A stretch of DNA of 64,000 bases, taken from Actinocatenispora sera (GTDB lineage: Bacteria > Actinomycetota > Actinomycetes > Mycobacteriales > Micromonosporaceae). The first letter of the stretch is position 1. Every line of letters begins with the position of its first letter. The stretch covers positions 4,774,001 to 4,838,000 of the forward strand of contig NZ_AP023354.1 in NCBI RefSeq assembly GCF_018324685.1, read 5' to 3'. A model generated the notes under the pieces. That model worked only from the letters and a program-made list of their open reading frames with translations. It was not told the origin of the DNA and did no database searches. This document shows, piece after piece, positions 1 to 64,000 of the stretch. The position numbers were made by a program, and so were the translations under genes.

Positions 1-1527
1 TACGAGCGGGCCGTCGCCGCGACGGCCACCGCCGAAACGGCGGGGGAGCGCGCCGACCTGTTGCTGCTCGCCTGCGGATTGGACGGCGCGCACCCGCGCC
101 CCGCGGTACGCCGGGACACCGCTGCGGCGGCGCTCGCCGTCGGCCGGCCCCGCGCCGCGCTGCGTGCCCTGGCCGATGCCGCCGACGCCGACAGCGCCGT
201 GCTGCGCGGTGAGGCGCTGCTGCAGCTGGGCGAGGTGGACGAGGCGGTCGCCGCGGTGACGGTCGTCCCCGACGCCGCGGACCGTCAGGCGGTCGCCGCC
301 CGCGACCGGGTGTTGCTGCTCGGCGCCCTGGCCCGCGACCGGGCCCGGGCCGCGGAGCTGGCCGAGGCCACCGTCCAGCGCCACGGCCGGCCGCCGGAGC
401 ACACCGGCCTGCGGGCCGCGCTGGCCGCGGTGGATGCCGCCGCCCGCCACGCCGGCTGGGAGCGCGAGCTGGCCACCGCGGCGGCCGCGGCCGGTGCCGG
501 CGGTGACGCGCTCGCCGCCCGGTGGAGCGCCTGGCTGCTGGTGGAGACGCTCGCCGCGGACGGCCGGCTGGCCGAGGCGGCGGAGAACGCCCGGCTGGCC
601 GCCGACGCCTGCGCGAGCGATCTGGCGTACTCGTGGCAGACCCGGTTTCTCGCCGCGGAGTTGTGGTGCACCGCGCTGCGCGGCGAGCAGCTCGACGACG
701 TGGTGCGCCGCGCGGTGGCGCTGGTCGACCGGACCCTGCCGGCGGTCGCGCACGGCTACGCGACCGCGGCGGCGGCGCTCGCCGAGGCCGACGGTGGGCT
801 GCTCGCCTCGGCGCGGGCCCGGCTGGGGGACCGACCGGCCCGCCCGGTGGCGAGCGTCGCCGGGCTGCTGGACTGGGTTGCGGCCGAGGCCGCCTGGCTC
901 GACGGCCAGCCGGAGGCGGCGACGCCGACCCGCCCGGCCGGCCGGGCGCCGCTGCTGACCGGACTGGCGGAGATCACCGGCCGGTGGGTGGCGTACGACG
1001 CCGAGGACGGCCACGGGCTGCCCGCGCTCGACGGCGCCGACCTCGTCGGCCCGGCGCAGGCGACGCTGGCCGCCTGGCAGGCGGTGACGGTCGACCCGGC
1101 GAAGGTCGCCGAGTTCGATCCGGCGGCGACCGCCTGGCACGACGTGGCCCGCCGCGAGGAGGTGCGCTGCCTGCTCGCGCACGGGCTGTACGAGACGGAC
1201 GCGTCCCGCGCGGTGCCGCCGCTGCTGCGCGCCGAGCAGGTCGCCGAGCAGGCCGGGCTGGTGGTGCTGCTGGGCCGCACCCGCCGCGCGCTGCGCCGGC
1301 ACGCGGTGCGCCGCGAGACCCGCGGCCCGCGGGCCGGCATGGACCTGACCGACCGGGAGCGGGAGGTGCTGCGGCTGGTCGCGCAGGGCGAGCCGACCCG
1401 CCGCATCGCCGGGCTGCTGGGCATCTCCCGGGAGACGGTGGAGACGCACATCCGGGCCGGGATGCGCAAGCTCGGTGCGAAGACCCGGACCGAGGCGGCC
1501 GGCCTGGCGTTGGAGCTGCTGCAATGA
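1..1527 (+). CDS. LuxR-family transcriptional regulator, 5' end outside the window
   Basis: The reading frame is already open at base 1, so the true start lies upstream and at least 508 residues are visible. The C-terminal 60 residues form a LuxR/NarL helix-turn-helix: it begins LTDREREVLRLVAQGE, continues with IAGLLGISRETVETHI and ends near the stop. The long alanine-rich part before it looks like the helical repeat (TPR-like) region of large ATP-dependent LuxR regulators, but the expected P-loop would lie outside the window, so LAL-type membership is an inference. The next gene follows after 28 bp on the same strand and is probably co-transcribed. Confidence 0.8.
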   Translation, partial: YERAVAATATAETAGERADLLLLACGLDGAHPRPAVRRDTAAAALAVGRPRAALRALADAADADSAVLRGEALLQLGEVDEAVAAVTVVPDAADRQAVAARDRVLLLGALARDRARAAELAEATVQRHGRPPEHTGLRAALAAVDAAARHAGWERELATAAAAAGAGGDALAARWSAWLLVETLAADGRLAEAAENARLAADACASDLAYSWQTRFLAAELWCTALRGEQLDDVVRRAVALVDRTLPAVAHGYATAAAALAEADGGLLASARARLGDRPARPVASVAGLLDWVAAEAAWLDGQPEAATPTRPAGRAPLLTGLAEITGRWVAYDAEDGHGLPALDGADLVGPAQATLAAWQAVTVDPAKVAEFDPAATAWHDVARREEVRCLLAHGLYETDASRAVPPLLRAEQVAEQAGLVVLLGRTRRALRRHAVRRETRGPRAGMDLTDREREVLRLVAQGEPTRRIAGLLGISRETVETHIRAGMRKLGAKTRTEAAGLALELLQ

Positions 1528-1555
1528 CCGTGACCGGGACGAGAAGGGCACGCCG

Positions 1556-2104
1556 ATGAGCGGGCCGGCACCGCGCTACCTGGTCGCCTCGGCGGCGGAG
1601 GCGACGACCGTGCTGCGCCGGATGGCGCGCTCCGGCTGGCACACCCGGGAGGGGTTCGCGCTGCCGGAGGCGGCCTGGGACGTGGCCGAGCAGCGGCTGA
1701 TGCTGTTCGGCCGGGTACCGGACATGGACACCGCGGCGCTCGCGGTGCTGGCCGCGGCGCGGGGCGCGGCGGTGGTGGTCATCGCCGACGAGCGTTCCGA
1801 GGCGGGCCGGGCGGTACTGGCGGATCTGTCCCGGATCGGGGCGGTGCTGCGCGATCCCAACGTCGACCCGGTCGACGAGGCCGTGGCGCAGGGCGGCGAC
1901 GGGTTGCCGCTGACCGACGAGCAGCGCTCGCTGCTGGACCGGCTGGGTGCGGGGGAGACGATCGCGGCGGCGGCGGAGGCGGAGTTCCTGTCGCTGCGGA
2001 CCGCGAACCGGCGCATCGCCGAGGCGCGCAAGGCGCTGGGGGTGCGTACCACCCGGGAGGCGGTGCTGACCTACCTGCGCGCCACCCGGGACGAATCCGC
2101 CTGA
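1556..2104 (+). CDS. small LuxR-like helix-turn-helix protein
   Basis: A protein of 182 residues. The C-terminal half (from LTDEQRSLLDRLGAGETIAA to the end) resembles a LuxR-type HTH with a TANRRIAEARKALGV recognition segment. The N-terminal 100 residues are of unknown fold; they contain a hydrophobic strand (GAAVVVIADE) but I see no receiver-domain phosphorylation site. I placed the start at the ATG at 1556, 28 bp after the preceding regulator; a longer frame opens upstream inside that gene but has no ribosome site. Tandem arrangement suggests that both regulators act together. The target is unknown. Confidence 0.65.
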   Translation: MSGPAPRYLVASAAEATTVLRRMARSGWHTREGFALPEAAWDVAEQRLMLFGRVPDMDTAALAVLAAARGAAVVVIADERSEAGRAVLADLSRIGAVLRDPNVDPVDEAVAQGGDGLPLTDEQRSLLDRLGAGETIAAAAEAEFLSLRTANRRIAEARKALGVRTTREAVLTYLRATRDESA

Positions 2105-2186
2105 CCGTTTTCCCTGGTCGGCGCGGCTTTCCGGGCTGAGTTCGAGCGGTTTGACCGGACTGGCGGCCACCCCTCCGAGCCCATTC

Positions 2187-2220
2187 TCTACGCCGTGTAG
2201 AATTTTCTACGTCGTGTAGA
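2187..2220 (+). promoter_or_regulatory. two tandem inverted-repeat operators before cydA
   Basis: TCTAC-N5-GTAGA occurs twice, at 2187-2201 and 2206-2220, 19 bp apart, ending 21 bp before the cydA start. A -10-like TAGAAT (2198-2203) lies across the junction, so a bound dimer pair would block RNA polymerase. The half-sites resemble BlaI/CopY-type (TACA/TGTA) operators rather than a Rex site; the regulator itself is not in the window. Confidence 0.6.
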
Positions 2221-2241
2221 AGATATGGTCCGGGGGTACCC

Positions 2242-3663
2242 GTGGACACACTGGAACTGGCGCGCTGGCAGTTCGGCGTCACCACCATCTACCACTTCCT
2301 GTTCGTCCCGCTGACCATCGGCCTGTCGTTCCTGGTCGCCGGGATGCAGACCGCCTGGGTGCGCACCGGCCACGACCGCTGGTACCAGCTGACCCGGTTC
2401 TACGGCAAGCTGTTCCTGATCAACTTCGCGATGGGTGTGGCCACCGGCATCGTGCAGGAGTTCCAGTTCGGGATGAACTGGAGCGACTACTCGCGCTTCG
2501 TCGGCGACGTGTTCGGCGCGCCGCTGGCCATCGAGGGGCTGCTCGCGTTCTTCATGGAGTCCACCTTCCTCGGGCTGTGGATCTTCGGCTGGGGCCGGCT
2601 GCCCAAGCGCATCCACCTCGCCTGCATCTGGCTCGCCGCCATCGGCACCGCGCTGAGCGCCTACTTCATCCTCGCCGCGAACTCGTTCATGCAGCACCCG
2701 GTCGGCTACCGGATCAACCCGGCCACCCACCGCGCCGAGCTGACCGACTTCTGGGCGGTGATGACCAACTCCACCAACCTGATCACCTTCCCGCACACCA
2801 TGGCCGCCTCGTTCCTGACCGGCGGCGGGCTGCTCGCCGCGATCGCGTTCTGGCACCTGCGCAAGCGACGCCGCGACGACGACGCCGCGGCCGACGGCCA
2901 GCAGGTCGCCTTCCGGTCCGCGGCGCGGGTCGGCACCGTCACCGTGCTGATCGCGGCGCTCGCGCTGGCGATCACCGGCGACATCCAGGGCAAGATCATG
3001 ACCCAGCAGCAGCCGATGAAGATGGCCGCCGCCGAAGCGCTCTACCACACCGAGCAGCCCGCGTCGTTCTCGATCGTCACCATCGGCAGCCTGGACGGCA
3101 AGCACGAGGTGTACGCGGTGAAGCTGCCGCGGCTGCTGTCGTTCCTCGCCACCGGCAGCCTCGACGGCAAGGTCAAGGGCATCGACAACATCCAGGCCGA
3201 GTACCAGAAGCTGTACGGGCCGGGCTCCTACACGCCCATCATCCCCGTCACGTACTGGAGCTTCCGGCTGATGATCGGGCTGGGGATGCTCGCCGCCGCC
3301 ATCGCGCTGGTGACGCTGTGGGCGCTGCGCCGGGGCCGCACGCCGCGCTCCCGGCTGCTGTACCTGATGATCGTCGCGCTGCCGCTGCTACCGCTCGCGG
3401 CCAACTCGTTCGGCTGGATCTTCACCGAGATGGGCCGCCAGCCCTGGCTGGTGTTCGGCCAGCTGCGCACCGCCGACGGCGTCTCACCCGGGGTGTCCGG
3501 CGGCGAGGTGCTGACCTCCCTGATCGCGTTCGCCGCCCTGTACGCCGCGCTCGCCGTGGTGGAGATCGGGCTGATGCTGCGCGGCATCCGCGCCGGCGTC
3601 GGCGAGGCACGGCCACCAGAACCCGACGACGCCGACACCGACGCCGTCGCGTTCGCCTACTAG
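2242..3663 (+). CDS. cydA: cytochrome bd oxidase subunit I
   Basis: CydA carries the haems of the bd-type quinol oxidase, which reduces oxygen to water at the membrane without pumping protons. The 473-residue protein begins LELARWQFGVTTIYHFLFVP, with the early conserved histidine, has a run of membrane helices, and near residue 395 carries the family motif GRQPW. Length fits the short Q-loop actinobacterial form. The start is a GTG 22 bp after the tandem operators. It heads cydA-cydB-cydD-cydC, with 21 bp to cydB. Confidence 0.96.
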   Translation: MDTLELARWQFGVTTIYHFLFVPLTIGLSFLVAGMQTAWVRTGHDRWYQLTRFYGKLFLINFAMGVATGIVQEFQFGMNWSDYSRFVGDVFGAPLAIEGLLAFFMESTFLGLWIFGWGRLPKRIHLACIWLAAIGTALSAYFILAANSFMQHPVGYRINPATHRAELTDFWAVMTNSTNLITFPHTMAASFLTGGGLLAAIAFWHLRKRRRDDDAAADGQQVAFRSAARVGTVTVLIAALALAITGDIQGKIMTQQQPMKMAAAEALYHTEQPASFSIVTIGSLDGKHEVYAVKLPRLLSFLATGSLDGKVKGIDNIQAEYQKLYGPGSYTPIIPVTYWSFRLMIGLGMLAAAIALVTLWALRRGRTPRSRLLYLMIVALPLLPLAANSFGWIFTEMGRQPWLVFGQLRTADGVSPGVSGGEVLTSLIAFAALYAALAVVEIGLMLRGIRAGVGEARPPEPDDADTDAVAFAY

Positions 3664-3684
3664 AGCACGCATCCGGAGACTGCT

Positions 3685-4686
3685 GTGACCCTCACCGAAC
3701 TCTGGTTCCTGATCATCGCCTTCCTGTGGCTGGGCTACTTCGTACTGGAAGGCTTCGACTTCGGCGTCGGCATGCTGCTGCCGCTCGTCGGCCGCGACGA
3801 GACCGACCGGCGGGTGGCGATCAACACCATCGGCCCGGTCTGGGACGGCAACGAGGTGTGGCTGATCGTCGCCGGCGCGAGCACCTTCGCCGCGTTTCCT
3901 GAGTGGTACGCGACCCTGTTCTCCGGGTTCTACCTGCCGCTGCTGCTGATCGTGCTGGCGCTGATCGTGCGCGCCGTGTCGTTCGAGTTCCGCGGCAAGC
4001 GCGCCGAGGCGCGCTGGAAGGCCGGCTGGGACGCGGCGATCATCGCCGGCTCCGCGGTACCCGCCCTGCTGTGGGGCGTCGCGTTCGGCAACATCGTGCG
4101 CGGCGTACCGCTGGACGCCCGGCACGAGTTCGTCGGCAGCCTCGGCAGCCTGCTCAACCCGTACGCGCTGCTGTTCGGGCTGACCACGCTGGCGCTGTTC
4201 GCCACGCACGGGGCGATCTTCCTCGCGCTCAAGACGCACGGCCCGGTGCGCGACCGGGCCCGCCGCATCGCGCTACCGGTCGGGCTGGTCGCCGCCGTCG
4301 CCGCGGTGGTGTTCCTGACCTGGACGCAGCTGCACACCGGCACCGTGCTGTCGGCGGTACTCGCCACCGGCGCGGCGGTGGCCCTGCTGGCCGGGCTGAC
4401 CGCGAGCCGGATGGGCCGCGACGGCATCGCGTTCGCCGGTACCGCGGCGGCGATCGGGCTGGCGGTGGTCAGCCTGTTCGCCGCGATCTACCCCGACGTG
4501 CTGCCCGCCACCGACCCGGCCCACAGCCTGACCATCCACAACGCGTCGAGCACCCCGTACACGCTGCGGGTGATGTCCTGGGTGGCGCTGGCGTTCACCC
4601 CGTTCGTGCTCGCCTACCAGGCGTGGAGCTACTGGGTGTTCCGCCGCCGGCTGGGCCGCCACGACATCGCCGGGGCGGCCGAATGA
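3685..4686 (+). CDS. cydB: cytochrome bd oxidase subunit II
   Basis: The partner of CydA in the membrane oxidase. The 333-residue protein begins LTELWFLIIAFLWLGYFVLE and contains the GFDFGVGMLLP and NTIGPVWDGNEVWLI signatures in the first 60 residues, followed by multiple membrane helices, typical of CydB/AppB. The start is GTG. Its stop overlaps the cydD start (ATGA at 4683-4686), showing translational coupling. Confidence 0.96.
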   Translation: MTLTELWFLIIAFLWLGYFVLEGFDFGVGMLLPLVGRDETDRRVAINTIGPVWDGNEVWLIVAGASTFAAFPEWYATLFSGFYLPLLLIVLALIVRAVSFEFRGKRAEARWKAGWDAAIIAGSAVPALLWGVAFGNIVRGVPLDARHEFVGSLGSLLNPYALLFGLTTLALFATHGAIFLALKTHGPVRDRARRIALPVGLVAAVAAVVFLTWTQLHTGTVLSAVLATGAAVALLAGLTASRMGRDGIAFAGTAAAIGLAVVSLFAAIYPDVLPATDPAHSLTIHNASSTPYTLRVMSWVALAFTPFVLAYQAWSYWVFRRRLGRHDIAGAAE

Positions 4687-6311
4687 GCGGGGTGAAGCCG
4701 CTGGATCCGCGGCTGATCCGGCACGCCCGCGCCACCGCCGGCCACCTCGCGGCGCTGGTGGCGCTGGGCGTGGGTACCGCGGTCACCGTGATCGCCGGCG
4801 CGCAGCTGATCGCCGACACCCTCGCCGCGATCGTGCACGGCGCCGCGCCCGGCACGCTGGTACGGCCGCTGGCGGCGCTCGCCGCGGTGTTCGCCGCCCG
4901 CGCGCTGATCGCCTGGGCCACCGAGGCCGAGGGCCACCACGCCGCCGCCCGGGTCAAGTCGGCGCTGCGGCGCAAGCTGCTCGCACGCGCCGTGGCGCTG
5001 CCGCCCGCCGACCGGCCCACCGCCACCGTCACCACCCTGGCCACCACCGGCATCGACGCGCTCGACGGCTACTTCGCCAAGTACCTGCCGCAGCTGGTAC
5101 TGGCCGTGCTGGTGCCGGGCGCGATCCTCGCGCGGCTCGCGGTCACCGACCCGGTCACCGCCGTGATCATCGCGGTGACCCTGCCGCTGATCCCGATCTT
5201 CATGATCCTGATCGGGCTGGCCACCAGGGCCGCCACCCGCAACCGCTACACCGCGCTGACCCGGCTGTCGCACCACTTCCTGGACGTGGTCGCCGGGCTG
5301 CCCACCCTCAAGGTGTTCGGCCGCGCCGGCCACCAGGCGCACACCATCGCCACCATCACCGACTCCTACCGCCGCGCCACCATGCGCACGCTGCGCATCG
5401 CGTTCCTGTCCGCGCTGGTCCTGGAGCTGCTCGCCACCCTGTCGGTGGCGCTGGTGGCGGTCGGCATCGGGCTGCGGCTGGTCGACGGGCACATCGGGCT
5501 GGCCACCGCCCTGCTGGTGCTGATCCTCGCCCCCGAGGCGTACCTGCCGCTGCGCGCGGTCGGTACCCACTTCCACGCCAGCGCCGACGGCCTGGCCGCA
5601 GCCGAGGAGGTCTTCCGCGTGCTCGACACCACCCCCCGCGCCACCGGCGGCACCGCCCCGCCCGACACGATCACCGACATCCACCTCGACGGCGTCAGCG
5701 TCACCCACCCCGGCCGGCCCGCCGCCACCCCGCCGCCGGTCGAGCTGCACCTGCGGCCCGGTGAGCTGGTCGCACTGGCCGGCCCGTCCGGTACCGGCAA
5801 GTCGACGCTGCTCGCGGTGCTGCTCGGGTTCACCGCACCCACCGCCGGGCGGGTCCTGATCAACGGGTACGACCTGGCCGACTTCGACGCCGACGCCTGG
5901 CGGCACCGCATCGGCTGGGCCGCCCAGCAGCCCTACCTGCACCCCGGCACGCTGGCCGACAACATCCGGCTCGGCCGGCCGGACGCACCCGAGGTGTTCG
6001 TCGCCGCCGCGGCCCGCGACGCCTGCCTGGACCTGCCGCTGTCCACCCCGGTCGGCGAGCACGGCGCGGGGCTCTCCGCCGGGCAACGCCGCCGGGTCGG
6101 CCTGGCCCGGGCGCTGCTGCGCGACACCCCGATCCTGCTGCTGGACGAGCCGACCGCCGGCCTGGACCCGGCCACCGAGGCCGCCGTGCTGTCCCGGCTG
6201 CGGGCCCGCGCCGCCGCCGGGCGCATCGTCCTGATCGTCAGCCACCGGCCCGGCGCGCTGGCCGCGGCCGACCGTACCGTCACCCTCGCCGCCACGGCGG
6301 TCGGCTCGTGA
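4683..6311 (+). CDS. cydD: CydD, ABC half-transporter for bd oxidase assembly
   Basis: CydDC is a heterodimeric ABC exporter of thiols and haem needed to assemble cytochrome bd. This 542-residue subunit has an N-terminal membrane domain (about residues 15-300) and a C-terminal ATPase: Walker A GPSGTGKST near residue 367, a slightly divergent signature LSAGQRRR near 464, and Walker B ILLLDEPTAGLDP near 485. ATG at 4683 overlaps the cydB stop; its own stop overlaps the cydC GTG. A much longer frame extends upstream but runs antisense-like through cydB and was not used. In Streptomyces the two halves are fused; here they are separate. Confidence 0.92.
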   Translation: MSGVKPLDPRLIRHARATAGHLAALVALGVGTAVTVIAGAQLIADTLAAIVHGAAPGTLVRPLAALAAVFAARALIAWATEAEGHHAAARVKSALRRKLLARAVALPPADRPTATVTTLATTGIDALDGYFAKYLPQLVLAVLVPGAILARLAVTDPVTAVIIAVTLPLIPIFMILIGLATRAATRNRYTALTRLSHHFLDVVAGLPTLKVFGRAGHQAHTIATITDSYRRATMRTLRIAFLSALVLELLATLSVALVAVGIGLRLVDGHIGLATALLVLILAPEAYLPLRAVGTHFHASADGLAAAEEVFRVLDTTPRATGGTAPPDTITDIHLDGVSVTHPGRPAATPPPVELHLRPGELVALAGPSGTGKSTLLAVLLGFTAPTAGRVLINGYDLADFDADAWRHRIGWAAQQPYLHPGTLADNIRLGRPDAPEVFVAAAARDACLDLPLSTPVGEHGAGLSAGQRRRVGLARALLRDTPILLLDEPTAGLDPATEAAVLSRLRARAAAGRIVLIVSHRPGALAAADRTVTLAATAVGS

Positions 6312-8164
6312 CGCACCGCGTACGGCCACGCCCGGCTCCCCACAGCGGGGAGCGCACGGGAAACAGCGGCGAGCCGCGCACAGGGAACGCCGGCCGGTCG
6401 CCTACGCGAAACAGTGGCGAGCCGCGCCCGGTGAACGGCGGCCGGCCGCGCACCGGGGACCGGGGCGGGCCGCTGCGCCGGGTGCTGCGCGCCGGCGGCA
6501 CCGGCCGCGGCCGGCTGCTGCTTGCCGGCGCCGCGGGCGTGGGCGCTGCCGGGTCGGCGGTCGGGCTGGGCGCCACCGCCGCCTGGCTGATCGCCCGCGC
6601 CGCCCAGCACCCACCCGTGCTGTACCTGATGGTGGCGATCGTCGCGGTCCGCGCGTTCGGGCTGTCTCGTGGCGTGCTGCGCTACGCCGAACGGCTCGCC
6701 TCGCACGACGCGGCGCTGCGGGTGCTGTCCCGGCTGCGGGTCGGCGTGTACCGGCGGCTCGCCGCGCTGTCGCCGGCCGGGCTGACCGCCGACCGGTCCG
6801 GTGACCTGACCGCCCGGCTGGTCGGCGACATCGACGGGCTCGCCGACGTGTGGCTGCGGCTGCTGCTGCCGTACGTGACCGCCGGGCTGGTCGGCGCCGG
6901 CAGCGTCGCCCTGGTCGCGCTGCTGCTGCCCGGCGCCGGTGCCGCGCTGGCCGGCACGCTGCTGCTCGTCGCGATCGCCGCACCGCTGGTCGCCACCCGG
7001 CACAGCCGCCGCGCGCAGGCCCGCATCGCGCCGCTGCGCGGTGCGCTGTCGGCCGGCGTGGTGGAAACCATCGAGGCGGCCGACGAGCTGACCGCGCACG
7101 GCGCCGCCGACGCCGCACTCGACCGGCTGGACGAGCTGGACGCGGCGCTGACCCGGGCCGAGGCACGCTCGGCGGTCGGGCACGGCATCGGCGCCGCGAT
7201 CGCCACCGCCGCCGGCGGCGCCGCCGTCTGGGCCGGCCTGGCGTTGAGCGCCCCGGCCGTCGCCGGCGGCACCCTCACCGGCATCCTCGCCGTTGTCGTG
7301 GTGCTCACCCCGCTCGCCGTGCACGAGGCGTACGCGGCACTGCCGGTCGCCGCCGCGCAGCTGCCGAGGCTGCGGGGCGCCGCCCGCCGGGTGTACGCGG
7401 TCACCGACCGTCCCGACCCGGTCGTCGACCCGGAGCGCCCCGCCGCCGACCCGGACGGGCCGTACGACCTGCTGCTGCGCGACGTGCACGCCGGCTGGCC
7501 CGGCGGCCCCGACGTGCTGCGCGGGCTGGACCTGCGGGTCCCGGCCGGCGCGCACATCGCGATCACCGGCCCCTCCGGTACCGGCAAGTCCACCCTCGCC
7601 GCGGTGCTGCTGCGGTTCCTGCCGGCGCGCGGCGAGCTGCGGCTGGCCGGTACCGCGCTGGCCGAGCTTTCCGGCGACACGGTGCGCCGGCACATCGGGC
7701 TGTGCGCGCAGGACGTGCACCTGTTCGACACCACCATCGCGCAGAACCTGCGCATCGCCCGCCCGGACGCCGACGCCGACACGCTGCACGCCGCGCTCGC
7801 CGCGGCCCGGCTGGACCGGTTCGTCGACAGCCTGCCCGACGGGCTCGACACGTTCACCGGCGAACACGGCCGGCAGCTGTCCGGCGGGCAGCGGCAGCGC
7901 CTCGCGCTGGCCCGGGCACTGCTGGCCGACGTGGACATCCTGATCTGCGACGAGGCCACCGAACACCTCGACGAGGACACCGCCGGCGCGCTGACCCGGC
8001 ACATCCTGGCCGCCGCGGCCGGCCGTACCGTCGTGGTGCTCACCCACCGGCGCACCGACCTGCACCTGTTCGACGCGGTGTACGAGCTGGTCGACGGCCG
8101 GCTGCGACCCGCCGGCGTGTCGGCCTCGCCGCAACCGGTACCAGCCCGTACTTTCGTCCTGTGA
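6308..8164 (+). CDS. cydC: CydC, ABC half-transporter for bd oxidase assembly
   Basis: The second half of the CydDC exporter, 618 residues. The membrane domain starts near residue 70; the ATPase has Walker A GPSGTGKST near 421, signature LSGGQRQR near 524 and a Walker B ending ILICDEATEHLD. The GTG start overlaps the cydD stop by 4 bp. The oddity is an N-terminal cytosolic extension of about 50 Arg/Gly-rich residues built from 8-residue repeats (24-bp DNA repeats, 6344-6460), which ordinary CydC lacks. A start after the repeats cannot be excluded. The stop overlaps the next gene by 4 bp. Confidence 0.92.
   Translation: MTHRVRPRPAPHSGERTGNSGEPRTGNAGRSPTRNSGEPRPVNGGRPRTGDRGGPLRRVLRAGGTGRGRLLLAGAAGVGAAGSAVGLGATAAWLIARAAQHPPVLYLMVAIVAVRAFGLSRGVLRYAERLASHDAALRVLSRLRVGVYRRLAALSPAGLTADRSGDLTARLVGDIDGLADVWLRLLLPYVTAGLVGAGSVALVALLLPGAGAALAGTLLLVAIAAPLVATRHSRRAQARIAPLRGALSAGVVETIEAADELTAHGAADAALDRLDELDAALTRAEARSAVGHGIGAAIATAAGGAAVWAGLALSAPAVAGGTLTGILAVVVVLTPLAVHEAYAALPVAAAQLPRLRGAARRVYAVTDRPDPVVDPERPAADPDGPYDLLLRDVHAGWPGGPDVLRGLDLRVPAGAHIAITGPSGTGKSTLAAVLLRFLPARGELRLAGTALAELSGDTVRRHIGLCAQDVHLFDTTIAQNLRIARPDADADTLHAALAAARLDRFVDSLPDGLDTFTGEHGRQLSGGQRQRLALARALLADVDILICDEATEHLDEDTAGALTRHILAAAAGRTVVVLTHRRTDLHLFDAVYELVDGRLRPAGVSASPQPVPARTFVL
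6344..6460 (+). repeat. 24-bp tandem repeat inside cydC
   Basis: Four 24-bp units begin at 6365, 6389, 6413 and 6437, preceded by a 21-bp partial unit at 6344. Each ends in AAC or GAC. They encode variants of SGEPRTGN (SGEPRTGN, AGRSPTRN, SGEPRPVN, GGRPRTGD). The frame is kept throughout, so the repeats add a charged N-terminal tail. Confidence 0.8.
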
Positions 8165-8526
8165 CGCAACCATCGCGGTGTGGCTGGTGCGGGGGAGAGC
8201 TACCCGCCGCCGGCAAACTCGGCCGCCCCCGCCGCTACTGCGGCCAACCCTGCCGGCAACGCGCCTACGAACACCGGCACATCACCTCCCGCGCCGGGCT
8301 CGACGACGACGCCGTCGTGGTCAGCGCCCGCGAGCTGCAGGACCTGCAGGACCGGCTGTTCGCGCTGCGCTGCGCGGTCGAGGACGTGCAGACCGCGCTG
8401 GCCGAGGACGCCACCCGTCCCGAGCTCGCCGCCACCGTGCGCAACCTCACCGACTCGGTCGGCACTCTGGACCGCATCTGGGTCGCCGCCCGCAACGGCG
8501 CACCGGTCAGCCGGACGCCTCGATGA
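8161..8526 (+). CDS. small zinc-ribbon protein coupled to the cyd operon
   Basis: A 121-residue protein starting at GTG 8161, which overlaps the cydC stop (GTGA), so it is translated as part of the cyd operon. Residues 7-35 hold a four-cysteine cluster, CGWCGGELP followed by RRYCGQPCRQRAYEHR, matching a small treble-clef/zinc-ribbon. The rest is helical, with an ARELQDLQDRLFAL segment that could form a short coiled coil. No enzyme motif is visible. A longer protein at 57137 has the same type of N-terminal cluster. The function is unknown; a DNA-binding or assembly role is possible. Confidence 0.75.
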   Translation: MTQPSRCGWCGGELPAAGKLGRPRRYCGQPCRQRAYEHRHITSRAGLDDDAVVVSARELQDLQDRLFALRCAVEDVQTALAEDATRPELAATVRNLTDSVGTLDRIWVAARNGAPVSRTPR

Positions 8527-8800
8527 TGCGGATGTCGCGGACCGCGGCGTCCCCCAGCACCGTCAACGCGTGCTGGTAGGCCGGGCTACGGTAGGCGGCG
8601 ACCGCGTCCTCGACGCTGGGAAACTCGATCAGCGTGGTGCGCTCGGCCACCCCTTCCTCGAACGCCGCGGCCGGTAGGCCGCGGGCGAGGAACCGTCCGC
8701 CATGGGCGAGCATCACCGCACCACCGAGCTCCGCGTACGCGGCCACCCGGTCGGGGTCGCGAATCACCCGGAACGTGTTGATCCAGTACGCCTTCGGCAC
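8507..8800 (-). CDS. DUF1330 family protein
   Basis: A 97-residue protein starting at GTG 8800, the first codon of the conserved PKAYWINTFRVIRDPDR segment; the upstream in-frame ATG at 8851 would add 17 residues unlike the family. It contains GGRFLARG and ends with the typical AVRDIRIIEA strand of the DUF1330 ferredoxin-like fold. The biochemical role of the family is not established. It converges on the zinc-ribbon gene with a 20-bp overlap of the 3' ends. Confidence 0.85.
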   Translation of the reverse strand: MPKAYWINTFRVIRDPDRVAAYAELGGAVMLAHGGRFLARGLPAAAFEEGVAERTTLIEFPSVEDAVAAYRSPAYQHALTVLGDAAVRDIRIIEASG

Positions 8801-8923
8801 CGTTGCGCCCTCCCGCCGTCTCGCACCCGTTGCCGCACCATCGTGACCCACCCCCGCCCTGGGCGACCGGCCGGGCCACCCACACCGCCGCGGACGCCCC
8901 CGCGCTGTGGCACGATTCCGGAT

Positions 8924-9367
8924 GTGACCAGCACATCCGCGGCCACGCGGCGCCGCAGCGACCTGGCCCGGCTACGCCGGGTGCGCGACCGCATCGACCG
9001 GGAGTACGCGCAGCCGCTGGACGTCGAGGCGCTCGCCCGCGGGGTGAACATGTCGGCCGGCCACCTCAGCCGCGAGTTTCGCGCCGCGTACGGCGAGTCG
9101 CCCTACTCCTACCTGATGACCCGCCGGATCGAGCGGGCGATGGCGCTGCTGCGCCGCGGCGACCTGAGCGTCACCGACGTCTGCTTCACCGTCGGCTGCT
9201 CGTCGCTGGGTACCTTCAGCACCCGGTTCACCGAACTGGTCGGGGTGGCTCCCAGCGTCTACCGCCGGCAGTACGCCGACGCCACCGAAGGGATGCCGTC
9301 CTGCGTGGCCACCCAGGTCACCCGGCCGGTCAGGAATCGAGAAGTACCGGCACCCTCACGCCGCTAG
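8924..9367 (+). CDS. AraC-type HTH regulator
   Basis: A 147-residue regulator consisting almost only of the AraC/XylS double HTH domain: LDVEALARGVNMSAGHLSRE is the first HTH, and TDVCFTVGCSSLGTFSTRF with PSVYRRQYA is the second. There is no sensor domain. GTG at 8924 follows a CACGAT hexamer by 7 nt, so a leaderless mRNA is likely. The last codons overlap the promoter of the VOC gene that follows, 10 bp downstream. Such AraC/VOC pairs suggest that this activator drives the VOC gene, and probably the second copy of the same promoter at 13917. Confidence 0.88.
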   Translation: MTSTSAATRRRSDLARLRRVRDRIDREYAQPLDVEALARGVNMSAGHLSREFRAAYGESPYSYLMTRRIERAMALLRRGDLSVTDVCFTVGCSSLGTFSTRFTELVGVAPSVYRRQYADATEGMPSCVATQVTRPVRNREVPAPSRR

Positions 9368-9370
9368 CGT
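9329..9370 (+). promoter_or_regulatory. promoter/activator site of VOC gene 1
   Basis: GTCAGGAATCGAGAAG at 9329-9344, then 20 nt, then a TAGCGT hexamer at 9365-9370. The predicted transcription start falls on the ATG at 9378, so the mRNA would be leaderless. The identical arrangement occurs at 13917-13958. The site lies inside the 3' end of the AraC gene. Confidence 0.7.
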
Positions 9371-9377
9371 GACCGGC

Positions 9378-9788
9378 ATGGACATCACCATCGCCGAGGC
9401 GTTCCTGCCGCACGACGACCCGGACCAGGCGCTCGCGTTCTACCGCGACACGCTCGGCTTCGAGGTACGCAACGACGTCGGCTACAACGGCCTGCACTGG
9501 ATCACCGTCGGCCCGCCCGGCCAGCCCGGCACCTCGATCGTGCTGTACCCGCCGGCCGCCACCCCCGGCCTGACCGACCAGGAGCGCCGCACTGTCGAGG
9601 AGATGATGGCCAAGGGCACCTTCACGATGATCAACCTGGCCACCCCCGACCTGGACGGGCTGTTCGAGCGGCTCGCCGCCGCCGACGTCGAGATCGTGCA
9701 GGAACCCATCGAGCAGCCGTACGGGCGCCGCGACTGCGCGGTCCGCGACCCCGCCGGCAACATGATCCGCATCAACCAGCTGCGCTGA
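9378..9788 (+). CDS. VOC (glyoxalase/bleomycin-resistance fold) protein
   Basis: A 136-residue protein of the vicinal-oxygen-chelate superfamily with two beta-alpha-beta-beta-beta modules: DPDQALAFYRDTLGFEV in the first, and LDGLFERLAAADVEIVQEP with RDCAVRDPAGNMIRINQ in the second. Members are metal-dependent isomerases or dioxygenases, or bind drugs. ATG 9378 is preferred over GTG 9369 because a -10 hexamer ends 7 nt before it. Next to an AraC regulator and upstream of an efflux and UvrA-like cluster, a drug- or aldehyde-response role is a reasonable inference. Confidence 0.88.
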   Translation: MDITIAEAFLPHDDPDQALAFYRDTLGFEVRNDVGYNGLHWITVGPPGQPGTSIVLYPPAATPGLTDQERRTVEEMMAKGTFTMINLATPDLDGLFERLAAADVEIVQEPIEQPYGRRDCAVRDPAGNMIRINQLR

Positions 9789-9794
9789 ACCGCC

Positions 9795-12554
9795 TCAGAA
9801 CCTCGCCGCGACACCCAGCCGGCCGAGCGCGGCGACACCCCGTGCGGCGTCCTCGCCGCCGGCCAGCAGCAGGCTGCGCGCCGCCTGGTACCGGCAGCCG
9901 GCCGCGGCCAGCGCGGCCGAGGTGGCAAGCACCGCCGCCCGCTCGCCGGCCAGCAGCGCCGCGGCACGCGCCACCATCGCCTCGGCGACCGGGTTGCCGG
10001 TCACGATCCGCGCGGCCGCAGCGACCCGGTCCCGGGCCTCGCCGGCGCCGGCGAGCACCGCGGCCTCGGCTCGCAGCGCCACATACCAGTGCAGCCACAG
10101 CCACGTCACCCACCGCCACACCCGGTCGGGCTCGGGCGCCAGCCGCTCGGCCGCCGCGGCGGCGTCGCCGCGATGCAGCAGCAGCATCGCGTCGAACACC
10201 GCCCCGTAGCCGTGGCTGCGGCCCGGCGCCGCACCCAGCCGGCCCAGCACCGCCCGCCACTCGTCGGCCGCGGCCCGATCGCCGCGCAGGCCATGGATCA
10301 TCGCCACCCCCGCCACCGCCGACCCCAGCGCCGGCTGCGCCGGGCTGCCGGCCCGCCGCCAGCCGTCGCGGAACCGCACGCTCGCGGCGAGTACCTCGTC
10401 GACGTCGACGGCCAACGACCCGGCCACCAGCAGCCGGCTGGTCGCCCGGTGACCGTCCTCGGCCAGCAGCGGATGCGCCGCCAGCCGCCGCGCGAAGCCG
10501 CGGGCGGCGGGCAGATCGCCCACCCCGAGGCTCGCCTCCGCCGCCTCACCCAGCGCATCGGTCAGCTCGTGCGCCGCCGCCGGAGTCGCCGCCAGATCGG
10601 TCACCAGCACGATCCGGCGCCGGGCGGTGTCGGCCGCAGCGAACGGCGCCCCGTCCCAGCTCTGCGCGCTCAGCAGCGCCTCCAGCGCGGCCGACTCGGC
10701 CAGCGGGTCGCCGGTCGCCGCGGCAAGCCCCACCGCCCGGTGTGCGGCGGACAACGCCTCCGGCACCGCGATGGTCGCCGGCCCGTCCGCACCCCCGTAC
10801 GCGTCGGCAAGCACGCCCGCCTCGGCCAGCGCCACCGCCGCCCGCGCCGCCGGATCACCACCCGCCGACTCCCGCGCCGCATCGACCAGCGCCACCACCC
10901 GGGCAGGCTCCGGCGGCCGCACGAACGACCCCGCGAAGCGGTAGGCGTCACTGGCCGCACTCGCCGTGTCCACGGCCGCGGCCGCCGCATCCCCGGCACT
11001 GCGCGCCGCCGCCGCGGCGGCCAGCCGCAGCCGGTACGCATCGTCGCCGCGCATCCGGCAACCCGCCACCGCGGCCGCCGACCGCAGCGCCGCAGCGGCC
11101 AGCGCCGGATCGTCGGCCAGCGCCGCGGCCTGCTCGTACAGCGCCTGCGACTCGCCGACCAGGTTGCGCCCGAACGTGAGCCCGGCCAGCTCCCGGGCCA
11201 GCCGGTACGCCGCCGCGCGCCGCGCCGGCCGCCCCGCCGCCCAGCCCAGCGCCGCCCGCAACTCGTCGGCGACCGCATCGAACCGGGCCCGCCAGCCCGG
11301 CCCCACCACCGTCAACTCACCGGCCACCGCCAGACACCAGTCCAGGTGCCGGTCGCGCGCCTCGACCTCCCCACCGGCCTCGGCGAGCCGCCGCAACCCG
11401 TACTGGCGGATGCTCGCCAGCGCCCGGTACCCGGTGCCGCCGGCCACGGTCGTGACCTGCAACAGGCTCTGCTCGGCGAGCCGGCCCAGCCCGTCCGCCA
11501 CCGCACCGGCCGGGGACCCGCACACCTGCGCCGCCGCCGGCACGCCGAACGGCCCGACGAACACCGACACCCGGTGCAGCAGTTGCTGGTCGGCCGGCGC
11601 CAGCAGATCGTGGCTCCAGTCCAACGCCGCGGCCACCGAGGCGTGCCGCGCCGCGGCACGCCGGCCGCCCGCGAGCAACCGCAGCTGGTCCGACAACCCC
11701 GCCGTCAGCCCGTCCAGCCCCAGCGTCGGCCACCGGACCGCCGCCAGCTCGATCGCCAACGCCACCCCGTCCAGCCGGCCACACAGCGCCGCGATGCCCG
11801 CCGCCAGTTCCGGACCCGGCCGCCGGCCGGCCGCCGCGCCAGCCCGCGCCACAAACAGGGCCACCGCCTCGGAATCGGCCCCACCGGCCAACGACAGCGG
11901 CGGCACCCGGTACACCTGCTCGTACGGCGCCGACAGCGGCGCCCGACTGGTCGCCAGCACCGTCACCCGCGGGCAGGCCGCCAGCAGCCGCTCCACGAAT
12001 GGAGCCACCGCCTCGCGCACCTGCTCGCAGTTGTCCAACACCAGCAGCATCCGCCGATCGGCCAGATCCGCCAGCACCGACTCGACCATCCCGACACCAG
12101 GCCGCTCACCCAGCCCGCATGCATCGGCCACCGCCGCCGCCACCAGCCCCGGCTCGGTCACCGGCACCAGATCCACGAACCCGACCCCGTCGGCGTACCC
12201 GTCGGCCAGCTGCGCCGCCACCGAAAGCGCCAACCGGGTCTTGCCCACCCCACCCGGCCCGACCGCCGTCACCTGCCGGTGCTCGACCAACAGCCCCGCC
12301 AGCTCCGCACGCTCCCGGCCCCGACCAACCAGCGAGGTCACCGGCGCGGGAAGCGGTGCCCTGCCTCCCACCGGGGGCGCGTACCGGGCCAACGCCCGCC
12401 GGTCCGGCGCATCCAACTTGCGCAGCAGCGACGACACGTGACTTTCCACCGTGCGTACCGAAATGACCAGCCGGGCGGCGATCTCGGCGTTGCTCAGATG
12501 CTCGCCGAGCAGCCGCAACACCTCCGCCTCCCGGGCCGACACCGCCGTGTTCAC
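9795..12554 (-). CDS. LuxR-type regulator with NB-ARC-like ATPase and TPR region
   Basis: A 919-residue signal-integrating regulator. Unusually, the LuxR HTH is at the N-terminus (residues 3-58, AREAEVLRLLGEHLSNAEIA and RTVESHVSSLLRKL), not at the C-terminus as in LAL proteins. A nucleotide-binding domain follows, with Walker A GPGGVGKT near residue 100, Walker B RRMLLVLDNCEQVREA near 168, and ATSRAPL sensor segments. The remainder (about 330-919) is an alanine-rich helical repeat likely to sense a ligand. It is transcribed divergently from the MFS exporter at 12678 and is the obvious candidate to control it. Confidence 0.88.
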   Translation of the reverse strand: MNTAVSAREAEVLRLLGEHLSNAEIAARLVISVRTVESHVSSLLRKLDAPDRRALARYAPPVGGRAPLPAPVTSLVGRGRERAELAGLLVEHRQVTAVGPGGVGKTRLALSVAAQLADGYADGVGFVDLVPVTEPGLVAAAVADACGLGERPGVGMVESVLADLADRRMLLVLDNCEQVREAVAPFVERLLAACPRVTVLATSRAPLSAPYEQVYRVPPLSLAGGADSEAVALFVARAGAAAGRRPGPELAAGIAALCGRLDGVALAIELAAVRWPTLGLDGLTAGLSDQLRLLAGGRRAAARHASVAAALDWSHDLLAPADQQLLHRVSVFVGPFGVPAAAQVCGSPAGAVADGLGRLAEQSLLQVTTVAGGTGYRALASIRQYGLRRLAEAGGEVEARDRHLDWCLAVAGELTVVGPGWRARFDAVADELRAALGWAAGRPARRAAAYRLARELAGLTFGRNLVGESQALYEQAAALADDPALAAAALRSAAAVAGCRMRGDDAYRLRLAAAAAARSAGDAAAAAVDTASAASDAYRFAGSFVRPPEPARVVALVDAARESAGGDPAARAAVALAEAGVLADAYGGADGPATIAVPEALSAAHRAVGLAAATGDPLAESAALEALLSAQSWDGAPFAAADTARRRIVLVTDLAATPAAAHELTDALGEAAEASLGVGDLPAARGFARRLAAHPLLAEDGHRATSRLLVAGSLAVDVDEVLAASVRFRDGWRRAGSPAQPALGSAVAGVAMIHGLRGDRAAADEWRAVLGRLGAAPGRSHGYGAVFDAMLLLHRGDAAAAAERLAPEPDRVWRWVTWLWLHWYVALRAEAAVLAGAGEARDRVAAAARIVTGNPVAEAMVARAAALLAGERAAVLATSAALAAAGCRYQAARSLLLAGGEDAARGVAALGRLGVAARF

Positions 12555-12677
12555 CAGCCCATCCTCCCGTACCGGCGGCCACCGGCCCCGGCTGCGTGGA
12601 CGAATCCGTGGTCAGCACGGAGGCGCGACACCCCACCGGCCGGCGATGCTGACCGCAGTCCACCGACAGGAGCACCG

Positions 12678-13955
12678 ATGCCCACCATCCGACCGCACAG
12701 CGCGGTCCCCGCCGCGTACCGGCCGGTGCTCGCCCACCCGCCCGTACGGCGGCTGCTGGCCGGCCTCGCCGTCTCCGCCCTCGGCGACGGCATGAGCTTC
12801 GTCGCCGTCGCCTGGCTCGCCCTCACCCTCGCCCCACCGGCCAGCGCCGGACTGTGGGTCGGCGGCACCGTCGCCGCCTACACCCTGCCCGGAGTCGCCG
12901 GCGCGCTGCTGCTCGGCCGCCGCCTGCGCCGGCTCCCCGCCCGCCGGCTGGTCCTCGCCGACGCCACCCTGCGCGCCGCGTTCCTCGGCCTGATCCCGCT
13001 GACCTGGCTGACCGGGCACCTCACCCTGCCCCTCTACGCGACACTGCTCGCGATCTCCTCGCTGCTGCACGCCTGGGGCAGCGCCGGCACCTACACGCTG
13101 CTTGCCGAACTGCTCCCCGCCGACCACCGGCTCGCCGCCAACACCCTGGTCAGCTCGCTGACCTTCGCCGCCACCATCGCCGGCCCCGCCCTCGCCGGGC
13201 TGCTCGTCACCTCCCTGCACCCCGCCCTGGTCCTCGGCCTCGACGCGGCCAGCTACCTCGCCCTCGCCGCCGCCGTCCTGCGCACCCGGCCCGACCACCC
13301 CACACCCCCCGCACCCGATCCGGCCACCACCCACGGCGGCGCCCGGCTGCTGCGCACCCACCCACACCTGCTCGGACTGCTCGCCCTCACCTGGCTGTTC
13401 AACCTGCTGTACGGCCCCGTCGAGGTCGCCCTACCGCTGCACGTCACCGCCGACCTGCACGCACCCGGCACCCTGCTCGGCACCTACTGGATGCTGTTCG
13501 GCATCGGCGCCCTGCTCGGCGGCCTGACCGTCGGCACCCTGCGCCGGCTGCCCCTGTGGCCCACCACCCTGGCCATCGTGCTCGGCTGGGGACTGACCCT
13601 GCTGCCGTTCGCCGGCCACCTGCCCACCGCCGCCACCATCGCCTGCTTCACCCTCGGCGGCGCCATCTACGGCCCGTTCGTCCCGCTGTCGGTGACGCTG
13701 ATGCAGCAGACCGCACCGCCACAACACCTGGCCACCCTGCTCGCCGCCCGCAGCGCCGTCCTGCTCACCGCCGCACCCCTGGGCACCGCCCTTGGCGGAC
13801 CACTGACCACCGCCCTCGGCCCCGCCGACACCCTCGCCGCCTCCGGCCTCGCCACCGTCACCCTCGGTACCGCCGCCGCCGGCGTGCTGCTGCTCACCCG
13901 CCGCCACCGACAGCCCGTCAGGAATCGAGAAGCCCGACCCGCCACCCGCACGTAG
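12678..13955 (+). CDS. MFS exporter
   Basis: A 425-residue protein with about 12 hydrophobic segments. The opening HPPVRRLLAGLAVSALGDGM and the central loop with two six-helix halves match enterobactin-exporter/macrolide-efflux type MFS proteins (EntS/MefA-like). ATG 12678 lies about 8 bp after an AGGAG ribosome site. The last codons encode VRNRE because the promoter of the next VOC gene is embedded there, exactly as at the end of the AraC gene. Substrate unknown; the neighbours suggest drug efflux. Confidence 0.88.
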   Translation: MPTIRPHSAVPAAYRPVLAHPPVRRLLAGLAVSALGDGMSFVAVAWLALTLAPPASAGLWVGGTVAAYTLPGVAGALLLGRRLRRLPARRLVLADATLRAAFLGLIPLTWLTGHLTLPLYATLLAISSLLHAWGSAGTYTLLAELLPADHRLAANTLVSSLTFAATIAGPALAGLLVTSLHPALVLGLDAASYLALAAAVLRTRPDHPTPPAPDPATTHGGARLLRTHPHLLGLLALTWLFNLLYGPVEVALPLHVTADLHAPGTLLGTYWMLFGIGALLGGLTVGTLRRLPLWPTTLAIVLGWGLTLLPFAGHLPTAATIACFTLGGAIYGPFVPLSVTLMQQTAPPQHLATLLAARSAVLLTAAPLGTALGGPLTTALGPADTLAASGLATVTLGTAAAGVLLLTRRHRQPVRNREARPATRT

Positions 13956-13958
13956 CGT
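13917..13958 (+). promoter_or_regulatory. promoter/activator site of VOC gene 2
   Basis: GTCAGGAATCGAGAAG at 13917-13932, 20 nt, TAGCGT at 13953-13958: the same 16-mer, spacing and hexamer as at 9329-9370. Here the start codon is 56 nt further on and a ribosome site (GAAAGGA, 14001-14007) is present, so the mRNA has a leader. Confidence 0.7.
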
Positions 13959-14014
13959 CGATACCAGCCCGCCAACCGGCAGCTGACCAGCACAAACAAC
14001 GAAAGGAACCGATC

Positions 14015-14365
14015 ATGAGCGAAACCCAGGGCATCAAGACCGTTCTGCACCCGGTGACCGACCTCGCCGCCGCCACCAAGGTCTACGCCGCGCTGCTCGG
14101 CACCACGCCCACCGCCGAAGCGCCCTACTACGTCGGATTCGACGCCGCCGGCCAGCACATCGGCCTGGTACCCAACGGCGCCGAGCAGGGCATGACCGGC
14201 CCCGTCACCTACTGGCACGTACCCGACATCGAAGCCAAGATCGCCGAGGTCACCGCCGCCGGCGCCACGCTCGCCGAAGCCGCGCACGACGTCGGCGGCG
14301 GCCGCCTGGTCGCCACCGTCACCGACCCCGACGGCAACATCCTCGGCCTGCTCCAGGACAGCTGA
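14015..14365 (+). CDS. VOC family protein 2
   Basis: A 116-residue VOC protein. It opens with GIKTVLHPVTDLAAATKVYA, typical of PhnB-like/bleomycin-resistance-like members, and closes with ATVTDPDGNILGLLQD, which carries the last metal-ligand region. The start is ATG 14015 after GAAAGGA. Transcription should come from the promoter shared with the first VOC gene, suggesting one AraC-controlled regulon. A very strong hairpin follows, separating it from the UvrA-like gene. Confidence 0.88.
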   Translation: MSETQGIKTVLHPVTDLAAATKVYAALLGTTPTAEAPYYVGFDAAGQHIGLVPNGAEQGMTGPVTYWHVPDIEAKIAEVTAAGATLAEAAHDVGGGRLVATVTDPDGNILGLLQDS

Positions 14366-14383
14366 CCCACACCAACCAGGCAA

Positions 14384-14422
14384 GATGGTACGGCCGGCGG
14401 CACCGCCGCCGGCCGTACCATC
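14384..14422 (+). terminator. 17-bp perfect hairpin after VOC gene 2
   Basis: Arms 14384-14400 and 14406-14422 pair perfectly around a 5-nt loop. There is no T-tract, as usual in actinomycetes. It lies 18 bp after the VOC stop and 23 bp before the UvrA-like start, so it could also affect the next gene's leader. Confidence 0.7.
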
Positions 14423-14444
14423 CGCGCACACGCAGGGGGAGACG

Positions 14445-16835
<2,391 letters not shown>

Positions 16836-17171
16836 CCGGGCGTTATGTCCGATTTCGCCAGGGGGAGTGGTCCGGGACACGGGGAGCACCAGCCCGCCTG
16901 CGTACCAGGACCGTCAACGGCGCGGCACGGCAGGCGAGCGCCCGGCGCGCCCAGCGCGTCGCGTTCACCGGATCGCCGAGAGAACACGAGACCGCCGGGG
17001 TTTCGATACCGGGCCGCGCCGGAGCGCCAGCCCGTCCGCACCCCGCACCGACGGCGCAAAGCTCGCTGAGCTGCGAATCGGGGTGCTTCCCCGCACTGTC
17101 CCGAAGCGCCGATAATGAACATTATGTCAACTAGAATCGACGGGAGTCACGGAAGGGGCTTCCCCGGGCCG
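16836..17171 (+). other. 336-bp intergenic region without a recognised gene
   Basis: It lies between converging genes. Short open frames occur but have no ribosome site and no recognisable domain. An AT-rich inverted repeat ATAATG-AA-CATTAT sits at 17112-17125 and a short GGAAG/CTTCC hairpin near 17150. I see nothing else. Confidence 0.5.
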
Positions 17172-17927
17172 TCATGAACGCACCGCGCGGATCAGGTACG
17201 TCCCCGGCCACCGGGCCGCCGCCGGGCCCGCACCGTACAACTCCGGTACCGGATGCTCGACGACCAACTCGATGCGCAGGCCGGCACGCGCCAACGCGGT
17301 CACCACGTCACCCAGCGGCCACAGGAACGACACGAACGAACGGTCTGGCACCGCCGCCCGCGGCCGCCGCGTGGGATCCAACCCCGCCACCGGCGTCGAA
17401 CGCCCGAAGTAGTCGGCCACCGGCCGCAACGCGTCCGGCGCACCGGCCGTCGCCTCCCACACCGGATGGTGCTCGTACAGCAGGAACCGACCGCCCGGCC
17501 GTAGCCGACCCGCGACGGTCCGCGCCCAGCGGTCCAGGCTCGGCAGCCAGCAGACCACGCCACTGCTCGCGTACACGACATCGAAACCGACCAGCTCGGC
17601 CGGCAGGTCGTACACGTCGGCCGCGACGAACCGGGCGGCCAACCCGGTCTGCGCCGCGCGCTCGGTGGCCAACCGCACCGCCACCGCACTGATGTCCACC
17701 CCGACCACCTGCGCACCGCGTACCGCCCAGGACAGCGACTCATTGCCCGACGCGCACTGCAGGTGCAGTAGCCGCTGCCCGGCCACGTCCGGCAGCGCCT
17801 CTGTCTCGCAGTCGTCGAGCGTCGACCCACCCGCCGCGAAGAACTCCGCCGGCTCCGGTGCGCGCGCCGGCGCGATCTGGTCCCAGCAGACCCGGTTGTG
17901 TTCGGTGTAGCTGCGGGTTCGGTCCAT
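17172..17927 (-). CDS. class I SAM-dependent methyltransferase
   Basis: A 251-residue methyltransferase. Motif I is seen as RLLHLQCASGNESLSWA (about residues 52-68) with the acidic residue of the next strand in VVGVDIS, and motif II/III as VGFDVVYAS. The conserved DYFGRSTPV segment in the C-terminal half is typical of a common actinobacterial small-molecule methyltransferase group. Substrate unknown. A TAGCGT hexamer ends 7 nt before the ATG, so the mRNA is probably leaderless. A GNAT gene lies 10 bp upstream on the same strand. Confidence 0.85.
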   Translation of the reverse strand: MDRTRSYTEHNRVCWDQIAPARAPEPAEFFAAGGSTLDDCETEALPDVAGQRLLHLQCASGNESLSWAVRGAQVVGVDISAVAVRLATERAAQTGLAARFVAADVYDLPAELVGFDVVYASSGVVCWLPSLDRWARTVAGRLRPGGRFLLYEHHPVWEATAGAPDALRPVADYFGRSTPVAGLDPTRRPRAAVPDRSFVSFLWPLGDVVTALARAGLRIELVVEHPVPELYGAGPAAARWPGTYLIRAVRS

Positions 17928-17937
17928 GCGCCGGACG

Positions 17938-18453
17938 CTAGCGACCGGGATGGCCGCCTGCGAGTGGATTGTCCCGGCGCATGCACAGCCGGGGCCAGCG
18001 GTCCAGACCGTGTTCGGCCTCGGTGCGGCGGATGCGCCGCAGCCCCGGCGTCTCGTCGGCTTCCGCCAGGTCGCGGAATCCGAGCCGCCGGTAGTACGGC
18101 GCGTTCCAGGGCACGTCGCGAAACGTGGTCAGGGTCAGCGCCGGGAAGCCCGCGGCGTCGGCGGTGTCGATCAGCTGCCGGCCGATGCCCCGGTGGGCGT
18201 ACTCGGGTCGGACCGAGACCTGTTCGATGTGCAGGCTGCCGTCGACCGGCTCGGCGATCAGGTACGCCGCCGGCTGCGGATCGGCGGCCACCCAGGCGTA
18301 CCCGGCGGCGCGGTAGCGCTCCAGTTCGTCGATCGACGCCGGCTCGTCGGCGGCGATCTCGGGCATGCCGATCGCGGTGAACTGTTCGCCGGCGGCCCAC
18401 TCGATGTCGCGCAGGATCGGCAGGTCGTCCGCGCTCGCGGGCCGGATCAGCAT
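17938..18453 (-). CDS. GNAT acetyltransferase
   Basis: A 171-residue N-acetyltransferase. It starts MLIRPASADDLPILRDIE, and the acetyl-CoA-binding motif A is seen as IEQVSVRPEYAHRGIGRQLI (about residues 76-95), followed by the NAPYYRRLGF strand. An AGGGGAG ribosome site precedes the ATG. The acceptor is unknown. The gene stands 10 bp upstream of the methyltransferase, so the two may share a transcript, although the methyltransferase also has its own promoter-like hexamer. Confidence 0.88.
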   Translation of the reverse strand: MLIRPASADDLPILRDIEWAAGEQFTAIGMPEIAADEPASIDELERYRAAGYAWVAADPQPAAYLIAEPVDGSLHIEQVSVRPEYAHRGIGRQLIDTADAAGFPALTLTTFRDVPWNAPYYRRLGFRDLAEADETPGLRRIRRTEAEHGLDRWPRLCMRRDNPLAGGHPGR

Positions 18454-18549
18454 CGTCTGCTCCCCTGGGCGATCGAGTCGGGCTGGTCGCCGCAGGCTAG
18501 CGACGTCGACGGCACCGCGCGACCGAATTCGATCATGCCGCCATCATGG

Positions 18550-18592
18550 GCGTATGTCTATTTTGTACGCATAATAACGCTTATGTGCAAAT
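18550..18592 (-). promoter_or_regulatory. AT-rich promoter-type patch upstream of the GNAT gene
   Basis: About 40 bp of AT-rich sequence in GC-rich surroundings, with GCGTA/TACGC and GCATAA/TTATGTGC inverted repeats. It lies 100 bp before the GNAT start on the minus strand. An operator or promoter is plausible; the exact elements are unclear. Confidence 0.35.
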
Positions 18593-18708
18593 CCTGGATG
18601 TCGCGGCCCCCGCCGCGTGGCCTCACCGCCCAACGGCCCCCGGCGGCCCGTCATCGCCGTCGGTGCGGCCATCGTGCCGGCCGGCCCGGGCGAGGTGGTG
18701 CCCCTCCC

Positions 18709-19206
18709 CTACCGGTCCGCCGCGCCGACCTCGTCGGCACGGGGCGCGGCGGTGCAGGACACCGGTCCCCCGTCGTCGTCCGGAGCGGCTCCGGCGTGGT
18801 GCGGGTTCCACAGCGTGTCGGCAGTGCCGGCGGCGAGGTGCCGCTCGTACATCCCGATCTTGTACCGGGTCAGCTCCAGCGCGCGGGACAGCTCGGCGAG
18901 GCGGTCGAGGACCCGGGCCTCGTGTTCGCGCAGCAGCTCGAGGCGCTCCGTCTCGTTGCCGTCGCCGTCGCGGACCAGTTCGGTGTAGCGGCGGATCTGG
19001 TCGACCGGCATGCCGGACGCGCGCAGGCTGACACAGATGGTCAACCACTCCAGGTCGGCCTCGGTGTAGACGCGACGCTCGCCCTGCCGGTGTACCGGGG
19101 TGGGCAGGAGTTCCTGGCGCTCGTAGAAGCGCAGCGCGTGCACGCTGAGCCCGGTACGTTCGGCGACCTGGCCGATGCTGAGTCCAGTGGTGTGCTGTCC
19201 GGTCAT
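18709..19206 (-). CDS. MerR-family regulator
   Basis: A 165-residue regulator. The winged HTH spans residues 8-75: LSIGQVAERTGLSVHALRFY, then the wing ERRVYTEADLEWL, followed by the long dimerisation helix rich in Glu/Leu (NETERLELLREHEARVLDRL). No cysteines suitable for metal sensing are seen, so a small organic effector is more likely. The start at 19206 is preceded by TAGCAT at 7 nt: leaderless. A longer upstream frame would add 79 residues that look like translated promoter and transposon DNA. Confidence 0.9.
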   Translation of the reverse strand: MTGQHTTGLSIGQVAERTGLSVHALRFYERQELLPTPVHRQGERRVYTEADLEWLTICVSLRASGMPVDQIRRYTELVRDGDGNETERLELLREHEARVLDRLAELSRALELTRYKIGMYERHLAAGTADTLWNPHHAGAAPDDDGGPVSCTAAPRADEVGAADR

Positions 19207-19320
19207 GCGCTCGATGCTAGGGCGTGCCGGTGGAGGTTCCGCTCGGTTGTGGCGCTCGATCGAGATCTGTCCGTGCACCGCTCCCCTGCCGTCGGTGGTC
19301 GGACGCCTGTAGTGCGTCGA

Positions 19321-19578
19321 CTCATCGAATACGCAGCTGTGCGGTATGTCGCCCAGAAGGCCGGGCTGAACCGGGCGATCCTGGACAAGGGCCGGCACCG
19401 GCTGGAACGTGCCCTGCACAGCGCGGCCCGTTACACCGATCATGCGGACGTGAACGCGGCCAAGAACATCCTCGCGGCAGGGCCTGCCGTGTCAGCCTGT
19501 GGAGACCGCGGCGGTGTCCGGTCTGTGCAGCAGGAACCAGCGTCCCCGCGCGGGAGCACGTACCAACCTGCCGCATGA
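19321..19578 (+). pseudogene. tnpB (IS605/IS1341 family) remnant
   Basis: Only the C-terminal portion of a TnpB/OrfB nuclease remains: KAGLNRAILDKG, the segment that normally precedes the zinc finger, is joined to HADVNAAKNILAAG, the RuvC-III segment with the last catalytic Asp. The region between, including the four-cysteine finger, is missing, and the N-terminus is gone. It ends in a natural stop at 19578. The protein cannot be active. It shares the frame with no start codon of its own. Confidence 0.8.
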
Positions 19579-19590
19579 GCGGGTTGGAAT

Positions 19591-19612
19591 CCCCTCGGCT
19601 TCAGCCGTGGGG
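19591..19612 (+). mobile_element. right-end hairpin of the IS605-type element
   Basis: CCCCTCGGCT and AGCCGTGGGG pair around a TC loop (one T-T mismatch), 12 bp after the tnpB stop. This matches the right-end structure of IS605/IS1341 elements, which also forms the 3' end of TnpB guide RNA. The element's left end is not found, so only the right part of the insertion persists. Confidence 0.6.
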
Positions 19613-19652
19613 TGGAAGCCAATGTGTCGTAGCCTCCGGCGACGATGATCAT

Positions 19653-20639
19653 GTGACGGTGACGAGCGTGGCGGCGGCGGTGCAGACGTTCTTCGTGGCC
19701 CGCGCGCCGCGGAAGGACTCGCCGCACACGACCGCCGCGTACCGGCGGGACCTGGCGGCGGTGTCGGCGATCGTGGCGGAGCAGTTGGGCCGGGAGCCGG
19801 TGGTGTCGGATCTGTCGGCGCCGGTGTTGCGGGCGGCGTTCGCGGTGTTCGCCGCGGATCGGGCGGCGGCGTCGGTGGGCCGGGCGTGGTCGGTGTGGCG
19901 CACGTTCTGCGAGTTCCTGGTGGCCGAGGAGTTGTTGCCGGGTAACCCGATGTCGGGGGTGGCGCGGCCGCGGCGCCCGGAGCGGGTGCCGAAGCCGTTG
20001 CAGGGTGACGGCACGCCGGAGGAGTTGTTGGCGGCGGTGGCGGCCGGGGCGCGGCGGGCGCGGGATCCGTGGCCGGAGCGGGATCTGGCGGTGTTGGCGG
20101 TGTTGTTGCTGACCGGGGTGCGGTCGGCGGAGTTGCTGGCGTTGCGGGTGTCGTCGTTGTCGGGGCGGCCGGGTGAGCGGCGGTTGGCGGTGGCGGGCAA
20201 GGGCGGCCGGTTCCGGTACGTGCCGGTGGAGGAGCCGCTGGATGTGTTGCTGGCGGCGTATCTGGGGTCGCGGCGCTCGCGGTTGGGTGCGCGGTCGGTG
20301 GTGCCGGGTGCGCCGTTGTTCGTGGCGGGGTCGGGTGCCGGGTTGACCCGTAGCCAGCTGCGCTATCTGGTGGAGCAGTGTTACCGGCATGCGGGGGTGC
20401 GGGACCGGGTGCAGCGCGGCGCGCTGGTGCATGCGCTACGGCACACGTTCGCGACGCGGTTGGCCGAGGACGGTGCGTCGATCACGGAGATCGCCCGGTT
20501 GTTGGGGCACGCGTCGGTGGTGACGAGCGAGTGGTACATCGCGTCGACGGCGGTGGCGCAGCGGGAGGCGGCGCGGGCGAACCGGACGTATCGGGTGGTG
20601 GCGCAGTTGTCGGCGGATGCGGAGCGGGTGTCGGACTGA
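19653..20639 (+). CDS. tyrosine recombinase / integrase
   Basis: A 328-residue site-specific recombinase with all catalytic residues: Arg157 in TGVRSAELLALR, Lys183 in KGGRFR, His260 and Arg263 in HALRHTFATRLAE, His286 in LLGHASV, and nucleophile Tyr295 in EWYIA. The N-terminal 130 residues form a SAM-like core-binding domain. The size and motif spacing are XerC/XerD-like. GTG 19653 is the first in-frame start after the IS end. No cargo or att sites are evident around it, so it may be a resident recombinase or an orphan from a lost element. Codons use NNG (ttg, gtg) more than its neighbours do. Confidence 0.88.
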   Translation: MTVTSVAAAVQTFFVARAPRKDSPHTTAAYRRDLAAVSAIVAEQLGREPVVSDLSAPVLRAAFAVFAADRAAASVGRAWSVWRTFCEFLVAEELLPGNPMSGVARPRRPERVPKPLQGDGTPEELLAAVAAGARRARDPWPERDLAVLAVLLLTGVRSAELLALRVSSLSGRPGERRLAVAGKGGRFRYVPVEEPLDVLLAAYLGSRRSRLGARSVVPGAPLFVAGSGAGLTRSQLRYLVEQCYRHAGVRDRVQRGALVHALRHTFATRLAEDGASITEIARLLGHASVVTSEWYIASTAVAQREAARANRTYRVVAQLSADAERVSD

Positions 20640-20890
20640 GGGGTGGTCGGGGCGCGGGCCGCGGCGGCGCCGGTGGTACTGGTCACGTACTGTGGGCGCG
20701 GTTCGGGGTTGTCGGGCTGGTCGTCCGGTTCGGTGGGGCCCGGGTGGCCGGTGGTGTGCGTGTGGGTACTGCCGGTGGTGGTGCGTTGGTGGGAAGCGAC
20801 ATCGTTGTGGCCGCTGGCCGGTCATAGTGTCACTCTGGAAGGGTTACCGTGCGTCGTGCGCCCCGGCTGGGTGGGGTGTGCCGGCGGGCG
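20640..20890 (+). other. intergenic region upstream of the rbpA promoter
   Basis: Runs from the recombinase stop to the SigR-type promoter. It is G-rich and low in complexity on the plus strand. No coding frame or clear signal is seen. Confidence 0.5.
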
Positions 20891-20916
20891 GGAATCATTC
20901 GACGTCCCCGGTCGTT
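20891..20916 (+). promoter_or_regulatory. SigR-type promoter of rbpA
   Basis: GGAAT (20891-20895), 18 nt, GTT (20914-20916): an exact match to the consensus of the thiol-stress sigma factor SigR/SigH. rbpA is a known SigR target in Streptomyces coelicolor. The leader is about 35 nt and carries a GGAGGG ribosome site at 20941. Confidence 0.75.
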
Positions 20917-20958
20917 TCGATCGGTGGATTGTAACTACCTCGGAGGGAAGAGCCGACC

Positions 20959-21303
20959 ATGGGCGAGCGGATGTTGCGCGGCAGCCGCCTGGGAGCCGTC
21001 AGCTACGAGTCTGACCGCAACACCGAGCTGGCGCCGAGGCAGAACCGTGACTACGTCTGCGCCAGGAACCATCGGTTCACGGTGCCGTTCGCGGTGGATG
21101 CCGAGATCCCGATGACGTGGGAGTGCAAGTTCGACGGCACGGTGGCGAAGCTGGTCGACGGCGAGGAGCCGGAGCAGAAGAAGCAGAAGCCGCCGCGGAC
21201 GCACTGGGACATGCTGTTGGAGCGGCGCAGCGTGGGCGAGCTGGAGGACATTCTCGCCGAGCGGCTGCAGGAGCTGCGGGCTCGGCGCGGGCGTACTGCC
21301 TGA
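20959..21303 (+). CDS. rbpA: RNA polymerase-binding protein RbpA
   Basis: RbpA binds the principal sigma factor and RNA polymerase and stabilises the open promoter complex in actinobacteria. All parts of the 114-residue protein are present: an N-terminal tail, the RbpA core (VCARNHRFTVPFAVDAEIP to WECKFDGT), the basic linker KKQKPPRTHWDML, and the sigma-interaction helix VGELEDILAERLQELRARRG. The length is normal. The start at ATG 20959 follows a GGAGGG site. Own SigR promoter upstream and strong hairpin terminator downstream make it a monocistronic unit. Confidence 0.97.
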   Translation: MGERMLRGSRLGAVSYESDRNTELAPRQNRDYVCARNHRFTVPFAVDAEIPMTWECKFDGTVAKLVDGEEPEQKKQKPPRTHWDMLLERRSVGELEDILAERLQELRARRGRTA

Positions 21304-21320
21304 GGGTTTCGAGCGTTCGT

Positions 21321-21356
21321 CGGGGCGGCGCATCCGGTTTCGGGTGCGCCGCCCCG
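21321..21356 (+). terminator. rbpA terminator hairpin
   Basis: A 16-bp stem (21321-21336 / 21341-21356, one G-T wobble) with a GTTT loop, 17 bp after the rbpA stop. No T-tract. Confidence 0.75.
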
Positions 21357-21532
21357 CTGCGTCTGGCGTCGGTGATATCGGGTCGCTGGCGGCGGGTGGG
21401 GCGGTTAGCGTCGTCGGGTCGAGGACCTACGACGTGCAGGGGTGAGACGGATGGCTGTTCGGGTCTCTGCGGCGCCGGTGGCGCCGCAGACGGTGCCCTG
21501 TTTCGCTCCTGTTGACGTGAGGAATCCTCGAC

Positions 21533-22276
21533 GTGGATCTGTCCCGTAGGTATCACATTCGTGAGAGCAGTCATCGCATTCACAACCCGTTGACCGATGA
21601 GCAGCTGGCGACGTTGGGTCGCGTGTTGCGGTTGGTGCCGGGTAGCCGGCTGTTGGATCTGGCCAGTGGTTCGGGCGAGTTGTTGTGCACCTGGGCGCGT
21701 GATCACGGCATCACCGGTACGGGGGTGGACATCAGTACGGTGTTCACGGCCGCGGCGCGGGCGCGTGCGGTGGAGCTCGGGGTGGTTGACCGGGTGCGGT
21801 TCGTGCACGACGATGCGGCCGGTTTCGTGGCGGCCGAGCCGGTGGCGGTGGCGTGTTGTGTGGGTGCCACCTGGATCGGTGGTGGCTTCGACGGTACGGT
21901 CGCGCTGCTGCGCCGCAGTCTGGCGGCGGAGGGTGTGATCGTGGTGGGCGAGCCGTACTGGCGGCGGGAGCCGGATGCGGAGGTCGTGGCCGGTTGCGGG
22001 CTGGGCCCCGATGACGAGTTTCGTTCGTTGCCGGGTCTGCTGCGTCATGTGGGTGAGCTCGGCTACGACGTGGTCGAGCTGGTGGTTGCCGATCAGGACG
22101 GCTGGGACCGGTACGAGGCGGCGCAGTGGCGCAACATCCGGGACTGGCTGGTTGCCAACCCCGACGACGAGTTGGCCGCGGAGATGCGTGCCGAGCTGTC
22201 GACGCAGCCGGAGGGGTATGCCCGCTACCGGCGGGAGTACCTGGGTTGGGCGGTCGTGGCGATGATGCCGCGCTGA
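21533..22276 (+). CDS. class I SAM-dependent methyltransferase
   Basis: A 247-residue methyltransferase. Motif I is LLDLASGSGELLCTWA (about residues 39-54), followed by the acidic strand end TGVDIS. The later segments ACCVGATWIGGGFDGTVALL and VVGEPYWRREP match a small actinobacterial methyltransferase group. The protein begins MDLSRRYHIRESSHRIHNPL, a typical start of that group. GTG 21533 has no obvious ribosome site. It is closed by the hairpin at 22290. Substrate unknown. Confidence 0.85.
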   Translation: MDLSRRYHIRESSHRIHNPLTDEQLATLGRVLRLVPGSRLLDLASGSGELLCTWARDHGITGTGVDISTVFTAAARARAVELGVVDRVRFVHDDAAGFVAAEPVAVACCVGATWIGGGFDGTVALLRRSLAAEGVIVVGEPYWRREPDAEVVAGCGLGPDDEFRSLPGLLRHVGELGYDVVELVVADQDGWDRYEAAQWRNIRDWLVANPDDELAAEMRAELSTQPEGYARYRREYLGWAVVAMMPR

Positions 22277-22289
22277 TCTGGTGGTGAGC

Positions 22290-22321
22290 AACGCGCCCGG
22301 CACGGTGGTGCCGGGCGCGTT
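22290..22321 (+). terminator. 14-bp perfect hairpin after the methyltransferase gene
   Basis: Arms 22290-22303 and 22308-22321 pair perfectly around GGTG, 13 bp after the stop; a short T/G-rich run follows. Confidence 0.75.
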
Positions 22322-22397
22322 CGTGTTGCCGGGTCGGCCACCACTGACGCGTTCTGTCGGTGTGGTGGGGTGTGATGGTGGCGGGTCCGCCGCCGGG

Positions 22398-22426
22398 TTG
22401 ACTTGAAGTTCACATCAGGTTTTAGT
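22398..22426 (+). promoter_or_regulatory. housekeeping-type promoter of the ABC exporter
   Basis: TTGACT (22398-22403), 17 nt, TTTAGT (22421-22426). It is one of the few classic -35/-10 pairs in the window. The leader to GTG 22487 is about 55 nt, with an AAGGAG ribosome site. Confidence 0.6.
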
Positions 22427-22486
22427 GTTGCGCGGTCCGGTCGGGATGCCCGGCCGCCAGCAGTGCGAGGCAGAAGGAGCCCCACG

Positions 22487-24361
22487 GTGAGCATGGAATC
22501 GACCGCCTGGAGCCAGCTGTACCACGTGCGGCACCAGCAGCAGGCCAGACCGTTCTCGGCCGCCACGCTGCGCCGGGTGCTGGCGTTCGCCCGGCCGCAC
22601 CGGCGGCGGGTGCTGGCCTATCTGGTGCTCAGCGTGGTCACCGCGATCACTGCGGTGCTGACCCCGATCCTGGCCGGCCGGGTGGTCGACGCGATCGTGG
22701 GTCATGCGGCGAGCCGGGTGGTGGTGGGGTTGGCGCTGGCGATCGCGGCGATCGCGGTCACCGAGGCGGGTGTGGGGATCGCGTCGCGGCTGCTGTCGGC
22801 GCGCATCGGTGAGGGGCTGATCCTGGACCTGCGCACCACGGTGTACGACCACGTGCAGCGGATGCCGATCGCGTTCTTCACCCGGACCAGGACCGGGGCG
22901 CTGGTCAGCCGGCTCAACAACGACGTGCTCGGCGCGCAGCGCGCGTTCTCCGACACGCTGTCCGGGGTGGTCAGCAACATCGTCACGCTGATCCTGACGC
23001 TGGCCGTGATGCTCACCCTGTCGTGGCAGGTGACGGTGTTGGCGCTGGTGTTGTTGCCGATCTTCGTGCTGCCGGCGCGGCGGATGGGCCGTCGGATCGC
23101 GCAGCTGGGCCGGGAGGCGGCCGATCACAACGCGGCGATGAGCAACCAGATGACCGAACGGTTCTCCGCGCCGGGCGCCACGCTGGTCAAGCTGTTCGGC
23201 CGGCCGGACCGGGAGTCGGCCGAGTTCGCCACCCGGGCCCGCCGGGTGCGCGACATCGGGGTGCGCACCGCGATGGTGCAGTGGGTGTTCGTGGCGGCGC
23301 TGACCCTGGTCTCGGCGCTGGCGTTGGCCCTGGTGTACGGGGTGGGCGGGGTGTTGGCGCTGGCCGGCACGCTGCAGGCCGGTGCGGTGGTGGCGCTGGC
23401 GCTGCTGCTGACCCGGCTGTACGCGCCGTTGACCTCGCTGGCGTCGGCGCGGGTCGAGGTGATGAGCGCGCTGGTCAGCTTCGAGCGGGTGTTCGAGGTG
23501 CTGGACCTCAAGCCGCTGATCGCCGAGCCGGCGGAGCCGACGAAGCTGCCGGACGGTCCGGTGTCGGTCGAGTACGACCGGGTCGAGTTCGGCTATCCGG
23601 CCGCCGACAAGGTGTCGCTCGCGTCGCTGGAGGAGGTGGCCCGGCTCGACGAGCGCGGCGGTGAGACGGTGTTGCACGACGTGTCGTTCACCGCCGAGCC
23701 GGGGCAGCTGGTGGCGCTGGTGGGGTCGTCCGGCGCCGGCAAGTCGACGCTGGCCTCGCTGCTCCCCCGGCTGTACGACACCGACGGCGGGGCGATCCGG
23801 CTGTCGGGGGTGGACGTGCGGGAGCTGTCGTTCGACACGATCCGCGGCGCGGTGGGCATGGTCACCCAGGACGGGCACCTGTTCCACGAGTCGGTACGGG
23901 CGAACCTGCTGCTGGCCGCGCCGGAGGCGAGCGAGGCGGAGCTGTGGGACGCGCTGCGCCGGGCCCGGCTCGACGAGCTGATCGGCTCGCTGCCCGACGG
24001 GCTGGACACCGTCGTCGGGGAACGCGGCTACCGGCTGTCGGGTGGCGAGCGGCAGCGGCTGACGATCGCCCGGCTGCTGCTGGCGAAGCCGCGGGTGGTG
24101 ATCCTGGACGAGGCGACCGCGCACCTGGACTCCACCTCCGAGGCCGCCGTACAGGAGGCGCTGGGGGAGGCGCTGGCCGGGCGTACCGCGATCGTGATCG
24201 CGCACCGGCTGTCCACGATCCGCGCCGCGGACGTGATCCTGGTGGTCGAGGACGGCCGGATCGTGGAGCGCGGCAGCCACGCCGAGCTGCTCACCGCCGG
24301 CGGCCGGTACGCGCAGCTGCACGCCACCCAGTTCGCCGACGCCACCGAGACGGCGGCCTGA
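22487..24361 (+). CDS. ABC exporter, fused membrane and ATPase domains
   Basis: A 624-residue half-transporter that should work as a homodimer. Six membrane helices lie in about residues 45-330 (the TMD includes the family motif ERFSAPGATLVKLFGR). The ATPase has Walker A GSSGAGKST at residue 413, signature LSGGERQR at 517, and Walker B VVILDEATAHLDS. GTG 22487 lies 7 nt after AAGGAG; the ATG two codons later is possible. It is similar in type to MsbA/LmrA-like multidrug exporters; the substrate is unknown. Confidence 0.9.
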   Translation: MSMESTAWSQLYHVRHQQQARPFSAATLRRVLAFARPHRRRVLAYLVLSVVTAITAVLTPILAGRVVDAIVGHAASRVVVGLALAIAAIAVTEAGVGIASRLLSARIGEGLILDLRTTVYDHVQRMPIAFFTRTRTGALVSRLNNDVLGAQRAFSDTLSGVVSNIVTLILTLAVMLTLSWQVTVLALVLLPIFVLPARRMGRRIAQLGREAADHNAAMSNQMTERFSAPGATLVKLFGRPDRESAEFATRARRVRDIGVRTAMVQWVFVAALTLVSALALALVYGVGGVLALAGTLQAGAVVALALLLTRLYAPLTSLASARVEVMSALVSFERVFEVLDLKPLIAEPAEPTKLPDGPVSVEYDRVEFGYPAADKVSLASLEEVARLDERGGETVLHDVSFTAEPGQLVALVGSSGAGKSTLASLLPRLYDTDGGAIRLSGVDVRELSFDTIRGAVGMVTQDGHLFHESVRANLLLAAPEASEAELWDALRRARLDELIGSLPDGLDTVVGERGYRLSGGERQRLTIARLLLAKPRVVILDEATAHLDSTSEAAVQEALGEALAGRTAIVIAHRLSTIRAADVILVVEDGRIVERGSHAELLTAGGRYAQLHATQFADATETAA

Positions 24362-24377
24362 CCGCCGGTGGTACGGC

Positions 24378-24414
24378 CGGTGGCCGGCTCCGGTTGTCCC
24401 GGAGCCGGCCACCG
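24378..24414. terminator. bidirectional 16-bp hairpin between convergent genes
   Basis: Arms 24378-24393 and 24399-24414 pair perfectly around TTGTC. It lies between the stops of the ABC exporter and the hydrolase, so it can end both transcripts. Confidence 0.8.
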
Positions 24415-24419
24415 GGCGG

Positions 24420-25190
24420 TCAGGCCGGGGTGTTGACCCGGCTCAGGTGGCGGGGCAGGAACCCCTCGTCGAGGCCGACCCAGCGGATCCGGCGGTGGTC
24501 GCCGGGGTTGGCGTGCAGGGTCTTCTCCTCCGAGGCGAACGCGTCGAACAGCTCGATGCAGGACTGCCGGTCGACGTACTGGTCGTCCCAGGGCAGCAGG
24601 TACTGCACCGGGACGGTGATCTGGCGGGCCGCGGCGAGCAGTTGCTCGTACACGAAGAAGCCGCCGCCGAAGATCGCCGCGCGGATGCGTGGATCGGCGG
24701 CGGTCAGCGGGATCCCGATCGCGGTACCCAGGGAGATGCCGCCGCCGTAGCCGATCGGTGCGTCGGCGCCGATCTCGGGCAACTCCTGGAGGGCGTCCAG
24801 GGTGGCCTGCCATTCCGGTACCGCGCGCTGGGCCAGGTCGAGGGTGTAGCGGACGCTGACCGACTCGAACCGGTCGGCGTCTCCGCCGGTGACCGCCTCC
24901 CGCATCTCGGTACGGGCCCGCTCGTCGTCGGCGCTGCACGGGCGCTCGCCGTGCCCGGGCGCGTCGATCGCGGCGACCGTGTAGCCGTGCGAGGTGACCA
25001 GGTCACGGGCGCGCGCCGCCTGTGCCGGGGTCTTCTTGTGCAGGCCGCCGCCGTGGCCCATCAGGACCAGCGGTGCGTGCGCGGAGCCGGCCGCCGGCGA
25101 CCAGAGGACGCCGGGGATCTCGCCGACCAGGAAGTCGCGTTCGACCACGCCGTCCGACGAGGTCTCCGCGGTGAAACGAACAGAATGCAT
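24420..25190 (-). CDS. alpha/beta hydrolase (dienelactone-hydrolase-like)
   Basis: A 256-residue hydrolase. HGGGLHKKTP forms the oxyanion region, GISLG (about residue 153) contains the nucleophile serine, DD in LLPWDDQYVD supplies the acid, and GDHRR near 236 the histidine. The PGHGERP segment is also typical. The ATG at 25190 is used; the frame stays open far upstream through the EamA gene in another sense and is not real. No partner gene is apparent; the region to 25399 holds nothing recognised. Confidence 0.85.
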   Translation of the reverse strand: MHSVRFTAETSSDGVVERDFLVGEIPGVLWSPAAGSAHAPLVLMGHGGGLHKKTPAQAARARDLVTSHGYTVAAIDAPGHGERPCSADDERARTEMREAVTGGDADRFESVSVRYTLDLAQRAVPEWQATLDALQELPEIGADAPIGYGGGISLGTAIGIPLTAADPRIRAAIFGGGFFVYEQLLAAARQITVPVQYLLPWDDQYVDRQSCIELFDAFASEEKTLHANPGDHRRIRWVGLDEGFLPRHLSRVNTPA

Positions 25191-25399
25191 GGTGTGGTGC
25201 CTTTCGCCGAGTGCCTGAATGTCGAGGCTCCCCGGCGGCGACCACCTCAGCCGCGCGACCGTGACGACGAGGGGAGCACCCACTTCGATCGAACGTTCAC
25301 GGGTCTCACCTCCTCGCGTGTTGCCACAGTCGTCGGAGAGACTACCACGGGTGCCGGTGGGCCATCGATCAGACCGGCCGCCCGGCACCCGGGCATCGG

Positions 25400-26440
25400 T
25401 CAGCGGCGCCCGGCCCGATCGGCGGGCCGGGGCGCCGGACGGGTACGTGCCGACGCCGACTCGGCGCGGGCCAGGGCGACGATCGAACCGGCCAGCACCA
25501 CCATCCCGGCCAGGCTCGCCGCGCCGAGCCGTTCGCCGAGCACGGTCACCGCGAGTACCGCCGCACACAGCGGTTCGGTCAGCGTGACCACCGCGGCGGT
25601 CGCCGCCCGTACCGCGCTTGTGCCGGCGAAGTACAGCGGGTAGGCCACCGCCGTGGTGACCACGACCACGTAGCCCAGCAGCAACGCCAGTTCCCCCGGA
25701 TGGGCCGTGTGCGGTAGCGGGCCGGTCAGCCAGGCCAGCGGCGCGAGCAGCACCGCCGCCACCCCGAACGACACCAACGTCAGCGTGTACGGGTCGGCCA
25801 GCCGCCGCCGCCCGAGCTCCCGGCCGACCAGGGTGGTCGCCGCGTAGCCGGCCGCCGAGGCGAGCGCGAGGCCGACGCCCGACGCCGCGACCGAGCCCGG
25901 CCCGCCGCCCGCGACCAGGATCGACAGGCCCACCACCGCACCGGCCACGGCCGTGACCGCGCCGGCACCGAGCCGCTCGGCGAGCAGCAGCCGGCCGCCG
26001 AGCGCGGCCAGTACCGGCGCCGCGCCGAGCGTGACCACGGTGGCCAGCGCGACCCCGGTGTGCTGCACGGCGGCGAAGTAGGCCGCCTGGAACAACGCCA
26101 TCCCAGTGCCAGCGGCGGCCAGCAGCCCGGTCCGCTGCCGGCTGGTTCCTCGTGCCGCGGGCCGGTGCGGTGCGGTTTCCGGCGCACTCACGGGTACGAC
26201 ACGACGCCGGCGGATCCGGCGCAGGGCGACCACGGGCGCCAGTACCGCGATCGCGCCGAGCAGCCGCCACAACGACACGGCGACCGGGCCGGTGTCGCCG
26301 AGCCGGAAGATCAGCGCCACCGCGACGCCGGTGGTACCCCAGCAGGTACCGGCGACGGCGAGCGCCGCGATCCCGCGTCTGGCGCTGGCGGTGGCGGGTG
26401 AGGTGGGCAGCGTCGAGCGCCGCCCAAAGGTCGAGGACAC
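25400..26440 (-). CDS. EamA/DMT-family transporter
   Basis: A 346-residue membrane protein with ten hydrophobic segments arranged as two EamA repeats (GIAALAVAGTCWGTTGVAVA opens the first, GVGLALASAAGYAATTLVGR the second), and the C-terminal TEPLCAAVLAVTVLGERL signature. Members export metabolites or amino acids. The start is GTG 26440 with GGGAG 8 nt before it. A structured leader of about 135 nt precedes it (26441-26576), suggesting RNA-level control. Confidence 0.88.
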   Translation of the reverse strand: MSSTFGRRSTLPTSPATASARRGIAALAVAGTCWGTTGVAVALIFRLGDTGPVAVSLWRLLGAIAVLAPVVALRRIRRRRVVPVSAPETAPHRPAARGTSRQRTGLLAAAGTGMALFQAAYFAAVQHTGVALATVVTLGAAPVLAALGGRLLLAERLGAGAVTAVAGAVVGLSILVAGGGPGSVAASGVGLALASAAGYAATTLVGRELGRRRLADPYTLTLVSFGVAAVLLAPLAWLTGPLPHTAHPGELALLLGYVVVVTTAVAYPLYFAGTSAVRAATAAVVTLTEPLCAAVLAVTVLGERLGAASLAGMVVLAGSIVALARAESASARTRPAPRPADRAGRR

Positions 26441-26499
26441 GATGCGTTCTCCCGCACGTGAGAAGGGAAGTCTTCACCAGCTGCGGGCACGAACAGGCA

Positions 26500-26588
26500 G
26501 CGCACCGGGGCAAACCGGGTGCGCGTCGAGACAGCCCGCCTCAGCGGGCGGGAGGCGACAGGATGCCGGAACGCATCCCGCCACCCTA
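26500..26588 (-). promoter_or_regulatory. promoter and three-hairpin leader of the EamA gene
   Basis: On the minus strand a TAGGGT hexamer (26588-26583) is followed by three hairpins: GGATGC/GCATCC (26578-26561), CCCGCC/GGCGGG (26552-26535) and a 7-bp stem (26524-26500). The predicted transcript would start almost at the first hairpin. A riboswitch or attenuator is possible; I cannot match a known class. Confidence 0.4.
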
Positions 26589-27064
26589 GAGGGGCGTCGT
26601 CGACGCCAGCCACCCGGTTCGACCGGGCGGAGCCATGGCGAGATCGCCCTGGCCGACTCGCCGCCGGCCTTGTCGGCAAAACGGCTGGACCGCTCGCCGG
26701 TGCCCGCCTACCGTCCGGCAGGCGGGCACCGCCCGCCGGACCCTGGCCGCGCTGCTTGCCGAGTGACGCGGACGGCCGCTGTCGCCGACCGGGACGGCCG
26801 CGCTGCCGAGGTCGGGGCCGGCCGGTCTCGCCGACGGCGCCACGCCGACGGTTCGCCGCCGTACCGCAGGTGTCGCCGTGGCGGTGCAGCTCGATCGAGG
26901 CGGCGTGCGAAAATACCGGCGTCGATGGATTCGCGCGCGGCTGCGCGCCCGGCCGTGGGAGGTGAGACCCGTCAACGCATGGTCCGACAGGGTGCCTCCG
27001 CTCGGCACGGCACCGGCCCGGTGACCCCGGGCGGGCACCCGGCTGCATCCACCGGAAGGTCGTC
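26589..27064 (+). other. 476-bp region without a recognised gene
   Basis: It lies between the EamA promoter and the PrmC-like gene. Several frames are open on both strands because of the base composition, but none has a start signal, hydrophobic core or domain. A weak ribosome-like GGAAGG lies just before the gene at 27065. Confidence 0.5.
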
Positions 27065-27850
27065 ATGCCCGTCCCACCACCGTCCGATCTGATCGCCACC
27101 CTCCGCGCCGCCGGCTGCGTGTTCGCCGAGGACGAGGCGCGGCTGCTGTGCGCCGCCGCCGACAGCACCGGCGAGCTGACCACGCTGGTCGCCCGCCGCG
27201 TCAGCGGGGAACCGCTGGAACAGGTGCTCGGCTTCGTCGAGTTCGCCGGCCGCCGGCTCGCGATCGCGCCCGGCGTGTTCGTCCCCCGCCGCCGCACCGA
27301 ACTGCTCGCCCGACTCGCCGCCGACGCCGCCCCGCCCGGGGGCGTGCTGGTCGAGCTGTGCTGCGGTGCGGGCGCGGTCGCCGCGGTGGCCGCGGCCGAT
27401 CCGAGCCTGTCGATACACGCCGCCGACATCGACCCGGCCGCCGTGGCCTGCGCGCGCCGCAACGTGCCGACCGGGCGGGTGTACCAGGGTGATCTGGACG
27501 CGCCGCTGCCAGCCGGGCTGCACGGCCGGGTCGACGTGCTCGTCGCGAACGCACCGTACGTGCCCTCCGGCGAGATCGGGCTGCTGCCGCCGGAGGCGCG
27601 CGAGTACGAGCCGCTCGCCGCGCTGGACGGCGGGCCGGACGGGCTGTCGGTCCAGCGCCGGGTCGCCGCGGCCGCGCCGCGCTGGCTGGCACCGGGCGGG
27701 CGGCTGCTGATCGAGACCGGCGCGCACCAGTCGGCCGGTACCTCCGCCGCCATGGCCGCCGCCGGCCTGACCACCTCGGTGGTCGCCGACCCGGAGCTGG
27801 CCGCCACCGTCGTGGTCGGCGTCCGCCCGTCACACCCCGTAGCGTCCTGA
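27065..27850 (+). CDS. PrmC/HemK-like N5-glutamine methyltransferase
   Basis: A 261-residue protein of the HemK group, which methylates the GGQ glutamine of release factors or related targets. The N-terminal recognition part ends with GEPLEQVLGFVEFAGRRLAI and VFVPRRRTELL; SAM motif I is LVELCCGAGAVAAV. The catalytic NPPY motif appears as NAPYVPS, followed by PPEAREYEPLAALDGGPDGL. The first Pro-to-Ala change is common in the actinobacterial putative protein N5-glutamine methyltransferase paralogue, so it is probably not the housekeeping PrmC. ATG follows GGAAGG. Confidence 0.87.
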   Translation: MPVPPPSDLIATLRAAGCVFAEDEARLLCAAADSTGELTTLVARRVSGEPLEQVLGFVEFAGRRLAIAPGVFVPRRRTELLARLAADAAPPGGVLVELCCGAGAVAAVAAADPSLSIHAADIDPAAVACARRNVPTGRVYQGDLDAPLPAGLHGRVDVLVANAPYVPSGEIGLLPPEAREYEPLAALDGGPDGLSVQRRVAAAAPRWLAPGGRLLIETGAHQSAGTSAAMAAAGLTTSVVADPELAATVVVGVRPSHPVAS

Positions 27851-28039
27851 TCGCACCGCAGCTCGGTACCACGCCGCTCCCGATCGACCGGCGGCGAGGC
27901 ACCGGCGCTCGCCGCAGTGGCGCACCGAACCCGCCTGACCGGCCTGTGGTCGGGCGTCCGGAGCCGCACCTGCCAGCAGAGCGGTGACCGGCCCGTCTGC
28001 GACCGGCAACCCGTCGGGGGGGGCGCGCAGAATGGTCGG

Positions 28040-28837
28040 GTGCCCGAGGGAGACACGGTGTGGCTGCACGCCCGGCAGCTGGACGCGGCGCTGGCCGGTG
28101 AGGTGCTGGCCGGCACCGACTTCCGGCTGCCGGCGCTTGCCACCGTCGACCTGACCGGCTGGACCGTCCCGGAGGTACGCAGCCGGGGCAAGCACCTGCT
28201 GCTCCGGCTCGTCGCCCCGGACGGTCGCCGGGCCACCCTGCACTCGCACCTGCGCATGGACGGCACCTGGCGCATCTTCCGCCCCGGCGAACGGTGGGGC
28301 GGCGGGCCGGCGCACACCATCCGGGTGGTGCTGACCACGGCGCGTTCGGTGGCGGTCGGGTACCGGCTGCACGACGTGACGCTGCTGCCCACCGCCGAGG
28401 AGAGCCGGCTGGTCGGGCACCTGGGCCCGGACCTGCTCGGCCCCGACTGGGACGCCGCCGAGGCGGCCCGCCGGCTCGCCACCCACCCCGACCGGCCGAT
28501 CGGCGCGGCGCTGCTGGACCAGCGCAACCTCGCCGGCGTCGGCAACCTCTATCAGTGCGAGCTGCTGTTCCTGCGGGGCGTCTCGCCGTGGACGCCGGTC
28601 TCGGCGGTGCCCGACCTGCCCGGGCTGGTCGAGCTGGCGCACCGGACGCTGCTGGCCAACCGGGACCGCTGGGCGCAGAGCACCACCGGCTCGCTGCGCC
28701 GCGGCGACACCACCTACGTGTACGGGCGGCGCGCCCAGCCGTGCCGGCGCTGCGGCACCGGAATCCGCCGCGACGGCACCGGCGAGCGGGTCACCTACTG
28801 GTGCCCGCACTGCCAGCCGGGCCCCGCCCCGGCCTGA
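28040..28837 (+). CDS. nei2: endonuclease VIII-type DNA glycosylase
   Basis: A Fpg/Nei bifunctional DNA glycosylase that removes oxidised pyrimidines. The mature N-terminus PEGDT gives catalytic Pro2 and Glu3, so the start must be GTG 28040. RGKHLLL carries the conserved Lys, QRNLAGVGNLYQCELLF is the helix-two-turn-helix, and the C-terminal zinc finger CRRCGTGIRRDG...WCPHC is complete. 265 residues, as in mycobacterial Nei2. It stands alone, ending in a hairpin. Confidence 0.93.
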   Translation: MPEGDTVWLHARQLDAALAGEVLAGTDFRLPALATVDLTGWTVPEVRSRGKHLLLRLVAPDGRRATLHSHLRMDGTWRIFRPGERWGGGPAHTIRVVLTTARSVAVGYRLHDVTLLPTAEESRLVGHLGPDLLGPDWDAAEAARRLATHPDRPIGAALLDQRNLAGVGNLYQCELLFLRGVSPWTPVSAVPDLPGLVELAHRTLLANRDRWAQSTTGSLRRGDTTYVYGRRAQPCRRCGTGIRRDGTGERVTYWCPHCQPGPAPA

Positions 28838-28863
28838 TGCACGGTCCGGAGCCGGCCCACGGT

Positions 28864-28893
28864 CCGCGCCGGTCTGAGCCATGTCCGGCGCGG
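28864..28893. terminator. hairpin between convergent nei2 and DUF6069 genes
   Basis: CCGCGCCGG (28864-28872) pairs with CCGGCGCGG (28885-28893) around a 12-nt loop. Confidence 0.55.
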
Positions 28894-28899
28894 CCGGCG

Positions 28900-29301
28900 T
28901 CAGGCCGGGGTGCGGCGGCCGGTGCGCAGGCCCAGCAGCAGCACCAGGCCGACGAGCAGGTGCAGGCCGATCAGGGCAGCGACCGTACCGCCGCCAACGG
29001 CGCTGCCGACCGGCCCCAGCAGAGAGAGTGCCAGGACGGTCGCGGCGATCACCGTCCATACCGTGCGGGCCCGGCCGGTCAGCCGGTCCAGCAACGCCCG
29101 CAGCCCCCACCCGGCGAGGCCGACGACCAGCGTGGCCACGATGACGGCGGCGGCGCCGATGCGCTGCTGCCCGGTACCGACCGTCACGATCAGGTCGAGA
29201 CCGGCGACCGGGGCGAGTACCGCCCAGCCGAGGACCGCGGCGACGACGGCGGTCGCGACGGTGAGTGCCCGGGCCCGGGCCGGGCGGGTGGTGCTGGCCA
29301 T
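28900..29301 (-). CDS. DUF6069 small membrane protein
   Basis: A 133-residue protein with four hydrophobic helices: ALTVATAVVAAVLGWAVLAP, the AAAVIVATLVVGLAGWG segment, TVWTVIAATVLALSLLGPVG, and AALIGLHLLVGLVLLLGL. The short basic ends are cytosolic. This size and layout match the actinobacterial DUF6069 family, of unknown function. The ATG at 29301 is preceded by GAGGAAC. The much longer open frame upstream is antisense to the kinase gene. Confidence 0.78.
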   Translation of the reverse strand: MASTTRPARARALTVATAVVAAVLGWAVLAPVAGLDLIVTVGTGQQRIGAAAVIVATLVVGLAGWGLRALLDRLTGRARTVWTVIAATVLALSLLGPVGSAVGGGTVAALIGLHLLVGLVLLLGLRTGRRTPA

Positions 29302-29472
29302 GGGTTCCTCCACGATGTCCTGCGCCGGAAGGTCCGGTCGCGACAGCCACCCTCCCCGGCGGCTCGGTCCGCCAGCATCGGCCGGCCGGTACCGGCGGGG
29401 CCCCCTCCGGTCGGCGGGCACCGCGACTTTGGTCGGTGTCGGGTGCGCGCGGCCGGGCGCTACGGTCACCGC

Positions 29473-30675
29473 GTGTGCAACCCGACCTGGCCCGACGAGC
29501 TGCCGCCGACCCAGCGCCACCGGATGCCGACCCTGGTCGGGGCCGTGATCCTCGCCGCGGCGATGGCGGTACTGACGGTCGTCACGGTGTGGTCGCGGTT
29601 CCTCGCCGACACCGACGCGTTGCGCTGGCTCGACGTGGCGGTCGGGGTGCTGGCGGTGGCCGCGGCACCGGTACTGCTGTGGCGGCCGGTACCGGCCGCG
29701 GTGCTGCTGACCGCCCTCGCGGTGCTGTCGCCGGCGGCGACCCCGGCGGCGTCGACCGCCGCGCTGCTGGTGGCCCAGCGGCGGCCGTTCCCGGTCGCGG
29801 CCGCGGTCGGGGCCGGCGGGATCGCCGCGCAGGCGGTGCAGGGCGCGTGGCGCCCGCCCGGCGGCCTGACGTACGGGTGGTGGCTGGTGCTGATCGTCGC
29901 CGCCTACGGTGCGCTGGTCGGCTGGGGTGCGCTGGCCCGGGCGCGCCGGGCGCTGATCCGTTCGTTGCGGGAGCGGGCCCGCCGGGCCGAGGCCGAGCAG
30001 GGTCGCCGGGTGGCCGAGGCGCGGGCCGCCGAACGGGCACGCATCGCCGGCGAGATGCACGACGTGCTCGCGCACCGGCTGTCGCTGATCGCCACCTACG
30101 CCGGCGCGCTGGAGTACCGGCCGGACGCGTCCGCCGAGCAGCGCACGCACGCCGCCGGGGTGATCCGTACCGGGGTGCACCAGGCGCTGGAGGAACTGCG
30201 CGAGGTGATCTCCGTGCTGCGCGACGACGAGCACCCGGACACCCCGCCGCAACCCACCCTCGCCGACCTGGCCCGGCTGGTCGAGGAGTCCCGGGCGGCG
30301 GGAATGCGGGTACGGCTGGCCGACGAGGTCGCCGACGCCGGCGCGCTGCCGGCCGCGACCGGGCGCACCGCGTACCGGGTGGTGCAGGAGGCGCTGACCA
30401 ACGCCCGCAAGCACGCTGCCGGCGAGCCGGTGCAGGTCACGCTGACCGGCGCCCCGGGCGACCGGCTGGTCGTCGAGGTGACCAATCCGCTGCCGGCGAC
30501 CCCGGGCACGCCGGTCCTGCCCGGCACCGGTACCGGCCTGATCGGGCTCACCGAGCGGGTCCGGCTCGCGGGCGGCGAGCTGGACCACGGTGCGGCGGCC
30601 GGCTGGTTCCGGCTGCACGCCTGGCTAGCATGGCCCCGTGAGCCCACCGGTACGGGTACTGCTGGTCGACGATGA
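29473..30675 (+). CDS. NarL-type sensor histidine kinase
   Basis: A 400-residue kinase. Four to five membrane helices fill residues 15-150 with almost no extracytoplasmic loop; a short coiled coil leads to the HisKA_3 dimerisation segment, with the phosphorylated His in ERARIAGEMHDVLAHRLSLI; the ATP domain has the N-box EALTNARKHAAG and G-box GTGTGLIGLTERV. Missing a periplasmic sensor, it probably senses membrane state. GTG 29473 lies 6 nt after TACGGT: leaderless. The 3' end overlaps the response-regulator start by 38 bp. Confidence 0.92.
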   Translation: MCNPTWPDELPPTQRHRMPTLVGAVILAAAMAVLTVVTVWSRFLADTDALRWLDVAVGVLAVAAAPVLLWRPVPAAVLLTALAVLSPAATPAASTAALLVAQRRPFPVAAAVGAGGIAAQAVQGAWRPPGGLTYGWWLVLIVAAYGALVGWGALARARRALIRSLRERARRAEAEQGRRVAEARAAERARIAGEMHDVLAHRLSLIATYAGALEYRPDASAEQRTHAAGVIRTGVHQALEELREVISVLRDDEHPDTPPQPTLADLARLVEESRAAGMRVRLADEVADAGALPAATGRTAYRVVQEALTNARKHAAGEPVQVTLTGAPGDRLVVEVTNPLPATPGTPVLPGTGTGLIGLTERVRLAGGELDHGAAAGWFRLHAWLAWPREPTGTGTAGRR

Positions 30676-31288
30676 CGCGCTGGTCCGCGCGGGGCTGTCG
30701 ATGATGCTGGACGGCGCGCGCGGCATCCGCGTGGTCGGCGAGGCCGCCGACGGCGCCGAGGTGCCGGCCGCGGCCGACGCGCACTCGCCCGACGTGGTGC
30801 TGATGGACCTGCGGATGCCGTGCGTCGACGGCATCACCGCCACCCGCCGGCTGCGGGCCCGCCCGTCGCCGCCGCAGGTGATCGTGCTGACCACCTTCGA
30901 CGCCGACGAGAACATCCTGCTGGCGCTGCGGGCCGGCGCGAGCGGCTTCCTGCTCAAGGACACCCCGCCGGACCGCATCGTGGATGCGGTCTGCCGGGTC
31001 GCCGCCGGCGAGCCGATGCTGTCGCCGGGGGTACTGCGCCGGTTGATGGACCGCGCCGCGCACCAGGCGTCCCGGTACGAGCAGGCCCGCGACGCGGTGG
31101 CCACGCTCAGCCAGCGGGAACGTGACGTCGCGGTCGCGGTGACCCGGGGCCGCAGCAACGCGGAGATCGCCGCCGAGCTGTCCATGAGTGTGGCCACCGT
31201 CAAGGCGCACGTGTCGCACATCCTCACCAAGCTCGACCTGGACAACCGCACCCAGATCGCGCTGCTGGGCCACGACGCCGGCCTCTGA
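30638..31288 (+). CDS. NarL/LuxR-type response regulator
   Basis: A 216-residue partner of the preceding kinase. The receiver domain starts VRVLLVDDDALVRAGLSMML, with phosphoacceptor Asp in DVVLMDLRMP (about residue 54) and Lys in FLLKDTPP; the C-terminal LuxR HTH is LSQRERDVAVAVTRGRSNAE and TVKAHVSHILTKL. GTG 30638 lies inside the kinase gene; a TAGCAT hexamer 6 nt upstream could provide a second, leaderless transcript. Confidence 0.94.
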   Translation: MSPPVRVLLVDDDALVRAGLSMMLDGARGIRVVGEAADGAEVPAAADAHSPDVVLMDLRMPCVDGITATRRLRARPSPPQVIVLTTFDADENILLALRAGASGFLLKDTPPDRIVDAVCRVAAGEPMLSPGVLRRLMDRAAHQASRYEQARDAVATLSQRERDVAVAVTRGRSNAEIAAELSMSVATVKAHVSHILTKLDLDNRTQIALLGHDAGL

Positions 31289-31340
31289 CCAGCCCGAATC
31301 GCGGTTGCCCCGGCGGCCGGCGACCACCACACTCCCCCGC

Positions 31341-32183
31341 GTGGACAGAGCCGACCTTGCCCGTCACTGGGACCTGACCGTACGAGAGCTGGCGCCGCTG
31401 GGCGGCGGGATGAATTCGCAGACCTGGACGGCGACCACCGACCAGGGCCGGTACGTGGTGAAGGCGGTACCCGCCGCGCAGGCGACGCCGCTGGCGAACG
31501 GCCTCGCGCTGGCGCGCCACGTGGACCGGGCGGGCATCGCGACCGGTGCCCCGCTACGGACCCGAAGCGGTGAGCTGACGGCCCGGCACGACGGTTCGGC
31601 CGTGGCGGTGCTTCGCTTCGTCCCGGGCAGGCCGCTGACCGCGGCGGATCAGGACGTCATCGGTACCACTCTCGGACGGGTCCACCTGATGCTGCGCGAC
31701 GCCGTTGCCGAGTGGCAGCCGTTCCCGTGGCTCGCCGAGGATGCCGGGCACCTGTCGGTGCAACCGTGGATACGGCCGGCGGTGTCCGGCGCCCTGCGCG
31801 CGTACCGCGAGCTCGGCCCCTTGACGACCGGCGCGCTGCACGCCGATCCGGCGCCGGAGGCGTTCCGCCTCGATCGCGGCCACTGCGGCTTGATCGACTG
31901 GGCGTCGGCCCACCGCGGTCCCCTGCTGTACGACCTCGCCTCGGCGGTGATGTACGTCGGGGGCATGGCCGCGGCCGGCACTCTGATCGCGGCCTACCTC
32001 GAAACCGGCGCGCTGGAGCGTCGGGAGGTCGTCGCGGCGTTGCCGGTGCTGTGGCGATTGCGGTGGGCGGTGCAGGCCGACTACTTCGCCCGCCGGGTGT
32101 CGACGGGCGACCTGACCGGAGTGGACTCGATGGCCGACAACGCGGCGGGGCTGGCGGACGCGTGCCGGGCGCTCACCGGCTGA
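31341..32183 (+). CDS. APH-like phosphotransferase
   Basis: A 280-residue protein of the aminoglycoside-phosphotransferase/protein-kinase fold. It has a Gly-rich loop (LGGGMNSQTW), the ATP Lys in GRYVVKAVPA, the Brenner-type catalytic loop seen as GALHADPAPEAFRLD, and the magnesium-binding Asp in GLIDWASAHRGPLLYDLA. The usual Asn after the catalytic Asp is not visible at its normal place, so activity or substrate may differ from classical APH enzymes. GTG 31341 start. It is 52 bp after the response regulator. Confidence 0.83.
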   Translation: MDRADLARHWDLTVRELAPLGGGMNSQTWTATTDQGRYVVKAVPAAQATPLANGLALARHVDRAGIATGAPLRTRSGELTARHDGSAVAVLRFVPGRPLTAADQDVIGTTLGRVHLMLRDAVAEWQPFPWLAEDAGHLSVQPWIRPAVSGALRAYRELGPLTTGALHADPAPEAFRLDRGHCGLIDWASAHRGPLLYDLASAVMYVGGMAAAGTLIAAYLETGALERREVVAALPVLWRLRWAVQADYFARRVSTGDLTGVDSMADNAAGLADACRALTG

Positions 32184-32228
32184 CTCCGCTTGCCCGCGGC
32201 GAAGGGCCGGACCGCCGAGCCGCTCGGG

Positions 32229-33374
32229 TCACCCGCGCAGCTGGGTGTTGAGGCGGGCGGCCTGCCGGGTGAGGTGGTCGCGCTCGGGCACGTTGGTCGC
32301 GGCGCGGGCCGCAGCGGCGTAGAGCCGGGCCGCGGTGGCCGCATTGCCGGCCCGTTCGTGCAGGTAGGCCGCGGCCGCGGGGTACCGGGGCAGGGCCTCG
32401 TCGAGGTCGGCCAGGGCGGCCAGCCCGGCCTGCGGGCCGTCCGCCTCACCGACCGCCACCGCCCGGTTGAGCCGCACGATCGGGCTGTCGGTGAGCGCAA
32501 CCAGCTCGTCGTACCACTCGACGATCTGCACCCAGTCGGTCTCGGCCGCGGTGGCTGCGTCGGCGTGCAGGGCGGCGATGGCGGCCTGCACCTGGTACTC
32601 GCCGAGCCGGTCGCGGGCCAGCGCGGCCTGCAGCACGTCGACACCCTCGGCGATCAGTCGGGTGTCCCACCGGCCACGGTCCTGCTCGGCCAGCGGAATC
32701 AGCCGGCCGTCGGTGCCGGTACGGGCCGGGCGGCGCGCATGGTGCAGCAGCATCAGCGCGAGCAGCCCGGCGGCCTCCTCGTGCATGGTGCGGGTGGCGA
32801 GCTGCCGGGTGAGCCGGATCGCCTCGGCGGCGAGGTCGACGTCGCCGGAGTACCCCTCGTTGAACACCAGGTACAGCACCCGCAGCACGGTGGCCAGGTC
32901 GCCCGGCTGGTCGAACCGGACCGTGGCGACCGTGCGCTTGGCCCGGCTGATCCGCTGCGCCATCGTCGCCTCCGGCACCAGGTACGCCTCGGCGATCTGG
33001 CGGGTGGTCAGCCCGCCGACGGCGCGCAGCGTCAGTGCGACGGCCGAGGCCGGGGTCAGCGACGGGTGCGCGCACAGGAAGTACAGCTGCAGGGTGTCGT
33101 CGGTGGCCGCGACCGGTTCGGCCGGCCGCTGCTCGTCGATGCGTTCCTCCCGCCGGCGCCGGGCGGCGTCGGCGCGGGCCAGGTCGAGGAACTTGCGCCA
33201 GGCGACGGTGACCAGCCAGGCCTTCGGCTCCCGCGGCGGGTCGTCCGGCCAGGCTCCCACCGCCTCGATCAGGGCTTCCTGCACGGCGTCCTCGGCCGTC
33301 GCGAAGTCTGCTCCGCGGCGGACGAGGACGCCGATCACCGCGGGAACCAGCTCCCGCAGCAGCGACTCGTTCAC
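32229..33374 (-). CDS. ECF42-type sigma factor with C-terminal extension
   Basis: A 381-residue extracytoplasmic-function sigma factor. Region 2 covers about residues 10-80 (ATAEDAVQEALIEAVGAW, KAWLVTVAWRKFLDLARAD); region 4 covers about 110-165 (LTTRQIAEAYLVPEATMAQR). The long remainder (DUF6596 plus TPR-like helices) is characteristic of ECF42, whose extension replaces an anti-sigma factor. Its GTG overlaps the stop of the DGPF gene (GTGA), the hallmark ECF42 partner. Target promoter seen upstream of that gene. Confidence 0.92.
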   Translation of the reverse strand: MNESLLRELVPAVIGVLVRRGADFATAEDAVQEALIEAVGAWPDDPPREPKAWLVTVAWRKFLDLARADAARRRREERIDEQRPAEPVAATDDTLQLYFLCAHPSLTPASAVALTLRAVGGLTTRQIAEAYLVPEATMAQRISRAKRTVATVRFDQPGDLATVLRVLYLVFNEGYSGDVDLAAEAIRLTRQLATRTMHEEAAGLLALMLLHHARRPARTGTDGRLIPLAEQDRGRWDTRLIAEGVDVLQAALARDRLGEYQVQAAIAALHADAATAAETDWVQIVEWYDELVALTDSPIVRLNRAVAVGEADGPQAGLAALADLDEALPRYPAAAAYLHERAGNAATAARLYAAAARAATNVPERDHLTRQAARLNTQLRG

Positions 33375-33778
33375 TCGGTGGTGTCCGCGTGGTCGGCCAG
33401 GAACGGGCGCAGCTCCAGCCACTCGTGGATCGGCTTGCCGCCGGCGCCCGGCGCCGCGGACAGCTCACCGGCCAGCTCCACCGCCCGCTCGTAGCTGTCC
33501 ACGTCGATCACCATCCACCCGGCGATCAGGTCCTTGGTCTCGGCGAACGGGCCGTCGGTCACCGGCGGGCGGCCCTCGCCGTCGTAGCGCACGAACGAAC
33601 CCTCCGGCGACAGCGCCACCCCGCCGACGTACTCCCCGTCGCGCTCCAACCGCTTCGCGAAGTCGTCCATGTACTTCAGGTGCGCGCTGACCTCCTCGGG
33701 CGTCCACTGGTCCATCGGTACGTCGTTGACCGCCGCCGGCGCGCCCCGGTAGTGCTTGAGCAACAGGTACTTGGCCAT
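33371..33778 (-). CDS. DGPF/YCII-domain protein, ECF42 partner
   Basis: A 135-residue protein with the YCII ferredoxin-like fold: it opens MAKYLLLKHYRG and contains the family motif TDGPFAETKDLIAGWMVIDV (about residues 78-97). DGPF proteins accompany and are transcribed by ECF42 sigma factors; their role is unknown. The ATG at 33778 has a GAGGAGAA site. The stop overlaps the sigma start by 4 bp. Confidence 0.92.
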   Translation of the reverse strand: MAKYLLLKHYRGAPAAVNDVPMDQWTPEEVSAHLKYMDDFAKRLERDGEYVGGVALSPEGSFVRYDGEGRPPVTDGPFAETKDLIAGWMVIDVDSYERAVELAGELSAAPGAGGKPIHEWLELRPFLADHADTTE

Positions 33779-33828
33779 CGCGTTCTCCTCGATCCGGTAC
33801 GGCCGCCTCCGGCCGCGTTCACCCCAGG

Positions 33829-33855
33829 GACGCAGCCGTCCGCGCGATCTCGACA
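33829..33855 (-). promoter_or_regulatory. putative ECF42 promoter
   Basis: On the minus strand: TGTCGA (33855-33850), 17 nt, CGTC (33832-33829), 51 bp before the DGPF start. TGTCGA and CG(A/T)C are the -35 and -10 elements I recall for ECF42 in Streptomyces, so the pair is probably autoregulated. Confidence 0.65.
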
Positions 33856-33880
33856 TCCACCGCAGAACCTTTCCAACTTT

Positions 33881-34993
33881 TCACGGCTGGACCTCGTCGA
33901 ACAGCGCGATGGCCGCGGCGGGGTCCGGGCTCACCAGGCGCTCCAGCCCCGCCTGCGTGATCGTGGCCCACGTGGTCGCCCGGGTCCACATCCGTTCCTC
34001 GAACGCCCGGACGGCCCCGTCCAGGTCCGCCGGGTCGGCGGCGATCGCCTCGGCGAGCTCGGCGCCCTCCAGCAGCGCGAGGTTCGCACCGACGCCCAGC
34101 GGCGGCATCAGGTGGGCGGCGTCCCCCAGCAGCGTCACCCCGCTCGCGTGCGTCCAGGTGTGGTCGACCGGCAGCGTGTACAGCGGGCGGTGGGCGAACG
34201 CGCGGCCGAGCCGCAGCAGATCGAGCAGCGGAGCGGCCCAGCCGTCGAACAGCGCCAGCAGCCGCGACTGTACGGCCTCGGAGTCGGCCGGGTCCAGGTC
34301 GGCGTGCCAGTCCTGGACCGCCCGGAACTGCGCGTACACCCTGACGCGGCCGCCGCTGTTGCGTTGGGCGACGATCCCCCGGTTCACCCCGTACACGGCC
34401 AGCGCCCCGTCGCCGATCATCCGGGCGAGGTCGGGGTGCCGGCTGTCGACGTCGTCCAGGGCGGTCTCGACCGTGGTGACACCGGTGTAGTGCGGCGTCA
34501 CCGCCGAGACCGCCGGGCGGATCCGGGACCAGGCGCCGTCCGCGCCGACCACCAGGTCGTACCTCTCGGCCCGCCCGTCCGCGAGCTGCACCACGACGCC
34601 CCGGTCGTCCGGGACCGCCCGGGTCACGCCACACCCCCACCGGACGTCGAGGGGGCCGAGCAGCAGGTCACGCAGCTGCCCGCGGTCGATCTCCGGGTTG
34701 GCGTCGTCGCCGGGGCGGGGTTGCCAGTCGCGCAGCACGGTGCCGTCCACGTCCAGGATGCGCATGGCCTGCCCCTCCGGACGAGACAGCGCCCGGAAGC
34801 GCGGCAGCAGCCCCGCCTTGTCCAGTGCGAGCTGTCCCAGCCCCTTGTGCAGGTCCAGCGTCCCGCCCGGAGGACGTGCGGCGGGGCCGGAGTCACGTTC
34901 GAGGACGTCGACCGGGTGGCCATGACGGTGCAGCACGCGGGCGAAGGCAAGGCCGCCCGGCCCGGCACCGACCACGGCAATACGTTGTCTCAT
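33881..34993 (-). CDS. FAD-dependent monooxygenase (TetX-like)
   Basis: A 370-residue class A flavoprotein monooxygenase. The dinucleotide-binding motif RIAVVGAGPGGLAFARVL is at the N-terminus; the DG motif is DLVVGADGAWSRIRP (about residue 148), and the GD motif is GVTLLGDAAHLMPPLGVGAN (about 285). It resembles TetX-type hydroxylases but the substrate is not determined. A TACAGT hexamer 7 nt upstream of the ATG, inside an 11-bp inverted repeat, implies a leaderless, repressor-controlled mRNA. No regulator lies adjacent; see the TetR at 37024. Confidence 0.88.
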   Translation of the reverse strand: MRQRIAVVGAGPGGLAFARVLHRHGHPVDVLERDSGPAARPPGGTLDLHKGLGQLALDKAGLLPRFRALSRPEGQAMRILDVDGTVLRDWQPRPGDDANPEIDRGQLRDLLLGPLDVRWGCGVTRAVPDDRGVVVQLADGRAERYDLVVGADGAWSRIRPAVSAVTPHYTGVTTVETALDDVDSRHPDLARMIGDGALAVYGVNRGIVAQRNSGGRVRVYAQFRAVQDWHADLDPADSEAVQSRLLALFDGWAAPLLDLLRLGRAFAHRPLYTLPVDHTWTHASGVTLLGDAAHLMPPLGVGANLALLEGAELAEAIAADPADLDGAVRAFEERMWTRATTWATITQAGLERLVSPDPAAAIALFDEVQP

Positions 34994-34996
34994 TCA

Positions 34997-35007
34997 ATAC
35001 ACTGTAT
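34997..35007 (-). promoter_or_regulatory. operator overlapping the monooxygenase -10 element
   Basis: ATACA-C-TGTAT inverted repeat covering the TACAGT hexamer of the monooxygenase gene. The 9-mer ATACAGTGT recurs at the peptidase E promoter (36945-36937). Confidence 0.55.
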
Positions 35008-35291
35008 CGGCACGCCTTGGCGCGGCGTTGAGCAGGCGCAGCGGTGTCGGGTGTACGCCGCAGGTTGATCGCTCATTCGGCGATGTTGCCGACGAAAGCG
35101 GAAGCTGCGGTGGTTCGGCCGGTACGGGGCCTTGAGACCGTCACGGGTCAGCTCGTCGTGCTGCGGCAGATCCTGTCTATAGTGTCGGCAGTCTGTTGGC
35201 CCGGACACCCTTCGGCCCCGGCGGCCAAGCTGCTGGCGGATCCCCGTGGCTTGCGAATCCTGCTCGCAGCCTGTCGTCAGGGGTGTCTGTC

Positions 35292-36325
35292 ATGCTCTCT
35301 CGCGGTCTGCTCCGGCTGCTGGCGGTCACCTGCGGTGTCACGATCGCCAACGTCTACTACGCGCAGCCTCTGCTGCACACCATCGCCTCCGGCCTGCGCG
35401 TTAGCCAGTCGGCTGCCGGGGTCGTCGTCACGGCGACCCAGCTGGGGTTCGCTGCTGGGCTGATACTCGTGGTTCCGCTCGGCGATATCGTGGCCCGCCG
35501 CTCGCTCATCAGTACGCTGCTGGCCGTCGAGGCGGCGGTGCTCGCGGCCAGTGCCGTGGCGCCCAACCTTGGCGTATTGACGGCGCTGGCGGTACCGGTG
35601 GGTCTCTGCTCGGTCGTGGTGCAGATGACCATCCCGTTCGCCGCGACGCTGGCCCGGCCGCAGCAGCGTGCCAGCGTGATCGGCACGCTGATGGGCTCGG
35701 TGCTGCTGGGCATCCTGGCATCCCGGACGTTCGCCGGGGTACTGGCCGGCGTCGCCGGGTGGCGTGGCGTGTACGGAGCGGCGGCCGGGCTGATGGCGGT
35801 CACCGCGATCGTGGTGGCCCGTGCACTGCCGGGCGCTGATTGGGAGGTCAGCATCGGCTACCTCGCTCAGCTTCGGGCGGTGGTACGGCTGGCCCGGAGC
35901 GAGCCCGTGTTGCGGACTCGCGCGCTGATCGGCGCTGCGCAGTTCGCCGCGTTCAGCTGTTTCTGGACGACGGTGACGTTCCTGCTGGCCGGCCCGCGGT
36001 ACGGCTTCTCGCAGGCCACCATCGGGCTGTTCGCGCTGGTCGGCGTGGCCGGTGCGGGGTGCGCATTGGCCGGTGGCCGGCTGCTGGACCGGTACCGGCA
36101 CCGGCGGTGGGCCTCACCACGGTCTACATGACCACATACTTCCTCGGCGGCGCGCTCGGCACCGCGACAGGGACAGCCGCCTACGCACGGTACGGGTGGG
36201 TCGGCGCCTGCGCGATCGCAGCCGGCTTCTGCAGCATCGCGGGCCTGGGGTGGCTGGGGGCGCGGCGTCGTGAACAGCCGAAACCGATCAGGCCCGAGGC
36301 TCCGGCCCGGACAGCGGCGCGGTGA
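35292..36325 (+). pseudogene. MFS transporter gene with internal deletion and frameshift
   Basis: The first 270 residues from ATG 35292 look like a YnfM-type MFS exporter (ANVYYAQPLLHTIASGLRVS, VVPLGDIVARRSLI, helices 1 to about 8). After GGRLLDRYRHRR the frame runs into a stop at 36131, while the family's C-terminal part resumes in another frame (LTTVYMTTYFLGGALG, to a stop at 36325). Compared with the family, about 70 residues (helices 9-10) are missing at the joint, near 36110. This is a deletion, not a single-base error. The truncated product is unlikely to transport. Confidence 0.8.
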
Positions 36326-36932
36326 TCGCCGACGGTCGGCAATGCCACGTCGATCCCGTCACGATGACCGCCTCGTCGTCGCTGTAGGCCACGAACGGGA
36401 TGTCAGGATGCGCGGCGATCAGCCGGGCGTACCGTTCCTGCCGGCCGCGATTGGCATGCACCAGCGGGAAGAACCGGACCAGGCCCAAGCCGTCGGTACC
36501 GTTCACCCTGCCCGGATCGTCGGGCGTGCGATAGAGCTCCAGGTCCGGCGCGGTCAAGATCGCGCCGGCTGAGACACCGGCGTACGCAAGCCTGCCGGCA
36601 GACACGGCATTCCGGACCGCGGGAACGAACCCGCTGCGGTGTGCATGCTCCAGCAGGAAGATCGGATCACCACCCGTGACGAACACCAGGCCCACCCGAT
36701 CCAGCATGGCCTCCACGACGGTCGGTGACGCGCCCTCCAGATCCAGCGTCTCCAACTCCAGTCCACATCCCGTCAGCACGCCGATCGCCACATCCACCCA
36801 GGGCGTGGCGGCGATCCGGTTGCCCGCCGTGGGTATCAGAACCGCCCGCTCCGGCCGGCGCGGCAACTCGTCCAACCAGCCCGACAGCGCGCCAAGCCCC
36901 TGACTCCCCAGAAACGCCCGCACATCTGACAC
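36288..36932 (-). CDS. peptidase E-like (S51) protein
   Basis: A 214-residue protein of the class I glutamine-amidotransferase-like fold. VFVTGGDPIFLLEHAH is the typical loop, and the nucleophile elbow is LAYAGVSAGAILTAPD with serine in GxSAG (about residue 123), as in aspartyl dipeptidase PepE. GTG 36932 lies 6 nt after TACAGT: leaderless. It is divergent from the TetR at 37024 and overlaps the tail of the MFS pseudogene by 38 bp. Confidence 0.86.
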   Translation of the reverse strand: MSDVRAFLGSQGLGALSGWLDELPRRPERAVLIPTAGNRIAATPWVDVAIGVLTGCGLELETLDLEGASPTVVEAMLDRVGLVFVTGGDPIFLLEHAHRSGFVPAVRNAVSAGRLAYAGVSAGAILTAPDLELYRTPDDPGRVNGTDGLGLVRFFPLVHANRGRQERYARLIAAHPDIPFVAYSDDEAVIVTGSTWHCRPSAITAPLSGPEPRA

Positions 36933-36938
36933 TCCGAC

Positions 36939-37024
36939 ACTGTATGTCCGCGCACCGCGAAACCCGCACCGCCTTCGGGGACGCACATAGACAGTGTCTA
37001 CGGGCAGCTGGTAGACAGTGTCCA
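36939..37024. promoter_or_regulatory. TetR-type operators between peptidase E and tetR
   Basis: TAGACA-G-TGTCTA, a perfect 13-bp repeat, lies at 36988-37000; a second copy with two mismatches lies at 37012-37024, abutting the tetR start. A related GACA/TGTC site covers the peptidase E -10 hexamer (36936-36948). All share ACAGTGTC. Confidence 0.6.
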
Positions 37025-37656
37025 TGGAGTCCGAGAGTTCCGTCCGGGACCGCCTGGTCGACGCCGGCGTCGAGCTGGTGTGCGCCGCGGGCGCGGAGTC
37101 GGTGGGGCTGCGCGAGATCGCCCGGCGCGCCGGCGTCTCGCACGGTGCACCCCGCCGGTACTTTCCCACTCACCGCTCGCTGCTCGCCGCGATCGCCCGC
37201 CGAGGCTTCACCGAGCTCGCCGACCGGATCGCCGAGGGCACCGACCGCTCGGCGGCACCGCGGCAGCAGCTGGCCGCGGCCGCACACACCTACGTGCGGT
37301 ACGCGCGGGAGCGGCCCGGCATGTTCGAGCTGATGTTCCGGCACGACCTGCTGCACGGCGAGGCGGGCGCGGCCGGCGCCCCGGCGCTGCGGGAGACGAG
37401 CATGCCGCTGTTTCGCCACCTGGTCGCGCTGATCGACACGGACCGGCCACGCCACGACGCGCCCGCTGCCACCGTCGCCATCGCGCTGTGGACCAACCTG
37501 CATGGCGTGGCGCAGCTCGGCCGCTGGGGCGCCGTCGGTCTCGCGCTCGGCGACGACGACCCGGACCACGCCGCCGCCCAGACCGACCGGCTGGTCGACA
37601 CGGTGCTGACCGCCCACCTGGGCCCGGACGAGCGCACCGGCCAGGGCCCGCGGTGA
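37024..37656 (+). CDS. TetR-family regulator
   Basis: A 210-residue repressor. The HTH is in residues 10-55 (LVDAGVELVCAAGAESVGLR, EIARRAGVSHGAPRRYFP), followed by a TetR_C_13-like ligand domain (FELMFRHDLLHG, VAIALWTNLHGVAQLGRWGA). ATG 37024 is taken because it directly follows the operator; GTG 37018 is possible. It probably represses itself, the divergent peptidase E gene, and perhaps the monooxygenase at 33881, whose operator has a related core. Confidence 0.88.
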   Translation: MESESSVRDRLVDAGVELVCAAGAESVGLREIARRAGVSHGAPRRYFPTHRSLLAAIARRGFTELADRIAEGTDRSAAPRQQLAAAAHTYVRYARERPGMFELMFRHDLLHGEAGAAGAPALRETSMPLFRHLVALIDTDRPRHDAPAATVAIALWTNLHGVAQLGRWGAVGLALGDDDPDHAAAQTDRLVDTVLTAHLGPDERTGQGPR

Positions 37657-37708
37657 ACGCCGGCCATCTCGACACCGGGACAGGGCCGCGGTTCGCGAGA
37701 CCACGCTG

Positions 37709-39136
37709 GTGGGGGTCGCGGTGACCGCGGCGCTCGCGCGGTCGGCGGCGCTGGTCGCGAGCGTCGCCGGCGCGATGATGGTCGCGCTGGACGGCACGCT
37801 GCTGTTGTTGGCGCAGCCGGCCCTGCAGCGCGACCTGCACGCCTCCCTGGCACAGGTGCAGTGGACCGGAACCGGCTACCTCGTCGCGGCGGCCGCGCTG
37901 CTGGTGGTCGCCGGCCGGTTCGGCGACCGGTACGGGCATCGGCGGTTGCTGGTCGCCGGGGTGCTGGGGTTCGGCGCCGCGTCCGCGGGCATCGCGGTGG
38001 CGCCGACCATCGGCTGGGTGGTCGGGCTGCGGGTGGTGCAGGGCGTGTTCGGCGCGCTGCTGCAACCGGCGACGCTGGCGTTGCTGCGGCTGCGGTACCC
38101 GCCGGAGCGGCTGGCCGCGCCGGTCGCGGTCCGGACCGGCGCCATCGGGATCGCTGGCGCCGCCGGACCGCTGCTCGGCGGGGTGCTGGTCGCGCAACTG
38201 GGCTGGCGCAGCGTGTTCGTGCTCAACGTGCCGGTCGCGGTGGGGATCGCCGCGGTCGGGTTCGCGGTCCGGGTGCCGGCACAGCACCGTAGAGCGACCC
38301 GCGCCGACCCGGGCGGCGCGCTGCTGCTCGCCGCGGTACTGGCGCTCGGGGTGTACACGCTGGTGGGGGTGCCGGCGCACGGCTGGACCGGGCCGACCAC
38401 GCTGCTCGGCGCCCTCGGTACGGCGGTGGGCGGCGCGGCGTTGCTGGCACACGAGCGCCGGGCCGCCGCGCCGATCGTGTCCCGTACCGTGGCCGCGTCG
38501 CGCCCGGTGGTCGCGGCGATCGGGTTGCTGCTGGCCACCGCCGGCGGGCTGTTCGGCGCGCTGTTCGTCGCCACGTTCTGCCTGCAGGGCGTGCTCGGCC
38601 TCGACCCGCTGCGGGCCGGGCTGCGGGTGCTGCCGCTGACCGTACTGATGGTGCTCGGCGCCCCGCTGTCGAGCCTGGCGCTGCGCCGGTACGGGCCGCG
38701 CCGGGTCGCCGCCACCGGCGTCGTGCTGGTGGTACTGGCGCTGGCCGGGCTGGCCCGGTTCGCGCCCGCCGGCGACGGCGTCGCGGTCGGGCTGACCTGC
38801 GCGCTGCTCGGCGCCGGGTTCGCGGCCGTGTTGGTCACCGCCACCGGCACCGTCGTCGGCGACGCACCGGCCGGGTACGCCGGGGTCGTCGGCGGGTTGA
38901 AACAGACCGCGATGAACGTCGGGCCGACGGTCGGCATCGCCGTCGCGGCGAGCGTGCTGCAGGCCGGTCGACCCGCCGGCGCCGCGCTGCCAGCCACCGC
39001 GGCGACCCCGGCGCTGCTCGCCCTCGCCGGGATCGCCGCCGCCGGCCTGTACCCTGCGCTGCGGCTACCGGCGATCCGCCCGCGCGCGGGCAGGCAGGAG
39101 GACACGTGGCGCCGTACGACATCAAGCGCGAGCTGA
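37709..39136 (+). CDS. MFS transporter, DHA2-type
   Basis: A 475-residue drug:proton antiporter-like protein with 12-14 hydrophobic segments. Motif C-like GAIGIAGAAGPLLGGVLV and LDGTLLLLAQPALQRDL, the helix 1 motif with Asp, are seen; the second half includes GGLFGALFVATFCLQGVLGL. GTG 37709 or GTG 37721 could start it. It follows the tetR gene by 52 bp on the same strand and may be its main target. Its 3' end overlaps the next gene by 31 bp. Confidence 0.87.
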   Translation: MGVAVTAALARSAALVASVAGAMMVALDGTLLLLAQPALQRDLHASLAQVQWTGTGYLVAAAALLVVAGRFGDRYGHRRLLVAGVLGFGAASAGIAVAPTIGWVVGLRVVQGVFGALLQPATLALLRLRYPPERLAAPVAVRTGAIGIAGAAGPLLGGVLVAQLGWRSVFVLNVPVAVGIAAVGFAVRVPAQHRRATRADPGGALLLAAVLALGVYTLVGVPAHGWTGPTTLLGALGTAVGGAALLAHERRAAAPIVSRTVAASRPVVAAIGLLLATAGGLFGALFVATFCLQGVLGLDPLRAGLRVLPLTVLMVLGAPLSSLALRRYGPRRVAATGVVLVVLALAGLARFAPAGDGVAVGLTCALLGAGFAAVLVTATGTVVGDAPAGYAGVVGGLKQTAMNVGPTVGIAVAASVLQAGRPAGAALPATAATPALLALAGIAAAGLYPALRLPAIRPRAGRQEDTWRRTTSSAS

Positions 39137-39723
39137 GGCAGCTCTACGCGCCGCGCAACACCGGCTGGGCGCTCGTGGACGTGCCCGAGCAGCGGTTCCT
39201 CGCCGTCGACGGCGCCGGGAACCCGAACACCGCCCCGGCGTACGCGCGGGCGGTCGAGGCGCTGTACGCGACCGCGTACACGCTGAAGTTCGCCGCGAAG
39301 CGCACCGGCGACGACTTCGTCGTCGGCCCGCTGGAGGGGCTGTGGTGGGCCGACGACCCGGCGGTCTTCACCGCCCGCGCCAAGGACGCCTGGCACTGGA
39401 CGATGCTGATCAGCTTGCCCCCGTCGGCGACACCGGAGCAGGTCGAGCACGCCCGTACCGCGGCACTGGCGAAGAAGCGCAACCCCGCGATCGCGCAGCT
39501 TCGGCTGCACAGCCTGCACGAGGGGCGCAGCGCGCAGGTGCTGCACGTCGGCTCGTACGACGACGAGGCACCGATCCTGGCGCACCTGCACGACGACTAT
39601 CTCGACGCGCACCGACTGCGACCGCGCGGCCAGCACCACGAGATCTACCTGAGCGATCCGCGCCGTACCGCGCCGGAGAGGCTGCGGACCGTGCTGCGCC
39701 AGCCGGTCGAACCCTGCGACTGA
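39106..39723 (+). CDS. GyrI-like small-molecule-binding protein
   Basis: A 205-residue single-domain protein of the GyrI/SOUL-like fold (the AraC effector-binding-type domain without HTH). It opens YDIKRELRQLYAPRNTGWAL, contains GPLEGLWWAD and ends with HHEIYLSDPRRTAPERLRTV, all typical of this stand-alone group. Relatives hydrolyse or sequester electrophilic or cyclopropanoid compounds, or inhibit toxins. Overlap with the MFS gene indicates joint translation, so drug-binding plus efflux is a plausible pairing. Confidence 0.88.
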   Translation: MAPYDIKRELRQLYAPRNTGWALVDVPEQRFLAVDGAGNPNTAPAYARAVEALYATAYTLKFAAKRTGDDFVVGPLEGLWWADDPAVFTARAKDAWHWTMLISLPPSATPEQVEHARTAALAKKRNPAIAQLRLHSLHEGRSAQVLHVGSYDDEAPILAHLHDDYLDAHRLRPRGQHHEIYLSDPRRTAPERLRTVLRQPVEPCD

Positions 39724-39753
39724 CCGCCGCGACCTGCCGCCCGGCCGTGGCGA

Positions 39754-40590
39754 TCACAGCGCGAGGGCCGAGTCGATCGCGGCGTCCAGGTACGCCAGGG
39801 TTTCCCGGCGCCGGGCCAGCGGGTTGCGGTAGCCGCGGCGCCCCTCGGCCCCGCCGGTACGCAGCGCCAGGCACTCGTCCACGATGCGGTGCCAGCGCGG
39901 CCCCAGCGCCGTCCGTGCGTACCGGCCGGCGCCGGACTTGGAGGTCAGCTCGCCGGTGGCCAGCGTGTAGTGCAGCCGGCTGACCCCCAGCACCGTCCAC
40001 ACCGGGTACCAGCCGGTCAGCCCGACCGCGTACCACAGCGGGCTCGGCCGGCGACCACGGCGCCAGGCGGGACGCCAGTACGAGCGGAGGTTGTCGGCGG
40101 TGAACGCGCGCAGCGCGGCCGCATCGTGCCAGACGTCCAGCTCGACCGGCGCCGGGCCGCGCACCGCGATGCCGTGCCGGGCCAGCTCGCAGAACGTCAC
40201 CGGGTTGATCCCGAACCGCCCGGCCGGCAGGAACCGGCCCGACTGCGAGCACGGCACGTCCGGGCAGCCGTCCGGCCCCGCCGCGAGTTCGTCGACGGTC
40301 AGGAAGCAGCCGTCGAACGACGGGCGTGGCTGCCCGGCCGCGAGCCGGGCGTGCGCGCCCGCCAGTACCGCGGTGTCCGCGCCGGTGCGCCGGGACAGCA
40401 CCGCGACGAAGTCGATATCGCTTGCGGTACCGAGCTGGCCGCGGCCGACCCCGGTCGGCCGGAAGTCGCCCAACGCCACCGATCCGACCAGGTAGAACCC
40501 GGTGACCAGGCCCGGTGCCGCCGCATCGACGGTGGCCAGGAACACCGATACCGCCCGCTGCACCTCGGCCGGCAGCTGCTCGTCCGTCAT
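39754..40590 (-). CDS. nucleotidyltransferase (aminoglycoside adenylyltransferase-like)
   Basis: A 278-residue protein with an N-terminal nucleotidyltransferase site: GFYLVGSVALGDF followed by SDIDFVAVL gives the GS...DxD pattern. The C-terminal part (WYPVWTVLGVSRLHYTLATG, GELTSKSGAGRYA) matches the DUF4111 helical domain of AadA-type enzymes. This may be an AMP transferase acting on an antibiotic or a sugar, but no substrate can be read. TAGCGT ends 7 nt before the ATG: leaderless. Confidence 0.85.
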   Translation of the reverse strand: MTDEQLPAEVQRAVSVFLATVDAAAPGLVTGFYLVGSVALGDFRPTGVGRGQLGTASDIDFVAVLSRRTGADTAVLAGAHARLAAGQPRPSFDGCFLTVDELAAGPDGCPDVPCSQSGRFLPAGRFGINPVTFCELARHGIAVRGPAPVELDVWHDAAALRAFTADNLRSYWRPAWRRGRRPSPLWYAVGLTGWYPVWTVLGVSRLHYTLATGELTSKSGAGRYARTALGPRWHRIVDECLALRTGGAEGRRGYRNPLARRRETLAYLDAAIDSALAL

Positions 40591-40687
40591 GCGCGGCACG
40601 CTACCCGGCGCGACCCGACGCCCGCCCCGGTCGGTGCGATCGGTGCCGGGCGTCGAGCGCCGGCGGGCATGTCGCCGGGCGACCGGG

Positions 40688-41230
40688 CTACTGTCCGGTA
40701 CGGCCGTCGATGCACTCGCGGAGCAGGTCGGCGTGGCCGGCGTGCCGGGCGTACTCCTCGACCATGTGCACCAGCACGTCGCGGACGCTGACCGTGTCGT
40801 CGCGGCCCAGCGGTACCTCGCGGCCCAGCTCGGCCTCGTCGAACCCGGCGAGCCACGCGTCGGCGCTCGCGATCTGCTGCTTCCAGCTGGCGAACGCCTC
40901 GTCCACCACCGCCTGCTCACCGATCGCGCCGTTGAAGTCGGCATCCCGGTCGTCGGCGGTGCGGTACAGCCGGGGTAGGTCGGCATGGCCCTGCAGGACC
41001 CGCTCGAACCAGTGGTGTTCCACGCTGGCCATGTGCCGGATCAGCCCCAGCAGGCTCATCGTGCTCGGCGGCACCGAGCGGCGGGCGAGCTGCTCGGGGT
41101 TCAGCCCGTCGCACTTCATGCCCAGCGTCAGCCGGTAGTTCGACAGGTACCCCTGCAGCGTCGCCTTCTCCCCCACCGGGTTGCCGTAGTCGCGGGGATC
41201 CTCGGCGCCCTCGGCCCACATGTCACTCAT
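40688..41230 (-). CDS. DinB-family (DUF664) protein
   Basis: A 180-residue four-helix-bundle protein. The metal-binding histidines are seen in LLGLIRHMASVEHHWFERVL (about residues 61-80) and VRDVLVHMVEEYARHAGHAD (about 149-168). DinB/YfiT proteins include thiol-dependent transferases using mycothiol; this gene's substrate is unknown. It starts at ATG 41230, 97 bp upstream of the nucleotidyltransferase on the same strand. Confidence 0.9.
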   Translation of the reverse strand: MSDMWAEGAEDPRDYGNPVGEKATLQGYLSNYRLTLGMKCDGLNPEQLARRSVPPSTMSLLGLIRHMASVEHHWFERVLQGHADLPRLYRTADDRDADFNGAIGEQAVVDEAFASWKQQIASADAWLAGFDEAELGREVPLGRDDTVSVRDVLVHMVEEYARHAGHADLLRECIDGRTGQ

Positions 41231-41277
41231 GGCGTCGAGCCTGCCCGGTGACGCAACGTGGCCGCAAGCGGATTGGG

Positions 41278-42027
41278 TCAGCGGCCCGCCGTACCGCGTG
41301 GCCGGAACAGGTAGTTGTTGGCGTGCACGCACACCGCGTCGACCGGACGCCAGCCGCGACGCCACGCGTACATCTGGTAGTCACGCTCGGTCAGCCAGGC
41401 GGCGACCTCGCCCGCGGCGTACTCGTACCGGGCGGTGTGCCGCGCCTCGATCTCGACCAGCAGCGTCGGCCGGTACCGCTCGATCACCTGCCGGCCGCCG
41501 TGCAGGACGTGCAGTTCCCCGCCCTCGACGTCGATCTTGAGGAAGTCCAGCCGGGTCAGGTGGCCGGCCGCGGCCAGCCCGTCGAGCGTCTCGACCGGCA
41601 CCGGCACGTCCACGTGGTACGGGTACTCGGCGTTGGAGCCCACCCCGTGGGTGTGCCAGTCCAGGAACGACCGGCTGGTGGCCGGGCCGCGGTCGTCGAA
41701 CGGCACCCGCATCGAGCGCCGGCCCGGCTCCGCGCCGACCGCCGCCGGGTGATGGCACACGTTGCCGCGCCGCTGCGCACCCAGTACCCGCGACCACACC
41801 GGATGCGAGAAGGTCACCGGCTCGAAGCTGTGCACCCGGCCGGTCGGCCCGGCCAGCTGCGACATCGCCTGGCAGTACAGGCCGGCCGCGGCACCGACGT
41901 CCACGCAGACGTCGCCGGGGCGCACCAGCGCGGGCAGCGTGTACAGCTCGGTGTCCAGGTACGGAGTCCAGCGGGCGAGCAGGTTGGCCACCGTGGCGGT
42001 CACGGCCGGCCGGTCGAGGCGGTGCAT
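41278..42027 (-). CDS. FkbM-family methyltransferase
   Basis: A 249-residue SAM methyltransferase. Motif I is DVCVDVGAAAGLYCQAMSQL; SFEPVTF gives the acidic residue; the family signature LDFLKIDVEGGELHVLHG lies near residue 165. FkbM enzymes O-methylate sugars, polyketides and similar metabolites. ATG 42027 was chosen; the earlier in-frame ATG at 42099 lies in sequence lacking family similarity. It stands 47 bp upstream of the DinB gene. Confidence 0.88.
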   Translation of the reverse strand: MHRLDRPAVTATVANLLARWTPYLDTELYTLPALVRPGDVCVDVGAAAGLYCQAMSQLAGPTGRVHSFEPVTFSHPVWSRVLGAQRRGNVCHHPAAVGAEPGRRSMRVPFDDRGPATSRSFLDWHTHGVGSNAEYPYHVDVPVPVETLDGLAAAGHLTRLDFLKIDVEGGELHVLHGGRQVIERYRPTLLVEIEARHTARYEYAAGEVAAWLTERDYQMYAWRRGWRPVDAVCVHANNYLFRPRGTAGR

Positions 42028-42252
42028 CGGTCTCCTGACATCGAGGGAACGACCCGGCGTCGGGCCGGCCCGGTACGGGTCGGCAGCGGCGCGGGCCACC
42101 GGCGTCCACCGACCGGTCGGGGCTCGACGCTAGGCGCCGGCCCGGTCGCGCGGCATCGGCGCACCGGCGTACGCCTCGCGGGCAGTCGCGGCCCCCCGCG
42201 GTAGCCGCCGGGCCGATGCCGCGGTGCCCCGGCGCGCCGCACACTCTGGCAG

Positions 42253-43257
42253 GTGAGTACGTCGACAGTCGTTGTCCGGCAACGCATCCCGCGCGCCCAG
42301 GCCAACCTGACCCGGGCGATCGCCACCGCCGGCCGCCCCTGGCCCGACGGCAGCCACCTCGGACCGCCGCGCCGCCCGGGACCGGTCGAGGTGGCGCCGC
42401 AGGCGGTGCACGACTACCTCGCGGCGCTGACCGAGCCGGCGCGACGGCGGCTCGTGGCGCGCTTCCCCGCCGCGGTCGGCGCCCTGGACGGCGCGCCGCC
42501 GGCCATGCGGTACGCGGCGAACCGGCGGCGGATGCGGCCCACCCGGTTCGGTACCTGGACCGGCCAGTACCTGCTGTTCGATCCGTCCCCGCCCGGCCGG
42601 GTTGCCCTGGTGTACGGGGACCTGACGACCGCCGAGCGGGTCGCGGTGCTGGTACCGGGCGCCGACAGCCGGCTCGCCGACTTCGCCCGCGGCCTCGGCG
42701 GCCACCCGCACCGGGCCCCCGCGGTACAGGCGGCGAACCTGTACCGGGCCGCCGACGCGCTGCGCCACCGGGTCGCCGTCATCGCGTGGCTCGGCTACCG
42801 TGCCCCGCGCGGCCAGCGCATCGAGGTCGCCCGCCGGCGACTCGCCGCCGCCGGCGCCGCCGACCTGACCCGGTTCGTCCGCGGCCTGACGGTGGTCGCG
42901 CCGCACGCGACGATCATGCTGCTGGGCCACAGCTACGGCTCGGTCGTCGTCGGCCTCGCCGCGGCCGCACTGCCCCCGCAGGTACGCGACATCGCCGTGT
43001 TCGGCTCACCCGGCCTCGGCGTCGACACCGCCACCGGGCTGGGCGCCACCGCCCGGATCTGGGCGGCCTGCGCGCCCGGCGACTGGACCCGGTTCGTACC
43101 CGGTGTCCGTCGCTGCGGGTTCGGCCACGGCCGGCGCCCGACCGACCCCGCGTTCGGCGCCCGACGGTTCTGCACCGCGGGCGTCGCCGACCACGACCAC
43201 TACCTCGCCCCCGGTACCGGCTCGCTCACCGCCCTGGCCGGCATCCTCACCACCTGA
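42253..43257 (+). CDS. alpha/beta hydrolase, DUF1023 type
   Basis: A 334-residue hydrolase of the DUF1023 family. The nucleophile elbow is IMLLGHSYGSVVVGLAA (about residue 222); VAVLVPGADSRLADFARGL precedes it, and the C-terminal ADHDHYLAPGTGSL contains the likely catalytic His. No signal peptide is visible. GTG 42253 start. Function unknown; DUF1023 is abundant in actinomycetes. Confidence 0.88.
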   Translation: MSTSTVVVRQRIPRAQANLTRAIATAGRPWPDGSHLGPPRRPGPVEVAPQAVHDYLAALTEPARRRLVARFPAAVGALDGAPPAMRYAANRRRMRPTRFGTWTGQYLLFDPSPPGRVALVYGDLTTAERVAVLVPGADSRLADFARGLGGHPHRAPAVQAANLYRAADALRHRVAVIAWLGYRAPRGQRIEVARRRLAAAGAADLTRFVRGLTVVAPHATIMLLGHSYGSVVVGLAAAALPPQVRDIAVFGSPGLGVDTATGLGATARIWAACAPGDWTRFVPGVRRCGFGHGRRPTDPAFGARRFCTAGVADHDHYLAPGTGSLTALAGILTT

Positions 43258-43274
43258 CCACCGTTGGCCGACCC

Positions 43275-43802
43275 TCAGTCGCCGAGGATCCGCTCCCACA
43301 GCAGGCCGTCCCGCCAGCGCCCGTCGAGCAGGATCGCGGCGTGCGCGACCCCGTACGGGTGGAAGCCGTTGCGGCGCAGCACTCGTTGCGACGGCAGGTT
43401 CTCCAGGTTGGTGGACGCCTCGGCGCGATGCAGCCCGAGCTCGTCCGCCATCACCCGCAGCAGCAGCCCGACCGCCCGCCCGGCGTGCCCGTGGTTCTGC
43501 GCCACGCTGCCGATCCAGTAGCCAACGGAGCCGCGGCGCAGGTGCGGTTGCGCCAGGATGCCCCCGACGGTCACCTGCCCGACCACCTGGCCGTCGGCGA
43601 GCACCACCCCCGGCCAGACCGTACCGGCCCGGTACCCGGCCAGCAGGCCGTCGATCCGCTCCGCCTGGCCCTGCGAAGTGAAGAAGTCGGCCGGGCGGGC
43701 CGGCTCCCAGGGCCGGAAGGCCTCGGCGTCCCGCGCCCGATGCGCCGCGATCGCGGCTGCGTCGGCGGGTTCGATCAGGCGGATCCTGGTACTGCCGGGC
43801 AT
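43275..43802 (-). CDS. RimJ/RimL-type GNAT acetyltransferase
   Basis: A 175-residue acetyltransferase. It opens STRIRLIEPADAAAIAAHRA; the cofactor site is SVGYWIGSVAQNHGHAGRAV; NLENLPSQRVLRRNGF is the RimJ signature strand and turn. Such enzymes acetylate ribosomal or other N-termini or small molecules. It converges with the DUF1023 gene, 17 bp apart. Confidence 0.9.
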   Translation of the reverse strand: MPGSTRIRLIEPADAAAIAAHRARDAEAFRPWEPARPADFFTSQGQAERIDGLLAGYRAGTVWPGVVLADGQVVGQVTVGGILAQPHLRRGSVGYWIGSVAQNHGHAGRAVGLLLRVMADELGLHRAEASTNLENLPSQRVLRRNGFHPYGVAHAAILLDGRWRDGLLWERILGD

Positions 43803-43878
43803 GGTTGATCCTCGTCGCGCGCCATGATGAGACGACCAGCCTAAGCGAGCCCACCGCAGGCCCCGGCAGCCGGCACGG

Positions 43879-44574
43879 CTACGGCTGGGCGCGGGTGGTG
43901 AGGTAGGTGTCGAGGTGGGCGGCGCCGGTGAGCAGGGCCCGGCTGCGCGCGGCGATGCGTTCCTGCCAGGAGTCGAGGAACGCGCGCAGCGGCTCCGCCC
44001 CGCCGGCCTCGTGCAGCGACTCGACGAACCGGGCGACCCGGTGCAGCGGGTACCCGCCGCGGCGCAGCTGCCGCGCGATCTCGGCGTCCCGCACGGCGTC
44101 CGGCCCGTACCGCCGGTAGCCGGTCGCCCGGTCCCGGTCGGGGTGCAGGATGCCGTCGGCCTCCCAGGTACGCAGCGTCGCCGCGTGCACGCCGAGGCGG
44201 CGGGCGAGTTCCCCCACGGTCAGCGGCTGGCCGCGCAGCGGCGCCGGCGTGGTACCGGACAGCTCGCCGAGCGCGGTCGCCACCTCGGCGCGGGTGTCGC
44301 GTTCGGCGCCGAGTTCGGCGTGCGCCGCGTCGATCAGCCGGTACACGGTGTCGGTGTCGCCGCGGTTGACCGCACGCATGATGTCGACCGCCGCACGGTG
44401 CCCGTGGCCGCGGTGCAGCGCCAGGAACGCCCGGAGCGCCTGGGCGTGCAGCGGGGTGTACCGCCGGTACCCGGTGGCGGTGCGTTCGGTCGGCGGGAGC
44501 ACGCCGGCCGCGTCGTAGTTGCGGACCGTCTGGGCGGACAGCCCGTGCTCGCGGGCCAGGTCGACCGGTCGCAC
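43879..44574 (-). CDS. TioE-like regulator with two MerR-type HTH domains
   Basis: A 231-residue protein with a MerR HTH at both ends of the sequence: RPVDLAREHGLSAQTVRNYD (residues 2-21) and LTVGELARRLGVHAATLRTW (about 125-144), each followed by a wing (TATGYRRYTP, RATGYRRYGP). This duplicated arrangement matches TioE-type regulators of antibiotic clusters. GTG 44574 start. No target operon is adjacent except the oxidoreductase at 44685, on the same strand upstream. Confidence 0.87.
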   Translation of the reverse strand: MRPVDLAREHGLSAQTVRNYDAAGVLPPTERTATGYRRYTPLHAQALRAFLALHRGHGHRAAVDIMRAVNRGDTDTVYRLIDAAHAELGAERDTRAEVATALGELSGTTPAPLRGQPLTVGELARRLGVHAATLRTWEADGILHPDRDRATGYRRYGPDAVRDAEIARQLRRGGYPLHRVARFVESLHEAGGAEPLRAFLDSWQERIAARSRALLTGAAHLDTYLTTRAQP

Positions 44575-44684
44575 CGCACACCCCCGATCGAGGCTCCGGC
44601 CGAGAGAACCCCGGTGATGTTCCGAGAGCCCACCAGATGCTTCGACGATAACGTCCAAGGCAGAGCCGGCTGGACGGGCGCGGG

Positions 44685-45464
44685 TCAGCGGCGCACGTGC
44701 AGCCCGAAGCCGGTTCGGCCGGCGGGTTCCAGACCGGGCTTCAGGTGCAGCGACGGGATCTCGTAGTCACCGAAGTTCTGCGGCCGGAACGCGATCGGCG
44801 CGGTCGACTCCAGCGTGAGCAGCCGCTCCTGCCAGGCCTTCGCGACGTCCGGGTAGTCCTCGGCGGTCATCCGGTCGGCGCCGTACAGCACGAACGGCGG
44901 CAGCACCTCGATGCCCGGGTAGTACAGGATGCCGTGCTGGATGGGGAACAGCAGATCGTCGATCGGGCCGTTGATCCCGCGGGGCCCGTAGTGCGACTCG
45001 GGGCCGCCCGCGGTCACCGACAGCAGGGCCCGGCGACCGGCGAGGGTACCTTCGCCGAAGCGTTCCCCGTACCGGGTCTCGCTGTGCTCGCCCACCCCGT
45101 ACGCGAAGTGGTAGGTGAACACCCGGTCCACCCAGCCCTTCAGGATCGCGGGCATCGTGTACCACCACAGCGGGAACTGGAAGACGATCGTGTCCGCCCA
45201 CAGCAGCTTCTCCTGCTCGGCGACGACGTCCGGGGTGAGTGTGCCGGCGTCGAACGCCCGACCGGAGTCCGCGGCGACCTGCAACCGGCGCACGGCGTCG
45301 GTGCCGTAGTCCGTGGCGTCCACGGCCGCCTTCCAGTTCATCGCGTACAGGTCGCTCACCCGGACCTGGTGCCCCACGGACTCCAGGGTGGTCACCGCGA
45401 GGTCCTTCAGCGAGCCGTTGAGAGACCGGGGCTCCGGGTGGGCGTAAACGATCAGCGTCTTCAC
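44685..45464 (-). CDS. NAD(P)H:quinone oxidoreductase, flavodoxin-like
   Basis: A 259-residue flavoprotein. MKTLIVYAHPEPRSLNGSL is the FMN/FAD phosphate loop; IVFQFPLWWYTMPAILKGWV is the diagnostic NQO1/MdaB segment (about residues 93-112); LSVTAGGPESHYGPRGINGP continues the family pattern. It should reduce quinones by two electrons, giving protection from redox cycling. An XRE regulator is encoded divergently at 45603 and is its likely regulator. ATG with AAGGAG 6 nt before. Confidence 0.92.
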   Translation of the reverse strand: MKTLIVYAHPEPRSLNGSLKDLAVTTLESVGHQVRVSDLYAMNWKAAVDATDYGTDAVRRLQVAADSGRAFDAGTLTPDVVAEQEKLLWADTIVFQFPLWWYTMPAILKGWVDRVFTYHFAYGVGEHSETRYGERFGEGTLAGRRALLSVTAGGPESHYGPRGINGPIDDLLFPIQHGILYYPGIEVLPPFVLYGADRMTAEDYPDVAKAWQERLLTLESTAPIAFRPQNFGDYEIPSLHLKPGLEPAGRTGFGLHVRR

Positions 45465-45602
45465 GGGTACTCCTTCGGATCGGCTGGGCTCGATCCTGGC
45501 CGCGCCCGCGCCCGCCGTTCAGGGCCGCCGGTACCGTCGGACGCGACTTCCTGGTAACGGCAGGACCACCTTCACCGCAGCCACCGGCGCCATACTCGGG
45601 GC

Positions 45603-46424
45603 ATGGACGACCTCGCGGGATTCCTTCGCACCCGGCGTGCCCGGGTCGACCCCGCGCTCGTCGGCATCCCCACCGACACCCGCCGGCGGGTCGAGGGGCT
45701 GCGCCGCGAGGAGATCGCGCACCTGTCCGGGGTCAGCGTCGACTACTACGTACGCCTGGAGCAGGGCCGCGCGACGCAACCGTCCGAGCAGGTCCTCGAC
45801 GCGCTCGCCCGGGTCCTCGGCCTCGACGAGACCGAGCGCGGCCACCTGTACCGGCTGGCCAGGCAGCGCCGGCGCCGCACCAGGACGCCGGTGGGCCGGG
45901 TCCGGCCGGAGCTGCTACGGGTCCTGACGCTGGTCGCCGACGCACCCGCGCTGATCATGGACCACCGCCTGGACGTGCTGGCCGGCAACCACCTCGCCGG
46001 CCTGCTCTACGGCCAGCCGATGCCGGGTTTCAACACCGCCCGGCACCTGTTTCTGGAGGAAGCCGCCGACGGCTTCTACGCCGACTGGGCGAACTGCACG
46101 CTCGACGTGGTCGGCCACCTGCGCCTGGCCGCCGGCAAGTACCCGGACGACCCGCAGCTGGCGTCGCTGATCGGCGAGCTGGCGATGGGCAGCGAACGGT
46201 TCCGCCGGCTCTGGGCCCGCGCCGACGTGCGGGCCCGCGGGCACGGGCGCAAGGCGTTCCGGCATCCGCTGGTCGGGCTGCTGGAGCTGCACCAGGAGAA
46301 CTTCGCGTTGCCGGACGGGTCAGGGTTGGAGCTGCTGGTGCTGTCCGCGGCCGCCGGCAGCCCCGCCGAGGACGGCCTGCGGCTGCTCGCGAGCCTCGAT
46401 GCCGCCGCCGACGCCGACCGCTGA
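45603..46424 (+). CDS. XRE-family regulator with MmyB-like ligand domain
   Basis: A 273-residue regulator. The HTH in residues 10-75 includes RREEIAHLSGVSVDYYVRLE and the QGRATQPSEQVLDALARVLG segment; the C-terminal half (PALIMDHRLDVLAGNHLAGL, HPLVGLLELHQENFALPDG) is the MmyB-type fatty-acid-binding-like domain. A CATACT hexamer ends 6 nt before ATG, so the mRNA is probably leaderless. Divergent from the quinone reductase. Its last 105 bp overlap, in antisense, the end of the MFS gene at 46320. Confidence 0.92.
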   Translation: MDDLAGFLRTRRARVDPALVGIPTDTRRRVEGLRREEIAHLSGVSVDYYVRLEQGRATQPSEQVLDALARVLGLDETERGHLYRLARQRRRRTRTPVGRVRPELLRVLTLVADAPALIMDHRLDVLAGNHLAGLLYGQPMPGFNTARHLFLEEAADGFYADWANCTLDVVGHLRLAAGKYPDDPQLASLIGELAMGSERFRRLWARADVRARGHGRKAFRHPLVGLLELHQENFALPDGSGLELLVLSAAAGSPAEDGLRLLASLDAAADADR

Positions 46425-47636
46425 GCTGGGCTCTGTTGTCCTTCTGCGCACCGCGCCGCGGGCGACGGCGGTGGCGGAGAGCAGGGTCGCGGCGGCCAGA
46501 CCGCCCCAGAGCGCGACCGCGCCGTGCGGAGCGACCGCGGTGATGACCGCCGGGGAGGCGGCGAGGCCGAAACCGGTGGAGAGCTGGAAGCGGGCGAGGG
46601 CGCGGCCCCGGACGCGGGCCGGGGCCAGCGCGGCGACCAGCGCGGTGGCGCTGCCGGCGTAGCAGATCTCGCCGAGGGCGCACAGCACCGACACTGCGGC
46701 GACCGCCGGCGGACCCCAGCCGTGCCCGAGGGAGCTGGCCGCGAGGAAACCGAGGTAGGACGCGGTGAGTACCACGCCGGCGATGGCCAGGACGAGCCGG
46801 CGGGGGAAGCGGGACATCAGGACGGTGACCGGTACCTGCAGCGTGACGACCAGTACCGTGTTGGCCACGAAGATCACCGCCGACCACACCGGGGAGGCGT
46901 GCAGCTGCGTCACCAGTACCAGCGGGAGCGCGACCTCGGTGACGTTGAGGCAGAACGCGTAGATCACGTTGGCGGCCAGCAGGGTACCCAGCCGGGGCGC
47001 CGGCTCGTCGCGCCCCGGCGCGGCGGCGGCCGCGGGATCGTCGCGTACCCGGGTCGACCACGCCAGGCTCGCCGCGGCGAGGTAGGCCAGCCCGGTGCCC
47101 GCGGCGAGCACCTGCAGGGCCCCGGTACCGCCGGCGAGGCACGCGGTGGCGAGCAGCGCGCCGACGCCCAGCCCGCCGTTGCGTACGGAGCGGCCGGCGG
47201 CGAGGGCGGCGTCGCGTTCCCGGCCGTGCGCGACGCTCGACACGAGGGCGGCGTGGGCGGCCGGCCAGGTCTGGTTGCCGATGCCGAGGAACAGCGCCGC
47301 GGCCGCGAACAGCCAGACGTTTCGGGTCGGGGCGGCGAGCAGCAGTACCACGCCCAGCACCCGGACCAGCATCGATGCGGCCACGACCGTACTGCGTGCA
47401 CCCCGGTCCAGCCACCGCCCGACCGCGGGCATGCACACCAGGCCCGCGACGACGCCGATGGTCATCGCGCCGCCGGTGACCGGCGCCGACAGCCGGAGCA
47501 CCGTCATCCCGTAGAGCAGCAGGAAGGGCCGGAGCAGGCCGGTGCCGAGCGCGTCCACGGCCAGGGCACCGGCGTACCGGGGGCCGCCGGAGGCGCGCAG
47601 CAGGGCGCGGGGACGGATTCTGGTCGTGGGCGCCAT
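46320..47636 (-). CDS. MFS transporter
   Basis: A 438-residue 12-helix protein. ALAVDALGTGLLRPFLLLYG is helix 1 with the Asp typical of the group; LFLGIGNQTWPAAHAALV and CYAGSATALVAALAPARVRG are seen later. The last 45 residues are hydrophilic and overlap the 3' end of the XRE gene in antisense, so the tail may be a recent extension. The ATG at 47636 faces the ArsR-type regulator at 47737 across a 100-bp region with a large inverted repeat, its probable operator. Confidence 0.86.
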   Translation of the reverse strand: MAPTTRIRPRALLRASGGPRYAGALAVDALGTGLLRPFLLLYGMTVLRLSAPVTGGAMTIGVVAGLVCMPAVGRWLDRGARSTVVAASMLVRVLGVVLLLAAPTRNVWLFAAAALFLGIGNQTWPAAHAALVSSVAHGRERDAALAAGRSVRNGGLGVGALLATACLAGGTGALQVLAAGTGLAYLAAASLAWSTRVRDDPAAAAAPGRDEPAPRLGTLLAANVIYAFCLNVTEVALPLVLVTQLHASPVWSAVIFVANTVLVVTLQVPVTVLMSRFPRRLVLAIAGVVLTASYLGFLAASSLGHGWGPPAVAAVSVLCALGEICYAGSATALVAALAPARVRGRALARFQLSTGFGLAASPAVITAVAPHGAVALWGGLAAATLLSATAVARGAVRRRTTEPSSAVGVGGGIEAREQPQAVLGGAAGGRGQHQQLQP

Positions 47637-47672
47637 GGCGTCCACGGTGGAGTCCGGCGGCCGGTGGTGGCA

Positions 47673-47701
47673 CGTCGGTTGACGGACATCGTCAACCGAC
47701 G
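47673..47701. promoter_or_regulatory. ArsR-type operator in the divergent MFS/arsR region
   Basis: A perfect 12-bp inverted repeat with a 5-bp spacer: CGTCGGTTGACG (47673-47684) and CGTCAACCGACG (47690-47701). It is 36 bp from each start codon (MFS 47636, regulator 47737), symmetric for dual repression. Confidence 0.7.
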
Positions 47702-47736
47702 CCGTCGGCGGCCGCGGTAGCAGCGATGATGGGGCC

Positions 47737-48822
47737 ATGGCGCTGCGCATCGACATCACCGGGGTGCGGGCCGAGCAGCTGCGGTTCGTCGCCTCCCCGC
47801 TGGCCGAGCTGACCGCGATGTTGCACGTGCTGGCCGAGCCCGGGCATCACCCCCGGTTGGCCGTCTGGGCGGGTGAGGTCTGGGCCGGGATGCCGGCGGA
47901 GCTGGCCGAGCGGCTGCGGGAGGCGGAGTTTCTCTGGCGCTCCTCCCGGGCCGACTTCCTGGTCCCCGCCCGGCCCCGGCACAGCCTCGCCGAGGAACTG
48001 GACGATGTGGACCGGATCGACGACGAGCAGTACGTGACCTCCGCGCTGACCACCACGTGTGGCAGCAACCGGGTCCGCTTCGGCGCTCCGTCGCCGCTGG
48101 CCGATGCCGCCGCACGAGAGCGGGCACTGGATCTGGCCCAGGCCCGCGGAGCCGTCCAGGAGGCGTTCGCCGAACGGCTGCTCGCCGACCCGGCCGCCGT
48201 CCGAGCCCGGGTACGCCACACCCTCCAGCAGTGCGGCGAGGCGTTCTTCGACGCCGCCTGGACCGGCGTCGCCGCGCACCTGGCCAGCGATCTGCGGCTG
48301 AAGAACGAGCTGCTCAAGCGTCGAAGTGTCGCAGCGGCACTCGCGTCGGTCTCCGGCGCGGTGAGCCTGGCGCCGGATGGCGACCACATCGTGGTGGACA
48401 AGCTGCAGGACGCCGCGACGACCGCCGACGGCACCGGGATCACGTTCATCCCCAGCGCCTTCGGCCGCCCGCACCTGGTGGCGATCCACGCGCCGGGCTG
48501 GCAGCCGGTGGTGCAGTACCCGGTGGCCGAGCCGAGCGCGGCGGATCCGGTACCGATGGAGACGGTCGCGCGCCGGTTGGAGGCGCTCGCGCATCCGGTC
48601 CGGCTGCGGCTGATGCGCACCCTGGCCCGCGGCCCGCACACCACCGGCGAACTCGCGCGCGCCTGGGAGCTCTCGTCCCCGGAGGTCTCCCGCCACCTCG
48701 CCGTGCTGCGCCGCGCCGGCCTGCTCACCGCGCAGCGGCGCGGCCGCTACGTGCACTACACCCTCGACTCGGCGGAGCTGGCGACGCTGGGCACCGACCT
48801 GCTCGCCGCCGTGCTGCGCTGA
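47737..48822 (+). CDS. ArsR-type regulator with DUF5937 N-terminal domain
   Basis: A 361-residue regulator. Residues 1-250 form a DUF5937-like domain (MALRIDITGVRAEQLRFVAS, then PLAELTAMLHVL). The C-terminal winged helix is ArsR-like: ARRLEALAHPVRLRLMRTLA, TTGELARAWELSSPEVSRHL, then GRYVHYTLDS. No metal-binding cysteines are present, so an organic effector is likely. GATGAT ends 6 nt before the ATG: leaderless. The divergent MFS gene is the likely target. Confidence 0.9.
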   Translation: MALRIDITGVRAEQLRFVASPLAELTAMLHVLAEPGHHPRLAVWAGEVWAGMPAELAERLREAEFLWRSSRADFLVPARPRHSLAEELDDVDRIDDEQYVTSALTTTCGSNRVRFGAPSPLADAAARERALDLAQARGAVQEAFAERLLADPAAVRARVRHTLQQCGEAFFDAAWTGVAAHLASDLRLKNELLKRRSVAAALASVSGAVSLAPDGDHIVVDKLQDAATTADGTGITFIPSAFGRPHLVAIHAPGWQPVVQYPVAEPSAADPVPMETVARRLEALAHPVRLRLMRTLARGPHTTGELARAWELSSPEVSRHLAVLRRAGLLTAQRRGRYVHYTLDSAELATLGTDLLAAVLR

Positions 48823-49179
48823 CCGCCGCGGCGCCCGGTCTCGTCCGGTCGCCGGTGTTCGTTCCCTCTGATCTGCGCGTGGGTCGACACCGCCCGGTGA
48901 TGCGCTGCCCCATCATGCCCGGCACCACATAACGGGAATTATGTGGTGTCGCCCGAGCGCAGTATTTCTGCATATTACTGGTTAACTAGTATTGATAATC
49001 CAATAAATAGCAACGGGATTGCCCGAGAGATCCCCGGCAGATTCGTCAGTTACGTAACTGGACGGGTGCTTCGGCACGACTGTTCCGACGCCGTCCCGGA
49101 CGCGGTCCGGGGTGTCCCGGCGGGTTCGGTCAGTGGCGGACCTCCCGCGGATCCGGCTGTCCGGGGGCAACCATCGGCT
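48823..49179 (+). other. intergenic region with AT-rich island
   Basis: There is no gene. A 10-bp perfect hairpin (CACCACATAA 48923-48932 / TTATGTGGTG 48939-48948) may end the ArsR transcript. Bases 48960-49015 are far more AT-rich than anything else in the window and include a near-palindrome ACTGGTTAACTAGT (48977-48990). This could be a promoter, a binding site or an insertion scar. Confidence 0.5.
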
Positions 49180-49197
49180 GTACCTACTGGTATGTAC
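49180..49197 (+). promoter_or_regulatory. TetR-type operator over the promoter of the tetR at 49207
   Basis: An imperfect 18-bp repeat (GTACcTAC and GTAtGTAC arms) overlaps a TACACT -10 hexamer at 49195-49200, which ends 6 nt before GTG 49207. Autorepression of a leaderless mRNA is the simplest reading. Confidence 0.5.
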
Positions 49198-49206
49198 ACT
49201 GCGACG

Positions 49207-49770
49207 GTGGACACGCAGGAGCGGCTGATCGAGAGCACCCGGGAGCTGCTGTGGGAGCGCGGGTACGTGGCGACCAGCCCGAAGGCCATCCAACAGCGGG
49301 CCGGCGCCGGGCAGGGCAGCATGTACCACCACTTCGCCGGCAAGCGTGAGTTGGCGCTGGCCGCGATCCGCCGGACCGCCGAGCAGCTGCGGGCCGCGGC
49401 CGACGCGGAACTGTCCGCTCCCGGTACCGCGGCGCAACGGATCACCGGCTACCTGCGGCGCGATCGCGAGGTGCAGAAGGGCTGTCCGATCGGCCGGCTG
49501 ACCCAGGACCCGGACGTGATGGCCGATCCGCTGCTGCGCGAGCCGGTCGAGCAGACCTTCGCCTGGCTGCGTACCCGGCTCGCCGAGGTGCTGGCCGCGG
49601 GCCGCGACGCGGGGGAGTTCGATCCCGGCCTCGACCCGCGGGCCACCGCCGCGGTGGTCGTCGCGGTACTGCAGGGCGGCTACGTGGTGGCCCGCGCGGC
49701 AGACCGGGACGACCCGTTCGACCAGGCCGTCACCGGCGTCCTGGCGCTGTTGACCCGACCCACCACCTGA
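49207..49770 (+). CDS. TetR-family regulator
   Basis: A 187-residue repressor. Residues 1-50 hold the HTH (ERLIESTRELLWERGYVATS, PKAIQQRAGAGQGSMYHHFA); the C-terminal ligand domain includes QKGCPIGRLTQDPDVMADPL. GTG 49207 is chosen by family N-terminus and by the -10 hexamer; ATG 49192 lies inside the operator, and a longer frame to 48943 is not credible. The broken cupin gene follows after 18 bp. Confidence 0.9.
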   Translation: MDTQERLIESTRELLWERGYVATSPKAIQQRAGAGQGSMYHHFAGKRELALAAIRRTAEQLRAAADAELSAPGTAAQRITGYLRRDREVQKGCPIGRLTQDPDVMADPLLREPVEQTFAWLRTRLAEVLAAGRDAGEFDPGLDPRATAAVVVAVLQGGYVVARAADRDDPFDQAVTGVLALLTRPTT

Positions 49771-49788
49771 CCCACCGGAGAGGACTCG

Positions 49789-50144
49789 ATGGACCACCAG
49801 CAGCACTCCCCCGCCCCGATCACCCGTACCGTGCTGATCGACCAGCCGCTGCCGGCGCCGCTGCCGGTGCAGCGGGTCGAGGTGCGGCGCATCGTGATCG
49901 CCCCGACACCGCCGGCGGGCTGCACCGGCACAACGGCCCGGTGTTCGGCTCCGTAGAGTCCGGCTCGGTGGTGTACCAGATCGACGGGGAACCCGAGACC
50001 GTCCTCAGCGCCGGCGACACCTTCTACGAACCGGCGGGGGCGCGCATCGCCCGGTTCGACGCGCTGGAGTCCGGCGTGACGTTCCTCGGGTACTTCCTGC
50101 TCACCGCGGGCCAGCAGGCCGAGCTGGAGTTCCTCGATCGCTGA
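49789..50144 (+). pseudogene. cupin-domain gene with a -1 frameshift
   Basis: From ATG 49789 (GGAGAGG site) the frame reads VLIDQPLPAPLPVQRVEVRR and stops early at 49953-49956. The cupin core resumes one frame away: GLHRHNGPVFGSVESGSVVY with the metal-binding HRH, then GEPETVLSAGDTFYEPAGAR, ending at 50144. One missing base near 49903-49910 explains it exactly (356 nt instead of 357). This is either a real mutation or a sequencing error. If intact, it would be a 118-residue small cupin co-transcribed with tetR. Confidence 0.8.
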
Positions 50145-50168
50145 GCGGCCATCGCCTCCGGGCGCGAG

Positions 50169-50198
50169 TGGACACCGTGGCGTCCGGACTTGTAGCGT
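50169..50198 (+). promoter_or_regulatory. promoter of the rox leader
   Basis: TGGACA (50169-50174), 18 nt, TAGCGT (50193-50198). The transcription start would be near 50205, giving a leader of about 130 nt with a peptide ORF and hairpins before rox. Confidence 0.5.
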
Positions 50199-50235
50199 TC
50201 GGTGGACCGTGACCTCGGCCGGGGAGGTGAGACCC

Positions 50236-50279
50236 ATGTACGCAGCATCGGCGTGGGTGCTCCCCGTTCCCGTCCCGGT

Positions 50280-50289
<10 letters not shown>
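50236..50289 (+). CDS. 17-residue upstream peptide of rox
   Basis: ATG 50236 lies 7 bp after a strong GGGGAGG ribosome site and ends in TGA at 50289, 48 bp before rox. The peptide ends with VLPVPVPVGD, a proline-rich tail that could slow ribosomes. Its last codons take part in a hairpin that excludes the one covering the rox ribosome site. It is too short for homology; coding status is an inference from the ribosome site and position. Confidence 0.4.
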
Positions 50290-52002
<1,713 letters not shown>

Positions 52003-52062
52003 CGGGCGGGCCGTGGCCGGCCGCCGGTGGCAGTGCGACGGCGGCGCAGGAGGAGCGACGCG

Positions 52063-52265
52063 GTGACGACCGAGTACCCGGACCGGGCCCGACTACGTCG
52101 AGCAGTTCCACTCGACGGCGAGCCTGGCCCGGCTGCACCTGTCGGCCGCCGAGGCGGCGGAGTTCGACGCCGCGGTGACCCGGCTGGTCCGGCCGTGGGC
52201 CGTCGAGGGCCGGCTGGAGCTGGCCGTCGACGCGACCGTGTCGTGGGGCCGGCTGCGCTCACGCT
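52063..52265 (+). pseudogene. methyltransferase remnant
   Basis: GTG 52063 after a GGAGGAG site begins TTEYPDRAR, a typical start of a small class I methyltransferase; then, in the next frame, only the C-terminal end is found: DYVEQFHSTASLARLHLSAA and VEGRLELAVDATVSWGRL. The whole SAM-binding core is missing and the end runs into the convergent gene. An internal deletion of about 170 codons is inferred. Confidence 0.6.
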
Positions 52266-53479
52266 GCCTCCGGGGCGACCGGCGAGGACGGGTAGTCCGC
52301 GACGGTCATCGAGTCGTACAGCCGGGCGCTGTTGGTGGCGAGGCGCAGCACGGCGCGGCCGGCGCGGGTGGGCAGTGCGGCGACCAGCCGGGAGACCTGG
52401 GCCAGCCCGGTCACGCCGAGCCGGGAGGTCGGGATCAGGGTCTTCGCCGCGCTGAGTGCCGACGCCTGGCTGCCGCGCACGTACGGGGCCATGATGCGCT
52501 CGTAGGCGCCGAACGCGCGCCGGTGGTCGCCGCCCGCCGCCGCCAGCTCCCCGGCCAGCACGTACGCGCCGAGCACGGCCAGGGTGGTGCTGCCGCCCAC
52601 AGCCGGGCCGGGGCTGTAACCCGCGTCGCCGACCAGCGTCACCCTCCCCCGCGACCAGGTGTCCATCTTGAGCTGGCTGATCGAGTCGAAGTAGAACGAC
52701 GGGGTGCGGTCGAGTTCGTCCAGCCAGCCGTCGACCTCGGGGTCGAAGCCGGCGAACGCGTCGCGCAGCAGCTGCCGCTGCCGGTCCGTGTCGCGGTGCC
52801 GGTAGTCGAGTTCGCGGTCGCTGCGAAACAGGAACAGCACGCGCGCGTCGCCGAGGTGCGCGGCGCCGTACATGCCGGCGGTGCGACCGACGCCGACGTG
52901 GATGCGCAGCTCGCGATCCAGCCCGGGGTTGGGCAGGCTCAGCACCCCGAAGTACGCGCCGATGAAGGAGCGCAGCGGCGCCTCGTCGCCGAACGTCAGC
53001 CGGCGCACGGTCGAGTGCAGCCCGTCGGCGCCGACGATCAGGTCGTACCGGCGCGGCGCGGCGTGCTCGAACCGCACCTCGCCGTCGGCGCCGATCGCGG
53101 TAATCGAGTCGCCGTAGCGGTACTCGACGTCGTCGCGGGTGGCGTCGCGGACGATCTCGCTCAGGTCGTCGCGCATGATCTCGACGTGCCGGGCGGACGC
53201 GGCGCCGAAGATCTTGGCCAGGTCGACCTGCACGCCGCGCCGCGCGCCCTGCGGGTACAGCGTCATCCGGTTGGTGCCGGTGGCCCGCTGCTCGACCTGG
53301 GCGAGTACGCCCATCCGTTCCACGATGTCCACCGCGGGACGGAACAGGTCGACGGCGTGGCCGCCGGTGCTGCGTGGCGCCGGCGCCCGTTCCACGACGG
53401 TGACGGTGAAACCGTGTCTGGTCAGCCAGTACGCCAGGACCGGCCCGGCGATGCTGGCGCCGGAGATGAGAACCCGCAT
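52259..53479 (-). CDS. FAD-dependent monooxygenase
   Basis: A 406-residue class A flavin monooxygenase. MRVLISGASIAGPVLAYWLT is the FAD loop, RYDLIVGADGLHSTVRRLTF the DG motif, and RVTLVGDAGYSPGPAVGGST the GD motif. The second of two nearby ATGs (53479) is chosen because AAGGAGG is 7 nt before it. It is divergent from a TetR gene, with a 48-bp double operator in between. Substrate unknown. Confidence 0.9.
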   Translation of the reverse strand: MRVLISGASIAGPVLAYWLTRHGFTVTVVERAPAPRSTGGHAVDLFRPAVDIVERMGVLAQVEQRATGTNRMTLYPQGARRGVQVDLAKIFGAASARHVEIMRDDLSEIVRDATRDDVEYRYGDSITAIGADGEVRFEHAAPRRYDLIVGADGLHSTVRRLTFGDEAPLRSFIGAYFGVLSLPNPGLDRELRIHVGVGRTAGMYGAAHLGDARVLFLFRSDRELDYRHRDTDRQRQLLRDAFAGFDPEVDGWLDELDRTPSFYFDSISQLKMDTWSRGRVTLVGDAGYSPGPAVGGSTTLAVLGAYVLAGELAAAGGDHRRAFGAYERIMAPYVRGSQASALSAAKTLIPTSRLGVTGLAQVSRLVAALPTRAGRAVLRLATNSARLYDSMTVADYPSSPVAPEAA

Positions 53480-53490
53480 GGGCATGCCTC

Positions 53491-53538
53491 CTTACTTACC
53501 GATAGGTAAGCGTACCCGTTTACCTATCGGTAAGTAAG
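53491..53538. promoter_or_regulatory. double TetR operator between monooxygenase and tetR
   Basis: A perfect 19-bp inverted repeat (53491-53509 / 53520-53538) with a 10-bp spacer. Each arm holds its own operator, TTACC-GATA-GGTAA (53496-53509) and TTACC-TATC-GGTAA (53520-53533), centres 24 bp apart. It covers both promoters. Confidence 0.8.
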
Positions 53539-53551
53539 GTAGGGTGGCCAC

Positions 53552-54103
53552 ATGCCTCGCCCGTCCGACACCAAGCAGCGCATCCAGCGCACCGCCCGGG
53601 AGCTGTTCGCCCGGCAGGGCGTGCACCGCACCAGCCTGCAGGAGATCGCCAACCAGCTCGGCATCACCAAACCGGCGCTCTACTACCACTTCTCGTCCCG
53701 GGAGGAGCTGGTGCGCAGCATCGTGCAGCCGATCATCGACGAGGAGGAGGCGTTCCTCGCCGCGCAGGAGGCGCTGCCCGAGGTCGACCCGTACGTGCTG
53801 CTGAACGGGTACTTCGACTTCCACTACCGGCATCGCGCCGAGATCATGCTGATGCTCAGCGAGCTGACCACCTTCGCCGAACTGGGCCTGATCGAGGTCG
53901 TGCTGGCCTGGCGACGCCGGTTCGGCCGGCTGCTGCACGGCGCCGACCCCACGCTGGAGCAGGCCGCCCGGGCGGTCGTCGCGTTCGGCGGCATCCAGGA
54001 CTGCACGATCCAGTTCCCCGACGTACCGGAGGAGCAGCTGCGCCGGGCGGCCCTCGACGCTGCGTGCGCGGCGCTCGGCCTCCACCCGCCGCGCCCGGCC
54101 TGA
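53552..54103 (+). CDS. TetR-family repressor
   Basis: A 183-residue repressor. The HTH lies in residues 8-55 (RIQRTARELFARQGVHRTSL, QEIANQLGITKPALYYHFSS). The ligand domain follows, with no recognised subfamily motif. TAGGGT ends 6 nt before the ATG: leaderless. It surely binds the double operator on its 5' side and so controls itself and the divergent monooxygenase. Confidence 0.93.
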   Translation: MPRPSDTKQRIQRTARELFARQGVHRTSLQEIANQLGITKPALYYHFSSREELVRSIVQPIIDEEEAFLAAQEALPEVDPYVLLNGYFDFHYRHRAEIMLMLSELTTFAELGLIEVVLAWRRRFGRLLHGADPTLEQAARAVVAFGGIQDCTIQFPDVPEEQLRRAALDAACAALGLHPPRPA

Positions 54104-54206
54104 CCTGGCTCGCCGCGCCTGGCGCCCACTCCGCCCGGCCGCGGCACGCTACCGGGGACGGGCGGGTCCGCGGGCTGAACAGGCAGCAGCGGAGCCCGGG
54201 CGAGAT

Positions 54207-55226
54207 CTACCCGCCGAACGACATCGCCCGGGAACTCGCCGCTTCCCCGTAGCCGGGGTCCATCGCGGCGGCCAGGCGCAGTTCGCCCGCGGCGTCGTCG
54301 GCGCGGCCCTGCCGCTGCAGGGTGCGGCCGAGCAGCAGCCGCCCGTACGCGTCGTCCGGCCGCGCGGCGACCAGCTCGCGCAGCACCGCCTCGGCCCGGC
54401 CCAGCTGCGCCGAGGCGAAGTACGCTCGGCCGGCGAGCTCCAGCACCGCCGGCTCCCGGTGCTCGGCGAGCACCGGTGCGAGCAGCCGCAGCGCACCGAG
54501 CGGATCACCGCCGGCCAGCAGCGACTCGGCCCACCGGTACCGCTCGACCGGGCCGTCTTCGCTGTCACCGGAATCGACGTCGCCGGATTGGGCTTGGCGG
54601 AGCAGGTCGAGGATCGCCTCCGGCGGCTGGGCACCACGTAGCGCGAAGCGGCCGACCACGATGGTCGGCGAGGCGACGATGCCGCGCGCCCGGCCCACCA
54701 GCAGCGCGTCGGCCACCTCGTCGGCGCCCGCGCCGTCGGCGAGCACGTCGGCGGCGAGCCCGGCGTCGGTGGCGATGCGCGCGAGTACCGCCGGGTCGCT
54801 GATCGGCTCGCCGGCGACGAAGTGCGCGTGCAGCAGCGCTTCGACGACCCGGCCCTGCATTGCCGCGCCGCCCTGCCGGTACGCGAGGGCGACCAGCCGG
54901 TGCGCGTCGGTGGGATCGACCCGCCAGGCGGCACCGAAGCGGGGGCCGATGCCCTCGTCGGCGGCCGCGGCGGCGGCTCGCATCCGGGCGGCGGCCGGCG
55001 CCTCGTCGGGATCCGGACCGCAGCTGGCGAGCGCGGCGGCGACCTGCGGGTCCTGCAACGCCTGCCCGAGCCGCACCGGCCGTGGCGGCGCGGTCGGGTC
55101 GATCCGGTACGGGCGCCAGTGCAGCTCGGGTGGCTCGCCCGGCCAGTCGGCGAGGGCGCGCTCGATCCGCCGCTTCGCCACGTACGCCCAGCCGCAGACC
55201 AGGTCGGCCCAGATCTCGATACGCAT
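54207..55226 (-). CDS. DsbA-like (FrnE-type) oxidoreductase with TPR tail
   Basis: A 339-residue fusion. Residues 1-210 are a DsbA/FrnE thioredoxin-fold domain (MRIEIWADLVCGWAYVAKRR; only one Cys at the active site, CGWA in place of CxxC; VASPTIVVGRFALRGAQPPE is the cis-Pro region). Residues 230-330 are TPR repeats (GDPLGALRLLAPVLAEH, QLGRAEAVLRELVAARPDDA). Loss of the second Cys suggests isomerase or GST-like kappa chemistry rather than disulphide formation. Divergent from the TetR at 55284. Confidence 0.85.
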   Translation of the reverse strand: MRIEIWADLVCGWAYVAKRRIERALADWPGEPPELHWRPYRIDPTAPPRPVRLGQALQDPQVAAALASCGPDPDEAPAAARMRAAAAAADEGIGPRFGAAWRVDPTDAHRLVALAYRQGGAAMQGRVVEALLHAHFVAGEPISDPAVLARIATDAGLAADVLADGAGADEVADALLVGRARGIVASPTIVVGRFALRGAQPPEAILDLLRQAQSGDVDSGDSEDGPVERYRWAESLLAGGDPLGALRLLAPVLAEHREPAVLELAGRAYFASAQLGRAEAVLRELVAARPDDAYGRLLLGRTLQRQGRADDAAGELRLAAAMDPGYGEAASSRAMSFGG

Positions 55227-55241
55227 GCCCACCACGGTAAC

Positions 55242-55277
55242 CGACAACTGTCGTTTAGCCAACAGGTGTCGTATAGT
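55242..55277. promoter_or_regulatory. operator/promoter between dsbA-like gene and tetR
   Basis: CGACA-AC-TGTCG (55242-55253) is a perfect 12-bp inverted repeat, and a related half (AGGTGTCG) lies at 55264-55271 beside a TATAGT hexamer (55272-55277), 6 nt before the tetR GTG. Confidence 0.5.
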
Positions 55278-55283
55278 GGTGGC

Positions 55284-55841
55284 GTGAACCCCGCTGACCC
55301 CCGGGCCCGCCGCACCCGCGCCGCGCTGCGAAACGCGGCGCTGGCCCTCGCCGCCGAACGACCACCGGCCAGCGTCACCATCGCCGCGGTCGCCGCCGCC
55401 GCCGGCATCAACCGCGCCACCGTCTACCAGCACTACCCCGACCGGGACGCGCTGCTCGCCGACGCGATGGGCGACGCGGTCACCGCGGTCGTCGACCAGG
55501 CCGCGCTGTGCCCGCTGCGCGCACCCGGCGACGTACCGCCCGAACCGCTGGTGCGGCTGTTCGAGCAGATCGCCGCCCGCCGCGCGCACTACGCCCGGCT
55601 GCTGTCCGCCGACGGCTCGGCCCGGTTCGCCGCCGACCTGCGTGACCGTCTCGCCGCGGCACTGCGCGACCGGTTCGCTGCCGGCCAGCGGCCCACCGTC
55701 GGCCCCCAGGTACCGGCCACGGTGCACGCCGCGTGGCTGGCGGGCGCGCTGGTCGGTGTGATCGCCGACGCGTCGGCCGCCACCCCACCGGTCGAACCGG
55801 AACGGCTCGCCACCGCCTGCTGGGCGCTGATCACCAGCTGA
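55284..55841 (+). CDS. TetR-family regulator
   Basis: A 185-residue regulator. The HTH is in residues 10-55 (ALRNAALALAAERPPASVTI, AAVAAAAGINRATVYQHYPD), followed by a ligand domain of the TetR_C_33/AcrR type. GTG 55284 follows TATAGT by 6 nt: leaderless. Divergent from the DsbA/FrnE-like gene and probably its repressor. Confidence 0.9.
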   Translation: MNPADPRARRTRAALRNAALALAAERPPASVTIAAVAAAAGINRATVYQHYPDRDALLADAMGDAVTAVVDQAALCPLRAPGDVPPEPLVRLFEQIAARRAHYARLLSADGSARFAADLRDRLAAALRDRFAAGQRPTVGPQVPATVHAAWLAGALVGVIADASAATPPVEPERLATACWALITS

Positions 55842-56100
55842 CCGGCAGTCCGGACGCCGCCCGCGCGTACCGGCGCCACGTCGACGAGCGCCGCGTGCTC
55901 GGCACGGCGCCTCGCCCGGTACCCGTGCGCAGGCCGCGGCTGAACCGCGAGCCGATCATGAGATGGCGACCGCTGTGCCGCAGGGGGCTGCCAGCGTCCA
56001 GGGTGGCCCCGGCACCGTGGTGCCGGCCTGCCGACCCCGCTCGGCGCATCCCGGCGACCAGCCTGCTCGACATCACCATCGGCCACCGCAGCGCCGGCGG

Positions 56101-57060
56101 TCAGGGCCGGGCGGCGCGGGCGTACCGATCGGCCAGCGCCGCCACCGCCGTCACCAGCTCCGGCGGGTCGACGACCTCGAAGTCGGCGCCGAACATCCCC
56201 AGGTAGACCGCGAGCATGTCGATGTTGTCGGCCCCGGTGCGCAACAGGCAGCTGTGTTCGTCGACCGGGTCGATCTGCCCCGCCGACGCCGGCATCCGCG
56301 CCGCGAGCTCGTCCGCGCCGATCAGCACCCGTACCGTCGCCTGGTAGCGCCACGGCGCGGTCGACACCCGCCGCGCCACGTACTCGGCGAGGTCGTCGGC
56401 GGGCAGTGGGCGGGGCGAAAACCGCGGCCCGGTCGGGGTGCGCGGGGTGATCCGATCCACCCGGAACGTGCGCCAGTCGTCGCGTTCCAGGTCGTAGGCC
56501 ACCAGGTACCAGCGGCGGCCCCAGGCGACCAGCCGGTACGGCTCGACCGTGCGCACCGTGTCCTCGCCCTCGTGGCTGCGGTAGTCGAACCGAACCCGCT
56601 CGGTGTCCCGGCACACCGCGGCCAGCGTGGTCAGCACCTGCGGGTCGACGGTCGGCCCGGCCGCGGTCGGTACCCGTAGCACCGACACGTTCAGCGCCCG
56701 CACCCGGTGCCGCAGCCGCGGCGGCAGCACCTGCTCCAGTTTCGTCATCGCCGACAGCGCGGTCTCCTCGATCCCGGTGACCGCGCCACCGGCCGCGGTG
56801 CGCAGCGCGACCCCGACCGCGACCGCCTCCTCGTCGTCGAGCAGCAGCGGCGGCAGCGCCGCACCGGCACCCAGCCGGTACCCGCCGAGCGTGCCGGTCG
56901 CCGCGGCCACCGGGTAGCCCAGCTCGCGCAGCTTGTCCACGTCGCGGCGCACCGTGCGCACGCTGACGCCGAGCCGCTCGGCCAGCTCCGGGCCGCCCCA
57001 GTCGCGCCGCGACTCCAGCAGGGACAGCAGGCGCAGCAGCCGCGCCGAGGTTTGCAGCAT
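56101..57060 (-). CDS. WYL-domain transcriptional regulator (YafY type)
   Basis: A 319-residue regulator: an N-terminal winged helix (SARLLRLLSLLESRRDWGGP, LAERLGVSVRTVRRDVDKLR), then GYRLGAGAALPPLLLDDEEA, and a WYL domain centred on YRLVAWGRRWYLVAYDLERD (about residue 180), followed by the WCX part. WYL proteins bind nucleic-acid or nucleotide ligands. CACACT ends 7 nt before the ATG. The gene stands alone, divergent from the zinc-ribbon coiled-coil gene. Confidence 0.93.
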   Translation of the reverse strand: MLQTSARLLRLLSLLESRRDWGGPELAERLGVSVRTVRRDVDKLRELGYPVAAATGTLGGYRLGAGAALPPLLLDDEEAVAVGVALRTAAGGAVTGIEETALSAMTKLEQVLPPRLRHRVRALNVSVLRVPTAAGPTVDPQVLTTLAAVCRDTERVRFDYRSHEGEDTVRTVEPYRLVAWGRRWYLVAYDLERDDWRTFRVDRITPRTPTGPRFSPRPLPADDLAEYVARRVSTAPWRYQATVRVLIGADELAARMPASAGQIDPVDEHSCLLRTGADNIDMLAVYLGMFGADFEVVDPPELVTAVAALADRYARAARP

Positions 57061-57136
57061 GAGACGCAGTGTGGCACCCGCTGCGGCCAGGATCCGACCG
57101 CAGGCCGGTGCGCCGCGGTACCTAGACTTGGCCGAC

Positions 57137-58303
57137 ATGGCCGACCCTGCCGCCGAAACCGTCGCCGACCTCAGCCCGGCCGACGCGCCGACCCGGCCCT
57201 GCGCGTACTGCGGCAAGCCGGTGCCGCAGCGCATCGGCGCCGGCCGCCCGTTCCGGTACTGCCGGGACAACGACGGCGCCTGCCAGCGCGCGGCCCGCAA
57301 CTCGCGGATGCGGGAACGCAACGCGCCCGGCCTCACCGGCCAGATCGCCCGCTCGTGGGAGCTGGTCGACCGGCTGGAGCAGCTGGCCGACACGCTCGCC
57401 GAGTCGCTGCACGCCGAGCTGTCGCCCGCCGGCGTCGAGCGCCAGGTCGCCCAGGTACGGGCGGAGACCTCGGCCCAGCTGGCCGCGGCGCACGCCGAAC
57501 GAGACGAGGCCCGTACCGAGGCGCAGGCGGCACGGCAGGGCCACCGGGACGCCGAGACGCGCGCCGCGCAGGCGATCGAGGCGGCGGAGACCGCCGCCAC
57601 CGAGGCCGGTACGGCGCGCGCGGAGGCCGATGCGGCCCGGGCCGAGGCGAGCGCCGCACACACCGAGCTGGGTACCGCGCTGGGCGAGCGGGACGCCGCC
57701 CGCGCCGACGCCGTCACCGCGCGGGCGTTGCACGCCGACACCGTGCAGCAGCGCGACGCCGCGCGCGACGAGGCCCGTGGCGCCGCCACCGAACGCGACC
57801 GGCTCGCCGAGCAGCTCGCCGCCGTGCAGCGGGTCGAGCAGCAGCAGCGGGACCGGGCCGAGGCGGCCGAGGCCGGGCGGGACGAGCTGGCCGAGCGGCT
57901 GGCCGCCGAACGCGACGCGCACGCCGCCGCCCGGGCCGCCGCCGCGGACGCGGAGCGTACCGCCCGGCAGCACGAGCAGCGGGCGCAGGAGGCGAGCGCC
58001 GCCGCACAACAGGCCCGGGTCGAGGCGGCCGAGGCACGCCGGGCAGCCGAGGCCGCCACCGCCGAACGGCAGGCGGCCGCCTCCCGCGCCCAGACCGCCG
58101 AGTCCGCCGCCGCCGCCGCGGAGACCCGGCGCGGCGAGCTCGCCGACGAGCTCGCCACCGCCCGCGCCGAGCTGGCCGGGCTGCGGGCCCAGTCGACCCA
58201 GCTGACCGAGCAGGTCACCAACCTGACCACGGCGCTGGCCCGGCTGTCCGCACCCACCGCGAACGGTTCCCGACCGCCGGACCCGGCCGGCGCCGACCGC
58301 TAA
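57137..58303 (+). CDS. zinc-ribbon protein with long coiled coil
   Basis: A 388-residue protein. Residues 22-58 carry a cysteine cluster (CAYCGKPVPQ, FRYCRDNDGACQRAARNSR) like that of the cyd-operon protein at 8161. Residues 75-370 are an almost unbroken Ala/Glu/Arg-rich coiled coil (heptad-like AEQLAAVQRVEQQQRDRAE). No membrane segment. The architecture suggests a DNA- or RNA-tethered scaffold; I do not recognise a named family. ATG 57137; TAGACT lies 8 nt upstream. Confidence 0.8.
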   Translation: MADPAAETVADLSPADAPTRPCAYCGKPVPQRIGAGRPFRYCRDNDGACQRAARNSRMRERNAPGLTGQIARSWELVDRLEQLADTLAESLHAELSPAGVERQVAQVRAETSAQLAAAHAERDEARTEAQAARQGHRDAETRAAQAIEAAETAATEAGTARAEADAARAEASAAHTELGTALGERDAARADAVTARALHADTVQQRDAARDEARGAATERDRLAEQLAAVQRVEQQQRDRAEAAEAGRDELAERLAAERDAHAAARAAAADAERTARQHEQRAQEASAAAQQARVEAAEARRAAEAATAERQAAASRAQTAESAAAAAETRRGELADELATARAELAGLRAQSTQLTEQVTNLTTALARLSAPTANGSRPPDPAGADR

Positions 58304-58344
58304 AAGAACATCAGCCCGCCCAAAGGGTGTACAAAGATCACCAA

Positions 58345-58365
58345 GGCGGCCGCCTTGCGGCCGCC
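58345..58365 (+). terminator. hairpin between coiled-coil gene and gntP
   Basis: GGCGGCCG (58345-58352) pairs with CGGCCGCC (58358-58365) around CCTTG, 41 bp after the stop. Confidence 0.5.
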
Positions 58366-58410
58366 GCACCATGCTCGTCGATTCCGTCGACTCGGATGGG
58401 GTGGTCGCCG

Positions 58411-59826
58411 ATGTGGACCACGCAGGACACGCTGCTGATGGTCTCCGCGCTCGCCGCGATCGTGCTGGTGATCGTGCTGATCACCACGAAGATCAAGATG
58501 CATGCGTTCCTCGCGCTGATGATCGGCTCGTTGTTCATGGGCCTGCTCGCGGGCGTGGTCACCGACAAGCTGTCCCCCGAGAAGGTCGCCCTCTCGTTCG
58601 AGGTCGGCGTCGGCTCGGTGCTGGGCAACGTCGGTGTGGTCATCGCGCTGGGCACGATGCTCGGCAAGTTGCTGTCGGAATCCGGTGGCGCCCAGCAGAT
58701 CGCCGACACCCTGCTGCGGCACGCCAAACCCCGCTCGGTGCCCTGGATCATGGCGCTGGTGGCCGGCATCATCGGCATCCCGATGTTCTTCGAGATCGGC
58801 CTGGTGCTGCTGCTGCCGTTGATCCTGACCATGGCGCGGGAGGTGCAGCACCACTTCGAGGGCACCGATCAGGAGGGCGCGGTACGCCGCAGCAACGTGT
58901 ACATCATGGTCGGCATCCCGGCGCTGGCCGGCCTGTCGGTGCTGCACGGGCTGGTGCCGCCGCACCCCGGGCCGCTGGTCGCCATCAGCGCCATCCACGC
59001 CGACCTGGGGCAGACGCTGCTGATCGGGCTCATCATCGCGATCCCGACGGTGATCATCGCCGGCCCGCTGTACGCGCACGTCGCGGCCCGGTTCGCGCAC
59101 CCGCACCCGACGCAGAAGCTGCTCGACCAGGTGGCGCAGACCCGCCGGGTCGACAACCCGCCGAGCTTCGGTACCACCCTGTTCACGATCCTGCTGCCGG
59201 TCGCGCTGATGCTGCTGCGCACCCTGGCCGAGATCACCCTGCCGAAGAACTCCGGCCTGCTCAAGTGGGCCGAATTCGTCGGCGAACCGATCGTGGCGCT
59301 GCTGATCTCGCTGATCGTCGCGATGTTCACCTTCGGCGTGTCCCGCGGCTTCGGCGGCAAGAAGATCACCGAGTTTCTCGGCGACGCGCTGCTGCCGGCC
59401 GCCGGCATCCTGATGATCATCGGCGCAGGTGGCGGCTTCAAGCAGGTCCTGATCGACTCCGGCATCGCCGATGCGATCAAGAAGGCCGCCGAGAGCAGTC
59501 ACCTCTCGCCGCTGCTACTGGCCTGGGGCGTGGCGGTACTGATCCGGCTCGCCACCGGTTCGGCCACTGTCGCCACCGTCACCGCCGCCGGCATCATGGC
59601 CCCGCTGGTCGCCTCCCCCGACATCACCGTCAACAAACCGCTCGTGGCGCTCGCGATCGGCGCCGGCTCGCTGTTCTTCTCGCACGTCAACGACGCGGGG
59701 TTCTGGCTGGTCAAGGAGTTCTTCGGGATGAGCGTCGGGGACACGTTCAAGAGCTGGTCGGTGATGGAGACGATCATCTCGGTGGTCGGGCTGGGCTTCA
59801 TCATGCTGGCCAGCCTGATCCTGTGA
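58411..59826 (+). CDS. GntP-family gluconate:H+ symporter
   Basis: A 471-residue permease with about 12 helices. Family features include GVGSVLGNVGVVIALGTMLG, GIIGIPMFFEIGLVLLLPLI, VPPHPGPLVAISAIHADLG and, near the end, LFFSHVNDAGFWLVKEFFGM, all diagnostic of GntP/GntT permeases for gluconate and related sugar acids. ATG 58411 is used; no clear ribosome site is seen. No kinase or catabolic gene is adjacent. Confidence 0.93.
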   Translation: MWTTQDTLLMVSALAAIVLVIVLITTKIKMHAFLALMIGSLFMGLLAGVVTDKLSPEKVALSFEVGVGSVLGNVGVVIALGTMLGKLLSESGGAQQIADTLLRHAKPRSVPWIMALVAGIIGIPMFFEIGLVLLLPLILTMAREVQHHFEGTDQEGAVRRSNVYIMVGIPALAGLSVLHGLVPPHPGPLVAISAIHADLGQTLLIGLIIAIPTVIIAGPLYAHVAARFAHPHPTQKLLDQVAQTRRVDNPPSFGTTLFTILLPVALMLLRTLAEITLPKNSGLLKWAEFVGEPIVALLISLIVAMFTFGVSRGFGGKKITEFLGDALLPAAGILMIIGAGGGFKQVLIDSGIADAIKKAAESSHLSPLLLAWGVAVLIRLATGSATVATVTAAGIMAPLVASPDITVNKPLVALAIGAGSLFFSHVNDAGFWLVKEFFGMSVGDTFKSWSVMETIISVVGLGFIMLASLIL

Positions 59827-59922
59827 ACGGGTACGTAGCGGACTGATCGTCGCGATGTCGCAGGCTGCTGGTATCAATCAGCACGACCCGCGAAACACAT
59901 CACGATCAGGAGGTTGGGTGCC

Positions 59923-60645
59923 ATGGCCGCCCCCCGAGGACTGTCGGTAGACGACATCGAGACACTGCGCAGCGCGGTCTCATCCGGGCGGCGCCCCAAG
60001 GTGGTGTTCACCGCCGCCGCCGGACAGATCGCCGGACAGACCGGGCAGGTCACCGCGGTGGGTGACCCGGCCGGCGCCGACGAGTTCATCAGCGTGCGCT
60101 TCGGCCGCGACAAGCTGGAGTTCGCCCCCGGCGACCTGCAACTGCCCGGCAAGGCGCCGCGCCGCCCGGCGAAGCCGGCCGGTAAACCGGCCGCTGCCAC
60201 CCCGGCACCAGCGTCCGACGCCTCCCGCCCGGCCGCCGCCAGCACCGCGAAACCGGCCGCGACCGCCACCGTCACCACGCCGCAGCCTGCCGCCCCGGCC
60301 GCGAAACCCGCCGCGGACACCGAGCCGAGGCCGGCCGCGGCCCGTCCGGCGGCACGGCGCGGCAAGGCAAAGGGGCCGGCCGAGCTGTCCGTGACGCTCA
60401 CCTGGCAGGACGGCGACTGGTCGGTGCAGGCGCAGCGGGGCTCCCGGGTGCTGGCCAAGCCGACACCCGTGCGTGCCGCGGACGCGCTGCGGATGGTGGA
60501 GATGCTCGACGCGCCGGCGGTCAGTGACGCTGTCGGTGAGATCGTCGCTGCGGCGCGTGACGCCGCCGCGGAGCGGGCCGAGCAGCTGCGGCGCGAACTG
60601 GCGGAGGTGGAGGCCCGGCTGGCGGAGCTGCCGCAGATCGACTGA
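59923..60645 (+). CDS. DUF6319 family protein
   Basis: A 240-residue actinobacterial protein of unknown function. The N-terminal domain (LSVDDIETLRSAVSSGRRPK, then FTAAAGQIAGQTGQVTAVGD) is followed by a long Ala/Pro/Lys linker (about 80-150) and a C-terminal part with SVTLTWQDGDWSVQAQRGSR and a terminal coiled coil (ERAEQLRRELAEVEARLAEL). ATG 59923 follows AGGAGG by 9 nt. The KPA-rich linker and small domains suggest nucleic-acid association, but this is only an inference. Confidence 0.72.
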   Translation: MAAPRGLSVDDIETLRSAVSSGRRPKVVFTAAAGQIAGQTGQVTAVGDPAGADEFISVRFGRDKLEFAPGDLQLPGKAPRRPAKPAGKPAAATPAPASDASRPAAASTAKPAATATVTTPQPAAPAAKPAADTEPRPAAARPAARRGKAKGPAELSVTLTWQDGDWSVQAQRGSRVLAKPTPVRAADALRMVEMLDAPAVSDAVGEIVAAARDAAAERAEQLRRELAEVEARLAELPQID

Positions 60646-60771
60646 AGCGCGGCTGCGAGCCGTTTCACCACCGGTACCCGCGTGGCCGCGCCGCCCGCAC
60701 CGGCACGCCCTACACTGTGCCAGATTCGGTGGCCGCTGCCGCCGGCGTTCCCACACCCCCAGGGAGGCGAC

Positions 60772-62607
60772 GTGCCGCGTGGCAACCACGCCAAGGGCGG
60801 CCTACGCTCCCACCGGCGTAGGATCGGCAAGCACCTGATCATCGCACCGTGGATCATCATCACCGCGATCTGTGCGCTGGTCCTGGCCGGCCTGACGACC
60901 ACCTGGGTGGTGCTGGTGACCCGCGGCTGCGGCGGCAGCGCGGTCACCGCCACCGTGTACGCCGACCCGGCCGTGTCCAGCATCATCGACAAGCAGGCAC
61001 AGACCTGGATGCAGGGCAGCCCGGCCGTCGACGGGCACTGCGCGAAGATCAGCGTCGTCCCGCGTGATTCCGCCTCGGTCGCGGCGGCGCTGGCACCCAG
61101 CTGGGACCCCCGCACCGACGGCACCCGCCCGGACGCCTGGGTGCCCGAGTCCAGCCTGTGGATGCAGCTGGCGGCGTCGCGGCCGGATGCGGCGCGGATG
61201 CTGCCCGAGCGGCGCCCCAGCCTGGCCCGCAGCCCCGCAGTGATCGCCATGCCCAAGCCGATGGCCGAGGTGATGAAGAAGGTCGCCCCGAAGCTGACCT
61301 GGAACCAGCTCGCCACGCAGTACGCCGGCAAGGTGTGGGCGAAGTACGGGCACCCCAGCTGGGGCGGCATCCGGGTCGACATGACCGACGCGACCACCTC
61401 CACCGCCGGGCTGCACGCGGTGACCGCGATGGCCGACGCCAACGACGACGGCGACATATCCACCGCCGAGCGGCTGAGCCTCAACCAGATCTGGCAGGTC
61501 GGTGCCGCCCACCCCACCGACACCCAGCAGGTGATCCAGAAGCTGGAGTCGGCCGACTCCAGCAGCACCACCGCGGTGCTCAAGACGGTGTCGGCGTTCC
61601 CCGCCCTGGAACAGGACGTGATCAGCTACAACCAGGACGGGCCGAAGGTGCCGCTGACGGCCGTGTACCCGTCCGACGGCAGCGCCGACGCCGACTTCCC
61701 CTACCTGCGGTTGAGCTGGTCACACCAGACGACCCCGGGCATCAACGACGACGCGCAGCGGGTCCGCAGCGACATCGCGCGCACGTTCCTCACCGACCTG
61801 CGCTCGGCCACCGCGAAGAAGGCGTTCCGCGACGCCGGCTACCGGGACGCCTCCCGCCGGCCCGGCCCGCTGATGACCGCCGCCAACGGCGTCGACCGCA
61901 AGGTACCCACCCTGCCACGCAAGGTGATGAGCCCCGACTCGGTGTCGCAGACCGTGTCGATGTGGACGTCGATCTCCCGGGACAGCAACGTGCTGCTGAT
62001 CATGGACGTGTCCTCGGGCATGGGGCAGAAGGTCGCCGGCACCAACAAGACCAAGCTGCAGCTGGCCGGCGACGCGGTCGCCGAAGCCATCACCCTGTTC
62101 GGGCCGGGCGCGCGGCTGGGCCTGTGGGACTACGCCAGCCACGTCAAGGGCGACTCGGCCGACTACGAGCAGATCGTGCCCGTCGACACGCTCAACGGCA
62201 CCTACCAGGGCACCACCAGGCGGGTCGCCATCAACAACGCGCTCGACCAGCTGCAGCCCGTCGGCGAACCCACCCTGTACGACACGGTCGCCGCCGCCTA
62301 CAAGATGATGCGCAAGCACTACCAGAACGACGCCAGCAACCGGATCGTCGTGGTCACCGGCTCCGGCAACGACTCGGCCAGCAAGACCGGCCTGGCCGAA
62401 CTGACCAGCACCCTGAACGCTGGCGCGGACAAGAACCATCCGCTGCCGGTCGTGACCGTCGGGTACGGCAGCGGCGTCGACCTGTCGTCGCTGCAGACCA
62501 TCTCGCAGGCCTCCGGCGGCCGCACGTACGCGGCGAGCAGCCCCACCGAGGTGTCCAAGGTGCTGCTGACCGCCCTGTTCAGCGGCGCCCCACCCACCTC
62601 CGACTGA
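60772..62607 (+). CDS. membrane-anchored substrate-binding and VWA domain protein
   Basis: A 611-residue secreted protein with an uncleaved anchor: basic N-terminus, one helix (IIAPWIIITAICALVLAGLT, residues 22-45), then a periplasmic-binding-type domain (about 55-395) and a von Willebrand A domain (about 405-600). The MIDAS starts MDVSSGMGQ at residue 412, so the fifth position is Gly instead of the usual Ser of DxSxS. The later VVTGSGND likewise replaces the Thr/Asp pattern. GTG 60772 after GGGAGG. Relatives in actinomycetes have no assigned role. Confidence 0.85.
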   Translation: MPRGNHAKGGLRSHRRRIGKHLIIAPWIIITAICALVLAGLTTTWVVLVTRGCGGSAVTATVYADPAVSSIIDKQAQTWMQGSPAVDGHCAKISVVPRDSASVAAALAPSWDPRTDGTRPDAWVPESSLWMQLAASRPDAARMLPERRPSLARSPAVIAMPKPMAEVMKKVAPKLTWNQLATQYAGKVWAKYGHPSWGGIRVDMTDATTSTAGLHAVTAMADANDDGDISTAERLSLNQIWQVGAAHPTDTQQVIQKLESADSSSTTAVLKTVSAFPALEQDVISYNQDGPKVPLTAVYPSDGSADADFPYLRLSWSHQTTPGINDDAQRVRSDIARTFLTDLRSATAKKAFRDAGYRDASRRPGPLMTAANGVDRKVPTLPRKVMSPDSVSQTVSMWTSISRDSNVLLIMDVSSGMGQKVAGTNKTKLQLAGDAVAEAITLFGPGARLGLWDYASHVKGDSADYEQIVPVDTLNGTYQGTTRRVAINNALDQLQPVGEPTLYDTVAAAYKMMRKHYQNDASNRIVVVTGSGNDSASKTGLAELTSTLNAGADKNHPLPVVTVGYGSGVDLSSLQTISQASGGRTYAASSPTEVSKVLLTALFSGAPPTSD

Positions 62608-62788
62608 CGACCCGCTAGCACCACGCACCGTGGCGGGCGCGGCGAACCGCGGGCACGGCACCCGATCGGGCGGATCCGGACCGTCACCCGCGGCCGCGTC
62701 ATGTCGTTCGGTTGAAGGGACACGCCACCATGAGGCGTGCACGGCGCCCGGTCCGCGGCGCGCCGCCGTCACCACGGGAGACCACACC

Positions 62789-62998
62789 ATGTGTCAGCAC
62801 CAGCCACCCTGCCCGGCCGCCGACGACCCGGCGCGCGACGCGGCCAGAATCCTGTTCACCCACCCCGAGCAGGGGTGGAGCCTGCTGTGCAACGGGGTGG
62901 TGCTGTTCGACGACACCGGCCAGCTGCTGCCCGACGGCAGCTCCATCACCCCGCACCGCGGCCCCGCGCCGCACCGCAGGCCGGCGCACGCCGCCTGA
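62789..62998 (+). CDS. DUF5999 family small protein
   Basis: A 69-residue protein starting MCQHQPPCPAADDPARDAAR and continuing HPEQGWSLLCNGVVLFDDTG, ending with a His/Pro/Arg tail. Three cysteines near the N-terminus and one in the centre could bind a metal. The family is conserved and common in Streptomyces and relatives; function unknown. Weak ribosome site (GGGAG). Confidence 0.85.
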   Translation: MCQHQPPCPAADDPARDAARILFTHPEQGWSLLCNGVVLFDDTGQLLPDGSSITPHRGPAPHRRPAHAA

Positions 62999-63034
62999 CC
63001 CACCCGCCGGCGGGCCAGACGGCGGCCCGTGGGT
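62999..63034. terminator. hairpin between DUF5999 gene and gcvP
   Basis: CGGGCC (63011-63016) pairs with GGCCCG (63024-63029), extended by an outer CCCAC/GTGGG pairing. It separates two converging genes. Confidence 0.45.
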
Positions 63035-64000
63035 TCACTGCGTGAACGCCTCCGGCGGCGGGCACGAACACACCAGGTTACGGTCGCCGAACGCACCATC
63101 GATCCGGCGCACCGGCGACCAGTACTTCTGCCGGGCCCCGTCCCCGTTCGGGTAGCCGGCCTCCTGCCGCGAATACTTGTGCGACCAGTCGTCGGCGGTC
63201 AGCATCCGCGCCGTGTGCGGCGCGTTGACCAGCGGATTGTCCTCCGCCGACCACTCACCCGACTCGACCTTGGTGATCTCGCGGCGGATCGCGATCATCG
63301 CCTCCACGAACCGGTCCAGCTCCGCGAGATCCTCGCTCTCGGTCGGCTCCACCATCAACGTCCCCGCCACCGGGAACGACATCGTCGGCGCGTGGAACCC
63401 GTAGTCGATCAGCCGCTTCGCCACATCGTCCACGCTGATCCCCGACGACTTCGTCACCGGCCGCAGATCCACGATGCACTCGTGCGCCACCAGCCCGTTC
63501 GCCCCCGCGTACAGCACCGGGAAGTGCGGCCGCAGCCGCGCCGCCAGGTAGTTGGCCGCGAGCACCGCCGCCCCGGTCGCCGCGGTCAGCCCGTCCGGGC
63601 CCATCAGCCGCAGGTACGCCCACGAGATCGGCAGGATCCCCGCCGACCCGTACGGCGCCGCCGACACCGTCGGCCGCTGCGGGTCGTTGCCGTCCAGCAT
63701 CGGATGCCCCGGCAGGTACGGCGCCAGGTGCGCGCGCGCCGCCACCGGACCCACACCCGGCCCGCCGCCACCGTGCGGGATGCAGAACGTCTTGTGCAGG
63801 TTCAGGTGCGACACGTCCGCGCCGAACCGGCCCGGCTTCGCAAACCCCAGCAGCGCGTTGAGGTTCGCCCCGTCCACGTACACCTGGCCACCGGCGTCGT
63901 GCACCTTGCCGCACAGCTGCGCGATCTGCTGCTCGTACACCCCGTGCGTGGACGGGTAGGTCACCATGATCGCCGCCAGCGAGTCGGCGTGCGCGGCGAT
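63035..64000 (-). CDS. gcvP: glycine dehydrogenase (P-protein), C-terminal part
   Basis: The PLP-dependent decarboxylase of the glycine cleavage system. The last 321 residues are visible and the gene continues beyond base 64000. The PLP-binding Lys is in [40 protein letters not shown] precedes it, and [16 protein letters not shown] and the C-terminal YCII-like end [20 protein letters not shown] are typical. No frameshift is seen. Full-length members have about 950 residues, so about two thirds are missing from the window. Confidence 0.96.

Follow-up and report, generated by a model that had tools for sequence, protein, structure and literature searches.

The window, that is, the whole 64-kb stretch of DNA that was analysed, carries the sequence GTCAGGAATCGAGAAG-N20-TAGCGT twice on the forward strand (9329-9370 and 13917-13958), both times with zero mismatches. 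The genes and features around the two copies are listed in Table 1. When the window was shuffled 100 times, the expectation for the module was 0.00 as compared to the two copies observed, and scanning the window for GTCAGGAATCGAGAAG with up to three mismatches gave nothing beyond the two known 16-mers. The original prediction had placed the module exactly twice in the window, each time in front of a VOC gene, and had described the copies as buried in the 3' ends of an AraC and an MFS gene; pattern scan and shuffles agree with the former statement and the coordinates with the latter.

Table 1. Features at the two copies of the module (positions within the window)
Feature	Position	Strand	Basis or remark
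araC, 147-aa single-domain AraC/MarA-like putative activator, two HTH motifs	8924..9367	+	Pfam, profile matches
Putative operator copy 1, GTCAGGAATCGAGAAG	9329..9344	+	within 3' end of araC; conserved in relatives
Putative -10 element TAGCGT of VOC1	9365..9370	+	overlaps araC stop codon
VOC1, 136-aa glyoxalase/bleomycin-resistance superfamily	9378..9788	+	Pfam PF00903, 3.6e-17
MFS transporter, 3' end holds operator copy 2	12678..13955	+	Pfam PF07690, 6.6e-30
Putative operator copy 2, GTCAGGAATCGAGAAG	13917..13932	+	within 3' end of MFS gene
Putative -10 element TAGCGT of VOC2	13953..13958	+	overlaps MFS stop codon
VOC2, 116-aa VOC protein	14015..14365	+	Pfam PF00903, 3.2e-10
18-bp perfect hairpin between VOC2 and UvrA-like gene	14384..14422	+	fold of 14366-14444
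UvrA-like ATPase related to Ecm16	14445..16835	+	1303 bits to 7SH1

Both copies are in frame and translate to VRNRE, and the preceding gene, araC or the MFS gene, terminates at the TAG with which the -10 element TAGCGT begins. The two proteins do not end in VRNRE as had been assumed; the encoded tails read ...VRNREVPAPSRR for the protein carrying copy 1 and ...VRNREARPATRT for the protein carrying copy 2. No -35 box is visible upstream of TAGCGT.

The ATG of VOC1 is situated 7 nt past the -10 element, a leaderless geometry, whereas VOC2 starts 56 nt past its -10 element and has a Shine-Dalgarno-like AAGGA in front. From these offsets a leaderless mRNA would be expected for copy 1 and an mRNA with a 56-nt leader for copy 2, as had been predicted, and the offset of VOC1 recurs in relatives. 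The start codon lies 6-8 nt past the -10 element at 113 of 124 VOC1 sites; these include loci of the contig scan, among the matches listed, irrespective of host. Counted apart were five loci known to come from other phyla (Variovorax twice, Roseateles, Dyella and Eremiobacteraeota), all of which have the start 31-39 nt past the -10 element.

Like VOC-superfamily resistance and glyoxalase proteins, VOC1 and VOC2 match the Glyoxalase family PF00903; the nearest solved chains to VOC1 are 5umw (glyoxalase/bleomycin resistance protein) and 6cky (glyoxalase). The product of the UvrA-like gene resembles the self-resistance proteins Ecm16 and DrrC, matching Ecm16 (7SH1) at 1303 bits. Ecm16 is described as conferring echinomycin resistance and DrrC as its homologue (PMC10192343). 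In contrast to these systems, the gene is here preceded by a VOC gene with a promoter module of its own. It possibly belongs to the copy-2 unit; co-transcription with VOC2 is uncertain because the hairpin stands between the two genes. The fold of this intergenic stretch has an energy of -47.5 kcal/mol and a z of -6.64, and the hairpin is a possible terminator or attenuator.

The complete genome (7,044,238 bases, one contig) contains a third exact 16-mer outside the window. A whole-genome search had been proposed for the 16-mer with N20-TAGCGT; the window pair has this spacing and stands in front of VOC genes, whereas the third copy has N21-TAGCGT and precedes a DUF1801 gene. All three exact copies have TAGCGT 20 or 21 nt downstream. 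One 16-mer with two mismatches lies inside a gene that by its sequence reads like prfB and has no TAGCGT at the expected place. A looser pattern, CAGGNNNNGAGAAG plus the -10 element, found the same three sites in this genome and nothing more.

Phasing of operator and -10 element in other genomes

Within the genus sample (four genomes including the one studied here) all 11 sites that match exactly or with a single mismatch are followed by TAGCGT, and the position of copy 2 is kept in two relatives, L008 and L009, the 16-mer of the latter differing at one base. The fetched loci hold 99 distinct sites with the exact 15-mer, of which 97 have TANNNT exactly 20 or 21 nt downstream, the exceptions being L022 and L176; an earlier subset of the loci had given 68 of 69.

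A second set of loci was picked by protein score (at least 85 bits) and not by motif. The best-match loci of the phylum and family protein searches were supplemented with loci of weaker relatives (20 of 26 rows of the phylum list, 20 of 29 of the family list and 80 of 147 of a further list, plus two more), and duplicates and loci with less than 300 nt downstream were removed. GAGAAG-N20/21-TANNNT is present at the 3' end of araC in 144 of the resulting 179 distinct AraC relatives, and in 158 if one mismatch is allowed; 21 loci have no recognisable operator. The spacing is 20 nt in 63 loci and 21 nt in 81. Exact GAGAAG at any other spacing from 12 to 31 nt did not occur in the 179 loci, and three control purine hexamers, two of them permutations of the hexamer, gave no hit at any spacing tested. 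The same loci contain 10 matches in 1,057,188 nt outside the 3'-end region. As to the position relative to the araC reading frame, the hexamer lies inside in 137 of the 158 loci, across the stop codon in 3 and after it in 18, and the araC stop codon is shared with the -10 element in 81 (67 TAG, 14 TAA). As a separate observation, 28 loci also score at spacing 31 when one mismatch is allowed.

There are 42 exact sites without a pattern-recognised AraC gene within 420 nt upstream; for at least two of them (L065 and L217) an AraC relative or remnant that escaped the pattern does lie upstream. TANNNT follows at 20 or 21 nt in 40 of these 42 araC-distant sites. Their conserved block is CG[AG]TCAGGAATCGAGAAG, with little conservation upstream of it, and the flank from -20 to -4 shows a conservation of 0.16-0.65 bit per position. 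Because these sites keep the 15-mer block while the flanks are unconserved, it is the DNA and not the peptide that is conserved. Judged by the fixed phasing to TANNNT in both sets of loci, the GTCAGGAATCGAGAAG module is a promoter module, as had been proposed, and not a product of chance.

The AraC protein and its co-occurrence with the operator

The AraC protein matches the Pfam families HTH_18 (3.9e-22) and HTH_AraC (3.6e-15, in two stretches) and no other Pfam domain. Its 147 aa comprise an HTH region (37-116) and a short tail, with no separate sensor domain, and the tandem HTH motifs place it in the MarA-like subgroup of the AraC/XylS proteins. With the family profile the closest of the solved sequences is RamA (1.6e-12); MarA (3.8e-6), SoxS and Rob were matched as well. 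A PxC cysteine motif is present in the C-terminal tail of 168 of the 179 AraC relatives; that this cysteine acts as a sensor is a guess. Plasmid-borne AraC relatives that carry an annotation are named only helix-turn-helix regulators.

Two further AraC relatives are encoded in the same genome, each with its own putative operator; together with the AraC of the window they are located at C1:4782963, C1:1570291 and C1:2496948. The second relative has TCGTTTTGGAGAAG-N20-TAGCGT and the third CACGTTTCGAGAGG-N20-TAGGCT, in which the hexamer carries one mismatch; the gene behind the latter looks VOC-like by eye.

The co-occurrence of site and protein was followed with a profile of the AraC DNA-binding domain without the tail, built from 39 sequences that all adjoin exact sites. 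The exact 15-mer is present in 32 of 198 phylum genomes (reversed control: one match in all) and in 33 of 61 family genomes (reversed control: none). A close AraC (E<1e-50) was found in 37 of the 198 phylum genomes, and the exact 15-mer occurs in 31 of these 37 versus one of the 161 others. This lone site (G097, locus L022) has no -10 element. Concerning the six genomes with a close AraC and no exact site, G110 and G124 carry a site with one mismatch, no site was found at the close-AraC gene in G026, G196 and G054, and in G186 the gene runs off the contig. The family sample gave a similar picture: type-1 AraC (E<=1e-55) is present in 33 of 61 genomes, of which 31 have the exact site and the remaining two (G213 and G243) a site with one mismatch. 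Family genomes lacking type-1 AraC have the exact site in two of 28 cases (G229 and G254). In these two and in G164 the best AraC is of type 2, and all three proteins have Gly at column 33.

This co-occurrence is partly built in, because an araC-linked site and the protein are mostly one stretch of DNA. Independent support comes from the araC-distant sites and from the covariation described below. A scan of contigs matched at least 119 stretches, 80 of them among the matches listed, from which no prevalence can be derived; the exact module was not found in viral contigs.

The genes behind the araC-distant sites code for VOC1, VOC2, VOC3 (about 200-223 aa), DUF1801, MFS, UvrA-like, small membrane and DUF1059-like proteins. 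They were called by our own ORF heuristic, based on the G+C content of third codon positions, and not taken from annotation; two rounds of calling chose different ORFs at several sites. Ten downstream representatives were compared with Pfam, one of which had no match and several fell under Pfam's cut-off. Of 55 type-1 loci, 31 have a UvrA-like signature no more than 1150 nt away from the operator, as compared to 4 of 38, 1 of 38 and 0 of 22 loci of more distant AraC groups (approximate patterns in all cases). The view of the module as a promoter of VOC genes holds for VOC1 and VOC2 and is too narrow for the relatives, where DUF1801, UvrA-like, MFS, DUF1059-like and small membrane-protein genes follow as well. 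The comparative data agree with a small regulon, as originally suggested; the operator is new in sequence and marbox-like in layout.

Covariation of AraC residues with operator bases

The promoter-near half of the operator, GAGAAG, is nearly invariant across the AraC loci, and the distal half varies (TCAGGA, GCAGGA, GCAGTT, GCAATC, GCAACG, GCACGT and others). The residue at AraC column 33 is enough to tell operator base -9 correctly in 156 of 158 loci. Gly is combined with T in 78 loci and a residue other than Gly with G in another 78; both exceptions combine Gly with G. On a tree of 314 edges, built without columns 33 and 36, column 33 and base -9 change six times each, five times on the same edge, and the covariation score is 0.83 for column 33 versus 0.29 for the best other column.

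Column 36 is related to the bases at -6/-5. Ser is found with GG in 101 of 117 loci, Val with AT or AC in 15 of 16 and Ile with GT in 7 of 12. The tree shows 15 changes of column 36 and 16 of base -5, only 3 of them on a common edge. An identity-corrected pair test, which left out base -9 and is weaker than the tree test, ranked column 36 first for -6/-5 and column 33 twelfth for -7 to -1; Neff of the covariation set is about 33. In view of these tree and pair-test results, the code can be called clean mainly for base -9.

The genus member G002 has no type-1 AraC; its nearest AraC, whose own operator is under the cut-off, has Ala at column 33, and the site in front of another VOC-like gene of this genome has G at -9. 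CACG is found in the distal half of some distant paralogs (L236, L256 and L260).

Columns 33 and 36 correspond to residues 42 and 45 of MarA (1bl0; profile 5-101 on chain 14-110), and RamA has Trp and Gln at these places. Trp42, Gln45 and Arg46 are described as helix-3 residues of MarA that contact bases (PMC3315485). The two covarying columns coincide with two of these three residues. Covariation at a base-contact position and the co-occurrence of site and protein agree in pointing to the neighbouring AraC protein as the activator, which is the role it had been given in the original prediction.

Mode of action and relation to known regulators

We consider it very likely that the AraC protein (8924-9367) binds GTCAGGAATCGAGAAG directly and activates from near -41 as a class II activator. 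The half-sites lie seven bases apart and are centred near -41, as in a class II marbox, the transcription start being taken from the leaderless geometry. The protein would bind as a monomer, with HTH1 reading the upstream half (CAGG and the preceding base) and HTH2 the constant GAGAAG half beside the missing -35 box. Located at about -41, it would recruit RNA polymerase that carries the main sigma factor to TAGCGT, the -10 element. Through copy 1 it would turn on VOC1; through copy 2 it would act on VOC2 and probably also on the UvrA-like gene, and through the third copy elsewhere in the genome on the DUF1801 gene. Monomer binding, the direction of regulation and the assignment of the HTH motifs to the half-sites are inferred from the MarA/RamA precedent; the module itself, its phasing, the co-occurrence with AraC and the residue-base covariation are supported by sequence statistics. 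As trigger we would guess at a modification of the PxC cysteine, or simply the transcription level of araC, and as purpose, again as a guess, at protection from natural products that bind DNA or are electrophilic.

Three alternatives were considered. It is improbable that the AraC protein is a repressor which covers the -35 region and is released by a ligand. Some AraC proteins do act as repressors and the site overlaps the expected -35 position, but a -35 box that could be covered is absent, as a normal spacer of 17-18 nt would put the hexamer on GAAG and gap bases, unlike TTGACA. The rigid phasing of 20/21 nt moreover is what an activator in contact with the polymerase requires, and RamA is described as activating from the same position (PMC8811837).

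Less probable still is a reading in which AraC is a bystander and an alternative (ECF-type) sigma factor uses the 16-mer as its -35 element. The two-part layout upstream of the start site would fit such a promoter, and GGAA is similar to some ECF -35 boxes. Yet the -10 element is TANNNT, which is a main-sigma type, the distal half changes along with a residue of the AraC recognition helix, and exact sites with a -10 element occur in none of the 161 phylum-sample genomes lacking a close AraC; on these three grounds an alternative sigma factor was rejected. That the repeat is a conserved coding sequence (the RNRE tail) or a recent local duplication of no regulatory meaning, as might be thought from copy 1 lying in a conserved protein tail and from the common reading frame, can hardly be maintained and was rejected, since the araC-distant sites retain only operator and -10 element, the RNRE tail is lost in L113 and L132 where the operator follows the araC stop codon, and coding constraint would not yield TANNNT at exactly 20/21 nt.

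Activation by a MarA-like protein agrees with what is known of MarA, SoxS, Rob and RamA and the marbox in several respects: a single AraC domain with two HTH motifs, an asymmetric site with half-sites seven bases apart, a class II position near -41, and targets of the detoxification and transporter type. For RamA on micF a class II site CACT-7X-AAA near -41 is described, with one HTH at the -35 groove touching sigma region 4 (PMC8811837). The operator found here, CAGG-N7-AAG, differs from the MarA consensus CACG-N7-AAA (given on this strand); by its layout it appears to work like a marbox, but it is not the enterobacterial marbox. Further differences to the mar-sox-rob system are that the operator is mostly embedded in the 3' coding end of the activator, with the -10 element often sharing the stop codon, that paralogous modules with shifted operators exist, and that the PxC tail is conserved. 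No MarR-type repressor was found among the neighbouring genes that were given Pfam family tests.

On this comparison, we regard the system as MarA-like and not as a new kind of regulator; what is new is the operator, and the embedded layout is unusual. The motif was not found in the open-licence PMC text searched for the 16-mer, its parts, a variant and the tail peptides (otherwise in titles and the beginnings of abstracts, among the papers listed). The sequence data support the view that the original prediction was essentially right and that the window is one corner of a phylum-wide family of mar-like modules. Very probably, a module of activator and site, in which changes of protein and DNA are matched, recurs across the Actinobacteria, with genes of the detoxification and resistance type downstream.

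A wider reading is conceivable and has a little less in its favour than against it. Actinobacteria would then possess a large family of self-contained mar-like modules, in which the last codons of a small AraC gene are the operator, the -10 element often lies on the araC stop codon and a gene of the detoxification or resistance type follows. One half-site would be constant and the other retuned via the helix-3 residues 33 and 36, so that several insulated circuits could exist per genome, such as those of the three AraC relatives in the genome studied here. The best-known branch would run VOC, DUF1801, MFS and Ecm16-like UvrA genes and would serve to protect the cell intrinsically from natural products that bind DNA or are electrophilic, with the tail cysteine as sensor. 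The module would have moved into other phyla, too.

With these results a large group of small AraC proteins gains a predicted operator, a promoter geometry and a likely set of targets, and the MarA-like family gains a natural data set for reading the code of protein-DNA recognition. Actinobacteria include many antibiotic producers, and a shared control of resistance-type genes is indicated in this phylum.

Start region of araC and neighbouring features

A conserved element, GTGGCACNATC, is found at the start of araC, about 6 nt ahead of the GTG start codon, in the window as well as at araC loci. In the type-1 loci, the close relatives of araC by profile score, the best upstream match to GGCACGATT had at most two mismatches in 37 of 59 cases, some of which are perhaps due to chance. 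The element may be the leaderless promoter of araC itself.

Features of the window
Feature	Location	Positions	Strand	z
Conserved element	araC start	8907-8926		
Large LuxR-type (GerE) regulator gene	between the two modules	9798-12554	minus	
Hairpin with a perfectly paired 18-bp stem	between VOC2 and the UvrA-like gene	14384-14422		-6.64

Second hexamer and further AraC genes

With one mismatch allowed, 28 of the 179 AraC loci contain a second GAGAAG-like hexamer 31 nt ahead of TANNNT, that is, about one helical turn upstream. Two more small AraC genes are present in the genome of A. sera itself, at C1:1570291 (loci L117/L194) and C1:2496948 (L195), and both have shifted operators in the same place. 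At locus L351 the operator precedes the gene of another AraC relative, an arrangement that could possibly represent a cascade.

Occurrence in other organisms

Among the matches listed, the module was found in records of Variovorax, Dyella, Roseateles and Eremiobacteraeota (L298, L318, L329, L350, and L284), the Eremiobacteraeota record being a metagenome bin. Furthermore, close AraC relatives are carried by Deinococcus and Cupriavidus replicons (plasmid matches H2, H3, H7, and H10). These occurrences suggest transfer.
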